A stretch of DNA of 52,400 nucleotides from a virus, in IMG/VR virus record IMGVR_UViG_3300019360_000102, positions 1 through 52,400 of that record; one strand, 5' to 3'. Position numbers and translations under genes: made by a program. Numbering within the stretch: position 1 is the first letter of the stretch; each line of letters begins with the position of its first letter. This document shows, piece after piece, positions 1 to 52,400 of this stretch. Under the pieces are notes generated by a model, which saw only the letters and a program-made list of their open reading frames with translations, did no database searches and had not been told where the DNA came from.

Positions 1-2
1 CC

Positions 3-230
3 ATCCCGGGGACGTTCGAGCTCGGCACCGGATGGGGTGAGGCGCAAAAGGACGAGGTCAAGGAGGTCGACTTCACGCGCGGCCCTCAGTGCGGAGTAAT
101 GACGATCTTCTACAGCGTCCGAAAGGCCCTGCAGAGAGCGGGCGTTCGTTTCGATAACGACGCGGCAGTACCGGCCTTCCCGGAGCCATTTAAGCGAAAA
201 TTCTGCGAACCTCCAAGTAGGAAGAAATAA
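3..230 (+). CDS. 3' end of an unidentified plus-strand gene
   Basis: A reading frame open from the left edge ends in TAA at 228-230 and encodes 75 residues with no internal stop. It contains the stretch GPQCGVMTIFYSVRKAL and a basic tail ending SRKK. I do not recognise the family. The start lies outside the window. It is the only plausible plus-strand gene here and it converges on the minus-strand fibre operon, with a hairpin terminator starting 7 bases after its stop. The continuous frame and the terminator make it likely to be a real gene end. Confidence 0.6.
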   Translation: MPGTFELGTGWGEAQKDEVKEVDFTRGPQCGVMTIFYSVRKALQRAGVRFDNDAAVPAFPEPFKRKFCEPPSRKK

Positions 231-236
231 AACCTG

Positions 237-266
237 AAAGGCCGTTCCGTAAGGTACGGCCTTTTT
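237..266. terminator. Convergent (bidirectional) terminator
   Basis: AAAGGCCGT pairs with ACGGCCTTT over 9 bases around a 10-base loop and is followed by TTTTT on the plus strand. The minus-strand side is also T-containing after the stem. It sits between the plus-strand stop at 230 and the minus-strand stop at 265-267, which it overlaps, so it can end transcription from both sides. Confidence 0.8.
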
Positions 267-864
267 AATTACCACCCGTGATGTCGACGTGCTCCTTGTA
301 CGTCGCATGCACTATCCCGCCAAGACTTGTGAAAACAAGTAGTGCATTCTTGAACGCCGTTATAGACGCCGGTATGGCGTTGTAAAATATAACGCCGTCC
401 GGGAATGTCAGATTGTGAGGAGAGCCGTCGCTAAATAAATGCACAGTCATCAGCAAGACGCGGTCGCTGGGAACGAGATTTGAAAACGTAAACGTCAAAT
501 CGCCGATCACCGTGATGGTTCGATAACCTGGAACATCAAAGTCCAGGTCGACCGTGGCGGCGTAGGGGACTGTGATTAAGTCCTGCTGGGCCTCAAGCGC
601 GTCAACTCCGTCCTGGGCTGTATTCGCCGTAGATTGCGCGGCGATTGCGGTACTGTTCGCCGCAGCCGCATCCGTTAGTGCCTGGTCGGCGTCTGTCTGG
701 GCAGACGTGGCCGCCGAGATGGCAGCATTGGCAATAGTCTGGATTGAGTTCGTCAGGGCATAAAGCTCCGAGAAATTCATGTTCGACTTCTGACTGGCCG
801 CACGAAGATTATCGCCCGTCCCGTCATTGGCCGAATTACCAGTGTTGATCTGCTGCTGTGCCAT
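265..864 (-). CDS. Tail-fibre-like protein, DGTGD N-terminal module
   Basis: The 199-residue protein starts with the module MAQQQINTG..NDGTGD..RAA..K.N.NFSELY (residues 1-35), shared with five other proteins in this block. An alanine/threonine/glutamine-rich helical stretch (about 40-95) looks like a trimeric coiled-coil shaft, and a small beta-rich C-terminal domain follows. The domain order (adaptor, shaft, tip) is typical of phage tail appendages, so I infer a small fibre or fibre-attachment protein. It is the last gene of the operon and its start overlaps the stop of the gene upstream. The host receptor cannot be inferred. Confidence 0.65.
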   Translation of the reverse strand: MAQQQINTGNSANDGTGDNLRAASQKSNMNFSELYALTNSIQTIANAAISAATSAQTDADQALTDAAAANSTAIAAQSTANTAQDGVDALEAQQDLITVPYAATVDLDFDVPGYRTITVIGDLTFTFSNLVPSDRVLLMTVHLFSDGSPHNLTFPDGVIFYNAIPASITAFKNALLVFTSLGGIVHATYKEHVDITGGN

Positions 865-2165
865 TACGCCGGTAAAGTTCGACCCCAGGTGTATTTGAAC
901 GTGAGGTTGAGCGTGTGCGTCGAGAGCTTGGTTTGGAACTCATCGAACACAAACACGATGCCTGAGTACCGAGTGGTCTTATGATCCACGGTGGCGTCAC
1001 TGGCCGAGTCGTGGGCGCCGATGCCCATTGCTCGCCAATCGACACGATTTGCAACCGTAAGGCCATACGTGGCGCTCTTGTTGCGGGTGAACGAATCAGC
1101 GACGTAGCTGCTCAAGGTGACCGAGATGGTAGCACGATCGCCGTTGCGGTTAACCGAGCTTGCAAAAGCCGCCGGGGCGTTGGCACTGTTCGACAAGAAC
1201 AGCCGGGCTCCGTCGACCGAAAATGACTGAGTGAACGGTGGCGCGTCGTTGCCGGTCGGAGCCGAAATGCTCGTGAAAGTGTTGGCAAAAGGCTCGTTGC
1301 AATATCCCCCATTGTCGTAAGGTGTTGAAGGGCCGGACGTAGATACAGACGAGAGCCCGATCATTTGCCAGGCGAACACACCGCCATCGGTAACGGACGG
1401 GGCAATCGGCCAGCCGGATATATTGGGATCGGGAACCGTTACAGGGCTGAACGGGGTAATGGTCAAGACTAGCTCGTAGGACACCCGGAGTATTTGGCCG
1501 GCGATCAGGGATACGGGACTGGTAAGGACAACGCGGCTAAACAAATTGCCAATCCCTACTCCGTTGTAGCTGACACCCAGCTCGCGGTAGGTCACCGGGC
1601 CGGCTTCCGTCGGGAAGTCCCAGGTGCGACGATGCGTCAAGACGTTACTGACACGTGTGGTCTGACAGTTGCCGGCACCGGTGACGAAATTATTGGTACG
1701 CTGGATCTCGGTGTAGAGGGCGATCTGGTTGGCGCGATAGAGCTTAAACGTTGTGGACGCGACCGTTTGGCTGCGGTCTACGGTCACCTGAGTGGCACTG
1801 ATGTAGGCCGTAATCTTGGCTTCCTCCCCGGTGAAAAACTTGATCCATTTACCCTCGTCGCCAACGTCCAGGCCGCCTGCTGTGAAATTGAAAGAGCCGC
1901 TGGTGATGGTTACGGTAAAGCCAGATTGACTGGCCGTAGAGACCCCGCCATCATCGACAGTCGGCTCGTTGTTCGTGCCGACGCAGGCCACCAAGAAGTT
2001 GTCGCACCAAGCCCGAACGGCCACTTGGTTAAGTCCTTGATCCAGAATGAGATTGTTCTGCCAGCCATGATCGCGCACAATCTCACGGGTCGCGGCGTCG
2101 ATAATCATGCAGCGGAAACGACCCGTGGCCGATTGACTTTGTGCTGACGTCTTAACATGTCGCAT
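864..2165 (-). CDS. Putative tail appendage structural protein
   Basis: The 433-residue beta-rich protein lacks the DGTGD module. Its N-terminal part (FRCMIIDAATREIVRDHGW, LILDQGLNQV) and middle (TYRELGVSYNG, LFSRVVLTSP, LIAGQILRVSYEL) have the look of phage tail proteins that describe a ligand-free beta-sandwich. Its position inside a run of fibre genes supports a structural role. Enzyme motifs were not seen. The ATG is the first in-frame start and lies 39 bases after the upstream stop, with no obvious Shine-Dalgarno sequence. Confidence 0.55.
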   Translation of the reverse strand: MRHVKTSAQSQSATGRFRCMIIDAATREIVRDHGWQNNLILDQGLNQVAVRAWCDNFLVACVGTNNEPTVDDGGVSTASQSGFTVTITSGSFNFTAGGLDVGDEGKWIKFFTGEEAKITAYISATQVTVDRSQTVASTTFKLYRANQIALYTEIQRTNNFVTGAGNCQTTRVSNVLTHRRTWDFPTEAGPVTYRELGVSYNGVGIGNLFSRVVLTSPVSLIAGQILRVSYELVLTITPFSPVTVPDPNISGWPIAPSVTDGGVFAWQMIGLSSVSTSGPSTPYDNGGYCNEPFANTFTSISAPTGNDAPPFTQSFSVDGARLFLSNSANAPAAFASSVNRNGDRATISVTLSSYVADSFTRNKSATYGLTVANRVDWRAMGIGAHDSASDATVDHKTTRYSGIVFVFDEFQTKLSTHTLNLTFKYTWGRTLPA

Positions 2166-2204
2166 AACGAAACGATACTGGATATGGGTTAGCTTTTCAA
2201 GCCC

Positions 2205-3572
2205 TCAACTGATTGGGGATACGGTGTCGGTACCGGCCGTGTCGTCCGAAGCCCAGACATTGTCGGTTGATGGAACGTAGCACAGCGCCTTTGGCGATGA
2301 GAATCCGGTCACATTAGCCACAATGCTGCCGGTCAGTGGATTTACCAGCTGAACTTGGGAGCCGTTCGACGGGCTGACGTAGATTCGATTCGTGGTCGGG
2401 CAATAGGCCGTGCCCTCTATGGCCGTAGAACCCATCGTGATCGTGGCAGCCAAAGCATGCGTCACTGGGTTATAGACTATCAAGCCAGTACCACCAGAAG
2501 GCCCTCCGCAATATAGGCGATTGTTGATCGGACAGTAAGTCATACGACCTTCCACGTTTGCCCCCAAGCCGCTAGAAGTCGTGACGACCGTATTGGTAGT
2601 CGGATCAATCTCCCTTAAGACCGATCCGCCACTAGCGTAAATGATCCGATCCGTAGTCGGGCAATAAATGATGTCATTAGAGACGGACGTGGCCGAAATG
2701 GTGGTCAAGACCGTATCGGTGGCCGGGTTAATGACTGAAACCGAGTTAGCGCCCTGATTGGCCACGTACAATCGGTCGTTGGACGGGCAGTAGCATATAC
2801 CACGAGGAGTGGAGCCAACCGTGATCGAACCCACCAAGGTGTTGGTATTGGGGTTAATGACGCGCACCACGGTGGCGCCCTCGGCGGTGTGGTAGATCCG
2901 GTCGTTGGACGGAGAGTAACAGATTGAGCGTGGATTGAGACTGGTGGCCAGAGTGGTCACAACCGCGCCCGTATCCGGCCGGACAACCGTGATGGAGTTT
3001 CCGGAGCGATTGGCGATGTAGATTCGATCCGAACTTGGTGCCCAGGCGATAGCGCGCGGGTCATTGCCAACGTTAGTGGTGGAACCCCGGACGGGCGTAC
3101 GGACCGTCAGGGGAAACGTGAAGGAACGGACCAGATTGGTATTGCCGAGAACCCGAAGGTAGTAGGTGGTACTGAACGCCAAGGTCAAGTTTGGCATCAT
3201 GGTCACGTCCCCAGAAACTAAGCGATCATCGTGAATGATTGTGTTGAACGCAGAATCAGTGGCGATCTGAAATCGGTAACGAAAAGAGCCATTGTCGCTA
3301 ACCCTGGCTGGCTGCCGTGGAGTCATCGGCGTGGGCTGCACGTTGTCGTCGAAGTAAATGTAATCACTGGCCACCGGGGTCCCGTTGGCCCGGTGGGTGG
3401 CCGTAAAAGGCGTCATCACGGTTGATGAGTAACCGTCGACGACGGAGAGTCCGTCCCCGCCGCCCGCATACAGCTCGATGAAGTTGTCATTCACTTTGTC
3501 GAACGCCGCCCGCATGGTGTCTCCAGTATTGTCATTAGTCCGGGCGCCCGTGTTGATGGTCTGCTGGCTCAT
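2205..3572 (-). CDS. Tail adhesin with seven-bladed YVTN beta-propeller (copy 1)
   Basis: 455 residues in three parts. The N-terminal module is MSQQTINTG..NDNTGD..RAAF.KVN.NFIELY (1-36). A beta-sandwich of fibronectin-like character follows (about 45-165, with the strand TTYYLRV). Then come seven repeats of about 42 residues of the form P..I.Y.PSNDRIYVAN....SV.VINP.TNTVV.TI.V, which is the YVTN-type beta-propeller pattern. Seven repeats imply a closed seven-bladed propeller. Such propellers bind ligands or proteins, so I infer a receptor-binding tip on a tail appendage. Its ATG overlaps the stop of the upstream paralogue (ATGA). Confidence 0.75.
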   Translation of the reverse strand: MSQQTINTGARTNDNTGDTMRAAFDKVNDNFIELYAGGGDGLSVVDGYSSTVMTPFTATHRANGTPVASDYIYFDDNVQPTPMTPRQPARVSDNGSFRYRFQIATDSAFNTIIHDDRLVSGDVTMMPNLTLAFSTTYYLRVLGNTNLVRSFTFPLTVRTPVRGSTTNVGNDPRAIAWAPSSDRIYIANRSGNSITVVRPDTGAVVTTLATSLNPRSICYSPSNDRIYHTAEGATVVRVINPNTNTLVGSITVGSTPRGICYCPSNDRLYVANQGANSVSVINPATDTVLTTISATSVSNDIIYCPTTDRIIYASGGSVLREIDPTTNTVVTTSSGLGANVEGRMTYCPINNRLYCGGPSGGTGLIVYNPVTHALAATITMGSTAIEGTAYCPTTNRIYVSPSNGSQVQLVNPLTGSIVANVTGFSSPKALCYVPSTDNVWASDDTAGTDTVSPIS

Positions 3573-4963
3573 TGGTACACCTGCATGGTATTGCTAGTAG
3601 CGCACGCCACCCACATGCGATCCACATTGGGCACATACGGGCTAACGCGAGGACCAGTAGCCGCGCCAGTCGATATAGTCGTAACGGTGGCAAGCGTAAC
3701 AGGATCAATCACCCGGACCTGATTATTTGTACCGTCCGACACCCATATCTGGTTCGTAGTGGGCATCCAGCAAATAAAATTGATGGCCGCCAGGGTTGTG
3801 AGCGTGTTGGTGACTACGTTGGTTGCGGGGTCGATGATGCTAATTGTGCCAGCAACGTTATTGGCCACCCATACACGATCCGTCGGCGGGTGATAGCAAC
3901 AGTAAACCGGTGTGTCGCCGACCGTGACGGTGGCGACGACCGTGTTGGTGTTAGGGTTGATCACCGAGACGTTGTCCGATGTCTGGTTGGTCACGAAAAG
4001 ACGATCACTCGTAGGGCAATAGGCCGATTGATTAAGTCGAGGTCCGGTGCCCACCGTGATGGTGGTGACTACGGATGCCGTGGCGGGATTGATCACCGAC
4101 ACGGTAGTTCCCGCTCCGGCGGCTCCGTTGTTGGCCACATAGACTCTATCCACGGACGGCACATAGCAACATCCCACCGGCGTGGAGCCTACCGTGATGT
4201 TGTCGACCAGGGTATTGGTCGATTGAGCAATGGTGCGAACGTTACTCGAACCTTGACAGGGGAAGAAGATCTTGTCGACCGTCGGGGCATAACAAGGGTC
4301 GTTGGGCGTAGTCGTTACACCTGTGACGGTAACGGCAATCGTGTTCGTGGCCGGGTTGACGATCTGTACCGTATTGGCGGTCTGATTGGCGCAGTAGACG
4401 TGTTGGTTTGTGGGGACATATACGCCTGGGCGAACACCAGAATTGAAGCCCGTGATGGTGGTCTGCAGAGCAGGTGTCCTGACCGTAAGGGGGAATCTGA
4501 ATTGCCGCATGTAAGATCCTCGCCCCACTATGCGCAAGTAGTACACGGTGTCATAATCAAATTTAGCTCTGGTGATCAAGCGTGCTGGCGTGCCGACTCG
4601 ATAATCCACCAATATCTTGGTGAAGCCAGAGTCTTCGGCTACCTGCAAGACTTGACCGTATGTATCGGTCACGTCCGTGAAGTGAAATCCACGCCGAAAG
4701 GTCTGGTTGGTTGGCTGGGTCACCGTGGCGTAAACAAAATCACTGTAGATCGGCGAGCCATCTAGGTAACCAACGGCAGTCGGGAACGTGCCGATGGATG
4801 CCGGGGTAATGGGCCAGCCAAATATAAGCGATGACGCCTGCCCGGTGCCTGTCTCCAGGTACAATTCCGAAAAGTTGGAGTTGACCTTAGTGAAGGCCGT
4901 GCGGACGGTGTCACCCGTACCGTCGTTGGCGACCGTGCCAATGTTGATGTGTTGACGGCTCAT
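3569..4963 (-). CDS. Tail adhesin with seven-bladed YVTN beta-propeller (copy 2)
   Basis: 464 residues, paralogous to both neighbours: the module MSRQHINIG..NDGTGD..RTAF.KVN.NFSELY, a beta-sandwich domain with the strand TVYYLRI, and seven propeller repeats (for example DRVYVANN, VSVINPNTNTVVATVTV). Cysteine pairs appear at several blade starts (CCY), which the other copies mostly lack. Start and stop overlap the neighbours by 4 bases (ATGA), so the three copies are probably translated in a coupled way. A receptor-binding or structural tip is inferred from the fold and the operon. Confidence 0.75.
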   Translation of the reverse strand: MSRQHINIGTVANDGTGDTVRTAFTKVNSNFSELYLETGTGQASSLIFGWPITPASIGTFPTAVGYLDGSPIYSDFVYATVTQPTNQTFRRGFHFTDVTDTYGQVLQVAEDSGFTKILVDYRVGTPARLITRAKFDYDTVYYLRIVGRGSYMRQFRFPLTVRTPALQTTITGFNSGVRPGVYVPTNQHVYCANQTANTVQIVNPATNTIAVTVTGVTTTPNDPCYAPTVDKIFFPCQGSSNVRTIAQSTNTLVDNITVGSTPVGCCYVPSVDRVYVANNGAAGAGTTVSVINPATASVVTTITVGTGPRLNQSAYCPTSDRLFVTNQTSDNVSVINPNTNTVVATVTVGDTPVYCCYHPPTDRVWVANNVAGTISIIDPATNVVTNTLTTLAAINFICWMPTTNQIWVSDGTNNQVRVIDPVTLATVTTISTGAATGPRVSPYVPNVDRMWVACATSNTMQVYQ

Positions 4964-6321
4964 TGCAATACACTGACCGCGTTACCTGAAGACTTCGAGA
5001 CATACATTCGGCCGTTCGTTGGAGAAAATATAGCATACGCCGGCCCAGATCCAATGGTGACGGTCGCGACGCTGGTGTCGGTGACAGGGTTAATGGAGGC
5101 CACCTGTCCGGACGTATTATTGCAAATGTAGACGCGATTAGTTGTTGGGAAGAACGCGCACGCGAAGGCGCCACTCATGCTGCCGATGGTTGTGCTTACC
5201 GTGTTGGTGGCCGAATCGATGACGGATACGTTACTGGTACCATTATTGGCTACGTAGAGCCTATTGTTTGTCGGGCAGAAGCAGATGCCAAACGGGGTGG
5301 TGCCCACCGTGATGGTGGTGACCACATAATCGCCCAAGGGGTCAATCGCCGAAACAGAGGCGCTGCCACTATTGGTGCAGTACAGCAGACCATTGGACTG
5401 GCAGAACCACATATCGCGAGGGCTGGAGCCGACCACGATTGACCGAAGCAAGGTGTTTGATGACGGGTCGATGACGGCGACGCGGCCGTTGGTGGTGGTC
5501 GAGACATAGATGCGATTATTCAGCGGGCTGAACACCGGCGAGATCGGCCCCGTACTGGCACCCGTGGAAATTGTCGTCGTAACCGCATTAGTCCCGGGGT
5601 TGATGACCGCTACATTGTTGGGTGTCGTCTGGGCGACATAGATCCTGTCATTGGACGGGCAGTAGACGGCACTGTTGGGGGCCGATATGCTGGTGGTGAT
5701 AGTTGCAACAACCGTATTGGTATTCGGGTTGATGACCGAGATCGAGTTGCCGCCAAAGTTACACTGGTAGATCCGGTCGTTGGACGGAGAGTAACAGCCG
5801 CCGCGAGGATTGGACCCAACCGCGATACTGGTATCCTCAACGGGACTGCGGGTGACCGTGTTGAACTGAAACTGTCTAATGTTCTGATTTGAGCCGTTGA
5901 TACGGGCATAATAGGGCGTGCCGGCCGCATGGTTCCAGGCGGCAAAGATGCGACTGTACGCGGCATTGCCATCGGCCGTCAGAGTGGTGAAAATTCCTGA
6001 AGTAGCGACCTGCACACGGTAACCCACCCGGACCACCACGGACTCATCGATACTGAAGATTTGCCGGGGTGTCTGGATGGTGGGGGTGGTTCCGTCAAAG
6101 TATACGAAATCGCTGGCCACCACGGTACCGTTCAGGTACGCCGCGGCAGGGAAGCCTGTCATGTAGGCCGCCGGGTAGTTGAACCCAAATTCCAGAGGGT
6201 TTGCGATTGTCGCGCTGTCGTACAGTTCGTCGAACATCAAGTTGGTAAACGTGAACGAATCACGGAAGGGATCTCCCGTGACGTCATTCAGCGCCGCCCC
6301 GACATATATGGTCCTTTGCAT
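4960..6321 (-). CDS. Tail adhesin with seven-bladed YVTN beta-propeller (copy 3)
   Basis: 453 residues. The N-terminal module is the most divergent of the set (MQRTIYVG..LNDVTGD..RDSF.F.NLMFDELY). A beta-sandwich (PYYARINGS) and seven propeller repeats follow (DRIYVAQ, VSVIDSATNTVSTTI). It is the first of three tandem propeller genes in the direction of transcription, and its ATG overlaps the stop of the beta-helix gene (TAATG). The divergence of the adaptor and blades suggests that the triplication is old or that the copies bind different partners. Confidence 0.75.
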   Translation of the reverse strand: MQRTIYVGAALNDVTGDPFRDSFTFTNLMFDELYDSATIANPLEFGFNYPAAYMTGFPAAAYLNGTVVASDFVYFDGTTPTIQTPRQIFSIDESVVVRVGYRVQVATSGIFTTLTADGNAAYSRIFAAWNHAAGTPYYARINGSNQNIRQFQFNTVTRSPVEDTSIAVGSNPRGGCYSPSNDRIYQCNFGGNSISVINPNTNTVVATITTSISAPNSAVYCPSNDRIYVAQTTPNNVAVINPGTNAVTTTISTGASTGPISPVFSPLNNRIYVSTTTNGRVAVIDPSSNTLLRSIVVGSSPRDMWFCQSNGLLYCTNSGSASVSAIDPLGDYVVTTITVGTTPFGICFCPTNNRLYVANNGTSNVSVIDSATNTVSTTIGSMSGAFACAFFPTTNRVYICNNTSGQVASINPVTDTSVATVTIGSGPAYAIFSPTNGRMYVSKSSGNAVSVLQ

Positions 6322-7214
6322 TACACGTACTGTCCGCCTGTGGCCGTAGTGCCGGCGGCATTTCCAGGAAAGAAGTTTGCTCCGCCACCGGCGGTCTGGA
6401 TCACGGAGTTCTCGCTGACAACATATCGAGTGCCGGTAGCCGCCCCGGAGAACGTCGATCCCGTGGCGTTTATGACACCCAAGTTGGTTGCACGAGCAAA
6501 GGCCGCCGAGAAGGCAGGAGTACCGGAGACCGTGACGGTGTGACTTATCCGCAGGGCCCCCGTGCTGGTGACATGGAAGTGTGTGGTAGCCCCGCCCGAA
6601 ACCGTGTAGTTCGATAGCGATACGGCGCTGCCCCCAAGATCTAGCTCGATCTGGTTAGTCAAGCCGCTCGCAAAAATCAGGTTACCATATTCCAGTCCGG
6701 CCTTATTCGACACCTGTATGCCCGGCTTAGCGTTAGCGGTCGATTGGATCTGCAGCGCAGTAAGCCGCCACCTGGCATGGCTGGGAGCCAGCTGTTGGAA
6801 CATGGCCGCGATGGCAGTAGAACTGGTAAAGATGACGCTGGCCGGCGTGCCAGTATTACCCTGGATCGAAACCGTCCCGCCGCCCACCACGGGGTACAAG
6901 ACAACCGGGGTGGTGAGCGTGTAGGTGCCGTTGGCGATCGAGATAGTGACCGTGACGCCCTCAGCGACCGTGAGCCCGCGACTGATGACGCTGACGGCTT
7001 TCTGGAGAGTCAAGAACGCGACCCCTGGACTAAGCCCGGTGTTGGAATCATTGCCGGCAGGGTCCACGTAGTAGGTACGATTGGTAGTTAGCAGCTCGCG
7101 GTAGCTGGCGTACAATTCGGTGAAATTAGCATTGATCTTGGTCGCAGCTGTACGGGGTGCGTCCCCCGTGCCGTCATTTGCGACTGTTCCTATGTTGATT
7201 GTCTGCTGGGCCAT
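6321..7214 (-). CDS. Tail-spike-like protein, beta-helix fold
   Basis: 297 residues. After the DGTGD module (1-36), the segment YYVDPAGNDSNTGLSPGVAF..LQKAV (about 47-75) matches the start of right-handed beta-helix (pectate-lyase-like) phage spikes. The rest is repetitive, rich in Ser, Thr, Gly and Val, and ends in FFPGNAAGTTATGGQYV, a C-terminal pattern familiar from prophage tail proteins. No catalytic acid pair can be assigned from reading alone, so a polysaccharide-cleaving activity is possible but not shown. Confidence 0.7.
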   Translation of the reverse strand: MAQQTINIGTVANDGTGDAPRTAATKINANFTELYASYRELLTTNRTYYVDPAGNDSNTGLSPGVAFLTLQKAVSVISRGLTVAEGVTVTISIANGTYTLTTPVVLYPVVGGGTVSIQGNTGTPASVIFTSSTAIAAMFQQLAPSHARWRLTALQIQSTANAKPGIQVSNKAGLEYGNLIFASGLTNQIELDLGGSAVSLSNYTVSGGATTHFHVTSTGALRISHTVTVSGTPAFSAAFARATNLGVINATGSTFSGAATGTRYVVSENSVIQTAGGGANFFPGNAAGTTATGGQYV

Positions 7215-7215
7215 A

Positions 7216-8463
7216 TCAGTATTCTTCGTCCATAGTGTACAACGTGTTATCCATTGAGGGCGAGGCCAAGTTGTCGTCGAAGGTCAGCTTGCCGTTGTCG
7301 GCTTGGAACGCCGTAGTATCCACCGTGGCGGCCGAATCCGCAAACGGATGTGCGCCGCCTGGGTATTCGTGGACGCCCGTCAAAAAAGTGGCCGTAATGG
7401 TGCTGTTCTCGGCGTCTTCGTCGACGATCAGGATAATCTCCTCATGGTCGCCAGACAAGAACTCCGCCGTGGCGGTACCGTTGTCGCTAACGCTAAACGT
7501 AACAAGGACTGCCAGATGCACGCCGTCCAAAAACTCCGCGGTGGCCGAACCGAAGTCCTCGTCTACGGTCGGAGCAATAATCAGCTTTTCAAAGTGTTCC
7601 CCGTCCAAAAACTCACAGGTGACGTTAGACCTATCGGCGTCAGACCCAGTGGCGCCGCCGCGATTGATGCCCCCGGGGATTCGGACGTTTTCAGGGAATG
7701 CCAGAGTGAAGATCAGGGCGTACAGCTGGTCTACGGCGCCGCCCAGGAATGGCTGATCGGTGGTCAGTGTCGAGCCAAGATCGGATGTAATTTGATAGTT
7801 GATCGACGGCTGATAGACAAACGGCTGGTCAAACGTGGCCTCGGAAACAAAGTCAATGGTTCCGTACGTTACGGTCAGTACGGACGAGTTGTTCGACGCA
7901 GTGAAGCGAATAATTGCCTCGTTGTCCTCCAGGCCCGTGCCGGGCAGTACCATGTCGTAAGAGCCGCTCAGGAACTCGGCCGCATGGGTAGCAAAGTCCT
8001 CATCCGCGTCATTAGCCAGCTGAATCTCGCGGTGCTCACCTTCCAGGAACTCCGCGGTACCGGTGACGTCGTCGCTGGGCGCACTACCGGGCTCGAACTG
8101 CGGGTCAATGATCAGCGTCAACAGATGATTGCCGGACAGGAACTCCGCGGTCTGGCCGGCGCCTTGATCCAGCAGGCTGGTCGTGGACGGCAAAGCTAGA
8201 AAGTGCCGGCCCGAAAGGAACGTGCAGTCGAGACTGCCGTCCAGCTGAACTTCGCGGGTTATGAGCGCATCGAAGTGGTTGCCGGTCAGAAACTCAGAAG
8301 TATGTGTGGCCTGATGCTCGTTCGGAGGGGGTTCGGCGAAAGGCTGAAAAGCATGATCGCCGGAAAGGAACGCGCAGAGAATATCGCCGGGTTCCGTGAA
8401 CCTCGGCGTGTCATCTTCCGTGAAGCCGTAAATCGTCGGGTCGCGAAGCGTGAGATTGTTCAT
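7216..8463 (-). CDS. Repeat protein with about ten EFLSGxH units
   Basis: The 415-residue acidic protein consists mostly of a repeat of about 30 residues with the core (A/C)EFL(S/D/E/T)G-x-H-x-x-x-L. I count ten clear copies (CAFLSGDH, SEFLTGNH, CTFLSGRH, AEFLSGNH, AEFLEGEH, AEFLSGSY, CEFLDGEH, AEFLDGVH, AEFLSGDH, ATFLTGVH) and one degenerate copy, with an insert of about 80 residues between units six and eight. I do not recognise the repeat. It lies in the fibre operon, one base from each neighbour, so a structural role is inferred. The regular aspartates could bind cations. Confidence 0.6.
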   Translation of the reverse strand: MNNLTLRDPTIYGFTEDDTPRFTEPGDILCAFLSGDHAFQPFAEPPPNEHQATHTSEFLTGNHFDALITREVQLDGSLDCTFLSGRHFLALPSTTSLLDQGAGQTAEFLSGNHLLTLIIDPQFEPGSAPSDDVTGTAEFLEGEHREIQLANDADEDFATHAAEFLSGSYDMVLPGTGLEDNEAIIRFTASNNSSVLTVTYGTIDFVSEATFDQPFVYQPSINYQITSDLGSTLTTDQPFLGGAVDQLYALIFTLAFPENVRIPGGINRGGATGSDADRSNVTCEFLDGEHFEKLIIAPTVDEDFGSATAEFLDGVHLAVLVTFSVSDNGTATAEFLSGDHEEIILIVDEDAENSTITATFLTGVHEYPGGAHPFADSAATVDTTAFQADNGKLTFDDNLASPSMDNTLYTMDEEY

Positions 8464-8466
8464 GCC

Positions 8467-8982
8467 TCATGACTGAAAGATGGCTATGGCTTTCACGTCT
8501 GACAGGCTTGGCCCGAACGCCGTGAAGCTGATCAAGATGGAGGAACTTTGCGGCAGAAGTGCCGGCGGTCCAAGTCCATACCACTTGATCAAGGGATCGA
8601 AAGTAAGGTTATGATCCGAGAGGCCATCACTCTCCAGCACCACCGTTATTCCCTTGGTGAACCCAGACTCAAACGGGATAGGCTCCAGAATCGAAATGTC
8701 AGTGGCCCCAATCACATCAGTCACTTGATAGCGAGCGCCGTCGAGATCGTAGTCGATACTGCTCGACCAGGGTATAGCGGCAAGCGTAGGAGTCAGGGTT
8801 TGTGCAAGTTCCAGCGCGGACGAGGCCACAATTTGAGCGGCATTGGCCGTAGCTTCCACGGCGGTAAGGTCTATGTCGGCCTTGCCGAAATTCTGGTTGA
8901 CCTTGCGCATGGCAGAGCGCAGCGGATCGCCCCCGCCGTCGTTTTCGACCTGACCGATACCTATTGACGTGAAACGGCTCAT
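8467..8982 (-). CDS. Small fibre-attachment-like protein, DGTGD module variant
   Basis: The 171-residue protein starts with a divergent adaptor module (MSRFTSIGIG..ENDGGGD..RSAMRKVNQNFG). A predicted helical shaft (VEATANAAQIVASSAL, about 42-60) and a beta-rich end follow. The end resembles the C terminus of the 199-residue protein at 265-864 (both contain DYDLDG/DLDFD and SDHNLTFD/SPHNLTFP). These two proteins are therefore paralogues at opposite ends of the block. Role inferred: small tail fibre or cap. Confidence 0.6.
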   Translation of the reverse strand: MSRFTSIGIGQVENDGGGDPLRSAMRKVNQNFGKADIDLTAVEATANAAQIVASSALELAQTLTPTLAAIPWSSSIDYDLDGARYQVTDVIGATDISILEPIPFESGFTKGITVVLESDGLSDHNLTFDPLIKWYGLGPPALLPQSSSILISFTAFGPSLSDVKAIAIFQS

Positions 8983-9269
8983 TTTGACTCAGCTTCCCTG
9001 GCGGACTTCAGAGAAAGCAAAAGTTGACCTTTCGAGAGCGCCGGGAGCATTTCGCAGCTTTCGACCAAACTTTTGAGCGTGTCGTGGCCGGTGGTGTCCA
9101 GACATAGTTCCTTGTTTTGATGGAGCGACATGGCCCATTCAAGAAGCTGAATGGCGTTGCCTTTATTCTGATTGGCAAGTACTTGAGCCAAAAGTTTGCC
9201 TTGTGTGGGTTGACCCTCGACGGTATTGCCATCGAGGTCTTTGAAAGGAATGTTGAGATTAAGCGTCAT
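8979..9269 (-). CDS. Small conserved-looking phage protein, possibly tail-assembly related
   Basis: The 96-residue soluble protein is LNLNIPFKDLDGN followed by helices GKLLAQVLANQNKG, IQLLEWAMSLHQN and TLKSLVESCEML. The layout (short beta start with DLDG, then GK-LLA-LA-NQ-KG and an LLEWA helix) is one I associate with small proteins encoded beside phage tail genes, such as assembly-chaperone candidates. This is a weak family impression, not a firm assignment. Its stop overlaps the next ATG by 4 bases. Confidence 0.5.
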   Translation of the reverse strand: MTLNLNIPFKDLDGNTVEGQPTQGKLLAQVLANQNKGNAIQLLEWAMSLHQNKELCLDTTGHDTLKSLVESCEMLPALSKGQLLLSLKSAREAESK

Positions 9270-9312
9270 ACACCAGGACCATATTACAAGTCATTTCGTT
9301 AGTCAAATGCCG

Positions 9313-11322
9313 TCAGTACAAGCGAACGTATTTGATCGTTGTGGTCGTCGACTCGACGGTGCCGCGGGCCGACGTTGCGTTATGGCCGAAGATCTGAATG
9401 GTCTTGCTGGCCGTGATGGTGACAACCTCGTCGAGCATGATGATCTCGCGCCCGGAGTTGGTGGACATTGTGACCAGCTTCTCGGCGCCCACGTCGGTCG
9501 AGTCGGTGCTGTTGCGGAGCTTGGCCCGCAGGCTGTCGCCAGCGCCGGCCGCGTCGCCGATGAAGCTCACGCAAGCAAGCACCAGATAGGTACCGGCGGT
9601 CGGAAGCGATACTTCAGCGTCCGTAGTGCCGAAATCTATACGGGCCGTCGTGTTGGTCAGGGTATAGTTGGTGCCAGAACCGGTCACCTGGGCTGAGCGA
9701 TTATGCACCCGGTTGGTTTGACCTGCGCCCTCATTGGACGCCGCGGTACGGTACATCCACTCACTGGAACCAGACCACTGGACCACGCCGGCTGACGGGT
9801 CGGCCGTGGGCGCCGCGGAGCCGGAGATCCAAAAAGTCTGAGTCGCGCTAGCCGGGGCCGCCGATGAAATACCGACCCGCGCATTGCCGGTAACGTCAGT
9901 CGCAAACATTGAGTTGCCGCCTACCGTGAGGTTCATCAGCAACGAGGCCGCGGCCGAGGCCGTATTGGTAACGGCCAGCGAAATGCCGGTAAAGGTGACT
10001 CCAGAGTTATTCCATGTGACCGTTCCGGTGTAGTTTGAGCCGTTCGTATTGGACGTTATGGTTCCGAGTGCAGTCGTAATCTGCCCGGTAGCGAAGAAAG
10101 AAGCACGGGCGGTGGTACTGATCTGGAACTCCATGAACTTGGAGTTTGCGTTGGAAGCTGTGTTGGTGACGTTGACCAGAATATCCGTAAACGTGACACC
10201 GGCGCTGTTCCACGTGACCGTACCGCTGATTGAGGGGGTATTGGTCGTAATGGTGCCACGCGTGAGAAGTAACTGCGGCCCCAACAGTGTGTAGGATGTT
10301 GCATCCCAAGTAGCTAAAAGGACAGCGTTAATCGACAATCCGATGGAGTTGACCGTCGGAAAATAGAGACCGCAGTCAACGTTATCCTCGTACGAAATAG
10401 ACGGCAGCGCAGTCGTGCCTGCCCGGAATCTCAACTGCCCTTGCGTGAAAGTACCGCATGAACCGCCCACGCCGGAACTGAGAGTTTGCACTTGAAGCGA
10501 CGAGGTACGAGTCGCCGTGGTGGGATCAGTCCATAATGCGATTAAGGCGGCAGCCGTCTGGACCGTCGTGTCCGTGGTGGTAAATCGAAAGCGAAGAATA
10601 CCACCAAACAAAGTCGCAGGCGTGGCCGTCGTAGCATGCACCAACGATATTATGTGCAACTGGGTATTGGTATCCGTGCTGTTATGCTGTAGGTACGCAC
10701 CGTTAAGACCAGCGCCGCGTTCTGTTCCGGTAGTAATGGCGCCATCCTTGCGCACGGAAAACTGGCTGGTCCCACCAACCGTCAAATCGATCAGCCTGGA
10801 TTCTGTAGCGGAAGCCGTGTTGGTGACGGCCAGTTTCCAGCCAGTAAAAGTAACTCCAGCGTTATTCCAGGTGACGGTGCCGCTGATGTTGGTCGCCGCC
10901 GAAGTAATAGTGCCTTGAGTGGCCGTGAGAGAAGTGACCAGCAGATCGCCAAAGGCGGCGTCGGTCGGAGCACCGATGAATACTTGAGCATCCGTGCTGG
11001 TGCCGGTCACCAAGATCGGCACTACAAACTGACCAGCCCCGGAAGGTTTGGTTGTAGTGATCGCGCCCGCCGTAGTGGCGGAAAGGTAGTACTGGACGAC
11101 AGGTGTTAGGCCCGTAAGGGTGATAGGCCCGCCGGAAACCAACATAAACGTGTTGGTAGCAGCAACTTCTACTACGCCAGCAACATAGCTCGTACCTATG
11201 GCATCGGCTTTGGCTTTGACGTAAGTGCCATCATTATCGTAAAGAACATCACCAGCAACGAATCCATGCGATGCTTGTGTCACCAACTTCTTTAAGCTTA
11301 GATCTTTGAGAAGATAGGCCAT
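9313..11322 (-). CDS. Large tail fibre protein with HGF-GDVL domain and C1q/TNF-like head
   Basis: 669 residues. Residues 1-120 hold a domain shared with three other proteins (VTQASHGFVAGDVLY, YYLSATTAGAITTT, GQFVVPI). The centre holds three copies of a unit of about 60 residues built on GTVTWNNAGVTFTG followed by VTNTAS and a strand ending in F. The C-terminal part (about 570-669: YLVLACVSFIGDA, SLRAKLRN, EKLVTMS, VTITASKTIQIFGHN, YVRLY) has the strand pattern of a C1q/TNF-like jelly roll, a common trimeric receptor-binding head in phage fibres. A hairpin lies just upstream. Confidence 0.65.
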   Translation of the reverse strand: MAYLLKDLSLKKLVTQASHGFVAGDVLYDNDGTYVKAKADAIGTSYVAGVVEVAATNTFMLVSGGPITLTGLTPVVQYYLSATTAGAITTTKPSGAGQFVVPILVTGTSTDAQVFIGAPTDAAFGDLLVTSLTATQGTITSAATNISGTVTWNNAGVTFTGWKLAVTNTASATESRLIDLTVGGTSQFSVRKDGAITTGTERGAGLNGAYLQHNSTDTNTQLHIISLVHATTATPATLFGGILRFRFTTTDTTVQTAAALIALWTDPTTATRTSSLQVQTLSSGVGGSCGTFTQGQLRFRAGTTALPSISYEDNVDCGLYFPTVNSIGLSINAVLLATWDATSYTLLGPQLLLTRGTITTNTPSISGTVTWNSAGVTFTDILVNVTNTASNANSKFMEFQISTTARASFFATGQITTALGTITSNTNGSNYTGTVTWNNSGVTFTGISLAVTNTASAAASLLMNLTVGGNSMFATDVTGNARVGISSAAPASATQTFWISGSAAPTADPSAGVVQWSGSSEWMYRTAASNEGAGQTNRVHNRSAQVTGSGTNYTLTNTTARIDFGTTDAEVSLPTAGTYLVLACVSFIGDAAGAGDSLRAKLRNSTDSTDVGAEKLVTMSTNSGREIIMLDEVVTITASKTIQIFGHNATSARGTVESTTTTIKYVRLY

Positions 11323-11342
11323 GTTTCTCTATTTGACTCGCT

Positions 11343-11375
11343 GCCCGGCCAAGAGCAATTTACTCCAGGCCGGGC
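11343..11375 (-). terminator. Intergenic hairpin between fibre genes
   Basis: GCCCGGCC pairs with GGCCGGGC around a 17-base loop, in the 73-base gap between the fibre genes at 11396 and 11322. No T-run follows on the minus strand, so it may be an attenuator, an RNA-processing or stability hairpin, or a weak terminator rather than a strong intrinsic terminator. Confidence 0.4.
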
Positions 11376-11395
11376 CGATTGGTCAAGATTGTGGA

Positions 11396-13129
11396 TTATA
11401 CCACCAGCCAGGTTGACCCATCAGAGATTAGCGTGACAGCTTCACCTTGAGATAGATCCAGAGTGTTGACAGCTTCATTGCTGTAAATTTGGCCCAGACT
11501 CGTCGCATCGATCGTAACTACCGCGGCGTTCTTGTTCTTGAACGTAAGGGTGACCCCAGTGTTACTGGAGGCCGCGATGAGTGTGATTGTGAATGGAGTA
11601 GTAGCATGATTGCCGATTATCACCCGATCAGCAGCCGTGACCGTATAGGTCGTAGTCTTGATCGAGGTTGTCTGCACCAAGCCTGTCGAGACAGACAAGG
11701 TACCGCCGGCCAGGGTCAGGTTTGAGCCAATCGAGATTTGCTCGACGTTGCCCGTACCGGCAGTGCTACGACCAAGCAAAACTCCCGTCGAAATCTGCTG
11801 AAACTTGGCGAACGTTACGGCATTAAGCGCAATCGTGGTTGCTGAATTGCTGGTGGAAACCGTGGTGACATCGCCAGTTAATGGACCTGCCTGCTTCTCA
11901 GAGTCGAGTTCGTTAATTGCAGCCTGAACCGTTATGGCAGCTATGTTACCCGCTGGCGTGTTAGTGACCTGTGCTGCGGTGTAATCGCCAGATTGCGCCG
12001 TAACCGTGCCTATACGGCCGAATACCGACATGACCGCATCGGAATTGTCGACCTTTTGCCAGAGTGATTCCGTAGCCGAGTCGGTAAAAGTTACATTGTT
12101 GATGACCCAGTCGCCGACCTCAAATGAAATATCGCCATCTCCGAAATCGACCGTGCCGGCCACGGACACGACATAATAGTACCCGGGTTTGTCGGTGTCA
12201 GTATTGTCCAGCGCGGGCGTGTTGGTGCTTGCGTTCCAGAGGCCCCGAAAGTTCACCTGTCCGACCGCGAAGTCGGGCAGTTGCGACACCGGCAGCTTAC
12301 CGCCAGCGTCCAATGTGGCCACACCACTCGGATCACCATAATCAGAAAGTTGCGTCGATCCGACGATCAGAATGTCCTGCTGGCTTGCCGCCGTGATGAG
12401 ACCTTTGGCATTGACCGTGAAGGTCGGCGTCTTGGAGGCTGTGCCGAATGTGCCGACGTTCGCATTGACCGTCGCCAACGTAACCGTGATTGCGCCCGTA
12501 CCGGAACCTGAAGCGTCACCGCTCAACGTGATGGTTTGGTCACCCGTATTGGTACCCGTGATGCTAGCTGTGCCAGTCACCGTCAAGGTGAATGTGCTAA
12601 GCGTCAGGGTGCCAGTGCCAGTCGTGATCGTATTGCCATTAACGGACGACGGCGTAATAGCGCCAAGTGACAGCGTAATCGTGCCAGAAGTCGTGATGGG
12701 CGAGCCCGATACACCAATACCGTTGTTACCGGCCACGGCAACGCTGGTGACTGTGCCGGACACGCCGGCAGGTTCCGGGGTCTCGATGTTGACGTACGCC
12801 CTGGTGGACGTTCCGGTGCGGTACACTGGCACGACGAACTGCCCGGCCGTTGTGGGCTTAGTCGTGGTGGTCGTGCCGGCCGTGGTGGGCGATAGGTAAT
12901 AGGCAACGCCGGCGGTTAGGCCGGTTAGCTTGATCTCACCATTGGTAACCAGTACGAAGCTGTCTGTTGATGCAGATTCAACGACGCCGACTGGCACAGA
13001 AGTGGCCAAAGCATTGGCTTGTGCCTTTGTCCATGTTCCGTCGGCGTTGTACAAGACATCGCCAGCCACGAAGCCGTGGGCGGCCTGCGTGACACGTGTG
13101 ATGCTGCGGGGTGTGGGTAGAAATGCCAT
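11396..13129 (-). CDS. Tail fibre protein with HGF-GDVL domain and shared tip domain
   Basis: 577 residues. The N-terminal domain (ITRVTQAAHGFVAGDVLYN, VGVVESASTDSFVLV, AYYLSPTTAGTTTTTKP) is closely related to that of the 669-residue neighbour. A long Thr/Ser/Gly-rich beta section follows, including a repeat-rich stretch around 150-230. The last 85 residues (TTYTVTAADRVIIGNHA through DGSTWLVV) match the C terminus of the 668-residue protein next upstream. This tip type is common in phage and prophage fibres. A middle segment (KLPVSQLPDFAVGQV, then GLWNASTN) looks like a collar seen in other phage fibres. Confidence 0.65.
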   Translation of the reverse strand: MAFLPTPRSITRVTQAAHGFVAGDVLYNADGTWTKAQANALATSVPVGVVESASTDSFVLVTNGEIKLTGLTAGVAYYLSPTTAGTTTTTKPTTAGQFVVPVYRTGTSTRAYVNIETPEPAGVSGTVTSVAVAGNNGIGVSGSPITTSGTITLSLGAITPSSVNGNTITTGTGTLTLSTFTLTVTGTASITGTNTGDQTITLSGDASGSGTGAITVTLATVNANVGTFGTASKTPTFTVNAKGLITAASQQDILIVGSTQLSDYGDPSGVATLDAGGKLPVSQLPDFAVGQVNFRGLWNASTNTPALDNTDTDKPGYYYVVSVAGTVDFGDGDISFEVGDWVINNVTFTDSATESLWQKVDNSDAVMSVFGRIGTVTAQSGDYTAAQVTNTPAGNIAAITVQAAINELDSEKQAGPLTGDVTTVSTSNSATTIALNAVTFAKFQQISTGVLLGRSTAGTGNVEQISIGSNLTLAGGTLSVSTGLVQTTSIKTTTYTVTAADRVIIGNHATTPFTITLIAASSNTGVTLTFKNKNAAVVTIDATSLGQIYSNEAVNTLDLSQGEAVTLISDGSTWLVV

Positions 13130-13135
13130 AAAATA

Positions 13136-15142
13136 TTACAATACGAGCCATTGAACTCCGTCCGAATAAAGATCTAAGGACTCGCCGAGGTTGAGATTTA
13201 CGGACGACACAAAAGAAGTAGTCAAGATCTGTTCCGCCCCATCAGCCGCGACAGTGACCGTCGCATTGTTGCGATTCTTGATCGATACGTATTGCTTGTT
13301 AGCGCCAGCCACAGGGGGCAACGTAATGGTGAACGCGACCGTAGCATGATCTCCAATGACGATACGATCGGTAGCCAGGACCGTGTAGGTTGTCGTGACA
13401 ACCGTAGCCGTCAGATAGACGCCGCCAGTCAAAGTCAGCGTACCCGTCGAGATATTGGCTGGAGAAAATGTCCCTGCGACCGTCAGGTTGTTACAGAAGA
13501 AATTCGCGTAGGCCGAATCGTCGGCCAGGCGGGCGTGCAAGTCCGCGCTGCTACGCTTCAAGGCCGGGAAGCTGGATGTGGTGCCGCCAAACTGGAGGCG
13601 GCCGAAGTCGGTGCCAGCGTTATCGGTCAACATGATCCGACCGTCAGCCGGAGACTGTATCTTGGTCCGGCTCGTGAAGGTATAGAAATTGGACGAGTCG
13701 ACCGTGACGTTCAGGGCTTCTAGCGCCGCGTAGTTCGAATCGTTGGCCAGCCGAACCTGCAGAATCGTAGTGCTGCGCTTCAGGGCCGGGAATGAAGCTG
13801 AGGTACCTCCAAACTGGAGGAGCGAGAAGTCAGACCCCGCGTTGTTGACCAGCAGGATGTTACCGTCGGCGGGGCTTTGCAGCTTAGAGCGGCTGGAGAA
13901 TATGAAGCTGTTCCCGGACTGGACCGTGAGATCTAGGGCCACCAGGGGAGCGAAGGCCGAATCATCGGCCAGTTTGACATGCAAGGCAGTCAGTACACGT
14001 TTGAGCGCCGGGAAGCTGGACGTGGTGCCGCCAAACTGAAGGCGATCCCAGTCGTTCTGGGCAAAGTTGGTGAGCTTTGCGCAAGCGGCCGTGGTGGCCG
14101 CCAGAAAGACTTCGGTACTGTCGCCGAGGTATATGCCCTGCGGGGACCAGGTCTTACGGGTGTCGTCAACCTGAAAAGCCACGATGCCTGCAACCCGAAA
14201 CTCGCAAGGGTCACTGGCAGCCTCCACATCAATCGTCATGCCGACGTTGGAACTACCTGAAGCAAAGATCCCAACGCGGCCAGTGGCGTCTATGGTGAAG
14301 TTGAAATTATCGTCTTCGTCGTTAACGACAAAAATTTCGGCAGTCTGGCCCGTAACGGCATCTACCCGTAACTGGTTAACGTCGCTAATACCGTTGATGA
14401 AGGTATCGGCGGCATCAAGGCCAGCCAGGGCAGAATCGTTAGCCAGCCGAACCTGGAGACGGGGACCGCTGTGCTTAATGGCAGGGAAGCTGGCCGTCTC
14501 GCCACCGAGCATGATTCGGCCGGCGTTGAATAAATGACCTGTGTTGTAGAACTGCTGGATCGTAGTACCCGCGTTGTTGGCAACCTGGGTAATCGCTGCC
14601 GTCTGGGTCGTGTGGGCCGCCACCTTCAGCTGGAGGACGTCCGCGCGACCAGTGACTTCAACGCCACTAGTGGCATTGACCCGGAACATACTGGCGCTCG
14701 CGTTAGTGGCGACTTGAAAAATCGGAACCGACTGGCCCACTGCGGCCAGGACACGGAATTGCACCGCATCGGCGTAACCAGTTATCGCCGTGCCGCCAGT
14801 TGAACCGGACGTGAAGAAAGGGGTGGTGTCGCCAGCTCGAAGCTCGAACACGATTCCGGCAGTCTGTGTAGAATGCTCCCGGACAACGAGTTGTCGAGTG
14901 TCTGCCGAGCCATTGACGACCAGCGCACCAGTCATGGTGTCACCAGTCTTGTTAACCTTATTGGCAACAGCGGCCAGGGCGGCCGTGGCTACCACGTTAG
15001 CATTGTTGGCCGTCGTAAGGGCGGCTAACGCATTGTCGCGAGCCTCCTGCAGACTATCAATCAGATCTCCAAACTGTTGCTGGGTAGGCTGATCGTTGGT
15101 CTCAAAATAGCTTTTAAGGACTGTGGCGTTTTGAGCCGGCAT
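13136..15142 (-). CDS. Large tail fibre protein with SFPALKR repeats
   Basis: 668 residues. The N-terminal segment (LKSYFETNDQPTQQQFGDLIDSL) is related to the start of the 511- and 319-residue fibre proteins (LKSRFQ..D.PDG.DFVDLIDTL). A helical shaft follows (about 35-62). The body contains at least four copies of a beta unit with core LQFGGTTSSFPALKR..LHARLADDSAY. The C-terminal tip (VVTTTYTVLATDRIVIGDHA to YSDGVQWLVL) is shared with the downstream fibre. It is the first gene of this fibre subgroup in the direction of transcription. Confidence 0.65.
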   Translation of the reverse strand: MPAQNATVLKSYFETNDQPTQQQFGDLIDSLQEARDNALAALTTANNANVVATAALAAVANKVNKTGDTMTGALVVNGSADTRQLVVREHSTQTAGIVFELRAGDTTPFFTSGSTGGTAITGYADAVQFRVLAAVGQSVPIFQVATNASASMFRVNATSGVEVTGRADVLQLKVAAHTTQTAAITQVANNAGTTIQQFYNTGHLFNAGRIMLGGETASFPAIKHSGPRLQVRLANDSALAGLDAADTFINGISDVNQLRVDAVTGQTAEIFVVNDEDDNFNFTIDATGRVGIFASGSSNVGMTIDVEAASDPCEFRVAGIVAFQVDDTRKTWSPQGIYLGDSTEVFLAATTAACAKLTNFAQNDWDRLQFGGTTSSFPALKRVLTALHVKLADDSAFAPLVALDLTVQSGNSFIFSSRSKLQSPADGNILLVNNAGSDFSLLQFGGTSASFPALKRSTTILQVRLANDSNYAALEALNVTVDSSNFYTFTSRTKIQSPADGRIMLTDNAGTDFGRLQFGGTTSSFPALKRSSADLHARLADDSAYANFFCNNLTVAGTFSPANISTGTLTLTGGVYLTATVVTTTYTVLATDRIVIGDHATVAFTITLPPVAGANKQYVSIKNRNNATVTVAADGAEQILTTSFVSSVNLNLGESLDLYSDGVQWLVL

Positions 15143-15182
15143 GTCCCAATCTTACGCGATGGGGTAGTCGACGTCAACGCTG

Positions 15183-15506
15183 TTACGTCGGGTTGACCGA
15201 CACAGGATTACGCTGAGCTTTTTCGTTAAACAGCGCGCTATAGCGGTTCAGTATGCGAACCGCCGTCCACAGGATTTCGGAGTCATGACACCAGTTACCA
15301 TACTCGCCGCTTTTATGGTCATCTTCCGTGGCTCGTTCAGCCAGCGTGTTTATCATGACCGCCATGCCAGTGCATTCATCGATTGCCGCCACTACTGACC
15401 TCACGGCCTTGATGGAGCCGTCAGGCTGTAGCTGTATTTTTAGCGGCTCTCCACTTGCCAGCATTCGCTCCAGTTCTTCGATGGTCGGCCTACGTTCATT
15501 ACTCAT
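15183..15506 (-). CDS. Hypothetical protein, 107 aa
   Basis: I chose the internal ATG at 15504-15506 (MSNERRPTIEELERML) because GAAAGGAAAC lies at ribosome-binding distance upstream. A longer start at 15539 would overlap the upstream gene. The protein is soluble and partly helical, with a charged N terminus and a conserved-looking centre (VVAAIDECTGMAVMINTLAERA). I do not recognise it. It separates the fibre cluster from the kinase-like gene. Confidence 0.5.
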   Translation of the reverse strand: MSNERRPTIEELERMLASGEPLKIQLQPDGSIKAVRSVVAAIDECTGMAVMINTLAERATEDDHKSGEYGNWCHDSEILWTAVRILNRYSALFNEKAQRNPVSVNPT

Positions 15507-15531
15507 AAGAGTTTCCTTTCGTCTTGTTGCA

Positions 15532-16221
15532 CTACACACCCATAGTCACGGGATTGCGCTGAGCTTCAAGCCATTCTACGAAGCCGTCAACAGTCCAGAG
15601 CTCACGGCCCTCGGGCTGGGGGCGGGTATCGTTCCAAATGACCTCGCTGTCAGGACATTCGCGGTCTAGCCTGATGGCCATCTGTTCCGATGTATCATTG
15701 TCGGCGGCTTCATCGTAGTGTTCAATACGCGCCCGACGAGTCTCGGGGCTGCACTGCACGTGAAAGTGGCGGAAGCCCGCCGCGGCGAGCGGGGCAAACT
15801 CATGGTCGAATCTGGCATTGACGATCCCGACGCCGGTCTTGACGTAGGTATCGTCTCGCATGTCAGGCCGATTTAGCGCGATGTCCACCCAGAAAGAGCG
15901 GACGCGACCATAGTTGTCCCAATTGACCCCTTGGAACAGACGCTCGCTGCGGAATATACTCGGACCATCTTTACGAAGACGATCAACCCACATGGCTCGC
16001 TCGGGCGTCAAGGGATACTTCTCATTGACGGCACCCCATCCCCATTGGCCAACGGCTTGCATGAACGGTCGCACACCGGGGAGGGACTTATCAGCACTGC
16101 CGAAGTAATGCTTGCAGATTATGTAGATCGGATCAGCGAAGCCAACAATCGAAAGGCCAGAACGGCCGGCAACGAAGTCTTTGCCGGCGCGAAGCCGGCC
16201 GCTGAAGGCGATTTTTAACAT
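15532..16221 (-). CDS. P-loop kinase, deoxynucleoside monophosphate kinase-like
   Basis: 229 residues from the ATG at 16219-16221. MLKIAFSGRLRAGKDF carries a Walker A motif of the form G-x-x-x-x-G-K-D (residues 8-15). The Asp after the Lys is typical of phage dNMP kinases, which phosphorylate dNMPs to dNDPs for replication. Downstream features (VGIVNARFDHEFAPLAAAGF, then HVQCSPETRRARIEH) fit the core strand, an Asp-containing segment and the Arg-rich lid of that superfamily. The alternative start at 16266 lies inside a terminator-like hairpin, so I reject it. Substrate specificity is not visible. Confidence 0.65.
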   Translation of the reverse strand: MLKIAFSGRLRAGKDFVAGRSGLSIVGFADPIYIICKHYFGSADKSLPGVRPFMQAVGQWGWGAVNEKYPLTPERAMWVDRLRKDGPSIFRSERLFQGVNWDNYGRVRSFWVDIALNRPDMRDDTYVKTGVGIVNARFDHEFAPLAAAGFRHFHVQCSPETRRARIEHYDEAADNDTSEQMAIRLDRECPDSEVIWNDTRPQPEGRELWTVDGFVEWLEAQRNPVTMGV

Positions 16222-16256
16222 CGAAATTTTGGTGTTGCTCACGGTGTGAAAATAGC

Positions 16257-16290
16257 ACAACGCCATCTGCTGTCAAACAGATGGCGTTGT
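16257..16290 (-). terminator. Terminator-like hairpin
   Basis: ACAACGCCATCTG pairs perfectly with CAGATGGCGTTGT over 13 bases around an 8-base loop. It lies between the stop of the membrane/coiled-coil gene (16306) and the kinase start (16221). On the minus strand it is followed by GCTATTTTC, a modest T-tract. It probably ends or attenuates the upstream unit. Confidence 0.65.
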
Positions 16291-16305
16291 CTTCTTGTGG
16301 AAAAC

Positions 16306-17547
16306 TTACGCGTGTAGCTTTTCGGCTTCCTTGACCGAGCGGATCTTCGCTTCGGTGTCTTCATCGTTGTGGAACCGAAGCGCCTTGTCGGCCAGAACCT
16401 TGACCGCAGGACCGTTGTCGTAGCGAATGTCCTGAACGGCATGGACCAGCGTGGCCAACGTCTTCTCGGACACGGCATGAACCTCGGCACCAACAACCCC
16501 GGCGGCCTCTCTGGCCTTCGGGGCCACACGGAAGATCATTCGACCAACTCCACCGAGTACGCCGTCAACGACGGCACTGAGCGGGGCGAGCGCCGGGAAG
16601 AACAGGGCGGCAACCTTGAGTCCTACGCCAAGTAATCCAACGAACAACGCAAGGAAGAATAGTTTCTTGACGAATTTCCAAAGATCGTGGAACGGATTGA
16701 TAGAGTTGAGGAAAGAATTTTCTTGATCCCACTTGGCGGCCTTGTTGGCATTAGAGATGAACTTCTCGTCGCGGGCCTCCTCAACCTTTTTGAGCTTCTC
16801 CTCCAATTCAAGGTTGCGCCGCTCCAGAGACACAATATCCTTTTCGCGTCGAGCCAGCTCGGCCTGCCCGTTCCGCTGAAGCTCGGCGTTGGCGCTGAGC
16901 AGGTCGTCGACCATCCGCTGCAGCTTCAGGGCTTCCTCGACCGGCGGGTTACCAAGGGCCAGGTTCGCACGATCATTCAGGACCTTGGCTACCTTAACTT
17001 CAGGGCTTGGGTTGGGAACGCGGCTTAGGGCCTCTTTGGTGCCATACACGAAGTCTCGGCCCTTGTCGGTGCGTTCCTGCTGGTTTTCGACCAGCTGGGT
17101 CTTGGCCTTGTCGACTTTAGCCAGTTCTTTCGACTGGCGGTATTGGGTCAACATGCCGCCGCAGCCTGTAAAAGTAAAGAGCACGGTGGCTACCGTGGCA
17201 GTGCCGACAAACTTACGCCACCAAGACTTCTTAGGTACAGGGGCCGGTGCTGGGGCAGCAACGGGCACCGTTGGGGCTTTGGGGATGGTTGGAGCCGGAG
17301 GCGGCTCGGTAAGAGTTAGCTCTTTGAACTGTCGCATACCTAGTAGGTTATAGATGAGGTTGACCTGTCGTTCTGCTTTGCGGAAGTAATCACGAGCCGC
17401 AATCAGGTCTCCGTTCTCGATAGCGTCAGAGCAGCGCTCCAACAACTTCTCGATAGGTGAAACGGCGTCTTCGAGGCGGACCTCAAGAGCCGATAGGCTT
17501 TTGCTCAGCTCCGTTTCCAGCGGATGCGGTTTTGGACTTTGACTCAT
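16306..17547 (-). CDS. Membrane-associated coiled-coil protein
   Basis: 413 residues from the ATG at 17545-17547, which has AAAGAAGC upstream. The layout is: helical N terminus; Pro/Ala linker (about 81-106); hydrophobic segment (about 112-130: FVGTATVATVLFTFTGCGG); long charged coiled coil (about 205-261: AELARREKDIVSLERRNLEL); second hydrophobic segment (about 295-318: LFFLALFVGLLGVGLKVAALFF); and a soluble tail ending EAEKLHA. The first hydrophobic segment ends in a lipobox-like FTGC, but it is internal, so lipidation is unlikely. Its place beside the XhlA-like gene suggests a membrane or lysis role; this is inference. Confidence 0.55.
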   Translation of the reverse strand: MSQSPKPHPLETELSKSLSALEVRLEDAVSPIEKLLERCSDAIENGDLIAARDYFRKAERQVNLIYNLLGMRQFKELTLTEPPPAPTIPKAPTVPVAAPAPAPVPKKSWWRKFVGTATVATVLFTFTGCGGMLTQYRQSKELAKVDKAKTQLVENQQERTDKGRDFVYGTKEALSRVPNPSPEVKVAKVLNDRANLALGNPPVEEALKLQRMVDDLLSANAELQRNGQAELARREKDIVSLERRNLELEEKLKKVEEARDEKFISNANKAAKWDQENSFLNSINPFHDLWKFVKKLFFLALFVGLLGVGLKVAALFFPALAPLSAVVDGVLGGVGRMIFRVAPKAREAAGVVGAEVHAVSEKTLATLVHAVQDIRYDNGPAVKVLADKALRFHNDEDTEAKIRSVKEAEKLHA

Positions 17548-17653
17548 GTTGCTTCTTTGCGGGTTTCTGCTGTTCCCGCTCGATGTTAACGAGAGCAGGC
17601 TGCAGCGCAGCACAAAGTTGCATCAAGGTTGAGGTTTTGGCAAGAGCTTTCAT
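17483..17653 (-). CDS. Small overlapping ORF, 56 aa
   Basis: The frame starts with ATG at 17651-17653, overlapping the stop of the 149-residue gene as ATGA, and ends with TGA at 17483. It encodes MKALAKTSTLMQLCAALQPA and then a polar, basic tail (REQQKPAKKQHESKSK). Its last 65 bases overlap the start of the 413-residue gene in another frame. It fills the only gap between these genes, and the coupling overlap is the style used throughout this genome. A nested arrangement near a possible lysis region recalls spanin pairs, but I see no convincing lipobox. Confidence 0.45.
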   Translation of the reverse strand: MKALAKTSTLMQLCAALQPALVNIEREQQKPAKKQHESKSKTASAGNGAEQKPIGS

Positions 17654-18099
17654 TTCGGCTGAGTATGCTCATGATGTGGTTTGTTGTCGTCCCACAGAAA
17701 CTTCTTCTCAGCCCACGCCCAGCCAAGTCCAATAGCGCCAGTCACTAAGGCGCCGATGATTAACCATCTCCAGTGCTTAAATCCTTTCTTCAAGTCACTG
17801 CGAGTTTCCTTCAGGGATTTCACGTCGTCCGTGATGGAGACTAGCGAAAGATCAACAGCATCCATGCGGCCGTCACCGGTCTTGAGCTGCGCCTGGATCT
17901 CAGATAGCGTGACCTTCGCGGCATCGATGGCAGCCTCAGCCAAAAGCACCCGGGCCAGCAGCCCTTGTTGAGAGCCGTCTTCGGTGCCGACTAGCGCCTG
18001 ACGCACACGCTCCAGGGTCTCTTTGATCGGTCCTTCGATTTCCATGAGCCGCTGCTTGAGTAGCTCGATCTCGGTGCCGTTTGATAACTTGCGGGGCAT
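17650..18099 (-). CDS. Coiled-coil protein with C-terminal membrane anchor (XhlA-like layout)
   Basis: 149 residues. Residues 1-105 are helical and charged (EIELLKQRLMEIEGPIK, VSITDDVKSLKETRSDLKKG). One transmembrane segment follows at about 110-130 (WRWLIIGALVTGAIGLGWAWA), then a short tail rich in His, Asp and Lys. A coiled coil followed by one C-terminal membrane helix resembles XhlA/holin-associated proteins, so a lysis function is possible. The similarity is in layout, not in identified sequence motifs. Confidence 0.55.
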   Translation of the reverse strand: MPRKLSNGTEIELLKQRLMEIEGPIKETLERVRQALVGTEDGSQQGLLARVLLAEAAIDAAKVTLSEIQAQLKTGDGRMDAVDLSLVSITDDVKSLKETRSDLKKGFKHWRWLIIGALVTGAIGLGWAWAEKKFLWDDNKPHHEHTQPK

Positions 18100-18103
18100 A
18101 GTC

Positions 18104-19063
18104 TTACGGAATGTAACCTATTAGCGATAATGTGCAGCTGCTATAGGAGGACGTATTTTGAATCTGCACGGATTTCGGCGCCCCGGGATCGACGGGATGG
18201 AAAAATGAATAACCAGACGTGTCAGGCGCGGTAGATGCTTCGATGTACGAACAAAGATGCGCAGGCGAAGATGAATTTGTGCGCATGAAAAATCGTGGGC
18301 CGTTACTGCCAGTAGCGCGTACATCGAGCTGAAAAATGCCAAACCTGAATGGCGTGCCGGCCAGCGCCGGTACGAGCGCGTCTATGTCCAAGGTGGTGAA
18401 TGCGGCGTGATCGCCTGTCGTGAGTGTGACCGGAGACGCCAGATATACCGGATCGAAAAAGCTACTTCCGGTATTAACCGAAACGGCTTTTTGCAGCATG
18501 ATTAGTCCGCTATTGGCAGAAACGCCAAAGAGAACGGGGGTGACGTATTCGCCGCCACTGCTTGGAACTGTCGTGGTGAGATCGCCAGCAGTGGTTGGTG
18601 ACACGTAGTGCCAACTGCCGGGCGTTACCGCAAAGGGCAGACTCGTAGCCAGGCCCGCTGTTGACAAGATGAACTGGTTGACCGTGACAGACTCCTTGAC
18701 CATGCCGACGGCCTGGGCGGTGGCCAGCGCGTCGGCCCTGGCCAGGACGTACTGCCCGGATACATTTACTGATAAAACATCACCGACCGCAAAACCGTGG
18801 GACACTTGGGTGATAGGGATCTGAAAAGACAAGGCGTCAAACCACTGGGTAGCAAATCCATCTGCAGTTGTACGCATCAACTGGAATGGACTCCCGGGCG
18901 TGAGCTTGGTGATAGGTAGTGCGCCGTTCGGGACTTTGTCGGCCGTAACGGAGGAGTCCTCGATCTCCAGAAGGGTGTCGATTAAGTCGACAAAGTCGGC
19001 ACCGTCCGGCTTGTCCGCATTCTGGAACCGGCTCTTGAGTTCTGAGATGGGGCGGATGGGCAT
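18104..19063 (-). CDS. Tail fibre/adhesin with DFVDLIDTL module and HGF-GDVL domain
   Basis: 319 residues. The N terminus (ISELKSRFQNADKPDGADFVDLIDTL) is shared with the 511-residue protein upstream. Residues about 80-200 repeat the HGF-GDVL domain (ITQVSHGFAVGDVLSV, HYVSPTTAGDLTTTVP). A C-terminal beta domain (FFDPVYLASPVTLTTGDHAAF, RFGIFQLDVRATGSNG, CTLSLIGYIP) may be the binding tip. It is a shortened relative of the larger fibres. The neighbouring genes are separated by only a few bases. Confidence 0.6.
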   Translation of the reverse strand: MPIRPISELKSRFQNADKPDGADFVDLIDTLLEIEDSSVTADKVPNGALPITKLTPGSPFQLMRTTADGFATQWFDALSFQIPITQVSHGFAVGDVLSVNVSGQYVLARADALATAQAVGMVKESVTVNQFILSTAGLATSLPFAVTPGSWHYVSPTTAGDLTTTVPSSGGEYVTPVLFGVSANSGLIMLQKAVSVNTGSSFFDPVYLASPVTLTTGDHAAFTTLDIDALVPALAGTPFRFGIFQLDVRATGSNGPRFFMRTNSSSPAHLCSYIEASTAPDTSGYSFFHPVDPGAPKSVQIQNTSSYSSCTLSLIGYIP

Positions 19064-19065
19064 AA

Positions 19066-20601
19066 TTATTGATTACCGTGGCAGATGATCATGATATTAC
19101 CTGAGTCTCGTTCGGCCAGGCCGGCGCCACCGGCGCTGGCGCCCGTGGCAACTTGCACATCGTACGGCCGCAGGAAGTCGATCCTATGGATAACCTCTTG
19201 GTCGTCGGGATTGGCCGTTCCATTTCCAATGGTTGCAGACGCATTCATGTTAACCACATAGTCGTTTGAGACAAAAGGAATGCGAAACCAAGCGCGATAG
19301 ACGCCTTGATTCAGCCGCTCAACGAAATCCACATTGTAACTACTCCGGATGGTCTGCCCAGCGTCGACCGTAAATGGTCCGGTGACGCCCGTAGTGGTGA
19401 GGTCGATCCGGTTGTTGTCCAATATTGCGTCCTGCTCGGAACCGTAGAATGCGACCGTGTTGGCGTCTATACTTTTGAGCCAATACAGAACTGTGGAGCT
19501 CACCAACGGCGCCGGTAATGTACCGGTACCGTATAGAATAACCGCCTGGATGCTGGCGAACGGATGGCCGGTGAGCGTGACTTCGTCGGTGGACGTGTTG
19601 ACATCTGCGGTCGTAAAAGTATCAGTCGTATACGAACGATTGTTGCGAGTTATCGTGCGCGTGCCGGAGCCCGCAGTGGTCAAGTCGATCTTGTTGGTGC
19701 CAGCCAGCGCGTCCGCCTTGGTCGTATGTATCGTGTAGTTAGCGACAACTGGGTTGACGATACTGGTAGGATTTGCCCGCAACCAATACGTCGTGGCGGC
19801 AACAAGCGGCGCCGGGAGATCGGCGCCAGTGAGTTGCACCGCTTCAACTCTGTCAAACGGGTTGGTACCGCCCGTGTCGATCGTATCTGCCCCGGTGCTA
19901 ACCGAGGCGATATTCGCGGAGATTATGGTTCCGCGACCGTCAAAATTTACCCAGCACTTGGACACTGACTCAACTGAGATCGTATTGGCGCCGACAATAG
20001 ACGCAGGCTGCTGCATCACCAATGCGACGGTGGGGGAGATCGCCAGAAGTAACGGTAGTACAACTTCTCCTACCGTGGCAGGAGCGACAGTGGTGTAACC
20101 GGCCAACGTGGTGTCAGATAGGTAATACAGAGTTCCAGCGGCGAGACCGCCAGAACCGCCGGTGTGTGCATCCCAGTCGCCCGTGCTGGCCGTGATCTTG
20201 CCCCCGACATGAATGACGAAAATGTCTGCCGACACGACAACGCCAACGACGCCAATGGCCTGCCCGGTGGATGCGATGTTGGCCTGAGCCTTCAGGAAAG
20301 CACCAGAACTGTCGACGTAGACAGCATCGGCCACGGCAAGACCGTGAGCAACTTGCGTGACCACCATAGCGGTCTGCTCGTCATTGGCCCACTCTGCCGT
20401 GTTACCTGCCGTATTGGTTCTTATCTTCTGCAGCAAAGCGCCCGTAACAAGACGACTCAGCGGAATCGACCCGGGCAAGATGGAGGCGCCATTGATGTTG
20501 GCTGCCGCCGACAGCGTATCGATCAAGTCGACGAAATCTCCGCCGTCCGGCTGGTCGGTCGTCTGAAACCGGCTCTTAAGCTCTGCGAGTGTGCGGATCA
20601 T
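19066..20601 (-). CDS. Tail fibre/adhesin with DFVDLIDTL module, HGF-GDVL domain and repeats
   Basis: 511 residues. The N-terminal module (LAELKSRFQTTDQPDGGDFVDLIDTL) is followed by a divergent HGF-GDVL domain (VTQVAHGLAVADAVYV, TLYYLSDTTLAGYTT). The middle contains two similar units of about 95 residues (DTIDTGGTNPFDRVEAVQLTG.. and TDEVTLTGHPFASIQAVILYG.., each ending near N.IDLTT.G). The C terminus (VDFVERLNQGVYRAWFRIPF, MIICHGNQ) is beta-rich. A structural tail role is inferred from context and shared modules. Confidence 0.6.
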   Translation of the reverse strand: MIRTLAELKSRFQTTDQPDGGDFVDLIDTLSAAANINGASILPGSIPLSRLVTGALLQKIRTNTAGNTAEWANDEQTAMVVTQVAHGLAVADAVYVDSSGAFLKAQANIASTGQAIGVVGVVVSADIFVIHVGGKITASTGDWDAHTGGSGGLAAGTLYYLSDTTLAGYTTVAPATVGEVVLPLLLAISPTVALVMQQPASIVGANTISVESVSKCWVNFDGRGTIISANIASVSTGADTIDTGGTNPFDRVEAVQLTGADLPAPLVAATTYWLRANPTSIVNPVVANYTIHTTKADALAGTNKIDLTTAGSGTRTITRNNRSYTTDTFTTADVNTSTDEVTLTGHPFASIQAVILYGTGTLPAPLVSSTVLYWLKSIDANTVAFYGSEQDAILDNNRIDLTTTGVTGPFTVDAGQTIRSSYNVDFVERLNQGVYRAWFRIPFVSNDYVVNMNASATIGNGTANPDDQEVIHRIDFLRPYDVQVATGASAGGAGLAERDSGNIMIICHGNQ

Positions 20602-20604
20602 GGG

Positions 20605-21282
20605 TTATATGTATTTGCTGGCCACAACCTTGAATCTGAAGTTCAGGGCCAGGTTGGCCGCGTTCACCGCAAGTATATCGCCGGTGCGTTTCGTAATGTA
20701 GAAGCTCCCTTGGGCTGTCCACGCTACTTCTATTTGGGCACCGGTGGCGGACAATGCTCTGGTGTGCTTCTCGAGATTGTCGCCTTCCGCGGAACGAATA
20801 GAGAAGAAATCAAGTTGCTGACCAACTGCCCAACCGTGTGCCACCGTAGTGGCAATGCACTCCAGATAGACAGTCCAGAAGTCGGGGAACGTCCAGGGCA
20901 TAACGCTGAACTGGACAACACTGTTGACTGTAGGAATCGGGGCAGTCTGCGTGAAGGTCTGCAGAGTCGGAGCGCTAGTGATGTTGTTGTACGAAACCTG
21001 GTATTTACCGCCGATCTTGGACTCGAAAAAGCTATCCATCTGCGCACGGCTGTATGTGTCCGGGAGACTTACGCCGCTGGATACGATCTTCCCGACCGTG
21101 CTGGAGTATGTCAAGAACTCACCATCGTTAAACGTCTTGTTACCGGTGCCGCCGGCAGCCACCGGAATGGCGATGGTCGTGTTGGCTAGACCTTCCGCGA
21201 TGGCAGTAGCATTGAGCACGGACATGAAGTCCGGCGTAACAACGTCGTCGATTCCAAAGCGGTATGTGATTCCTCGACTCAT
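20605..21282 (-). CDS. Putative tail/baseplate appendage protein, 225 aa
   Basis: The beta-rich protein contains an AAGGTGNKTFNDGEFLTYSS stretch (about 42-62), a Gly/Thr-rich collar found in many phage fibres just before a C-terminal domain. A helical piece follows (YSRAQMDSFFESKIGG) and then a sandwich-like C-terminal domain (about 90-225). The N terminus (ITYRFGIDDVVTPDFMSVLNATAIAEGLANT) differs from the other fibre modules. Start and stop abut the neighbours. A structural role is inferred. Confidence 0.55.
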   Translation of the reverse strand: MSRGITYRFGIDDVVTPDFMSVLNATAIAEGLANTTIAIPVAAGGTGNKTFNDGEFLTYSSTVGKIVSSGVSLPDTYSRAQMDSFFESKIGGKYQVSYNNITSAPTLQTFTQTAPIPTVNSVVQFSVMPWTFPDFWTVYLECIATTVAHGWAVGQQLDFFSIRSAEGDNLEKHTRALSATGAQIEVAWTAQGSFYITKRTGDILAVNAANLALNFRFKVVASKYI

Positions 21283-21797
21283 CAGCTCACCACGAAGTCA
21301 TCGCCAATGACCCAGAAGCCTATGCCAGTTTCAACCAACGTGAACGCAGCTTGTGAATTGGTCACCGGTCCGTTTGCGTAACTGAACCGGTAGGTCAAGG
21401 TTAAGCCTTCCGGCGCAAATTCAGCAAACGAGTCGTTGAAGTTAATGCGAGCCTTCCAGAAAGAACCGGCGGGCATCGCGATCGCAGGTCCAAAGTTTAC
21501 TTCTGCAAAAGGAGCAGAGCCGGCAAGCGTGAGCGTCGAGCCAGCCACCAGATCGTTCTCTCCCGTGTAAAGGTCAATCGTCAGGTTGATTGAATTCCGC
21601 GAAATTGGCACGCGGGTTTCAAGCAACATACTGCGCAGCAAGACATCGCGGCCCGCAATCTTCACAACTGCGAATTCGCGCTCGTTCACGGCCATACCCT
21701 CGTAGTAGAAGGGAACCTGCATGACTTCGCGATCAGTCCAGACCACGTGTCCGCCAATGCCTTTCAACTTACTGTACTGTTTGTTGTGGCTGCTCAT
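21282..21797 (-). CDS. Beta-rich structural-like protein, 171 aa
   Basis: 171 residues, predominantly beta strands (VVKIAGRDVLLRSMLLETRVPI, INLTIDLYTGENDLVAGSTLTL, FWKARINFNDSF). No known motif was seen. It overlaps both neighbours by one to four bases in the fibre operon, which suggests co-translation with them. It could be a baseplate or fibre-linker subunit. Confidence 0.5.
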   Translation of the reverse strand: MSSHNKQYSKLKGIGGHVVWTDREVMQVPFYYEGMAVNEREFAVVKIAGRDVLLRSMLLETRVPISRNSINLTIDLYTGENDLVAGSTLTLAGSAPFAEVNFGPAIAMPAGSFWKARINFNDSFAEFAPEGLTLTYRFSYANGPVTNSQAAFTLVETGIGFWVIGDDFVVS

Positions 21798-22027
21798 GAC
21801 GGCTTAACAAGGTCACTCCGAAGGATCTCCATAGGAGAGAACCGCACGCCAAACATACTAGCATACCGCGCGGCGTCCACGGTACCAGGTACGATCCGAA
21901 TCATCATGTTAACGCTCTGCTGAAACCAGACAGACCCAACTGACTGATCATGCGGATTCACAAGTTCAATAAACGTACCCTGGGGTATGTCCTGAACGGT
22001 CCCGTCAGCATTTCGGATTCGAAGCAT
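21794..22027 (-). CDS. Small beta-rich protein, 77 aa
   Basis: I chose the ATG at 22025-22027 (MLRIRNADGTVQDIPQG) because GAGGATAAC precedes it at ideal spacing; upstream in-frame starts overlap the gene above. The centre (TFIELVNPHDQSVGSVWFQQ) suggests a compact beta domain. Function unknown. Its stop overlaps the downstream ATG (ATGA). Confidence 0.55.
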   Translation of the reverse strand: MLRIRNADGTVQDIPQGTFIELVNPHDQSVGSVWFQQSVNMMIRIVPGTVDAARYASMFGVRFSPMEILRSDLVKPS

Positions 22028-22049
22028 GTTATCCTCGGAATTTATCGAA

Positions 22050-22460
22050 TCACTCTTTAGAATTAGTCTTGTGTGCATTGGACCGCAGACCAGCCCACCC
22101 ACCAAAAGCACCCAGGGCCAGTGCCGGCAAGGCAATCTTCCCGGGCATCGTGCGCACAATAGCCGGCACCAGATGCCTATGTATGTCCAAATATCCGGCG
22201 AGCCCGCCCTTTAGGGCGTCGCGCCAAAGATTTGGCTTATCTACCAGGAGTGTCATAACGTCACGGTACTGAAGCGGATTCGACGAAACCTGCTTAGCTG
22301 CGTTGAAGTACCCACCGGCAGCGCCAAGTCCCGCGCCGAGCCCCCCGAATGTCAAAGCTCTGCGTGTACGCGCTGTGGTATCTGACTCTGTTGTGGTATT
22401 TAACCTATCCTGTAGTTTATTTAGGAAGCCGGCGACCTTAATTAGTTCGGATGATTTCAT
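22050..22460 (-). CDS. Duplicated small protein with glycine-rich hydrophobic segments (copy B)
   Basis: The 136-residue paralogue of the gene at 22544-22975. Shared features are the N terminus MKSSELIKVAGFLNKL, a first Gly-rich segment (LTFGGLGAGLGAAGGY, about 36-51), the LDIHRHLVPAIVR.MPGK stretch (about 91-107) and a second hydrophobic Gly-rich segment (ALPALALGAFGGWAGL). Both Gly-rich parts could insert in membranes. The N-terminal motif recurs in other proteins of this window and may be a targeting signal. No enzymatic motif was seen. Confidence 0.6.
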   Translation of the reverse strand: MKSSELIKVAGFLNKLQDRLNTTTESDTTARTRRALTFGGLGAGLGAAGGYFNAAKQVSSNPLQYRDVMTLLVDKPNLWRDALKGGLAGYLDIHRHLVPAIVRTMPGKIALPALALGAFGGWAGLRSNAHKTNSKE

Positions 22461-22504
22461 ATTTGGATCTGCGTTGTCTGCAAAGTCTGTAGGCCCTGCG
22501 CCAA

Positions 22505-22541
22505 CTGCTGCACGACTTGGGAAAAGCTCCTCCAGTCCTTG
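22505..22541 (-). pseudogene. Remnant of the PQM-rich gene left by tandem duplication
   Basis: The 37 bases here match 23161-23196, inside the 167-residue gene, with two substitutions and one inserted base. They lie between the two duplicated genes, exactly where the end of a duplicated upstream gene is expected. I infer that a block containing the 167-residue gene and the gene after it was duplicated, and that the second copy of the 167-residue gene was mostly deleted. Confidence 0.6.
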
Positions 22542-22543
22542 AG

Positions 22544-22975
22544 TTAGCCTCGGAATTTATCGAACCTCTCTTTCAAAGTAGTCTCATGCGTGCTGGGCAA
22601 CAGACCAGCCAGCCCACCAAGACCGCCCACGGCCAGTGCAGGCCAAAGAAGCTTCCCGGGTGTCTTGCGCGCAATGAGCGGAGCCAGATGACGATGTAGG
22701 GCCAAGTCATCGGCTAACCCGCCCTTCAGGTTGTACAAAGCCTTCAGAGTCTTTTGGTGCTTTGCCAGGCGCGTCAGATTTCTAGTGGACGCAACTGGAT
22801 CCGCCACAAAATTCCTGAGCTCGTTGAGGTAACCCCCTGTGGCACCAAGACCGGCGCCAATTCCGCCGTATGTTAAAGCCCTACCTGCACGTTCCGCGAC
22901 CGGACTGTCTGGTTCTGTTGCGTCGTGCAGCCTGCTCATGAAGCTGGCGATTTTAGCTATTTCCGATGGTCTCAT
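22544..22975 (-). CDS. Duplicated small protein with glycine-rich hydrophobic segments (copy A)
   Basis: 143 residues: MRPSEIAKIASFMSRL, a Gly-rich segment LTYGGIGAGLGATGGYLN, then DLALHRHLAPLIARKTPGKLL and a second hydrophobic part WPALAVGGLGGLAGLL. It aligns along its whole length with the gene at 22050-22460. The ATG follows the upstream stop within a few bases. Function unknown; a small virion- or membrane-associated protein is a guess based on its composition. Confidence 0.6.
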   Translation of the reverse strand: MRPSEIAKIASFMSRLHDATEPDSPVAERAGRALTYGGIGAGLGATGGYLNELRNFVADPVASTRNLTRLAKHQKTLKALYNLKGGLADDLALHRHLAPLIARKTPGKLLWPALAVGGLGGLAGLLPSTHETTLKERFDKFRG

Positions 22976-22977
22976 AA

Positions 22978-23481
22978 TTAGATCATTTGTGGTTGCACCG
23001 CGCCAGCCATTTGGGCCGCCGCGGCGTTAGGATCGACGATCGGAGCCTGCTGCAGGGCAGCAGGGGCAGGAGCAGGCTTGCTGAGTTCATTGACAATGAT
23101 GCTGATCTTCTGGTCGGCCTCCTGACCCTTAACTGAAAGTTGTTGAATGGCTTGACCCATCTGCTGCACGACTTGGAAAAGCTCTTCAAGTCCTTGCGTG
23201 ATCTGATCAAGAACCTGCTGCGTGTCCGGCATGGCCCCGGGATCCTGGGCCGGCATTCCCTGAGATGGGTCTTGCTGAGGAGGCATTTGCTGAGGCGGCA
23301 TTTGCTGAGGCATCGGACCTACCTGTGGGGCAGCAGCTTGCATTTGAGCGTTGGGGTCGCCTTGAGGCATTTGCTGCATCGGCTGGGGCATATCACCGGG
23401 CATCGGGAGAAACGCCGCTTTGGTCATCTCCTCGCGGAGTGCAACGAGCTGGTCGCGGAAAGCTTTCAGGTCAGTGGCCAT
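22978..23481 (-). CDS. Pro/Gln/Met-rich low-complexity protein, 167 aa
   Basis: An N-terminal helix (FRDQLVALREEMTKAAF, about 8-24) is followed by a low-complexity PQM tract (about 25-85: PMPQQMPPQQMPPQQ). A coiled coil comes next (about 88-130: VLDQITQGLEELFQVVQQMGQ) and then a Pro/Ala tail ending QPQMI. This layout (helix, flexible linker, coiled coil) suits a scaffold- or linker-type virion protein, but no family is recognised. Part of this gene has a degraded duplicate at 22505-22541. Confidence 0.55.
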   Translation of the reverse strand: MATDLKAFRDQLVALREEMTKAAFLPMPGDMPQPMQQMPQGDPNAQMQAAAPQVGPMPQQMPPQQMPPQQDPSQGMPAQDPGAMPDTQQVLDQITQGLEELFQVVQQMGQAIQQLSVKGQEADQKISIIVNELSKPAPAPAALQQAPIVDPNAAAAQMAGAVQPQMI

Positions 23482-23499
23482 ATCGATAGTAGGTTACAG

Positions 23500-23715
23500 T
23501 CATTCAGACTTGTGATCAAGGTCATTTGGAGAAGGCGCAGTGCCCTTAGAGACGAATACAAGTGCCGCGTTGTCCTCGGAAAGTTCAATGAAGCACGCGA
23601 CAACACCGTCATGCATGCCGAATTTGATGTGCTCGCGTTCAACGTTACCATTCAACCAGTCCACTAGCGCAATGGTCGCGACGGCCTCTATCTGCTCGAA
23701 GTTCGGCTCACTCAT
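23500..23715 (-). CDS. Small acidic protein, 71 aa
   Basis: The ATG overlaps the stop of the RNA polymerase beta' gene (ATGA), so it is probably translated by coupling to it. The protein has a helical N terminus (FEQIEAVATIALVDWLNGN) and a beta hairpin (GVVACFIELSEDNAALVFVS). Function unknown. Its position makes it a candidate partner or regulator of the polymerase fragment, but that is inference only. Confidence 0.5.
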   Translation of the reverse strand: MSEPNFEQIEAVATIALVDWLNGNVEREHIKFGMHDGVVACFIELSEDNAALVFVSKGTAPSPNDLDHKSE

Positions 23716-26700
23716 CCAATTTTGACTTCGTCACTGAGGTTGACCTTGCCGGCATTGATGGCCGACAAGGCATGCTGCTCCGTCGGAAAGCTGTGGACCT
23801 GCTTGGGTGCGCGGTTCTTTGCCTGGTAGAGGCCGAGCACGAACTCATGCTTCGGCACCGGGACAACCTTCTCATGATCCTTGATGCTGAATAGCATGCG
23901 ACTAGGCATGAGGCGCTCTCGGACATCTTTGACGGCATCCGGCAGGGCGGGAACATGGACGTTCATTGTGTCCTGAACCACAATACCTTCTGAAGTGGCG
24001 AAGGTGAACGGGCCCGGGATGGTGACATCGTAAGCTTCCATTCTGCCCGGCAATTTTCTTGCACTGACCACGGGCAGCCAATCAACCGTGGTGTCCTCGA
24101 CGAGCTCGCAATATTCTCGGCAATCCGCACGATCTATGGCGGATTTACGCCACTCATCCGTGTATTGCCGGGCAAGTGTGCGTGTCCAGTAACCTCGGGT
24201 CTTGGAGGTCGAAAGCTCGCCGGCCTGAAACTTGTTAGTACCCCGCTGTTTCGCATCAGGCCAGAGTGACTTGAAAGTCTCGATCAATACCTTGTGCAGA
24301 TGCCAGGGATATGGAACTAGGTCGCTGGCCTGGTACTTGGATTCAAGATCCACGTGCAGCAATCCTTCCGCCAGGGTAGCTTGCTTCCGCGCTAGGCTTA
24401 CACGGAATCCAGTCCTGGCTACCATGCGGGCGAAATCCGGCGTGCTAAAGTGACATAACCAGGCGGCCTTGTGGCTGGACGAACTTCGATAGTGTGTCAC
24501 GCCGACACGAATCCCGAGCCGCCGACCGAGTAGCCGGACGTTATCCACCAAGTCCGGGCTAGAGGTCGCGTAGTTGATCTGCAATTGAGGCTTCTTCTTT
24601 CCGCGGGTGATCGCGACGGTCCCGTCGGTGGACAGGAGGCCGTCCAGGAGGCCAAGCAGATGCTCTTCCGGGGCGTTGAGGCTGAAGCTTGGAATACGCT
24701 TGCTCAGCGCGCCTTCGCCAATCTGCTGCTTGAGCCAGCGGCCAAACCATGCACAACTGACCCGCACCTTGGCCATTTTGTGTTCAGTGAACCCCTTGGC
24801 GACATGACGTATGAAATCTCCGTGGGTCAGAAAATTCAAATTGTCGGTCTTGGTCAGATCCATGAGGGTCTGCATATTGTCATCCTCGGCGCCGCACAGA
24901 TATATTCCGTCCTGATTGTCTACCCAGCCATCCCCGATTATCAGGCCAAGGAACTGGCCGAACTGCCGATCCAAAGCTACAGATCTTTCATGCGGCAGCT
25001 TGGCGCTACCCACGCCTTTCATGCCAGTTACCAAAATGTTTGAAACGACTCGATCTCCGGTATGAACCTTTCTAATCTTGGGTACGCACAGACGGTGAGC
25101 CGCCTCCGGGTTAACCGTGACGAGGGTACCCTCTCGGTACGCCACCAAGGAATGGTCTGACGAAACCACGAGGTTGGTCTTGTTGTATAACCCGATGTCC
25201 CACATCTCCAGGTCTCGGTGTACTGAAAATTTGGTGACCGGGAACCACCCGTGTTGGCCGGTCTGACGATCCAGACCGTACATCAGGACGCCCGCCGGAA
25301 CGTCCCATTCTGAGACCGTGGCGGACTTCTTGATCTCGGATCCCGGGACTATGGGCATGTCTTGGATATTGATGTTACCCTCGAACGTCATGATCTTTTG
25401 ATTTGTAATCATGGCACCACTGTAGGTGGTCACAGAAGACAAGTCAAGATTTGTTCGTATCAATGTCGAAGTCAGCAGCGAGTCTCCGTCGTGATCGGCC
25501 GCCAGACCTGTGCCTACCAACGGGTTAATAAGAATAGTCTTGCCAGAAATGATCTTGGCGGTGCCGCCGACCACGTTGAACTTGTGCCAGGCGGGCGCGC
25601 GGCTGTACATTGTGGGGCGATCCACTATCTCCATGTCAAGATACTTACGAGCCAAAGTGTTACGGTCATTGATCGCCTTGACGGCGTCGGCCGGCGAATG
25701 ACCAGCGCGAACCAAACGGCGCTGGACGTGCGGGGCGTAAAGCTTCCAAGCCATGTCCTCCGGTAGACCGATCTCGTCTAGCTGAAGTGAGGGGTCTAGT
25801 CCGATGACGCCACGGCCAACGTAATCAACCGGTTTCGATATGAGGGTACGGGTCAGCGCGGAAAATTTCGGGCTCGTGCCTGTAATTTTGCGAAGAAAGC
25901 CACTGACGCCGCGCTCCAGCGTCTTGGCCTTGACGGGGTCGCCGTAGCCGTAGACGGCCTTGATGGCATCATAGACGTTGATCCGGTTGTGCCCGGCGCC
26001 CTGGGAGCCCAGCTCGGCCTCCAGATGACCGTGGGCATCCCGGATGTCCACCAGGTCCCGGTACAGCTCATTGGCGTCGCCGGGAATGAAGGTGTCGCCA
26101 GCTACGTTGAATGGGCGGAACTTCGGTGGGATTACCGGTATCCTGGAAAGCATCAAGTCCTTGGGGTGTATGCCCGAACGGCGGAAACCCTCGACGAGTC
26201 CCAAGATCCTGATGGCGTCCGGCCGTCTGGTCTTCTTGCCGGAACGTACGACCGCCATATTGGTCTCATGAAGATGATCAAGATCGAGCATGTTGAGTGC
26301 GTGCTCGATAGCCTCCGGACCGGTCGCGGGCGGAAGGCCCACTGCGGCTTCGGGAAGCCGCGATGACTTCTTGACCGTGGGTAGCCGGTTGGTCAGGACG
26401 TTCATGACCGAGTTACTGAACCCGGCGTTCACCGGGCTGCTGATGACGCGCTGATACCATTTCTCGGCGGGACCCGATGGGTTCTTTAGCTGTTTGGCCA
26501 CGTCGCCGATAGCGGCCGCGTAGTTAGTGCCGGCGGACTGAAGGCCGGCCTTGAAGTCGGGAAGTGCGTTCCGGTTGGCCCAGTCCTGCGGACGGCCGGC
26601 CAGGGGCTTGGAAAAGGGGTTGATCTTGTCGCCGATCACCTGCGTCGTGGAAGGAGCCGTAAGCGGGGCGTCGATCTTCATGAGGTCGCCCACCACGCTG

Positions 26701-26816
26701 GACTGCGTAACAGGATCGGCTAAAGCTAGCTGCTGCAGCTTACCGACCAGATCGGGAGCCGCAGGCTGAGTAGCGGCCCATTTGACCAGGCCGTCAATGA
26801 TCTCAACATCGTTCAT
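23712..26816 (-). CDS. rpoC-like: RNA polymerase beta' middle part (catalytic), with intein
   Basis: 1034 residues. Residues 300-445 follow cellular beta': GFLRKITG..FSALTRTLISKPVDYVGRGVIG (cf. GKRVDYSGRSVI), IGLPEDMAWKLYAPHVQRRLV (cf. GLPK.MALELFKPFVM.RL), MYSRAPAWHK (cf. LLNRAPTLHR), then NPLVGTGLAADHDGD (cf. HPLVCTAFNADFDGD), which holds the three Mg-binding aspartates. After residue 949 the match resumes with TMNVHVPALPDAV (cf. QMAVHVPLS) and KHEFVLGLYQ (cf. QDMVLGLYY). Residues 446-949 are an intein. Once spliced, the protein would be about 530 residues. It stops well before the bridge helix and trigger loop, so another gene outside this window must supply the C-terminal half of beta'. 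Residues 1-300 are too diverged to place reliably. Confidence 0.9.
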   Translation of the reverse strand: MNDVEIIDGLVKWAATQPAAPDLVGKLQQLALADPVTQSSVVGDLMKIDAPLTAPSTTQVIGDKINPFSKPLAGRPQDWANRNALPDFKAGLQSAGTNYAAAIGDVAKQLKNPSGPAEKWYQRVISSPVNAGFSNSVMNVLTNRLPTVKKSSRLPEAAVGLPPATGPEAIEHALNMLDLDHLHETNMAVVRSGKKTRRPDAIRILGLVEGFRRSGIHPKDLMLSRIPVIPPKFRPFNVAGDTFIPGDANELYRDLVDIRDAHGHLEAELGSQGAGHNRINVYDAIKAVYGYGDPVKAKTLERGVSGFLRKITGTSPKFSALTRTLISKPVDYVGRGVIGLDPSLQLDEIGLPEDMAWKLYAPHVQRRLVRAGHSPADAVKAINDRNTLARKYLDMEIVDRPTMYSRAPAWHKFNVVGGTAKIISGKTILINPLVGTGLAADHDGDSLLTSTLIRTNLDLSSVTTYSGAMITNQKIMTFEGNINIQDMPIVPGSEIKKSATVSEWDVPAGVLMYGLDRQTGQHGWFPVTKFSVHRDLEMWDIGLYNKTNLVVSSDHSLVAYREGTLVTVNPEAAHRLCVPKIRKVHTGDRVVSNILVTGMKGVGSAKLPHERSVALDRQFGQFLGLIIGDGWVDNQDGIYLCGAEDDNMQTLMDLTKTDNLNFLTHGDFIRHVAKGFTEHKMAKVRVSCAWFGRWLKQQIGEGALSKRIPSFSLNAPEEHLLGLLDGLLSTDGTVAITRGKKKPQLQINYATSSPDLVDNVRLLGRRLGIRVGVTHYRSSSSHKAAWLCHFSTPDFARMVARTGFRVSLARKQATLAEGLLHVDLESKYQASDLVPYPWHLHKVLIETFKSLWPDAKQRGTNKFQAGELSTSKTRGYWTRTLARQYTDEWRKSAIDRADCREYCELVEDTTVDWLPVVSARKLPGRMEAYDVTIPGPFTFATSEGIVVQDTMNVHVPALPDAVKDVRERLMPSRMLFSIKDHEKVVPVPKHEFVLGLYQAKNRAPKQVHSFPTEQHALSAINAGKVNLSDEVKIG
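23970..25481 (-). mobile_element. Intein with LAGLIDADG homing endonuclease
   Basis: Residues 446-949 of the beta' protein (504 aa). The N-terminal splice block is SLLTSTLIRT (Ser nucleophile instead of Cys). A block-B-like segment is NLVVSSDHSLV with His 555. Two endonuclease motifs are visible, FLGLIIGDGW (622-631) and LLGLLDGLLSTDG (720-732), as in two-motif LAGLIDADG homing enzymes. The C-terminal blocks are MEAYDVTIPGPFTFA then GIVVQD, followed by Thr 950. The last residue is Asp and the one before it Gln, where His-Asn is usual. Asp-ended inteins are known but rare. The insertion is directly after the third catalytic Asp of the polymerase, so the unspliced enzyme should be inactive. Confidence 0.9.
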
Positions 26817-26881
26817 GTTTTAGCAGCCTTCATTATGTTGTCCAGCTTCCACAATGGTCGCAGATTTATCCAGTGTAAGCA

Positions 26882-26898
26882 AGTCTGCTGAGCAGACT
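26882..26898. promoter_or_regulatory. 17-bp palindrome upstream of the beta' gene
   Basis: AGTCTGCT-G-AGCAGACT is a perfect 8+8 inverted repeat with one central base, 66 bases upstream of the beta' start and downstream of a terminator. Its size suits a dimeric repressor or activator site; a small RNA hairpin is the alternative. No promoter could be placed with confidence in this 155-base gap (26817-26971), which otherwise holds no gene. Confidence 0.3.
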
Positions 26899-26935
26899 CG
26901 ACACGGCAAACGAGACTTGATAGCAAAAGAAAAGA

Positions 26936-26966
26936 CGAAGCCCCGGGCACGTGGCCCGGGGCTTCG
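26936..26966 (-). terminator. Strong intrinsic terminator
   Basis: CGAAGCCCCGGGC pairs with GCCCGGGGCTTCG (13 bp) around a 5-base loop. On the minus strand TCTTTTCTTTTG follows. It directly follows the stop of the 137-residue gene at 26972, so the beta' gene downstream needs its own promoter or readthrough. Confidence 0.85.
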
Positions 26967-26971
26967 CACGA

Positions 26972-27385
26972 TTAACCTTTATTCTGCAGCGCGTCCAGAA
27001 TGGCGCGGCGCTCCCGCTCGACCTTATCCAGATCGATCTCAAAGAACTCGGCCAATGTACGTTCGATCTGAACCTGCTCCGGGACGAGCTCACCCTCATG
27101 CATACAGCACTTGGCGTCGTCGAAGCGGCCCGCTACCAGTTCGTGGGCCTTGGCCTTCGGTGTCATGATGCCAAGCGTGCCCTTGCGTTTACCCTTGTAG
27201 GCTTCGCGGAACTGAGTCTTGGTCATACCGAGGGTGAAGCAGTGGGCCACGTGCTGATGATACCGGGAGAACACGATGTGTTTCTCGGACACTAACCAGT
27301 CCAGAAACTCGCCGATCTTCTGACTATACTCCTTGGCCTCGGACATCTTGTCCAGTTCGGGAGTGTCGGGCATTTTGATACTCAT
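26972..27385 (-). CDS. Hypothetical protein, 137 aa
   Basis: The ATG at 27383-27385 overlaps the stop of the gene upstream (ATGA), which decides the start (MSIKMPDTPELDKM). The protein is soluble, helical and charged. A central part (FSRYHQHVAHCFTLGMTKTQF) and a Cys-Cys-x-His element (DDAKCCMHEGELV) could suggest metal binding, but the pattern is incomplete. The C-terminal helix is rich in Glu and Arg. Unknown function. It is the last gene before the strong terminator at 26936. Confidence 0.55.
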   Translation of the reverse strand: MSIKMPDTPELDKMSEAKEYSQKIGEFLDWLVSEKHIVFSRYHQHVAHCFTLGMTKTQFREAYKGKRKGTLGIMTPKAKAHELVAGRFDDAKCCMHEGELVPEQVQIERTLAEFFEIDLDKVERERRAILDALQNKG

Positions 27386-27681
27386 ACGGGAGTCTGGTTT
27401 TCCATGAGCCCCTCGTACAGCGTTTGACCGTCGAGGATGGTTTGCTTGCACGTGTCGTGCAAATGCGTGACCAGCTGTAACTGTTCCTGCAACAACTTAC
27501 GTTCGCGCTCGATGACGATGGAGCGCTGCTTCAGGTCGTACTGCATTCCAGAGACGGCAGTTATGTGACGTCTGGCATCTTCGCTGGGCAGCTTGAAGAT
27601 CCCATCTTCGCATTGTCCCGAAATGCCGTCCAATCGACCTTTGATCGCATCGAGGAAGTTTTGAGTTTCGGTGATATTCAC
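27382..27681 (-). CDS. Small coiled-coil protein, 99 aa
   Basis: The GTG start at 27679-27681 overlaps the preceding stop (GTGA). The sequence is mostly helix (QYDLKQRSIVIERERKLLQEQ, then LQLVTHLHDTCKQ), suggesting an oligomeric coiled coil. I do not recognise it. It is translationally coupled at both ends within a cluster of small genes. Confidence 0.5.
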   Translation of the reverse strand: MNITETQNFLDAIKGRLDGISGQCEDGIFKLPSEDARRHITAVSGMQYDLKQRSIVIERERKLLQEQLQLVTHLHDTCKQTILDGQTLYEGLMENQTPV

Positions 27682-27821
27682 TTGAGAGTCTGTTTGATTG
27701 TGCGCTTGACGCTGGCGCGCTCGTGCTGGTTAAAACGCAGATATTTTTTCTTTACACTACGTACACTGGCGCCTTCAGTCCTGGCAAGTTTACGCAAGCA
27801 CTTTACCGTCTTTCCGTTCAT
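27678..27821 (-). CDS. Small basic protein, 47 aa
   Basis: The frame opens with ATG at 27819-27821, preceded by AAAGGCTTACAG, and ends with TGA overlapping the next GTG. The product, MNGKTVKCLRKLARTEG then VRSVKKKYLRF and VKRTIKQTLK, has about 15 Lys/Arg in 47 residues. A nucleic-acid-binding role is plausible. It fits exactly between its neighbours, which supports it as a real gene despite its size. Confidence 0.5.
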   Translation of the reverse strand: MNGKTVKCLRKLARTEGASVRSVKKKYLRFNQHERASVKRTIKQTLK

Positions 27822-27845
27822 CTGTAAGCCTTTGTCCTGATCAGC

Positions 27846-28106
27846 TTAGTGACTTTTACCACCGACCTTGCTGCGACAAGTAACCCGGTACGAATTGGCC
27901 ACGATGGCCTCGTGTCGGGTAATGGATGTCTTCTTACCGTCGGAGCCGACATTGTGATAGACGACCTGAGCGCCGTGCTCGTATCTGCGATGCGCGACAG
28001 TCGGATTGTTACACGAGATAATCATCCTGCCATTTTTGGCAGGGCTCATCTGGTCGACGGTCGCCTGACGGCGAAACTTCAAACGAGATTTGGAATTTTT
28101 GTTCAT
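27846..28106 (-). CDS. Small basic protein, 86 aa
   Basis: I chose the ATG at 28104-28106 (MNKNSKSRLKFRRQ) because the longer version adds a low-quality Ser/Arg-rich extension that covers the gap to the next gene. The protein is basic (KSRLKFRRQA, YRVTCRSKVGGKSH) with central strands (GRMIISCNNPTVAHRRY). Function unknown; nucleic-acid binding is possible from the charge. Confidence 0.5.
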   Translation of the reverse strand: MNKNSKSRLKFRRQATVDQMSPAKNGRMIISCNNPTVAHRRYEHGAQVVYHNVGSDGKKTSITRHEAIVANSYRVTCRSKVGGKSH

Positions 28107-28173
28107 GCTGATAGATGTTACTTCTTCAATGAGAAAACCCGCACGGGTCTGACAAAAACTTATTCGGTCACGG

Positions 28174-28389
28174 TTAGTTGCGTTTAGTTGCAGATATGAA
28201 GTAGACGTTACCGTTATGCGCGGTAGCGTGCAACTTCGTACCCGGCTTAGACTTAAGCTTCTTGTAAGCTTCAGAGGCAACTTCGTCCCGGGCGACCCGG
28301 AATGATACTGTGGGGAAGCGTGTATGGACGATAACCTTCTCCTTGGTCGACTGGTCCTCTACCAGCCATTGACCTGGTTCAAGCTTCAC
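28174..28389 (-). CDS. Small beta-rich protein, 71 aa
   Basis: The GTG start at 28387-28389 overlaps the upstream stop as GTGA. The product (KLEPGQWLVEDQSTKEKVIVHT, VARDEVASEAYKKLKS, NVYFISATKRN) alternates strands and one helix. Function unknown. The 67 bases between it and the next gene (28107-28173) show no further gene. Confidence 0.5.
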   Translation of the reverse strand: MKLEPGQWLVEDQSTKEKVIVHTRFPTVSFRVARDEVASEAYKKLKSKPGTKLHATAHNGNVYFISATKRN

Positions 28390-28823
28390 GGGACGTATTG
28401 CACCAACTTGACGACGCCGGCCTGCAGGAAGCCTAGTACTCGCTCGGGCTCGCCTACCTTCACGTAAGTCTCGCCGTTGATGACTTCGTACCCGTGATAG
28501 ATCAGCGGGTTGGGGAAGCTGGTGAGAGATTCGAGAACGCGGACATGCAGCGTGGCAGGGTTACCCAGACCCACGGCGGCGTCCCAGTGTTGGGGAGGGA
28601 AGATCTCGACACGCCCTTCCTGGTCGACGGAGGGCTCCAAATCGACCTGGTCAAGGAGAACCGTGCGGGGTTTGACGATGCCGGAACCGTCTAAGACGAC
28701 GGCGGGGCTTTCGTCCAGCCAGGCTTGTTCGAGGAACCAGTATGTACCTTCAGGTAGGGATGATTTTTCAGCGGGGACCAACAGGTCACCCTTGCGGAGT
28801 TTGTAGAATTGTTCCGGTTGCAT
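28386..28823 (-). CDS. Hypothetical protein, 145 aa
   Basis: I place the start at the ATG at 28821-28823 (MQPEQFYKLRKGDLLV). A TTG at 28865 in the same frame would extend it by 14 residues but deepens the overlap with the zinc-ribbon gene. The protein is beta-rich (GTYWFLEQAWL, ATLHVRVLESLTSF, GYEVINGETYVKVGEPERV). The strand pattern suggests a small barrel, but no family is recognised. Its stop overlaps the next GTG. Confidence 0.5.
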   Translation of the reverse strand: MQPEQFYKLRKGDLLVPAEKSSLPEGTYWFLEQAWLDESPAVVLDGSGIVKPRTVLLDQVDLEPSVDQEGRVEIFPPQHWDAAVGLGNPATLHVRVLESLTSFPNPLIYHGYEVINGETYVKVGEPERVLGFLQAGVVKLVQYVP

Positions 28824-29019
28824 TTGAGTAAAAGCGTTGACCGCAGCGACGGCATTGTATGTCAAGATGCCGTTCGGGGCAAACCTTGCATTCGTTGACC
28901 ACGCTGTGCGGCATGGTCACGCCGCACTTGGGGTTGCGGCAGGTTTCTTTGAGGAATCCGACATGTTCGGCGCTGAGCGGTAACGTGGCAGGGACCAGTC
29001 TGGCAAGCAGATCAGCCAT
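28786..29019 (-). CDS. Small protein with zinc-ribbon-like cysteines, 77 aa
   Basis: After an N-terminal helix come the cysteine pairs CRNPKC, NECKVC and QCRRCG within about 35 residues, the layout of one or two zinc ribbons or knuckles. Such small proteins often contact nucleic acid or other proteins. Its 3' end overlaps the next gene in another frame by 38 bases. The 65 bases between it and the gene at 29085 contain nothing I can call. Confidence 0.55.
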   Translation of the reverse strand: MADLLARLVPATLPLSAEHVGFLKETCRNPKCGVTMPHSVVNECKVCPERHLDIQCRRCGQRFYSNATGTILQTPQG

Positions 29020-29084
29020 ACTTTACGAAGACCTTTTTGCGACCGTCGCCCACTTCTGCGACGGCGCACTTTGGTGCAGCGAGA

Positions 29085-29300
29085 TCACGGTTGAATGGCG
29101 ACGACCTCGGGCTTCGCACGAAGGATGCTGAGGATGTCTTCGGGAATCAAGGTAACGGGTATGATCCGGATGGTCCGACCTTCGTGGTTTACCAGACAGT
29201 GCTGCCGTAAGGCGGCGTACGTCTGCAGGACCACACCTTCGACGACAAAGATCTCAGGCCAGACTTCGTGGACCGTCACGTTCAAGGCGCGCAAATACAT
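29085..29300 (-). CDS. Small beta-rich protein, 71 aa
   Basis: MYLRALNVTVHEVWPEIFVVEG then VVLQTYAALRQHCLVN and TIRIIPVTLIPEDILSILRA. It alternates strands and helices. Not recognised. Upstream of its ATG, a TTGCCG...TACTAT arrangement with 18-base spacing (about 29306-29335) could be a sigma70-like promoter, but this is weak. Confidence 0.5.
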   Translation of the reverse strand: MYLRALNVTVHEVWPEIFVVEGVVLQTYAALRQHCLVNHEGRTIRIIPVTLIPEDILSILRAKPEVVAIQP

Positions 29301-29338
29301 AGGGAAATAGTATCAACCTTCTGTGGATCCCGGCAAGC

Positions 29339-29527
29339 TTACGCGTCCCATCCCTTGTACTTGCCGTACATCGGCTGGGTCTCGGGGTCGCGCTTGGCGG
29401 CCTGGCGTTCGGCGCGGTTCTTGCGCTTGCGGAGGAAGGCGTTACTCTTCCGGATCGAGAACTGCTTGCCATCGGCCTTGTTGATAGCAGGGACCTTCCG
29501 CCGACGCGGTTCAGAGTCATCGTTCAT
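29339..29527 (-). CDS. Small highly basic protein, 62 aa
   Basis: MNDDSEPRRRKVPAINKADG, then SIRKSNAFLRKRKNRAERQ and a tail with tyrosines (MYGKYKGWDA). It is strongly positive and probably disordered or helical. RNA or DNA binding is plausible. It is the first gene after the terminator at 29557, so a promoter may lie in the short interval. Confidence 0.5.
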   Translation of the reverse strand: MNDDSEPRRRKVPAINKADGKQFSIRKSNAFLRKRKNRAERQAAKRDPETQPMYGKYKGWDA

Positions 29528-29556
29528 GGACTACCATAACTGTTGTAAGTGAAAGC

Positions 29557-29582
29557 AAAAAGCCCGCCGGTTATGGCGGGCT
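29557..29582 (-). terminator. Intrinsic terminator
   Basis: AGCCCGCC pairs with GGCGGGCT around GGTTAT, followed on the minus strand by TTTTTGCTTTC. It lies 21 bases after the stop of the 34-residue ORF at 29603 and ends the unit that comes from the right. Confidence 0.8.
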
Positions 29583-29602
29583 AAAAGACGAGATCGAGAA
29601 GA

Positions 29603-29707
29603 TCAGCGCTTTTTTGAGAACAGCTTCGCCTTAACGAGAGGCCAAACCCAGCGGTGCAAAGCAGCACCGGCTACGAGACACAGTGAATGAGTAATGAGTT
29701 CTTTCAT
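29603..29707 (-). CDS. Small membrane-type peptide, 34 aa
   Basis: MKELITHSLCLVAGAALHRW then VWPLVKAKLFSKKR. It has one hydrophobic stretch and a positively charged end, the profile of a small single-pass membrane peptide. It is short, but it is followed by a clear terminator and fills an interval of almost 300 bases (29528-29824) that otherwise lacks a gene. No Shine-Dalgarno sequence is visible. Confidence 0.45.
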   Translation of the reverse strand: MKELITHSLCLVAGAALHRWVWPLVKAKLFSKKR

Positions 29708-29715
29708 AGGTCAAC

Positions 29716-29744
29716 ATTATGAGTCTTGGGATCTCAATGATCAA
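29716..29744 (-). promoter_or_regulatory. Possible sigma70-like promoter
   Basis: On the minus strand, TTGATC (29739-29744) and CATAAT (29716-29721) are separated by exactly 17 bases. It would start transcription almost at the ATG of the 34-residue ORF, giving a nearly leaderless message, which counts against it. The AT-rich region from 29708 to 29824 contains no other gene. Confidence 0.3.
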
Positions 29745-29824
29745 GATGAATTTGAAATCTAAAGTTTCTGTATATTAGTACTTTAGGAAGCCAAATCAGA
29801 CGAAGAAAAGATAGCCGATGGTAA

Positions 29825-30496
29825 TCAGAATTGGACATGCCGGGCAGCAACGCTGGCGATCAGACGAGCGAGCGGCGTGGCTCGGAGGGACGCCATCTTC
29901 TGAGGCAGTCCCCAAAGGGCGGACGTATCGAACGTGCTGTTTAGATTCACCGGACTAACCAGCGGCATGGGTCTGTAAATGTTCGACGGCTGCGTGATCT
30001 GCGCAGGGGGCTGCACGGGTCGCATACCAGGCGCAAGGGCCGGCACGCTGCCGGGGTTCGGGGCGATCGGACGGGCCGGTACCTTGGCGGCCTGGCGCAT
30101 TTGCGAAGCCAGGCTTTGTCCGCCACCGCCGACGCGGGCCACAATGGGAGCCTTCCTGGACAAAGCTTTACCGGCCATAGGGATCATGCGTGATACGCCC
30201 ATCAAGGCTGCGGCCTTGAGGAGATTTGCGTTTCCGACAGGGGCCTGCTGAAGTTTACCGCGGTTATTGACAACTCTCTGATACCAGGGATGCGAGGGTG
30301 CAACACGACGGCCCTGCAGCTCTTGAACGAGCCCGGCGGCCATGCGGTTGCCGGGAGCGCCGCGCTGCATGCCGACGATACCTTTTCCGATCGATCCGGT
30401 GGGCAGCATTTCGGCCGTAGCCTGTAGTGGACGACGGGATAGTCCGCCGCTGAGGAATTTGGCGATCATGTCGCCGCGACCAGCATCTTTCAACAT
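29825..30496 (-). CDS. Hypothetical basic, Pro/Ala-rich protein, 223 aa
   Basis: The N terminus is helical (DMIAKFLSGGLSRRPLQATAEML), the middle is hydrophobic and basic (LLKAAALMGVSRMIPMAGKALSRK), then a Pro-rich linker (MRPVQPPAQITQPSNIYRP) and a C-terminal helix (QKMASLRATPLARLIASVAARH). Almost no acidic residues occur in the second half. One fragment, HPWYQRVVNN, echoes EKWYQRVISSP of the polymerase beta' protein, and both are followed by Asn/Gly-rich sequence. Possibly virion-associated; unknown. Confidence 0.5.
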   Translation of the reverse strand: MLKDAGRGDMIAKFLSGGLSRRPLQATAEMLPTGSIGKGIVGMQRGAPGNRMAAGLVQELQGRRVAPSHPWYQRVVNNRGKLQQAPVGNANLLKAAALMGVSRMIPMAGKALSRKAPIVARVGGGGQSLASQMRQAAKVPARPIAPNPGSVPALAPGMRPVQPPAQITQPSNIYRPMPLVSPVNLNSTFDTSALWGLPQKMASLRATPLARLIASVAARHVQF

Positions 30497-30534
30497 GGGA
30501 GAAGTTTACGCGAGCCTTGGCGGGCTGGCAAGTC

Positions 30535-30858
30535 CTACACGATGCGACTTTTGGCCGTGAAGTGCTTGTCCTGGTATTCGACGGCCCCCGGCTCGTCGAC
30601 CCTGACCACAATACCCTTTCGGCGCGTTACGCCGTATCCATCGTCGTAAGACCATAGGGCCAGCCTAGTCTTGACGGGGCCGACATCCGTGAAGGCGGTG
30701 CATTCGTGCAAACCGTCTTCAACATCCGATAATTCCACTCCGGCACGAACCAGATTACAATCACCCATCTGCCGTTTGAGCAGGCCGTGGAAGTAGACGA
30801 AGGGCCATGAGAAGCCCTGCCCGGCTGACTCGGTGTAGAGTTTAATCAGTTTTGACAT
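30535..30858 (-). CDS. Hypothetical protein, 107 aa
   Basis: Its ATG lies inside the 3' end of the beta/beta' fusion gene (17-base overlap), so it is probably coupled to it. The protein is beta-rich (FVYFHGLLKRQMGDCNLVRAG, GVTRRKGIVVRVDEPGAV). No family is recognised. Its adjacency to an RNA polymerase gene is notable, as with the 71-residue protein after the beta' gene. Confidence 0.5.
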   Translation of the reverse strand: MSKLIKLYTESAGQGFSWPFVYFHGLLKRQMGDCNLVRAGVELSDVEDGLHECTAFTDVGPVKTRLALWSYDDGYGVTRRKGIVVRVDEPGAVEYQDKHFTAKSRIV

Positions 30859-32809
30859 TTTTCTTGGGTGGCGCCATCAGCAGATGTGGAGGCATTGCCT
30901 CCTGTCCGGCCAGGATCGCCCTGAACTGCTTTTCGGTAAGGCCCAGCAACTTCCGAATGGCCGTCTCGGCCGCGGGGTTGGGAACCTTGAACGGAAGATG
31001 AATGGCGCCCCACCGGTTATTACCGGTCATGGCGTCATCGAATAGACCACCCTTCACAGACTCGAGAGTCTCAGGATTAACCAATTCTCCGTTCTTCACT
31101 TCGATCGGGTCTACTGCATCCAGATCCTTATCGGTCCAGAATGATAAACGTTGCACCCCATCGGGAAGCTTGCGAGCATGGAATCCTGCCCCATTGAGCA
31201 AGGCTTGAAATTTATTGAAGGCGAACGGCACGCCGGGATTCTTGGGCTCGTGGCCGGAACGTAGAGCTCGCCAGTACTCGTCGTTACGCTGTCCACGAAG
31301 CGTGGCGGCATCGCGCAGCACCCCGTAGGCGCCGGCCGACAAGAGCGAATGACTTTCAAGTCCCGAGAGACGCTTGGACTGGGCCAGCTGGGAGCCGCCC
31401 TTGGTTGGTTGCTCGTTTGCATCGTAACTTCCTTGTCCCCTGATACTTATCTTTGAAGATGACGTGTGATGCAGCTTCAGGACATGACCGACGCCGACCG
31501 TGATCGGATTCTCTAACTTGCGGTTCTCCTGCGGGTCGAAGACTTCTTCGGTCTCGGACAGACCATGCTTGTCCAGCTCGCCTTTGACGAAGTCATGCCA
31601 TTTGTCCCCGTTCATGTTAAAACCTGGCAGCCTATAGGGGGCGCCGGCCTTGTGGGCCGCCTTGCCGAGCAGCAGCTCATACAAGAGCGAGTTGTTCACG
31701 CGACTGGGAAGGCCCAGCGGATTGAGCAGCATGTCAAGGGAGCCTCCGTCTGTGGTGCGGGGCATGTGGTCGTCCGGGATGATGAGGCTGACCACGCCCT
31801 TCGTTCCACTACGTAAGACGAGCTTGTCACCGACCTTGGTGGGCTGCTGAACTTTGACGTTAACCCTGACGCCCTTGGCGAGCTTCTTCACGTCCGTTAC
31901 GATCCCATCCTCTTCCTCGTCCCAAGTGGTCGAGGCGTCGGCGCGGGCGTTCTTCATGTGGCTAGATAGCTTACCCAGTTGAGCCTGCTGACTGGAGATG
32001 ATCTTCGGACGGGTGGCTAGTATGAGGGGGTGACCGTGCTTGACCGTTTGCCCAGCCTTTACGACGCCGTCATCGTCGAGGGTGTCGAGTTGCTCCTTCG
32101 TGAATTTGTTTGGGAAGACGCCGATGTGGTGACCCTTGCCACCCGTGACGCCCCGCTTGTATTCGGCGTCGAATCCGTACATGGCCTCCTGAGATAGTCG
32201 CTTAGCAAAAGCTTGGCTGATCACCACGGAGTCATCCATCGACCATCCTTTATAGGGGACCAAGCCAATACGGGCGTTAGCTCCCATCGCCAAAGTGCCC
32301 TTATCATCCGTGAAGTTGCTGACCGATATGGGCTGGTCTTTACGCACCATGTCGCCGGCCTTAACGATGGCACGACTGGTTAGACCAGTCTTCCGGTTCA
32401 TCGGGAAGTTGTCGTACAGGCCGACCCGGCGGCGCTTGCCATCCTGGTACTCCAGCTCAATATGCTTGTCAGTCACCCGGTGTACCCGGGCATCTTGATC
32501 GGCACGGAGGGCACCCATGTGCTGACCATAGTAATCGTCAAATGACCGCCCGTCTGGGTCCTGATCGATGGCGTTCTGGACCAGGGGTGCCTCGCGGTTC
32601 ACGATCGGCATAGCCTGGTTGATGAACCTGGCGCCGTAAAAGAGCCGCGGCCCGGCAACCGCGTTCTGTAGGGGGATCATGTTGACATGACTCCCAAAGA
32701 ACTTGGACGGGCTATCTAGCTCGTAGTCAATCTCGTGGGGGTCTTGTACCTCCTCGATCTTACTGTTGCGGATAACCGCGCGTTTAGGCACAGGGCTCTG
32801 CATCCCCAT
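30842..32809 (-). CDS. rpoBC-like: RNA polymerase beta C-terminal half fused to beta' N terminus
   Basis: 655 residues. Residues 25-80 match the beta fork region (EIDYELDSPSKFFGSHVNMI, FINQAMPIVNREAPLV; cf. VDYMDVSPKQIVS, MQRQAVPLLRPEAPLV). Residues 176-198 (GANARIGLVPYKGWSMDDSVV) match [20 protein letters not shown]. Residues 326-379 (VGDKLVLRSGTKGVVSLIIP, then MLLNPLGLPSRVN) match the GDK.A.RHGNKGV..KI and LNPLGVPSRMN segment. Residues 444-500 match the beta C-terminal clamp (KLHH..SKI..R..GSY, TKGGSQLAQSKRLSGLESHSL). Residues 563-632 (DPIEV, SVKGGLFDDAMTG, WGAIHLPFKVPNP, IRKLLGLT) match the start of beta' (KPERDGLFCARIFG, MGHIELASP). The beta' zinc-binding cysteines are absent. Either ATG at 32809 or 32803 is possible. 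Confidence 0.9.
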   Translation of the reverse strand: MGMQSPVPKRAVIRNSKIEEVQDPHEIDYELDSPSKFFGSHVNMIPLQNAVAGPRLFYGARFINQAMPIVNREAPLVQNAIDQDPDGRSFDDYYGQHMGALRADQDARVHRVTDKHIELEYQDGKRRRVGLYDNFPMNRKTGLTSRAIVKAGDMVRKDQPISVSNFTDDKGTLAMGANARIGLVPYKGWSMDDSVVISQAFAKRLSQEAMYGFDAEYKRGVTGGKGHHIGVFPNKFTKEQLDTLDDDGVVKAGQTVKHGHPLILATRPKIISSQQAQLGKLSSHMKNARADASTTWDEEEDGIVTDVKKLAKGVRVNVKVQQPTKVGDKLVLRSGTKGVVSLIIPDDHMPRTTDGGSLDMLLNPLGLPSRVNNSLLYELLLGKAAHKAGAPYRLPGFNMNGDKWHDFVKGELDKHGLSETEEVFDPQENRKLENPITVGVGHVLKLHHTSSSKISIRGQGSYDANEQPTKGGSQLAQSKRLSGLESHSLLSAGAYGVLRDAATLRGQRNDEYWRALRSGHEPKNPGVPFAFNKFQALLNGAGFHARKLPDGVQRLSFWTDKDLDAVDPIEVKNGELVNPETLESVKGGLFDDAMTGNNRWGAIHLPFKVPNPAAETAIRKLLGLTEKQFRAILAGQEAMPPHLLMAPPKKNVKTD

Positions 32810-32899
32810 AGGGTACCAGGAGACCTGTACCCACGCAACAGCGTTCAGCCGCAGGCTTGGGGAAGCTCCAGCACGGTGTGGTGGGTCTTCTGCATATTC

Positions 32900-33139
32900 T
32901 TACCTATCGAGTAGTATCTGGGCCGCGCGCTTGTCGATCGGGAGGCAACTACGCTCCGGGTCAATTGGCACCAGCTCACCTGTATCAAGATCCTGCATCC
33001 TCATGACACCCGGACCCTTGGGGCGAACTTGATAAACCGTACCGTTAATGGTGAAGTAGCCGCCTGGCTTTACGTCACGGATTTTCTTGGGATTCATTTC
33101 GCTGAAAGTTAGATATTGCGCGATTGACTGATTCTGCAT
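32900..33139 (-). CDS. Small beta-barrel-like protein, 79 aa
   Basis: The ATG at 33137-33139 has a strong Shine-Dalgarno sequence (GGAGAAG, 7 bases away). The core (MNPKKIRDVKPGGYFTING, VYQVRPKGPGVMRMQDLDTG, LVPIDPERSCLPID) looks like a small SH3- or OB-like barrel. It directly precedes the beta/beta' fusion gene, with a 90-base gap at 32810-32899 in which I see no gene. A polymerase-associated role is possible but not shown. Confidence 0.55.
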   Translation of the reverse strand: MQNQSIAQYLTFSEMNPKKIRDVKPGGYFTINGTVYQVRPKGPGVMRMQDLDTGELVPIDPERSCLPIDKRAAQILLDR

Positions 33140-33278
33140 CGTCGACTTCTCCGGGTTCAGTGTCCTGCTGTTGGGAGCCGATAAGAGCCCAGGACATGAA
33201 TAGGAGACAGAGCCAAAAACGTAGCCGCCTTCTGTTGACCTGCGAACGAATATCCATCGGATAGCCGATGAGATTCAT
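33075..33278 (-). CDS. Small single-pass membrane protein, 67 aa
   Basis: A basic start (MDIRSQVNRRRLRF) is followed by a hydrophobic segment (WLCLLFMSWALIGS) and an acidic tail (DTEPGEVDDAESVNR), the profile of a signal-anchored peptide. Its 3' end overlaps the next gene by 65 bases in another frame, which lowers confidence. CAGGTTTTC lies upstream as a possible ribosome-binding site. Confidence 0.4.
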   Translation of the reverse strand: MNLIGYPMDIRSQVNRRRLRFWLCLLFMSWALIGSQQQDTEPGEVDDAESVNRAISNFQRNESQENP

Positions 33279-33310
33279 AAAAGAAAACCTGCCAGTTTAG
33301 CCAGAGCGCG

Positions 33311-34852
33311 TTAGCGGTTTGCTAAATCAAACGCGCCTCCAGGCCAACCCTGAATCTGTCTAGCCACAGCTGGAGCTCCTGCGCCGCCAGCGTTGCTCAA
33401 TATGGCGGCAAGCTGACTGGACAATGGCATGTGCCACGGCCCATGAGTTTCGCTGGCCTGGAGCGGGCTATTACTCGTCATCCAGTCACGATACTTACTA
33501 TCGTCGCGCATGGTGCCCATAGAGGCTAAAGGAAGTCCAGCGGCGGTTGACGAGATATAGGGATGCCGACGTATAAAGGTATAGCCGCGGCGCCCAAGCT
33601 CCCTGGCGCCATGCAGGGCACGCCCGCCAGCCTGGGCAGCTTCGCCCAAGAGCGTTGTAGGCGTTCGACCCGGAACGTACGCCCTGGGCGTATACTGGAA
33701 TTTTAGGTCCCGCATTTTGTCAATAAGATGACGATCGCCTCCGAGCGTACCGCGCAAAGCCTTAAATGTCGCGGCGCGTGTCGCCGGGTTCTCCAGCGCT
33801 GCATGCTCGGCCGCAGTAAGGGCACGGCCGGCAATAGTGCTGGATAGTAACTCAGAGACGTTCGGCAGGCCAGTTACCGGATACCGCAACGTCTTGCCGA
33901 GCGTGTCCGGCCTAGCCATACGGGCCAAGCGGCCAGCCCCGACCAATTTCGCCACCACGGGAAGGATGCCAGTCTTGAGGGCCGCCCCTGAAAGGAGCGC
34001 GCCCCCAAGACCAGCAGCTAGGTATCGACCTCCCCCACGATCGTTACCACCCGCTTGGCTGCCCAGGCCGAGTGATATGTCCTTGACGGTCCGACTTGCG
34101 GTCGGTAAGCCTGTGAGCTCAAAACCTAACTCGCCGATACCGCCGGCAGTCTGTACTGGTGCAGACCCAGTGATCGCCCCAGGGATGCGTTTAGCGCCGC
34201 CCCAGAGACGACCAAGGAAGCTGTCGTCGAAAGCCTCGCCCACGCTTTCGCCGCCGTTATAGGTGGCGGCTTTTTCCATTACGCGCACGCGAGATCGCGG
34301 TGTGTCATCGGCATGGACGAGAGAGCTAAAAAATTCGGGAGGTAGCGCCGAGGCCGGAACATCGATCTTAACTTTGCGGGCAGATCCGCTACCGCTGCCG
34401 CGTTGTCCGATCGTCGTATAACCTTCGGGCCGCTTTTTCTTGCGCTGGCTGTACGCATGGTAGGCCAGCGCGCCACCGCCGAGGAGCGCCGGTATCAGGA
34501 ATGCAGCCATGAGTCTGTTACGACTGCCGGCATTCTCGCCCTCAAGTGCTGCGGTCTGGCGATTGATCTTGGCGGTCGCCAGATTGGTGTCGATCAAGCC
34601 TTGTTGCTGTCGACGAAACTTATCGAGGGAGCCAATACCAAACAGACCTAACTGCTTGAACGGTAAAGATGATAGCGCGGCGGCTCGATGCACGGGACTG
34701 GCAGCCAGCAAGCCTGTAACGCCGCCAATACCAAGATTCACGTGCTTAAGCGCATCCGGGAGATTCTCGCCAACGAGCTTATTCTCAAGCGCGGCCACCC
34801 CCGTTCCGCCCAGGATCCAGGGGAGTAACTTAATGATGTCTTGATCCGGCAT
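33311..34852 (-). CDS. Large Gly/Ala-rich membrane or virion-associated protein, 513 aa
   Basis: I chose the ATG at 34850-34852 (MPDQDIIKLLPWIL); an in-frame TTG at 34963 would overlap the upstream gene by 74 bases. Several hydrophobic Gly-rich segments occur: LPWILGGTGVAAL near the N terminus, RLMAAFLIPALLGGGALAYH (about 115-135) and GRYLAAGLGGALLSGAAL (about 293-310). A basic linker (QRKKKRPEGYTTIG) follows the second. The mixture of amphipathic helices and Gly-rich segments suggests an ejected or membrane-penetrating virion protein. No enzymatic motif was found. Confidence 0.5.
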   Translation of the reverse strand: MPDQDIIKLLPWILGGTGVAALENKLVGENLPDALKHVNLGIGGVTGLLAASPVHRAAALSSLPFKQLGLFGIGSLDKFRRQQQGLIDTNLATAKINRQTAALEGENAGSRNRLMAAFLIPALLGGGALAYHAYSQRKKKRPEGYTTIGQRGSGSGSARKVKIDVPASALPPEFFSSLVHADDTPRSRVRVMEKAATYNGGESVGEAFDDSFLGRLWGGAKRIPGAITGSAPVQTAGGIGELGFELTGLPTASRTVKDISLGLGSQAGGNDRGGGRYLAAGLGGALLSGAALKTGILPVVAKLVGAGRLARMARPDTLGKTLRYPVTGLPNVSELLSSTIAGRALTAAEHAALENPATRAATFKALRGTLGGDRHLIDKMRDLKFQYTPRAYVPGRTPTTLLGEAAQAGGRALHGARELGRRGYTFIRRHPYISSTAAGLPLASMGTMRDDSKYRDWMTSNSPLQASETHGPWHMPLSSQLAAILSNAGGAGAPAVARQIQGWPGGAFDLANR

Positions 34853-34889
34853 CACGTTTATGGTGCCACGGCGAGTGCCCGCAAGCAAG

Positions 34890-35498
34890 CTAGAATCGCG
34901 CAAAGAAGCAAGATTGGATCTCCGTAGCGGAAAGACATATAGGCTTACCGAACTGCGGCTCAATGAATTGCACGCCTAACTTTCCGCCTACCCATACACC
35001 AACCATAACGACCGCATGGCGATCAGGCACTTCCAACGGTAACAGCGCGTCGGGGTGGTACCAAAATTCCCCGATCAGGATTGTGTGCTGGAGATCCCTG
35101 TAGTGCAGGCTGAATACATGACATGCGGTAGTAGCGTAAAAACGTGCGAAGTCGTCACAGTCTTCCTTGTCCGGCTTGTACAGAAACCCGGCAGCCTTGA
35201 GGATAGAAGGCCATCCCGAATTGAACTTCTCCCACCAAGGCGGCGCGACCACGAAATATGACATGTCCGCAATAATTATGGCCCTGGAGGGTATACCGAG
35301 AGCTCGCATCGATTTGTACAGATCCTTGTACGCTATCTGGTTGGTTGGCGCCGGAGTGAACGGTTTGCGAAGGTGCTCCCAAGGACTGATAGCCGGTGGA
35401 GAGTGTATGACTTCCCGAGACGCAGAGACGGACAGGTAAGACTGTAGGAACAGTATTGTCGCAGCGGCGGCTATCATCCAAGGGAGGCGCGGGCGCAT
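34890..35498 (-). CDS. Signal-anchored transglutaminase/papain-like cysteine protein
   Basis: 202 residues from the ATG at 35496-35498. The N terminus is a signal anchor (MRPRLPWMIAAAATILFLQS). The catalytic-type elements are KEDCDDFARFYA (Cys 114), DRHAVVMVGVW (His 161) and QFIEPQFGK (Glu 180), in the Cys-His-acid order of transglutaminase-like cysteine peptidases (DCDDFA type). I infer an exported or periplasmic peptidase or amide-bond enzyme acting during entry or lysis. The longer frame upstream is Ser/Arg/Pro-rich and looks non-coding. Confidence 0.6.
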   Translation of the reverse strand: MRPRLPWMIAAAATILFLQSYLSVSASREVIHSPPAISPWEHLRKPFTPAPTNQIAYKDLYKSMRALGIPSRAIIIADMSYFVVAPPWWEKFNSGWPSILKAAGFLYKPDKEDCDDFARFYATTACHVFSLHYRDLQHTILIGEFWYHPDALLPLEVPDRHAVVMVGVWVGGKLGVQFIEPQFGKPICLSATEIQSCFFARF

Positions 35499-35553
35499 TG
35501 CGCAATATTCGCATCGCCCCCTGTAATTGACAAGGCTAATCGAGGATGCGCCG

Positions 35554-36108
35554 TCAGAACCGGACGTTGTAAGCCTGCTCGGGCTGGCCGAGGCGAGGGA
35601 ATACGGGACGGTTACTCCTTGGGTTCCACAAGTGGAGTTCGAGGGCACCGGCCGGGGTGCGGGTGACGTAGAAGTTGAACTGTAGATCCTGACAATAGAC
35701 CTCCCCGAACGCCACGCCGTAGAACGGATAGGTGCGAAACTGGTCGCCGAACCGGATGACCTTCTTGGGGTATTGCTGGCGAAACGCAAAGTCCGCACAG
35801 ATAGAAGCCATACGGACCAGGTCGTTGGTTTCCCCGGTCAGCAGTAGGGCCTGGTGGAACTGGTCACCGTATACCTTCAACCAATCCTGAGTCAAGACCG
35901 TGTAACGCTTCCGGGTTGATTGTATGGCGCCGGCCGGAAAGTGGTGTTCGACCAGCAGGTCCTTGATGTAGTGGTCGGGGACGGTATCCTCCAGGTTGAG
36001 CGCCGGTAGTTTAACCCGAGGCGCTTCGATTACTTCAGGAGCGGCGTGCCGGTTACTCGCGCACCCGACAAGGCACAGGATCGAGACGAGAAGAGTGAAC
36101 AATTTCAT
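35554..36108 (-). CDS. Putative outer- or inner-membrane lipoprotein, 184 aa
   Basis: I chose the ATG at 36106-36108 over a TTG two codons earlier. MKLFTLLVSILCLVGCAS is a lipoprotein signal peptide with lipobox LVGC (Cys 16). The mature part is soluble (DHYIKDLLVEHHFPAG, LRWN-free, with DQFRTYPFYGVAFGEVY and LELHLWNPRSNRPVFP). No known domain is recognised. A lipoprotein next to other exported proteins suggests a superinfection-exclusion or lysis function, but this is speculation. Confidence 0.6.
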   Translation of the reverse strand: MKLFTLLVSILCLVGCASNRHAAPEVIEAPRVKLPALNLEDTVPDHYIKDLLVEHHFPAGAIQSTRKRYTVLTQDWLKVYGDQFHQALLLTGETNDLVRMASICADFAFRQQYPKKVIRFGDQFRTYPFYGVAFGEVYCQDLQFNFYVTRTPAGALELHLWNPRSNRPVFPRLGQPEQAYNVRF

Positions 36109-36155
36109 GGTCAATACGGTATCGAGCCGAAAGGGCTCTGTCTACGCGTGAGTAC

Positions 36156-36581
36156 TTAGCGAAGGAGCCAGGAGGCTTTCTTCAAGATGGTTCGGACGCC
36201 AAGGGTGTCGGCCAACTTACGCGAGGCGCTATTGGACTCAACGATCAGGGCGCGCACTTCGTCCACGCCGGCCGATTTGCGAGTGATCAGCTGGGAGATG
36301 GCTTGCTTGGCGTAACGGTTCTGACGAAACTCCGGCAAGATGCCGATGCTGTAGTAGCCGACCTTTATAGGCTCACTGCCACGAATCTCATTTCGCTCCT
36401 GCCAGCCGCAAAAGCCGACGGGCGTACTGGCCTGCTTCTCCCGAATCAGGTAAAGACCTCCGTCAAAGCCGTCTGGGCTAAGTCCATAAGGCCAATACTT
36501 CGGATTCTCACGGTAAATCCGATCCATGATCTCAACCGTAGCCTTCTTGGAGGCCGGGCTGTAGGCAGCGACCTTGAACAT
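36156..36581 (-). CDS. GNAT-family N-acetyltransferase
   Basis: 141 residues. The acetyl-CoA-binding core is visible: IKVGYYSIGILPEFRQNRYAK (strand 4 followed by the pyrophosphate loop, with Q/R-x-x-x-x-A in place of Q-x-x-G-x-G/A), then ISQLITRKS, VRALIVESNSASRKLADTLG (strand 5 with the Asn-S-ASRKL-LG element). GNAT enzymes acetylate amines on proteins, antibiotics or small molecules; the substrate is not visible. A GATAGCAAAAG motif lies just upstream of the start (36590-36605), after a terminator. Confidence 0.75.
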   Translation of the reverse strand: MFKVAAYSPASKKATVEIMDRIYRENPKYWPYGLSPDGFDGGLYLIREKQASTPVGFCGWQERNEIRGSEPIKVGYYSIGILPEFRQNRYAKQAISQLITRKSAGVDEVRALIVESNSASRKLADTLGVRTILKKASWLLR

Positions 36582-36589
36582 TGCGATAC

Positions 36590-36605
36590 GATAGCAAAAG
36601 GAAAG
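36590..36605 (-). promoter_or_regulatory. T-rich motif shared with 26919-26934
   Basis: The 16 bases GATAGCAAAAGGAAAG (plus-strand view) differ at one position from 26919-26934. Both copies follow a terminator hairpin and precede a gene on the minus strand. A related sequence with one base missing lies at 41803-41818. A phage promoter element is possible; the tails of T-rich terminators are the alternative explanation. Confidence 0.3.
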
Positions 36606-36623
36606 GCAGGATGAAAGGGGAAA

Positions 36624-36650
36624 CCGGGGGCAGCTCCACGCCGCCCCCGG
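36624..36650 (-). terminator. Intrinsic terminator
   Basis: CCGGGGGC pairs perfectly with GCCCCCGG around an 11-base loop. On the minus strand it is followed by TTTCCCCTTTC. It lies 7 bases after the stop of the 31-residue ORF and ends that unit before the acetyltransferase gene. Confidence 0.75.
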
Positions 36651-36657
36651 ATCTGCA

Positions 36658-36753
36658 TTAGTAAGTCGTTTTCGTCACCGGGACGTCTGGAGTGCTCCAG
36701 AACCAGCTCATGACGAAGAAGACTGTCACCACGATTGCGATGGTTGTAATCAC
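36658..36753 (-). CDS. Very small membrane peptide, 31 aa
   Basis: The GTG at 36751-36753 overlaps the TGA of the 251-residue gene (GTGA), and TAA at 36658-36660 ends it just before a terminator. The peptide MITTIAIVVTVFFVMSWFW then STPDVPVTKTTY is a single transmembrane helix with a short polar tail. Coupled start, composition and terminator together support a real gene in this 168-base interval. Confidence 0.55.
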   Translation of the reverse strand: MITTIAIVVTVFFVMSWFWSTPDVPVTKTTY

Positions 36754-37505
36754 TTGAGTTTGAGGTCGCCCAACACCGCACGGAATGCGTTGTTGAGAGG
36801 ACCGCGGATGCGGGTCGGCTTACCGCCATGTTTATGTTGCTGATGTTGCCGAACATCAGGGCCAGGCTTACTGGCCGGTGCAGGCGCCGGAGCGCCAGTT
36901 GCTTTGATGGCTACTGCCGCCTTGTGCTGTTTCGACACCGGAGCATTACGTCCTGGATCGACATTAGTCGCAGCCGGACGCTCCCGACGAAAACTTGGAC
37001 GCCAGCCCGATGTGTCTATCCTGTCAGCATCGGCAAAGTTCCGAAGGATCTGCCCTCTGGCTGGACGATAATTGCGATTTCGGTAACTCAGGCCGGTGAT
37101 GATCGACAGTTGAACACCAACGGCATCATCGAATCTGAATCTCGACAAGTCCAGCTTGGACCAGCTGGCCTGTACGGGGGAGCCGTCCAGGTTTTCGACC
37201 GTGTAGACAGGGTCGGTGACAGAGTCAACAGCCACATCAATAATCACGTAGGTCCACTTATTCAGACAATTGCGATCCGGCATGAACGGCCGGGTTTGCC
37301 AGGCAAGCGGGTGGGTCGTGAAGTTTTTGCGAATGCTCTCCGGAAGGAAAGCCCGTTCCACAACGATCGGAGCAGTCCGATCAGTCAGGTGCATGCGTCC
37401 GAGCATCTGACCACGGCCGAAGCCGGGGCCACACGCTCCGCGGAGCTGGATCGTTTCAGGTATGTCGATTAGCGGCATCGGGCCGCAGAACTGAGTCTCT
37501 GTCAT
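36750..37505 (-). CDS. Hypothetical protein with basic Pro/Ala-rich tail, 251 aa
   Basis: Residues 1-165 are a beta-rich globular part (TAPIVVERAFLPESIRKNF, TYVIIDVAVDSVTDPVYTVE, AVGVQLSIITGLSYRNRNY). Residues 170-251 are a basic, low-complexity tail (KATGAPAPAPASKPG, RQHQQHKHGGKPTRIRG) ending in an amphipathic helix. Unknown function. The tail could bind nucleic acid or act as a flexible linker in the virion. Confidence 0.5.
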   Translation of the reverse strand: MTETQFCGPMPLIDIPETIQLRGACGPGFGRGQMLGRMHLTDRTAPIVVERAFLPESIRKNFTTHPLAWQTRPFMPDRNCLNKWTYVIIDVAVDSVTDPVYTVENLDGSPVQASWSKLDLSRFRFDDAVGVQLSIITGLSYRNRNYRPARGQILRNFADADRIDTSGWRPSFRRERPAATNVDPGRNAPVSKQHKAAVAIKATGAPAPAPASKPGPDVRQHQQHKHGGKPTRIRGPLNNAFRAVLGDLKLK

Positions 37506-37533
37506 AGTAGTCTATATAGGTTCCGGCAAAATG

Positions 37534-37555
37534 ACCGGCGGCCGAAGCCGTCGGT
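37534..37555 (-). terminator. Hairpin with UUCG loop
   Basis: On the minus strand ACCGACGGC-TTCG-GCCGCCGGT folds into a 9-base stem (one G-U pair) capped by a very stable UUCG tetraloop and followed by CATTTTG. It lies in the 110-base gap after the lipoprotein gene at 37616 and before the gene at 37505, with nothing else recognisable there. Confidence 0.6.
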
Positions 37556-37615
37556 TGCTGGTGGCCGGGCACCAGAAATTTACCGGCTATGCCTGCGCGT
37601 AAATGTGCTTCAATT

Positions 37616-38146
37616 TCATTTCACTATAGTCAGGTATTTGAGGATCGGGGGATGAAGCAAGGTCTCGACGTCCTGGGGCTGTGCCCATTCGGCCGTAGTC
37701 CAATTTTGCATGCGAACCACATACTGACTGAACTTCCTACAAAGTTCCAAATCAGTTTTCCCCGTAACCTTCTTAGGCTTATCGCACACGTTATCCATGA
37801 TCCAGTATGAGCCGTCTCGCTCAAACAACACCACGGCGTGGAGACCGCGATTACCGTCCGGGGTGACCCACTCGTACGCAAGTTTTTGGTTCGTTATACC
37901 TTTATCGTCAAGCGCCTGAGAAAGAGCCACCGCGTAAGGCTCGCACTGATTGTACCCGTAATGTCCGGGGAGTATGCGCCCCGCGATAGATTCATCGAAC
38001 CGGTTACCTTTGCCGAGCATCTCACGGCGCATGGCCGAGGAGCAGCCGGTTGCCAGCAGGACAAGCACTACGGCCATCACGAAGAGAATGAACGTGCGAA
38101 ACGCGCGCCCACTATTAAAAGTTTGAACTGAGGGATGTACTTTCAT
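37616..38146 (-). CDS. Lipoprotein with transglutaminase-like Cys-His-Asp triad
   Basis: 176 residues from the ATG at 38144-38146, placed just after a terminator; the longer frame crosses that hairpin. The signal peptide (FRTFILFVMAVVLVLLATGC) has lipobox LATGC (Cys 35). The catalytic-type elements are YGYNQCEPYAVAL (Cys 68), GLHAVVLFERDG (His 103) and YWIMDN (Asp 118), a transglutaminase-like order. I infer a membrane-tethered periplasmic peptidase or amidase. It is not closely similar to the protein at 34890-35498, but both share this layout. Confidence 0.6.
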   Translation of the reverse strand: MKVHPSVQTFNSGRAFRTFILFVMAVVLVLLATGCSSAMRREMLGKGNRFDESIAGRILPGHYGYNQCEPYAVALSQALDDKGITNQKLAYEWVTPDGNRGLHAVVLFERDGSYWIMDNVCDKPKKVTGKTDLELCRKFSQYVVRMQNWTTAEWAQPQDVETLLHPPILKYLTIVK

Positions 38147-38194
38147 TATTTGTCTTTTTGTTAATTGTTTAGTAATGGCTAAAGAAAAAGTAGA

Positions 38195-38221
38195 CCGCCC
38201 AGCCGATTTCAGGCTGGGCGG
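38195..38221 (-). terminator. Strong intrinsic terminator
   Basis: CCGCCCAGCC pairs with GGCTGGGCGG (10 bp) around 7 bases. On the minus strand TCTACTTTTTCTTT follows. It ends the unit containing the genes at 38277-39199 and supports the downstream start of the lipoprotein gene at 38146. Confidence 0.8.
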
Positions 38222-38276
38222 CACATGCTGGGCCTATCGTTCATGAATGACAGAGCCAAAGCCCAACGTGGATCGT

Positions 38277-38597
38277 CTACAGGCGCGGTCTAGCGACCAT
38301 CTTTTGGTGAGTCCGAAAACCTGTAACCGGTCGGGGAGGGTCGGGGGAAGCTGACTGCCTGGTCGTCCTGAAGCCAGGCAGTTGGGCGGGAGGCGCGTTA
38401 TCGCTTCTCAACCGCGGGCGACGGACGCAAGGAAATGACGCGCGTCCGTCGTACTGTGTCGAGCCGTACTTGTAGCCACGAACGAGGTACTGCTTGTAAT
38501 GCACGGTGACCGGGATGATGGTCACGGCAGCAGCCTCAAGTTCTTGGGCAACTTTCGGATCGGACACAGAGATTAAGGTAATTATCGCGCGGTCCAA
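38277..38597 (-). CDS. Doubtful small gene, 106 aa
   Basis: It starts with TTG at 38595-38597, directly after AGGAG, beside an 8-base GC-rich inverted repeat (GCGCGGTC/GACCGCGC). The first 50 residues look protein-like (IITLISVSDPKVAQELEAA, VTIIPVTVHYKQYLVRGY), whereas the rest is Arg/Pro/Ser-rich and resembles untranslated sequence. A shorter protein with a later start or a frameshift is possible. The strong terminator downstream supports transcription. Confidence 0.35.
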   Translation of the reverse strand: MDRAIITLISVSDPKVAQELEAAAVTIIPVTVHYKQYLVRGYKYGSTQYDGRASFPCVRRPRLRSDNAPPAQLPGFRTTRQSASPDPPRPVTGFRTHQKMVARPRL

Positions 38598-38665
38598 CTC
38601 CTGACCGCGCGATGTGAGGGACGGGGCGTGTGGAGCCAGTCTGGCTGGTGAGTTCCCCGCCAGCT

Positions 38666-39199
38666 TTAGGCGATGGCGACCTGAACGTTGGCCTCGGCCG
38701 GTGCAGCCTGAGCCTTGGCGGCATCAAACTGGGCGCGGTAGCTGTCAAGCGCCGCAGCGATCACCAGATCAACCTGACGCACATCGGCCCGGCTCAATGC
38801 CTGTATGTCGCGATACGCCTGATTGAATCCGATGGCGACCAATTCCGCCCTGGCAATAGCGGCCTGCAGATCGAGCTGGGTGACTTCCGAGTCCAGCGTG
38901 ATCAACACGCGCCCCGGCACCGATCCCGGAACCGCAATGGTTTCAATGATTGACACCGTGAAGGTTTTGTTCGGCCCGGCCGTTCCTTCATTGGCCGAGT
39001 AGTGGACCTTGGCAAACGTGTTGGCTGCGTAATGACGGATGTCCATACCGCTCGGCCGGCGCAGGGCCTCGCCTACGCGGCGGCCGAGACCGAAGCCGAA
39101 GATCTCGCCAACAGCCGACATGAAGCGGCTGAATGTAGTGGATGTTTCAATTTCATTGACACCAGCCGCGAAGGCCGGTCCGACAGGATATTGGTTCAT
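38666..39199 (-). CDS. Hypothetical, possibly structural protein, 177 aa
   Basis: The layout is a helical N-terminal region (TTFSRFMSAVGEIFGFGLGRR), a beta-strand centre (KTFTVSIIETIAVPGSVPGRVLI) and a helical C terminus (LDLQAAIARAELVAIGFNQAY, VDLVIAAALDSYRAQ). No known motif was seen. A perfect palindrome and a hairpin lie upstream of its ATG (39219-39249). Confidence 0.5.
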   Translation of the reverse strand: MNQYPVGPAFAAGVNEIETSTTFSRFMSAVGEIFGFGLGRRVGEALRRPSGMDIRHYAANTFAKVHYSANEGTAGPNKTFTVSIIETIAVPGSVPGRVLITLDSEVTQLDLQAAIARAELVAIGFNQAYRDIQALSRADVRQVDLVIAAALDSYRAQFDAAKAQAAPAEANVQVAIA

Positions 39200-39218
39200 A
39201 GATGTACTTGTACTTGTG

Positions 39219-39249
39219 GTTAACGTTAACGAGCGGACCTTTCGGTCCG
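39219..39249. promoter_or_regulatory. Palindrome GTTAACGTTAAC and adjacent tetraloop hairpin
   Basis: The 12-base perfect palindrome GTTAACGTTAAC (39219-39230) is followed by CGGACC-TTTC-GGTCCG (39234-39249), which on the minus strand has a GAAA loop of the GNRA type. There is no T-run, so this is not a typical terminator. It lies between the deformylase stop and the 177-residue gene and may be an operator plus an RNA stability or processing element. Confidence 0.35.
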
Positions 39250-39278
39250 TTCAAAACCTTATAGCACAAGGACTAGCT

Positions 39279-39794
39279 CTATTGCGCCTTAACCAGGCGG
39301 TCCGTGAACAAGATACCATCAAGATGGTCAACCTCGTGTTGTATAACCCGGGCGATCATACCAGTGAAGACAGCCTCGTACGGCGCGCCGGAACGGGCGA
39401 GCCATTTCACCTTTATACTAAGGGGGCGATCAACTTCCCCGGTGATACCGGGTTGGCTGAGGCAGCCCTCCATCATCCTGGAGGTCGGCGAGTCCACCGC
39501 GGTGATCTCGGGGTTGATCAAGACCATTGGCAGCCAGTCATTTAGGTCGTCAACCTCACGGCCTTCCATTTCCATCTTGGAGGAACGCCTCGAATTGCGT
39601 GGATCAATCACCGCAATACGGGTGGCGACGGCAACCTGATTTGCAGCCAAGCCGATACCTCGTGCCTCGTACATGGTTTCGAGCATGCTATCGATGAGAT
39701 TCTGCACTTCAGGCGTATGTGGATCCGCGACGGGCGTCGCACGTTGACGAAGTACAGGGGCCCCCTTGAGCACAATCGGAAGGAAGTTTGGCAT
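39279..39794 (-). CDS. def: Peptide deformylase
   Basis: 171 residues, the normal size for a bacterial-type deformylase. All three signature motifs are present: GIGLAANQ (46-53), EGCLSQP (109-115, Cys 111 metal ligand) and QHEVDHLDG (152-160, with His 153, His 157 and catalytic Glu 154). The enzyme removes the formyl group from the N-terminal methionine of new proteins. Phage copies are known in several large phages, where they are thought to process phage or host proteins. An insertion (SRRSSKMEMEGREVDDLND, about 68-86) sits between motifs 1 and 2. The gene directly follows a terminator. Confidence 0.95.
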   Translation of the reverse strand: MPNFLPIVLKGAPVLRQRATPVADPHTPEVQNLIDSMLETMYEARGIGLAANQVAVATRIAVIDPRNSRRSSKMEMEGREVDDLNDWLPMVLINPEITAVDSPTSRMMEGCLSQPGITGEVDRPLSIKVKWLARSGAPYEAVFTGMIARVIQHEVDHLDGILFTDRLVKAQ

Positions 39795-39828
39795 AGTTTC
39801 GGTTCAATAGTTCAAGCGTGGCTTTAAC

Positions 39829-39861
39829 AAAAAGCCCCATCCTAAGCAAAGGACGGGGCTT
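39829..39861 (-). terminator. Intrinsic terminator
   Basis: AAGCCCC-A-TCCT pairs with AGGA-C-GGGGCTT (one mismatch) around 6 bases. On the minus strand TTTTTG follows. It lies 16 bases after the stop of the metallophosphoesterase gene and 34 bases upstream of the deformylase ATG. Confidence 0.8.
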
Positions 39862-39877
39862 CAAGGTCAGGACTGGC

Positions 39878-41080
39878 TTACACTTCGCCGTCTTGACGAT
39901 AGTAGTACTTGCCGCCCACGATGGCGAAGTCACGAACATCCACGTAAGAGAACACGGTGTCCTTCTGTTGCGTATCGACGTCGGCAATGATGAAACCATT
40001 ATTCCATTTCTGAGCATCCGTGTAGCTGGCGCTACGACGGTGCATGGCGCCGCACTGGTGAAACTCGTACGCGCCGTAGGCGATCGACGTGTTCGACCAG
40101 ACAATGTGCTTATGGTGGTGCCCACAGAACCCAGGGAGCCCGAGCTGGGCGCCTTCCGGGAAGTGATGGGCCACCAGGGAGTTCCAGTACACCTTATAGT
40201 TGCGCGCCTGTTCCTTCTTTATGTCAACTTCCCGCCAGGCGGCGAGATCGGCCTTGCCGATGTAGTTGATGTGGAACTTGTCCAAGCCAAGCAGAGTCGA
40301 GACGGACATACCGTGCAGATCGGCCAGCACGACGCGCATGGCCGGCGAGTTGTCCGCCAAATGCCGAACCAGGCGGAACTCATGGTTACCTTCGACCAGG
40401 TCGATCTGGGCATTCGGCGCCGCCTTGCGAAGTGGAGCCAATACGTTCTCGTGTACGAACTTGATGCGACCGACCACGTCCCATTCGCGAGGATCGACGG
40501 TGTACTTGCCGAACTCCGGGAGGTCAAACAGGTCGCCGTTGATGCAAATCACGTCGGGCTGGATACGCTTGACAGCGTCAAGTGCAACTCGCAGTACAAA
40601 TGGATCGCAAGAGCGATCGTGGATGTCGCACAGGCCAATGAGGGTCTGGTATCTCGACTTGTTGACCCTGACGAAACGCTCGGCGTAGTCCGCGCGTATC
40701 CGGTTCAACTCACGGTAGTGATCGTGCGCCGCGTGCTTCGCGGTCTCGCGTTCCAGCTTATGCTGCTGGCGCGTGAGGACAATGCCAGCTTGCCGTTTGA
40801 ATTCGTGAAATGTCCCGAAGAATCGATTCCATACCGACTCGGAATACTTACCGACGTTGCGGTAGTAGTTCCGCGAGATAACTTGTTCGGGATCTGCGAG
40901 TGCAACCCTGCGCAGGTCGTTGATACAATCCTGCGGCGTAGCCGAGTAGTCCTGCTTGTCCGATGATTCCGACATCGGAATCTTCGGACCTTGGTACGCG
41001 AGCGTGCGACCTTTGGGTTGGTGAGGGCGCTGAGGCTTGACGGGAGGTTCGACAATAGCTGTCGTCTTCTTTGATGCCAT
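39878..41080 (-). CDS. Metallophosphoesterase with N-terminal DNA-binding-like repeat
   Basis: 400 residues. Residues about 146-340 contain the calcineurin-type phosphoesterase motifs: CDIHD (Asp 152, His 154), NGDLFD (181-186), GNHE (231-234), a His pair (VAHHFPEG, 303-310) and GHHH (320-323). Such enzymes use two metal ions to cleave phosphodiesters or phosphomonoesters in nucleic acids or nucleotides. Residues about 50-100 (DLRRVALADPEQVISRNYYR, GKYSESVWNRFFG, FHEFKRQAGI) resemble the small repeat found beside HNH homing endonucleases, which probably binds DNA. The fusion suggests a DNA-acting phosphoesterase. A terminator follows. Confidence 0.8.
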   Translation of the reverse strand: MASKKTTAIVEPPVKPQRPHQPKGRTLAYQGPKIPMSESSDKQDYSATPQDCINDLRRVALADPEQVISRNYYRNVGKYSESVWNRFFGTFHEFKRQAGIVLTRQQHKLERETAKHAAHDHYRELNRIRADYAERFVRVNKSRYQTLIGLCDIHDRSCDPFVLRVALDAVKRIQPDVICINGDLFDLPEFGKYTVDPREWDVVGRIKFVHENVLAPLRKAAPNAQIDLVEGNHEFRLVRHLADNSPAMRVVLADLHGMSVSTLLGLDKFHINYIGKADLAAWREVDIKKEQARNYKVYWNSLVAHHFPEGAQLGLPGFCGHHHKHIVWSNTSIAYGAYEFHQCGAMHRRSASYTDAQKWNNGFIIADVDTQQKDTVFSYVDVRDFAIVGGKYYYRQDGEV

Positions 41081-41145
41081 AACGAGAATTTAACCTGAAG
41101 TTGTCGGCCGTGTCAACTCGACGACTTCTGATGCGTAGTGTTCGT

Positions 41146-41379
41146 TTACTTGACAGCTGCGGGACACGTGTGCTTTGTCGAGTTGAGAGGTTTGTGAATG
41201 AAGTGCCGGGCGGTGCAGGACATGCACTCGTATCCAGTCTCGATGGTGTTTACCTTCGGGTCGAATCCGACCATATACTGCCCCATGAAGCGCCACTCCG
41301 GCTTCTCTCCACAGGCAGGGCAGACTTCGGGGGCTGGCGGGACGCCAAAGGGGTGGTACGGCGGAGTTGGTTCGCTCAT
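41146..41379 (-). CDS. Small zinc-ribbon protein, 77 aa
   Basis: Two Cys pairs (EVCPACGEKP and YECMSCTARHF) form a zinc ribbon. The start has a Pro-rich lead (MSEPTPPYHPFGVPPAP). The ATG overlaps the upstream stop (ATGA). The role is unknown; small zinc ribbons in phages often bind nucleic acid or host proteins. Bases 41081-41145 show no gene. Confidence 0.6.
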   Translation of the reverse strand: MSEPTPPYHPFGVPPAPEVCPACGEKPEWRFMGQYMVGFDPKVNTIETGYECMSCTARHFIHKPLNSTKHTCPAAVK

Positions 41380-41807
41380 ACGGTATTAACTTTCCGAAAA
41401 GCAGCTTCGCCGTTGCTGAACGTACCGATTTTCAACACCGAGCCGTCGGGGAAGGATTTATGGATCAGCTCTTGAAACCCGGCGACCAGATTCTCACACC
41501 AGGCTTTGGACATCTCCGGGTGTCTATTGGGGTATTCGTCGAACGGGACGAGTGACACGGCCACTAGCCCGTAGTACTCGCTGACGGTGACGAAGCCGTG
41601 ACGGTTTTCAAGTATGACGCGACACTCACAATCGACCCAGCGTTCCTGGTTAGGCACGCTGAAGGATTTGTATCTGCCCTGGATAACCTGCGCCAGGTCT
41701 TCTGTGAAGTCATCCCAGGCAAGCTCATGGTCGTCGTGAACGTCGGGTTGGTAGATGAGGTACACGTCAGCGACGGAACCTCGGGGAATCATTACGGAAC
41801 GGCCCAT
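41376..41807 (-). CDS. Hypothetical acidic protein, 143 aa
   Basis: I start it at the ATG at 41805-41807 because an earlier ATG (41828) lies inside a terminator hairpin. The protein has an alternating helix/strand pattern (DVYLIYQPDVHDDHELAWDD, ERWVDCECRVILENRHG, YGLVAVSLVPFDEYP) and a helical C terminus (WCENLVAGFQELIHKSFPDG). No recognised family. ATGA overlap with the zinc-ribbon gene. Confidence 0.5.
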   Translation of the reverse strand: MGRSVMIPRGSVADVYLIYQPDVHDDHELAWDDFTEDLAQVIQGRYKSFSVPNQERWVDCECRVILENRHGFVTVSEYYGLVAVSLVPFDEYPNRHPEMSKAWCENLVAGFQELIHKSFPDGSVLKIGTFSNGEAAFRKVNTV

Positions 41808-41820
41808 ATAGAAAAGGAAA

Positions 41821-41838
41821 AGCCCCATTGCTGGGGCT
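41821..41838 (-). terminator. Intrinsic terminator
   Basis: AGCCCC pairs with GGGGCT around ATTGCT. On the minus strand TTTCCTTTTCTATATG follows. It ends the unit that contains the motor cassette and the DUF4406-like gene. Transcription of the next gene (41807) would have to start here or read through. Confidence 0.7.
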
Positions 41839-41894
41839 GACTGATCCGAACTGGTGCGCCTTTCGGCGTTACGGATACTGTTGAATAAAGCGCG

Positions 41895-42290
41895 CTACTT
41901 CACGATCTGCTTCAAACAGAACGCAACCTGGTGTTCAGCCAATCCGTAGAACTTGCCTAGCTCGTAGATGTCGGTGAAACAGGGAATGCCGCGCTCCTTG
42001 GCCCGACTAAATTCTTCACGGGTGCCGGAGCTGCGTTCCCAATCTGGAGTCAAGAAAACCGCGTCACAGACATGCAACATAGACAGATCGCCATTAAGCC
42101 AGACTTGATCAGGAAGGGAGTCCTGAAAATGAGCAGTATTGGCGTGAGGACATACCGCGGCCAGCCCGGGATATGCGATTGCGAGCGACCAGACCTGAAG
42201 GGCGGCACGTTCGGCATTACGCACGTTTTCCGCAACCGCAAAGTGTGATTTGCCCCGAAAGGGGCCGGCAATATAGACGAGACCGTTCAT
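41895..42290 (-). CDS. DUF4406 / nucleoside 2-deoxyribosyltransferase-like enzyme
   Basis: 131 residues from the ATG at 42288-42290; the longer frame covers the low-complexity end of the upstream gene. MNGLVYIAGPFRGK is the signature N terminus (YIAGP-x-G). ENVRNAERAAL, VCPHANTAHF and CDAVFLTPDWERSSGTREEF (SGT..E..RA) follow, as in the Rossmann-like DUF4406/deoxyribosyltransferase superfamily that handles nucleotides or nucleotide sugars. In phages these occur in nucleotide metabolism or defence contexts. The exact reaction is not visible. Confidence 0.8.
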   Translation of the reverse strand: MNGLVYIAGPFRGKSHFAVAENVRNAERAALQVWSLAIAYPGLAAVCPHANTAHFQDSLPDQVWLNGDLSMLHVCDAVFLTPDWERSSGTREEFSRAKERGIPCFTDIYELGKFYGLAEHQVAFCLKQIVK

Positions 42291-42294
42291 GAGT

Positions 42295-42906
42295 CTATGG
42301 AGTTTCCTTCCGCCTGAAGTAACTGGGCGGAAGTACGTGAAATACCCAAGGTACCCCAAGGCTGTCGGATCCGCCCTTATCGCCTCGGTCGCCCTTATCG
42401 CCGCGGCCGTTACCTTGAGTACCCTTACCGCCGTTGCCATTCCGGTTGCCCTGATCCTTACCGTTACCTTCGCCCTTGGTGAGTTTGCCGGTAACGGTCT
42501 GTCCGTTGTTGAGCTGACTCATTACAGCCTGCAGCTGCTCATGCAACTCACGGCTGTACGGTAGCTTGAACAAGCGGGGCTCCGGGTGAGCGGCGTTATA
42601 GCCGAACGTATGCAGGAAAAGATTGTGGCGTGTGGGAGGATGTTCGATCAGGATGTAGATACCGCCGGGCGACCCGATAGAAGGGCTTGGCTCTTTAATC
42701 ACGATATGCCTAATCGTAATAACCGTGGGCATATTCTTGTGCGCTGCCCACCCCATAATGGAATCTAGCGACAAGGACATAGCGACGCAGAATCCGAAGA
42801 ACCCGGCGATGATGCCGGTCCGGACCCAAATGTGCTTGGTGTCTCGAATGACCCAGAATACAGCCGCGAACAGGAGCAGCAAGAAAATAGGGAACGCAAT
42901 CAGCAT
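42295..42906 (-). CDS. Membrane protein with Gly-rich C-terminal tail, 203 aa
   Basis: Two N-terminal membrane helices (LIAFPIFLLLLFAAVFWVI; TGIIAGFFGFCVAMSLSL) precede a soluble domain (TVITIRHIVIKEPSPS, YILIEHPPTRHNLFLHTFGY) and a Gly/Asn/Asp/Lys-rich low-complexity tail (GDKGDRGDKGGSD). It abuts the TolR-like gene (3-base gap), so I treat it as the third member of that cassette. No family recognised; it could be a membrane partner or cap of the motor. Confidence 0.55.
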   Translation of the reverse strand: MLIAFPIFLLLLFAAVFWVIRDTKHIWVRTGIIAGFFGFCVAMSLSLDSIMGWAAHKNMPTVITIRHIVIKEPSPSIGSPGGIYILIEHPPTRHNLFLHTFGYNAAHPEPRLFKLPYSRELHEQLQAVMSQLNNGQTVTGKLTKGEGNGKDQGNRNGNGGKGTQGNGRGDKGDRGDKGGSDSLGVPWVFHVLPPSYFRRKETP

Positions 42907-42909
42907 AGA

Positions 42910-43521
42910 TCAATATGGTGATTCGCCATCCTGGTGCTGGCCGTCATTGAGGATACGGGCAGGCAGCCGATTGATGTCGGCGATGGTGACGTGGTTGTTC
43001 TGATTGGCGAGCGTAAACCGAAAGAAAGTAATTTCTTCTCCAGTGCGAGTGAACTCGTGTTCCTCGGATGCCGGCATCGCGTAGGGTTTGATCTTGATGA
43101 GCCTTACCTTGGCCTTCAGCGGAGTGGGCGTCTTGTTCATATTGTACGAATGCACGTTGACGACGAACTCCCCGGGGACGAAGCCACGCACCGTTGCGAT
43201 CTCCTCGTTGACCGGATTGACCACCTTACCTTCGGCGTTGACCTCGGTACGTCGGGCGCCAAGGCAATCGCGGTTAAGGCTGCAGAGACTTCCGTCGCCA
43301 CCTTCGCGGCTGGAGAAGCCGATGCGACGACCCTGGGGATCTTGAATCCACAGGTCCAGATCTGCATCGCCCTCCCAGGTCAACACGATCTCGTAGATCG
43401 CGTTCGGCTTGTAGGCTGATTCCGTCGGGGTGGTGTGACGGATCAGGCTGGCGATCACCACGAATACCATCAAGAAGCAGAACAGCGCGTCCAGGTAGGA
43501 CGTTGCGTATTTATTGTTCAT
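42910..43521 (-). CDS. TolR/ExbD-like protein with YfaP-like periplasmic domain
   Basis: 203 residues. The N terminus (ATSYLDALFCFLMVFVVI) matches the ExbD/TolR/MotB transmembrane helix, with Asp 11 at the position of the ion-binding aspartate (cf. FIDVMLVLLIIFMV). The C-terminal domain (WEGDADLDLWIQDPQG, FSSREGGDG, RDCLGARRTEV, FVPGEFVVNVHSYN) resembles the YfaP/DUF2135 beta-sandwich (D-DLD-W/H-DP-G) rather than the usual ExbD domain. It overlaps the TolQ-like gene by 11 bases, as expected for an obligate pair. I infer an ion-driven membrane motor subunit with a ligand-binding periplasmic end. Confidence 0.7.
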   Translation of the reverse strand: MNNKYATSYLDALFCFLMVFVVIASLIRHTTPTESAYKPNAIYEIVLTWEGDADLDLWIQDPQGRRIGFSSREGGDGSLCSLNRDCLGARRTEVNAEGKVVNPVNEEIATVRGFVPGEFVVNVHSYNMNKTPTPLKAKVRLIKIKPYAMPASEEHEFTRTGEEITFFRFTLANQNNHVTIADINRLPARILNDGQHQDGESPY

Positions 43522-44002
43522 GGTTGGTGTGCAACAGAATATGGCGTTGCAGTGTAAGCGGAATAGCTGCGCTCATGCCAACCACGGTCGTGTAAAGTGC
43601 GGTACAGCAACCGGAGTACAGCTGCTTCACGATCATGCTCACGTCGGGCGCGCTTGTTTGCGTACCGAGGGCCTTGTCCATCATGATGCAGAATCCGATC
43701 AGGGTGCCGAGCAAGCCTAGACCCATAAAGGTCTGCGCCGCGTACTCGATGTGCTCCATACGCTGTGCGAGCCAGTCAAAACGACCGGATCTACAAGCTT
43801 CGCGGAAGCCCCGGCGATCAAACTGACGGGCAACCCAGAGCAGGTAAACTGACACCGGGAGATAGGTCGCCATGATGGTCACGCAGATGTATGACGCATC
43901 ATTCTTGATGATCTTTGTGAAAAGCCCCTGGGTGCCGGCAAGAACACATGCGGTCATCACGACAGCCCAGACGATGAAGCACTTTAGGAAGTTAGATTTC
44001 AT
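43511..44002 (-). CDS. TolQ/ExbB/MotA-like ion channel protein
   Basis: 163 residues from the ATG at 44000-44002. The family signature is visible: FMGLGLLGTLIGFCIMM (92-108; cf. GLLGTVIG) and CTALYTTVVGMSAAIPLTL (133-151; cf. AL.TT..GL..AIP). Thr 100 and Thr 138-139 occupy the conserved channel positions. Two further membrane helices lie at about 8-25 and 37-57. A cytoplasmic helical part (ARQFDRRGFREACRSG) lies between. The family forms proton or sodium channels that drive a partner protein (TolR, ExbD, MotB, ZorB). The protein is shorter than TolQ. Confidence 0.8.
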   Translation of the reverse strand: MKSNFLKCFIVWAVVMTACVLAGTQGLFTKIIKNDASYICVTIMATYLPVSVYLLWVARQFDRRGFREACRSGRFDWLAQRMEHIEYAAQTFMGLGLLGTLIGFCIMMDKALGTQTSAPDVSMIVKQLYSGCCTALYTTVVGMSAAIPLTLQRHILLHTNHEQ

Positions 44003-44055
44003 TTCAATATAAGAGGTCTCACACAGAAGCGCCACTGTCAAACCCCGGCCTGCAG

Positions 44056-44760
44056 TTAGTCGGGTATGCCCAGTGTCTTACCGTGAAGGTCCTCGGGACT
44101 TAGCCAGCGATAGACGCCCTTCTTCCTGTCCTTGAAGCGTTGGTATATCTTCCCGTCCGAGCCGATCTTGGTGCCCCAGGCCGCACGGGTGTCGACGCCG
44201 GCCCTAGAAGATTCTGGTCCAGAGATCACGTCGATGAACCCAAAGCTACTCGGATGAAGTGCTTGTGCTTCTTGCGATATAGACTCCTCGCTGGGTAGCC
44301 CGCCAGGCCCCATTTGGGTGATCCGGCGGGACTGCTCTACCAAGTGCATCGGGTTGATTTCTTCGAGCGGACTTGAAAGTGGGTTACCGATCAGCAACCC
44401 GGTGGCATAACCGTCGAAGTGGCTTGGCTGAAGAGCTTTGAGATTACGCATCCGCGAAAGTCGCCTCATGGCATTTAGTCGCAACTTGCCGGCGTCCAGA
44501 TCGACACGCTCAGCCATGAGCTTATCGGGACCCAAAATGGTGCGGTACATGAGTGCGTCCCGCTCGTCCGGGTCGGCCTCGCCGCGGTTGACCGCGATAA
44601 GCTTGCGGGTTGCATGCAGGATGGTGTCAATATCTACGGATACATCCGTAGGGTCATGCGCCAACTGCTTCATCGGCTTCGGGAGGGCCGATGACTGTTT
44701 CACCGCGGGTTCCTCTTTGAGGCCGAGGGCCGTGATGAGCTTCTGTCGAAGCTTGTCCAT
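44056..44760 (-). CDS. rpoB-like: RNA polymerase beta middle fragment
   Basis: 234 residues. Residues 136-156 (NPMHLVEQSRRITQMGPGGL) match the beta segment [20 protein letters not shown]. Residues 169-191 (HPSSFGFIDVISGPESSRAG) match [20 protein letters not shown] of the fork and rifampicin region. Residues 205-226 (IYQRFK..GVYRWLSPEDL) match the following strand and YLSA-E element. Residues 64-82 (DPDERDALMYRTILGPDKLM) match DDIDHLGNRRIRSVGEM. It fits exactly between beta-N (47255-48910) and beta-C (30842-32809). Several rifampicin-contact residues differ, so rifampicin resistance is expected. The N-terminal 40 residues are variable. Confidence 0.85.
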   Translation of the reverse strand: MDKLRQKLITALGLKEEPAVKQSSALPKPMKQLAHDPTDVSVDIDTILHATRKLIAVNRGEADPDERDALMYRTILGPDKLMAERVDLDAGKLRLNAMRRLSRMRNLKALQPSHFDGYATGLLIGNPLSSPLEEINPMHLVEQSRRITQMGPGGLPSEESISQEAQALHPSSFGFIDVISGPESSRAGVDTRAAWGTKIGSDGKIYQRFKDRKKGVYRWLSPEDLHGKTLGIPD

Positions 44761-45296
44761 TACAGCGCGGTAGAAGGTCCGCGTGCTGCATTCATCCGCG
44801 CCTGGTTACCCCAGGATTCCCAAAATCCTCCCGGATAATTCCACCATCTTGGAAATTGTCGCTTGAAGTCCTCATAACCTTTACCAGAGTGCCGCTGTAT
44901 CGATTTAGACCAAGCCCCGCGGGCGTCGAAGGGATTGATGTCACGGCCCAATTGGCCAATACTTCGGCCAGCGCCCTGCCAGTTACCCTGGATTACATTG
45001 CCTAGTGCGTCAACGGCAGATCCGGCGGCACCGGTAATACCGCTCTCGCGGCCAGTCCCTTTACCGCCAGCGCTGACGAGACCTAGCAGGGGAGAGAGCA
45101 CAGTACGCGCAGCCCCGCCGAGTGTGCCGCCAACTGCTCCCATGAATGAAGGTTTGACGCCGGGGGAGAACTGCCGCTCGCCAGTCAAGTAATGCGTTAT
45201 GCCCGCCGGCTGCTGGGCTGCTGGCCTAATGGCCGGCACGCCCATGTCGGGGACGTTGATTACGTTGGCCAGCTTGAGCATCTGAGAACTGCGCAT
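44760..45296 (-). CDS. Gly-rich protein with MRSSQMLKLA N-terminal motif, 178 aa
   Basis: It starts with MRSSQMLKLANVINVP, one of four occurrences of an M-(K/R)-x-S-x-x-x-K-x-A motif in the window. A Gly/Ala-rich hydrophobic centre follows (FMGAVGGTLGGAARTVLSPL) and then an aromatic basic C terminus (DFKRQFPRWWNYPGGFWESW). Possibly a virion or membrane-interacting protein. The stop overlaps the ATG of the beta-middle gene (TAATG). Confidence 0.5.
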   Translation of the reverse strand: MRSSQMLKLANVINVPDMGVPAIRPAAQQPAGITHYLTGERQFSPGVKPSFMGAVGGTLGGAARTVLSPLLGLVSAGGKGTGRESGITGAAGSAVDALGNVIQGNWQGAGRSIGQLGRDINPFDARGAWSKSIQRHSGKGYEDFKRQFPRWWNYPGGFWESWGNQARMNAARGPSTAL

Positions 45297-45318
45297 GTCA
45301 AGAGTTTAACTCAGCCGT

Positions 45319-45807
45319 TTATGAGTTTCCAGCGGAATTCTCACGCACGTTTTGTAGTGCATGTACCTTTCTTGCACGATACAAGACAGGCTTCCTGCCG
45401 ACATGTACCTTTCTTGCATGATACAAGACAGGTTTTCTGCTGAATCGCCTGGTATCCACTAGGTACTGCAGCCACGTAGAAAGCCTAAGATACGGTCGCC
45501 AGAACCAATACGGTCTGCGGGTCATACAGGCGACATTATTCATGCCGAGCAGGTTGAAGTGATAAGCGCGTGTCGCCTGGTGCCCACCCGTACAGTCGGG
45601 GAAGCAGCCAAATACCAGCATGCCGCGTATGCCACACCAGGAGTCCGATGTGGTCAGGCCGGCCGCAAACAAGACGGTCCGAGATGCTTCGGAGTCGGGG
45701 TACATGCGGTTAGACCGATAAAGGTAGATCGCCTTGCTAGAGGCGTTGACCCACCGCGTAGACACGAAGAACCTAATGCGTAGCAATGATTTGAGATACT
45801 CGATCAT
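45319..45807 (-). CDS. Basic protein with a tandem 14-residue repeat, 162 aa
   Basis: The start is taken at the ATG at 45805-45807 (MIEYLKSLLRIRFFVSTRW). The protein is Arg- and aromatic-rich (RRPYWFWRPYLRLSTWLQYL) and ends with two tandem units (RKPVLYHARKVH, RKPVLYRARKVH). The unit corresponds to a 42-base DNA repeat. Not recognised; the reading frame could be partly incidental because the repeat region might be a regulatory DNA element. Confidence 0.4.
   Translation of the reverse strand: MIEYLKSLLRIRFFVSTRWVNASSKAIYLYRSNRMYPDSEASRTVLFAAGLTTSDSWCGIRGMLVFGCFPDCTGGHQATRAYHFNLLGMNNVACMTRRPYWFWRPYLRLSTWLQYLVDTRRFSRKPVLYHARKVHVGRKPVLYRARKVHALQNVRENSAGNS
45359..45440. repeat. Two tandem 40-base repeats with 42-base period
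   Basis: 45359-45398 and 45401-45440 are identical at 36 of 40 positions. Each contains the inverted repeat TCTTG..CAAGA around 7 bases. The period of 42 bases keeps the reading frame of the gene that covers it. Confidence 0.75.
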
Positions 45808-46276
45808 GGAAAGGATATTGGATGGTGACCACCGGGGACTTCGGGCGATCAAGCTTGGCTAATCCCATCTCCATAAGCCATCGGATGTTGTCCAGGCATC
45901 GGGCATGGGTACGGGCGAACTCTCGGCCGAGGACATGTATCGGCTCGCCGCCCGGTTGGCTGTATACGCTGGCGACCGCCGTTGTGTCGGCCATAGCAAA
46001 GCAGTGAACCGCCGTACCGTTCTGGAACGACATGGTGGCGAACTTTAGCCACTGATCGGGTAAGGTCACAACCCCAGTTTCCTCGCGAAACTCGCGCGTC
46101 ATGGCATCGATCGGAGACTCGCCGACCTTAGTGTGCCCGCCGACACCGTTAAAGCGATCTTGTTGCCAGTCTGGGCGCTGCTTTTCAATCAGTACGACGA
46201 ATCTGTTACGTACTTCCGGACCCTCGAAACAGAATCCGAGAACGTACTCTTTGTCATTGTCGGGAATGTCAGACAT
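45773..46276 (-). CDS. Nudix hydrolase
   Basis: 167 residues with a complete Nudix box at 46-69: GGHTKVGESPIDAMTREF followed by REETGV, i.e. G-x5-E-x7-R-E-U-x-E-E-x-G-U. The family cleaves nucleoside diphosphates linked to another moiety (NTPs, ADP-ribose, NADH, capped RNA). The N-terminal strand (YVLGFCFEG, RFVVLIEKQRPDWQQDRFNG) is typical of the fold. The substrate cannot be read. The gap 46277-46361 upstream contains a small inverted repeat (CGGTAT/ATACCG) but no gene. Confidence 0.9.
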   Translation of the reverse strand: MSDIPDNDKEYVLGFCFEGPEVRNRFVVLIEKQRPDWQQDRFNGVGGHTKVGESPIDAMTREFREETGVVTLPDQWLKFATMSFQNGTAVHCFAMADTTAVASVYSQPGGEPIHVLGREFARTHARCLDNIRWLMEMGLAKLDRPKSPVVTIQYPFHDRVSQIIATH

Positions 46277-46361
46277 TGTAGTAAATAAGGTATGGTTTAA
46301 CGGACACTATGAGGAATTTGATACCGGTATTGCTTATACCGCTGCGGATCCGAAGGAGTCG

Positions 46362-46712
46362 TTAGTGTGTAGGCGCTGGCTTCGGCTTGCGCATGAAGAA
46401 CTTCACGTTCTTGACCCAATTAGAATGCCCTACAGGATCGGCCGTGTATGGCACATAGCGGTTGGCCATGAACTGCGTGAACTCTCCGGGCTGGCCGGCC
46501 CGCTGCCATCGATTGAAGTTGTTCGATACGGACTGGGAGGCTAATAGCCTGGCATGCGCTGGGCTGTCTACCTTCTTGGAAAGAATACCGTATGGGGATT
46601 TGGCTTTGGGACCGCCCTCTACCCAGTAGATGGCATCGGTCATGCTGGTCAGTTGCTTGGGGTCGATCGGCTTGATCGACCCTGCCACTTTCAACATGTC
46701 CGAAAACTTCAC
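46362..46712 (-). CDS. Small phage protein with MKFSDMLKVA motif, 116 aa
   Basis: After the N-terminal motif MKFSDMLKVAG comes AIYWVEGGPKAKSPYGIL, then ARLLASQSVSNNFNRW, FTQFMANRYVPYTAD and SNWVKNVKFFM. The VEGG..PYGI, NN..RW, NRY and NW..NV blocks look like a conserved phage family that I have the impression of having seen without function. A lysozyme-like role for the Glu is conceivable but unproven. ATGA-type overlap with the YiiX-like gene. Confidence 0.5.
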   Translation of the reverse strand: MKFSDMLKVAGSIKPIDPKQLTSMTDAIYWVEGGPKAKSPYGILSKKVDSPAHARLLASQSVSNNFNRWQRAGQPGEFTQFMANRYVPYTADPVGHSNWVKNVKFFMRKPKPAPTH

Positions 46713-47161
46713 CTAGCTACTGTAACCAGCGGTGAGTAGAAGAGCAAGCCCGGATAGACTTTGTACGACTCAACCCTCGTGAGCACTTGAACGCCAACAG
46801 CCTTTAGCCCAGCATGGCAGAATTCAGAGCAAAACCAGCGATCATCAGCATCAGGTTTATTACGTGTCAAAAAAGACAAGATGCTAGGCCAGTCATATTT
46901 GGCGCCGACCTTGGCCTCGGCCCAGGCAAAGAGCCTGAACCATTGATCCGAGGTCATCGATGGAATACTGCAGACCGTGATACCTTCCCAAGACTTCACG
47001 TAGGTTTGCTGTACGCCGCGCCCCGGGTAGGACTCGATGATCGTTCGGTTGTCAGGGTAGAGGAAGGCGCAATGCGCGAAGGCTGAGCGAGTGTACCATC
47101 GCACGAATCCGCCCTGGAGTCCGTGCCCCCGCATCAGAAGAAGTTTGCCACCTTCTTTCAT
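46709..47161 (-). CDS. YiiX-like permuted NlpC/P60 papain-fold protein
   Basis: 150 residues from the ATG at 47159-47161, overlapping the previous stop (ATGA). The order is GHGLQGGFVRWYTRSAFAHC with His 30, then YPD..TIIESYPGRGV (Glu 43), and later DDRWFCSEFCHAGL with Cys 111. His before Cys is the circularly permuted papain-like (YiiX/LRAT-type) arrangement. Members cleave peptide or amide bonds or act on lipids. A role in cell-wall or membrane degradation during infection is inferred. Confidence 0.65.
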   Translation of the reverse strand: MKEGGKLLLMRGHGLQGGFVRWYTRSAFAHCAFLYPDNRTIIESYPGRGVQQTYVKSWEGITVCSIPSMTSDQWFRLFAWAEAKVGAKYDWPSILSFLTRNKPDADDRWFCSEFCHAGLKAVGVQVLTRVESYKVYPGLLFYSPLVTVAR

Positions 47162-47257
47162 AGCTTCCACAGTTTGACATCATGGTCCGGGTGAAGCCAG
47201 GAAAATTTGGGATAATCGGGCAGGATATGACGAAGGAGGATCCTTGGCTGACGCTCA
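47158..47257 (-). CDS. Possible small gene with unclear start
   Basis: A frame ends with TGA at 47158-47160, overlapping the YiiX-like ATG (ATGA), and its last residues (RILLRHILPDYPKFSW, LHPDHDVKLWKL) look like real protein. The only canonical-type start is a TTG at 47421 far inside the 3' end of the beta-N gene. The first convincing residues begin where the beta-N frame ends (47255). Initiation at a rare codon, or frameshifting from the beta-N gene, would explain it. Confidence 0.3.
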
Positions 47258-48910
47258 GCGAGAGCCAGGTTCAGGCTGGTAGGCTCGGGTGAGGTCCATG
47301 TCGGGGAGCCGCTTCCGGAAATCGTGAATGTCGATTCGGTATATTGACTGCAATCCTCGCCACCCTGGTTGGTAGTTGGATTCGTAGAGGTCACGGGCGC
47401 ATTCCTTTGTTGGGCAGCCAAGGATGATCTTGTGCTCGTCGAAACGGCCGGTCGTAGGGTCGACCTGGTTTACGATCCAGACATTGTCCGTATGAAGATC
47501 AGGTCCGATGAACACGTCCAGGTGATCCCCGTCGGCGCCTTCGGTCTTTTTCAAATAGCCGTAATGGGCCTTCATCTTGATCGCCCACTTGACGCCTTGG
47601 CGGTCCACGCCTCGGCGCCATGATCCCTTGGGGTTCTCGATGGCGATGTCCAGGCCGTGTAGACGTACATGCCCCTTCCGATAATTTCCAGAATGCTGCT
47701 GCGGCTTGGTCGGTAGCTTCTGACGGTTTTTCTCAGAAGTGGCTGCGCGATGGGCAGCTAGGTCGAGTTCCTTCTTGGTCCGTACGGCCGCGGCCATCTT
47801 GCCGAAGCTGCCCGATAACGCGGTCGATACCCCGGGGTTGATGCCGGGCATCTCGCTATGGATGACCGCACGAATGTCGTCGGCCAGCTGCTCCAAGGAT
47901 TCGTTGATGTCGATGCCGGCGTCGAACTGCTGGTTGAGGAACAGCGCGATAGCGATCAGGTCCTCTTTGGAGAGATCCTGGCCAGCCTGGTCGGCCGCGC
48001 TGCCCGGCGGGGGTCCCAGGTCGGGCGTGTCTTGGAAGGCGGTGTCAGGGGCAGGTCCTTGGGCGGTACCACCGAACTGTTCGCTGGCGCCCGCTAGGCT
48101 GCCGGCCTGAAACGCGCTGGCCATCTTCCTGTGGGACAATAGATCCGGCATGGTCTTCTGGACCGTACTCAGATGCAGGTATGTATCCTTCAGGGCAGTC
48201 CTGATGGATTCCTGTTTCTGAGTGTGTGAGGCACCGGGATCAGGCTTGCGTACGAGACGTTGATATGCCTTGTCGAACACGCGGCGGTCGTAGCCATCCT
48301 GGTTGGCCTTCAGGATCTCGGACCCCCAGAGTTGCTCCAGCTCCTTCTCGTCGACGCCCAGGTCCTTCATGAGGCTATGCAGTCGCAAGCTGGCCTGTCC
48401 GATGTCCATCTTGAACAACCCGGTCTCCGGCTCCAAGCGAATCCGAAAGCTGTGGCCAGCACCTCGCTTGGTATTAAAATGAGTCTCCAGTTCGCCAGAG
48501 TCTTTCCGGCGCGTGTAGGCGCCGGGCAGTAGGCGGGCCTGGTGGATGGTAGCGTATTCATTTCCGCCGTGAATGAATGTTCCGCGGTTGGTCAGATATG
48601 GAACTTTGGCGACTGTTTGATGTTGTTCATCCAGAAGATTTCCTGTCTTATCATCAAACAGGCGAAAAGTCCCACGGAGCTTGCGATGCAAATAGTCTCC
48701 CTTTAGGAGCGCCTCTTTCTGCTCGTCGATGGTGAACGGCTCTTCGCTATCATATTTAAGATCATGCAGTTCGAGACGAACTCCACCATAGGATTGGGGG
48801 AACTGCCGCAATACGGCTTCATGCATCCCTTTGAAGATGTTGCCGCGAAGCGTGTCATGATCCTCCCAGTCACGCAGCTCGGCCCCATGTGGGTAGATGT
48901 CATCAGCCAT
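47255..48910 (-). CDS. rpoB-like: RNA polymerase beta N-terminal part fused to an InPase domain
   Basis: 551 residues from the ATG at 48908-48910 (a start at 48961 is possible). Residues 104-132 (KVPYLTNRGTFIHGGNEYAT, LLPGAY) match beta [20 protein letters not shown] and RSPGVYF. Residues 150-205 (HSFRIRLEPETGLFKMDIGQ, LHSLMKDLGV) match [20 protein letters not shown] and ILRALGY. A linker (about 258-395) contains a Pro/Gly tract and helices. Residues about 413-533 form an inorganic-pyrophosphatase-like (InPase) domain of polyvalent-protein type: GHVRLHGLDIAIENPKGSW, AHYGYL, GADGDHLDVFIGP (458-470), NQVDPTTGRFDEHKIILG (481-498), YESNYQPGW. The acidic residues suit metal and pyrophosphate binding. 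It is the first polymerase gene in the direction of transcription. Confidence 0.8.
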   Translation of the reverse strand: MADDIYPHGAELRDWEDHDTLRGNIFKGMHEAVLRQFPQSYGGVRLELHDLKYDSEEPFTIDEQKEALLKGDYLHRKLRGTFRLFDDKTGNLLDEQHQTVAKVPYLTNRGTFIHGGNEYATIHQARLLPGAYTRRKDSGELETHFNTKRGAGHSFRIRLEPETGLFKMDIGQASLRLHSLMKDLGVDEKELEQLWGSEILKANQDGYDRRVFDKAYQRLVRKPDPGASHTQKQESIRTALKDTYLHLSTVQKTMPDLLSHRKMASAFQAGSLAGASEQFGGTAQGPAPDTAFQDTPDLGPPPGSAADQAGQDLSKEDLIAIALFLNQQFDAGIDINESLEQLADDIRAVIHSEMPGINPGVSTALSGSFGKMAAAVRTKKELDLAAHRAATSEKNRQKLPTKPQQHSGNYRKGHVRLHGLDIAIENPKGSWRRGVDRQGVKWAIKMKAHYGYLKKTEGADGDHLDVFIGPDLHTDNVWIVNQVDPTTGRFDEHKIILGCPTKECARDLYESNYQPGWRGLQSIYRIDIHDFRKRLPDMDLTRAYQPEPGSR

Positions 48911-49013
48911 GCCGTAAGGGTAGCACCTACTTGGTTTGCAGGTCAATATGCAGTCGCTCATCAGACACGGCCAGATGGGCGACCAACACGGCGAGTTTCT
49001 CGTCAGGGCGGGG

Positions 49014-49820
49014 TCATTCCGGGAAGGAGTCGGAGAATTCCGAGCCAGAGTCGCCGGACACCGCCGGGGTGGCGGGCTGGTTTAGTGTTCGGAGCCTGGC
49101 CTTGCGCATGGCGTCTAGCAGACGATCTCCGACCGTGGGGAAAAGTGTGCCAGCCACGACGGTAGTCGCAAGACCAAACAGTTCCAGCCCAAGATCCCGG
49201 ATGACACTATCCAGCCGATTAGCCACGTTGTTGCACGCGCGTATGTATTTATCATGCTCGGGAGTGCCGACCGGCGGAGGTCCGCTAAGACCGGAAACCG
49301 CAAAGTCTAGTGCAGACTCCAACGCCGTAGTGTTTTGCAGGTGTTGAGAGGTCAAATGAGTCTGCTGGGCCTTGACTATTGCGGCAATCACGTCATCTGC
49401 AGTTTCGCGGCCATTATTAAACATGGCCGGCGACAAATCTTGCGACAAGCAATCCATGCAGAGTTTAGCATGCAGATCCAGATATACCTCTGAGTGAAGG
49501 GAAGTTCGCAACTCCATAGACGTTCGACATTGCCCCTTCCCGGCGGTCAAAGTACCGGCTACTCCTTGCAAGACGTTCTCATACCAAACTTCCACGGTTA
49601 AATCTGGGTGCGACGGCTGGCGCGTAAAATCTGTGAGTAGATCCAAAAGATCCTCCATGCGACCAAACCATGAGACAATGAGGTACTTTCGCGAAGTCTC
49701 GGCAAGTAAAAATTTGAGTCTGCCGAACATTCCGACATCGAACGGAAGCGATGCCGAAGTGCCGAAATTTGCGAATTCGATGGCTACTTGCCACTCTCCG
49801 AACGATTTGAGGTATTGCAT
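49014..49820 (-). CDS. Hypothetical protein, 268 aa
   Basis: A soluble, mostly helical protein (GRLKFLLAETSRKYLIVSWF, MEDLLDLLTDFTRQPSHPDL; ADDVIAAIVKAQQTHLTSQH). A hydrophobic stretch near the end (LELFGLATTVVAGTLFPTVG) and an acidic Ser-rich C terminus (SGDSGSEFSDSFPE) are notable. A CMDC pair occurs at about 136-139. Not recognised. The 103-base gap 48911-49013 before the beta-N gene holds no clear gene. Confidence 0.5.
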   Translation of the reverse strand: MQYLKSFGEWQVAIEFANFGTSASLPFDVGMFGRLKFLLAETSRKYLIVSWFGRMEDLLDLLTDFTRQPSHPDLTVEVWYENVLQGVAGTLTAGKGQCRTSMELRTSLHSEVYLDLHAKLCMDCLSQDLSPAMFNNGRETADDVIAAIVKAQQTHLTSQHLQNTTALESALDFAVSGLSGPPPVGTPEHDKYIRACNNVANRLDSVIRDLGLELFGLATTVVAGTLFPTVGDRLLDAMRKARLRTLNQPATPAVSGDSGSEFSDSFPE

Positions 49821-50167
49821 GCTTCCAGAACTTTCTTACCGATTAGATCATAGTCAGGTTTGTGGCCAGGTATAAGCTTGGCATACTTGTTGATCTTGAG
49901 ATCTCTACCGCCGGTGACTTGCCCAAATACCGCTACATTGAAATTAACAATCAGGCCCCAAAATACCGCAGTGGTGCCGGGTATGGCGGCCGATACCTCC
50001 ACGGCGATGTCAGTGGCAAACCCCAAGCATTTATCCGTTTGAACCCGTACTCCGCATTCGCCGCCCACAGGGACAAAGACTACGTCGGCGCGACGGATAA
50101 GCGCCTCGGCGTACTGCAGGGCCGTATTGGCCCTGTCCCCTCGGAATGCGAACCGGAACAGATTCAT
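49784..50167 (-). CDS. Hypothetical protein, 127 aa
   Basis: The ATG at 50165-50167 has a strong ribosome-binding site (AAGGGTGAC). The sequence MNLFRFAFRGDRANTALQYA then VVFVPVGGECGVRV and AAIPGTTAVFWGLIVNFNVA suggests an alpha/beta fold. Its 3' end overlaps the next ATG by 37 bases. Not recognised. Confidence 0.5.
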   Translation of the reverse strand: MNLFRFAFRGDRANTALQYAEALIRRADVVFVPVGGECGVRVQTDKCLGFATDIAVEVSAAIPGTTAVFWGLIVNFNVAVFGQVTGGRDLKINKYAKLIPGHKPDYDLIGKKVLEACNTSNRSESGK

Positions 50168-50168
50168 G

Positions 50169-50308
50169 TCACCCTTTTGGTTGCACGGTGTATCCCGTAC
50201 CCTCCAAAATCTTAATGGCGCGTTTGGTAGCGTGCAAGATCCGTTTTCCAACTACCGGCAGCGGTCACACCTTTTGGTGCCCCCGTCAAGCAGTATGGTT
50301 GTTTCCAT
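50169..50308 (-). pseudogene. Small ORF interrupted by a -1 frameshift
   Basis: A perfect ribosome-binding site (AAAGGAG, 6 bases) precedes ATG at 50306-50308. The frame METTILLDGGTKRCDRC stops at TAG after 18 residues. The -1 frame continues with VVGKRILHATKRAIKILEG and TGYTVQPKG to TGA, two bases before the ATG of the next gene. Joined, the product would be about 46 residues with a CxxC pair. Either the gene is recently broken, the assembly has an error of one base, or the frameshift is programmed. Confidence 0.5.
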
Positions 50309-50924
50309 TCTTGCTCCTTTCATTCCAGATCGCGAGGTCCATCTCGGCTGGACTTTTACCTTCACGGTCGCAGTAGTACAGGAAGCGGTTCTCCCAAAAC
50401 GTGTACTTGGCCCGGTTACCCGGCGTCACCTTGGGCACCGACTTGCACTTCTTCACTTCACGCATCCAGGCAAGGATATGGGTATCCAGTACTGCGAGAC
50501 GCAAGCCGGGCCGTGAGTGCAGCAGGAAGAAGCGCGCCGTCTTGGGGCCCACACCGAACAGGCTCTCCAGGTTAGCAACCTTCATGTTGACCAGCGCCAC
50601 GTTCTGTGTGTCCCAGGCCAGCTGTCGGAAGCAACGCGCGAGGCGATTGTACTGCCCGAGCTTATGCTGCTTCATGGCGGCGACCAAGGTCGGCGGGGTA
50701 TTGCGGTCCCACTCGCCGTCACAAAGTTGCCGCAGGTAGTCTAACGGCCCCAGGGGCGTGCCGACCAGGTGGGCCAGGAACGCCTTGGTTTTCTCCTGTT
50801 GGACCTTGGCGTTCTTGCCGGCGACCAGGACGGCCAGCAGGAAGAACGCTTCCAGTTCATGCGGGGTGCGATCGAACCGCGTGATCTCCTGAACGTTCAG
50901 GCTGTCGAGTTCTTGATGTGTCAC
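50286..50924 (-). CDS. HhH-GPD DNA glycosylase-like protein
   Basis: 212 residues with a GTG start overlapping the upstream stop. Residues 119-131 (LESLFGVGPKTAR) form a helix-hairpin-helix with Lys 128 at the catalytic position of bifunctional glycosylases. Residues 142-150 (RLAVLDTHI) provide the conserved Asp 147 (cf. VDTHV). The family (endonuclease III, OGG, AGOG) removes damaged bases such as 8-oxoguanine. No iron-sulfur cluster cysteines are visible at the C terminus. In a phage it may repair or edit modified DNA bases; the substrate is unknown. Confidence 0.75.
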   Translation of the reverse strand: MTHQELDSLNVQEITRFDRTPHELEAFFLLAVLVAGKNAKVQQEKTKAFLAHLVGTPLGPLDYLRQLCDGEWDRNTPPTLVAAMKQHKLGQYNRLARCFRQLAWDTQNVALVNMKVANLESLFGVGPKTARFFLLHSRPGLRLAVLDTHILAWMREVKKCKSVPKVTPGNRAKYTFWENRFLYYCDREGKSPAEMDLAIWNERSKNGNNHTA

Positions 50925-51118
50925 CCGAGTCTCTTATGTTTCATACTCTTGCTGCATGGCCAGGTTAACTTTCCGTCATGGGGCCAGCGGACGCCGATGA
51001 GGACGCCGCCGCAGCCTTCCAGCCGGCACTGCTTGAAGCTTCCGGTGGTTTTACCCTTCAGCTCGCCGTCTCTTGAACGTATGACGGTACCTTTAGGATA
51101 AGCAGTGCGGATATTCAT
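50921..51118 (-). CDS. Small protein with three cysteines, 65 aa
   Basis: I chose the ATG at 51116-51118 (MNIRTAYPKGTVIRS). The core (GSFKQCRLEGCGGVLIGVRW, GKLTWPCSKSM) has CRLEGC and a later Cys that may bind zinc. Basic overall. Its stop overlaps the GTG of the glycosylase gene, so the two may be co-translated. Unknown function. Confidence 0.5.
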   Translation of the reverse strand: MNIRTAYPKGTVIRSRDGELKGKTTGSFKQCRLEGCGGVLIGVRWPHDGKLTWPCSKSMKHKRLG

Positions 51119-51266
51119 GGTAGGTCGGTTGAGTCGTTGATAGCCGTACGGATGGTTTCCCGGGCGTCGAGGAATCATCGAATGAAGAACGGCTCGGGCT
51201 GTTCACCGCACGGTGAACGGAACCGGGCTGCTCGTCCTCGTACCGCTCGTAATCGGTGTGGTTCAT
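51093..51266 (-). CDS. Small polar protein, 57 aa
   Basis: The ATG at 51264-51266 overlaps the upstream stop (ATGA). MNHTDYERYEDEQPGSV is followed by a Ser/Pro/Thr-rich, probably disordered tail (SPSRSSFDDSSTPGKPS) ending YHEYPHCLS. The last 26 bases overlap the next gene. The coupled start is the main support; composition alone would be weak. Confidence 0.4.
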   Translation of the reverse strand: MNHTDYERYEDEQPGSVHRAVNSPSRSSFDDSSTPGKPSVRLSTTQPTYHEYPHCLS

Positions 51267-51667
51267 TTGTTGGCGGCTTCGAGGGCTTTGTCCAGCTGGA
51301 GTTGCAGGTTCGCAAGCTGCTGTGCGAGCTCCATCAACGTGGAATGATGCAGCTGCATAACCTTTTGCAGGACTTTGACAATCTCCTGCCAAGCTTCTTG
51401 CTCGGTCAGGTGGATCATGTCGATGCAGCAGCGGTATTGGCTACCATCAGCGCTACAAAGGACCGTCGGTATCAGGGCCTCGGCGTGATCTGCAAAACCG
51501 TACGAGCAAATCGTGACGATTTCAGGTTCGGAAGTATTATAGTTGATCTGCCAAGCATGCCAAGGATACTGCTTGTTTGAGAACAGATTGTGCTTGGCAA
51601 CCTCGGCATCTGGTAAACGCGATAGGGCTTCAGCTCGCTGCTGTTCTAGGCTCTTGAGATTTGACAT
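51263..51667 (-). CDS. Hypothetical protein, 134 aa
   Basis: A helical start (LKSLEQQRAEALSRLPDAEV), a central mixed part (WHAWQINYNTSEPEIVTICS, CCIDMIHLTEQEAWQEIVKV) and a long C-terminal coiled coil (LMELAQQLANLQLQLDKALE). Not recognised. It overlaps the 57-residue gene by 4 bases. Confidence 0.5.
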   Translation of the reverse strand: MSNLKSLEQQRAEALSRLPDAEVAKHNLFSNKQYPWHAWQINYNTSEPEIVTICSYGFADHAEALIPTVLCSADGSQYRCCIDMIHLTEQEAWQEIVKVLQKVMQLHHSTLMELAQQLANLQLQLDKALEAANK

Positions 51668-51700
51668 AACGTTTGATTTGTCGTGTGTGGTGTAAAGCTG

Positions 51701-52126
51701 TCAATGATCATCGTCATTGTAAACTAAGTCGCGCAGCCCGGCCCAAGGTGGCGATGGTGTTACCACGTGGCAATCTTCCGGCAATGGCGGCAGGTCAGAC
51801 ATTTTCAAAACGAAGAAGTCTTCCCTGGAGGTAATCAGGTTTCCATTACCAAGCTGCATTTCAACGACGACGGCTCCCATTTTTTCAGCATACCGCATGG
51901 CTGTGCCACGTTTGGTCTTACTGGGAAAGCACTTAAGGTATTTTAGAGTATACCCGTTGGACAGCCTCGTTTCCCCAGCAGGCTTCACTGGCCTATAGTT
52001 ATATCCGCCCCAATTTGTGAATCGGTCGGCTATTTTCTGTCTCCTATAATCGCGTTCGCGGTAGTATTCTCTACAACGATAGTCCCAACTGTCCCACGAT
52101 TCATATTTTCCGGGGTATGGTAACAT
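51701..52126 (-). CDS. Hypothetical protein, 141 aa
   Basis: I start it at ATG 52124-52126 (MLPYPGKYESWDSWDYRCRE), 5 bases after the stop of the repeat gene. A longer frame reads through the repeat DNA and gives a hydrophobic LIAVA repeat that is almost certainly an artefact. The protein has an Arg/Tyr-rich N terminus (CREYYRERDYRRQKIADR), a central part (GYTLKYLKCFPSKTKRG, AMRYAEKMGAVVVEMQ) and an acidic C terminus. Not recognised. Confidence 0.5.
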   Translation of the reverse strand: MLPYPGKYESWDSWDYRCREYYRERDYRRQKIADRFTNWGGYNYRPVKPAGETRLSNGYTLKYLKCFPSKTKRGTAMRYAEKMGAVVVEMQLGNGNLITSREDFFVLKMSDLPPLPEDCHVVTPSPPWAGLRDLVYNDDDH

Positions 52127-52130
52127 AAGC

Positions 52131-52400
52131 TTAGCTGAGGTCGAATGGTTCAAGCTTTCCGCCGTTGCGATCTCTCCCGTTGACGTCAAAGCCACGGCGA
52201 TCAAAGCCATCGCGATCAAAGCCACGGCGATTAAAGCCATAGACATCAAAGCCACGGCGATTAAAGCCATCGACATCAAAGCCACTGCGATCAAAGCCAC
52301 TGCGATCAAGGCCACGGCGATTAAAGCCATAGACATTAAAGCCACTGCGATCAAAGCCACTGCGATCAAGGCCACGGCGATTAAAGCCATAGACATTAAA
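52131..52400 (-). CDS. Pentapeptide-repeat protein, C-terminal part
   Basis: 89 residues are visible, open at the right edge, ending in TAA at 52131-52133. They consist of 16 tandem five-residue units of the form (F/L/R)-(D/N)-x-x-G (FNRRG, LDRSG, FDVYG, FDRDG), then GKLEPFDLS. Runs of this GFDRxGFD type occur in bacterial and phage proteins of unknown function. The units are hydrophilic and regular, which fits a solvent-exposed repeat structure better than the alternative frame. Confidence 0.65.
   Translation of the reverse strand, partial: FNVYGFNRRGLDRSGFDRSGFNVYGFNRRGLDRSGFDRSGFDVDGFNRRGFDVYGFNRRGFDRDGFDRRGFDVNGRDRNGGKLEPFDLS
52161..52400. repeat. 15-base tandem repeat array
   Basis: Sixteen units of 15 bases (consensus GCGAT-C/T-AAAGCCACG on the plus strand, with GACAT variants), extending past the right edge. 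They encode the pentapeptide repeats on the minus strand. Some larger blocks (for example GCCACTGCGATCAAGGCC and its flanks) recur with a 60- to 75-base period, suggesting stepwise duplication. Confidence 0.85.

Follow-up and report, generated by a model that had tools for sequence, protein, structure and literature searches.

Three tandem viral genes for putative baseplate fibres with seven-bladed YVTN propellers

Gene layout and domains

Three complete open reading frames on the minus strand, adjacent ones overlapping by 4 bases, exactly fill positions 2205-6321 of a 52.4 kb IMG/VR virus contig. The contig, referred to here in its entirety as the window, is itself a fragment of a genome. The genes, A (4960-6321, 453 aa), B (3569-4963, 464 aa) and C (2205-3572, 455 aa), are three diverged copies with about 35% identity, and their products share one architecture, in which an anchor of ~45 residues is followed by a middle domain of ~115 residues and a C-terminal YVTN propeller.

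The propellers are encoded on the minus strand at 4963-5841 in A (residues 161-453), 3572-4468 in B (residues 166-464) and 2208-3092 in C (residues 161-455). The NCBIfam model of the YVTN repeat, TIGR02276, with a curated cut-off of 27.85 bits, scores 153.8 bits in A, 111.2 in B and 72.0 in C (E-values 7.8e-46, 1.6e-32 and 2.7e-20), far beyond chance. A motif scan for the blade anchors, which resemble P[ST].[ND]RIY, located exactly seven per protein, at residues 179, 222, 266, 308, 350, 392 and 434 in A, 184, 227, 269, 317, 359, 401 and 445 in B, and 179, 221, 263, 305, 348, 392 and 434 in C. Their spacing is 42-48 aa, mostly 42-44, with a single 48-residue step in B. The original prediction, three tandem YVTN paralogues with seven repeats each, is thus borne out by both the model scores and the blade anchors.

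Do these repeats close into a propeller, as was also proposed? In the AlphaFold2 model of A, computed from three aligned rows, they form a closed seven-bladed propeller of 28 strands (4x7) with a pLDDT mostly about 90. Its last blade lacks an outer strand, and the gap is filled by residues 162-167, which precede blade 1, in a Velcro closure. The model of C, computed from six aligned rows, has the same closed seven-bladed fold, and B is predicted to adopt it as well from its blade-for-blade alignment along the full length. Structure prediction for A and C therefore yields propellers, with B joining them through alignment. In VIA-align, A superimposes on Escherichia coli YncE (7seu_D) with a Z-score of 37.7 and an rmsd of 2.0 over 290 residues, C on YncE with a Z-score of 36.2 and an rmsd of 2.2 over 291 residues, and A on the archaeal S-layer YVTN protein 1l0q with a Z-score of 36.1. 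The latter is also the top Foldseek match to the model of A and the best PDB match by sequence for A (E 5.7e-35) and B (E 2.9e-26).

By sequence comparison, residues 1-45 of all three proteins are assigned as a T4 gp10/gp9-type anchor, which the original prediction had overlooked. It is encoded on the minus strand at 6187-6321 in A, 4829-4963 in B and 3438-3572 in C. The Pfam family PF07880 (cut-off 25) scores 30.8 bits in B and, just below the threshold, 22.0 bits in C, and phrog_677, annotated as 'baseplate wedge tail fiber protein connector', matches B with E 1.9e-12 and C with E 1.5e-9. The anchor of A is the most diverged of the three, gave no PF07880 or PHROG match of its own in Pfam and PHROG profile searches, and is recognised solely by alignment with B and C. 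The likeness to T4 gp10 and gp9 comprises the N-terminal ~55 residues (for B against gp10, 5hx2, E 1e-9 over residues 3-58, and 1.5e-7 in a further comparison). These matches end by residue 63, so that homology to the whole of gp10 or gp9 was not found; in place of their C-terminal part, A, B and C have the middle domain and the propeller.

The middle domains, on the minus strand at 5842-6186 in A (residues 46-160), 4469-4828 in B (residues 46-165, by alignment) and 3093-3437 in C (residues 46-160), are homologous across the three proteins, as are the anchors. In A a small beta fold is predicted, with strands within residues 102-152 (pLDDT 40-64), and in C four strands at 99-152 (pLDDT 44-78); model confidence is low (pLDDT 25-65) for the anchor and for most of the middle domain. 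As searches by sequence in Pfam and the PDB returned no match, we leave the middle domain without a name, including the FN3/Ig-like one that its appearance had suggested by eye.

Further anchors are found close by, all on the minus strand: at 265-864 (199 aa, PF07880 27.2 bits), at 6321-7214 (297 aa, PF07880 26.4 bits), where the C-terminus is beta-helix-like with a weak Pel9A-like match (1.6e-4), and at 8467-8982 (171 aa, phrog_677 4.7e-4 and 4.2e-6 with an N-terminal profile from the window). Together with A, B and C, this makes six anchor genes in the window. The gene at 864-2165 (minus strand, 433 aa) encodes a tail fibre protein without the gp10-type anchor (phrog_4176 tail fiber, 4.1e-13). 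Two or more anchor genes occur at 27 of 58 anchor-bearing loci, the window included, a count that describes loci retrieved mainly via the anchor, some of them overlapping, and is not a rate. Judged by these profile matches, arrays of anchor genes are common in viral contigs.

Conservation between sister phages

The same cluster is carried by three sister phage contigs (L002, L056 and L057). They are identical to one another over B and C, and in L002 the three propellers are all present and follow the order of the window. The contigs were recovered by a profile scan; scans for close relatives that used only A or only B gave no match. Between window and sister, the propellers are 73% identical in each of A, B and C and the anchors 73-78%, while the middle domains reach 62% in A, 70% in B and, at the low end, 56% in C. 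Propeller divergence is therefore at most that of the middle domain, and clearly lower in A and C. The gene at 6321-7214 retains 78% identity, and the one at 864-2165, with 85%, is the most conserved of the cluster. For the propellers, pN is about 0.18 against a pS of 0.72-0.79, with synonymous sites near saturation; they are under purifying selection on average, and a signal of positive selection is absent in this comparison with one sister. Given one sister only, episodic selection may have acted at a few propeller sites.

A different pattern is seen at 265-864, where identity to the sister counterpart (L057:4384-5604) is 67% over residues 1-70 and 25% beyond, the sister protein continuing after residue 70 with collagen repeats and another C-terminus. 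As this C-terminus was replaced between the phages, tip exchange does occur in the cluster, though not at the propellers between these two.

Substitutions between the propeller orthologues favour one loop face, with faces assigned from the strands of the model of A: 67 of 185 positions differ in the bc and da loops (36%), against 33 of 156 in the ab and cd loops (21%, p=0.003). The original prediction had suggested mapping variable residues to one propeller face as a check, yet two pairs of cellular YVTN proteins are biased likewise, at 58% versus 29% in Thaumarchaeota and 64% versus 39% in the other pair. The bias is real but not in excess of that in cells, and we therefore ascribe it to a constraint of the fold, whose turns are conserved, rather than to a receptor signature, and reject face-specific diversification. 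The proposed diversification for receptor range thus finds no support in propeller identity, gene order, substitution rates or face bias. A reverse transcriptase, as expected for a diversity-generating retroelement, was not found in the 52.4 kb record, which is a fragment.

A proposed role at the baseplate

Which role could such proteins have in the virion? The tail setting that had been claimed for the propellers is upheld by the T4 gp10/gp9-like anchor at their N-termini and by the tail PHROGs. The combination of propeller, gp10-type anchor and anchor arrays therefore makes it very probable that A, B and C are fibres attached to the baseplate and tipped by a propeller, and we regard it as likely that these seven-bladed tips also contact the host, presumably by binding a receptor. 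The three genes would then give rise to three different fibres, or adhesins, each plugged into the baseplate by its N-terminal segment. T4 gp10 and gp9 are trimers, and the fibre protein is probably trimeric as well. The middle beta domain would act as a stand-off and hold the propeller at what is presumably the tip, where it would most likely bind a component of the host surface. If all three fibres are mounted on the same virion, they would provide several distinct contacts alongside the other anchor-bearing fibres. Clusters of fibres that share one anchor but differ in their tips are typical host-contact equipment, and propellers are known as host-contact domains from a few phage structures (phi11, PRD1 and phiKZ), with ligands mostly unproven.

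The main rival assigns the propellers a structural role, in which they pack together or on the baseplate and do not bind the host, the choice of which would lie with other fibres such as those encoded at 265-864 or 864-2165. This reading gains because the propellers evolve steadily: they are well conserved under strong purifying selection, and the exchanged C-terminus belongs to the gene at 265-864. Their steadiness, along with the lack of a face excess over cellular pairs, is unlike the usual contested receptor-binding tip and counts against an adhesin. Structural propellers are also known in phages, the nozzle of SU10 and T7 containing a seven-bladed domain with such a role (SU10, PMC9509320). 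However, the propellers here form the C-terminal ends of proteins with gp10-type anchors, in three diverged copies, and elsewhere propellers of the same kind end collagen or coiled-coil phage fibres, which is a tip position. We thus consider a purely structural role unlikely, although it deserves to be taken seriously.

It is quite improbable that the propellers are lactonase- or lyase-like enzymes which cut a polymer of the host surface. The lactonase family PF10282 does exceed its cut-off of 21.7 in all three proteins (A 25.8, B 25.2 and C 27.1 bits), and B has a weak match to virginiamycin B lyase, but the YVTN repeat model is a much better fit, the 6-phosphogluconolactonase equivalog PRK11028, with a cut-off of 370, stays far out of reach (A 22.6 and B 12.8 bits; C not listed), and no catalytic residues were identified.

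Host-contacting fibres, the reading we prefer, have counterparts in other phages. The receptor-binding protein of phi11, Gp45, is likewise a trimeric phage protein in which a propeller, there with a GlcNAc-sized cavity, is the putative ligand-binding platform (PMC4901313); it differs in having five blades, another stem and a C-terminal tower past the propeller. In phiKZ, the periphery of the baseplate bears a propeller of seven blades, gp131C (PMC4901313), and gp131 and gp133-135 are, as here, tandem tail proteins with a common N-terminal part (27% between gp131 and gp133), one of them ending in a propeller. HMM comparisons of gp131 and its paralogues with the propeller and N-terminal profiles of the window gave E 0.1 or worse, and gp131 and gp133-135 have no YVTN match. 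Without sequence homology, the likeness to phiKZ is thus one of design and not of membership.

Relatives and origin of the propellers

When 84,980 species genomes were scanned, the closest matches to the propellers, at 37-45% identity, came from Magnetococcales, where they sit in phage tail modules with a collagen fibre, a major tail protein (2.6e-49) and a tape measure (2.4e-44); to judge from these neighbours, they are prophage collagen tail fibres. A similar propeller lies amid T4-like baseplate genes on a viral contig (L063), and two further loci (L125 and L127) bear propellers of the same kind on different stems. The only 'phage' record matched by A, MT836048, was discarded as a bacterial chromosome, its genes, read by eye, resembling those of thymidine phosphorylase, phosphoketolase and multicopper oxidase.

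In a maximum-likelihood tree whose root was not inferred, a single branch (98/98; 99/98 with an earlier sequence set) unites 13 propellers of phages and prophages, apart from 16 cellular YVTN proteins that were picked by query-derived patterns and comprise neither 1l0q nor YncE. Within this branch, each of A, B and C groups with its orthologue from the sister phage (100/100), and by this branching the paralogues had already separated when the sister phages parted. The tree yields no firm order among the three, and a single clade of all six is neither recovered nor rejected (AU p 0.41).

Was the set triplicated as a whole? Three diverging paralogues are there, as predicted, with homologous anchors and middle domains. 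In-register triplication of the blades, in contrast, was not borne out: blades at the same position in different paralogues are not significantly more alike (permutation p 0.39, 0.59 and 0.11), a test that supersedes a weakly positive comparison of mean scores in which the partial seventh blade had been included. Duplication thus covered the anchor and the middle domain. As for the propellers, either their divergence has gone too far for the register to show, or they underwent amplification or exchange of their own.

The phylogeny also bears on the origin proposed initially, in which the phage acquired its propeller from a surface protein of a cell before triplicating it and diversifying it for receptor range. 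Despite 1l0q being the best solved-structure match by sequence, this is the least credible of the readings, as the phage and prophage fibre propellers form a branch that excludes the cellular ones, the paralogues predate the split of the sister phages and a diversifying signal is absent. A fresh cellular capture is therefore not what the data show; any capture from a cell would be old and not the work of this phage. With 1l0q the propellers share the seven-bladed YVTN fold and the 42-residue repeat, but they branch with phage fibres and not with the sampled cellular proteins, among which 1l0q itself is not included. Moreover, 1l0q is a cellular surface protein with PKD domains, and A, B and C have instead a phage anchor and a middle domain. 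A Pfam search gave no PKD match in A, B or C, whose N-terminus is occupied by the gp10-type anchor. The Magnetococcales prophage fibres and the propeller of L063 share with them the branch and the phage tail context; they differ in occurring as single copies on collagen or other stems, with a GYFGLLDW-type linker before the propeller and no gp10-type anchor.

Propeller phage proteins, as well as phage database entries labelled as YVTN or lactonase-type propellers, already exist. In the literature searched, where subscription titles were covered incompletely, we found no paper joining YVTN propellers to phage tails. What is new here is that a YVTN propeller is joined to a gp10-type anchor and a middle domain, and that this arrangement occurs three times in tandem. 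The kinship of the propellers also sets right a tempting account, since their relatives are phages and not a recently robbed cell. More tentatively, and with somewhat less than even confidence, phage-borne YVTN propellers could be a standing, undescribed class of interchangeable tail-tip domain that has moved between unrelated fibre stems, be they gp10-type anchors, collagen or coiled coils, and this phage would present three different ones on a single baseplate to reach several receptors. With relatives on several fibre types, this propeller class is readable from sequence alone via the YVTN model and is linked to tandemly arrayed baseplate anchors of the T4 type. It thereby offers a signature with which to search for fibre tips left without a name in current phage libraries, such as that of A, which has no PHROG match.

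YVTN blades at other loci

The propeller encoded at L063:5554-6882, a viral locus outside the window, sits within a T4-like baseplate cluster and is built from near-identical blades, each of which carries the motif CPTNDRIYV; this near-identity suggests a recent amplification of the blades. At a further locus, L066:2080-2874, a protein of 264 aa has YVTN blades at its end and looks tail-tube-like from its position and sequence; a comparison with PHROG returned no match for it. The record MT836048.1 (L062), which is labelled 'Bacteriophage sp.' and is matched by tail-fibre gene A, was discarded, as its gene content appears to be that of bacterial chromosomal DNA.

RNA polymerase-like genes

Two genes on the minus strand of the window resemble RNA polymerase subunits, one beta-like (30842-32809) and one beta'-like (23712-26816). 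In the latter, the match to Rpb1 domain 2 is partial, and residues 720-778 constitute a LAGLIDADG domain, which suggests that an intein or homing endonuclease is embedded in this frame. In the sister phage, a 613-aa ORF lies a few genes past the fibre cluster (L057:9075-10916); by eye, it looks like the C-terminal part of a beta' subunit.

Further open frames in the window

Among the neighbours of the propeller genes is a protein of 415 aa (7216-8463, minus strand) in which the motif EFLSG(N/D)H recurs and for which no family match was found. It shares 63% identity with its counterpart in the sister phage, making it the quickest to change among the intact neighbours. Antisense to fibre gene B runs an open frame of 397 aa (3572-4765, plus strand), which is most likely a side effect of base composition. 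Finally, a 568-aa protein (47255-48961, minus strand) ends in an inorganic pyrophosphatase-type domain (PF18823).
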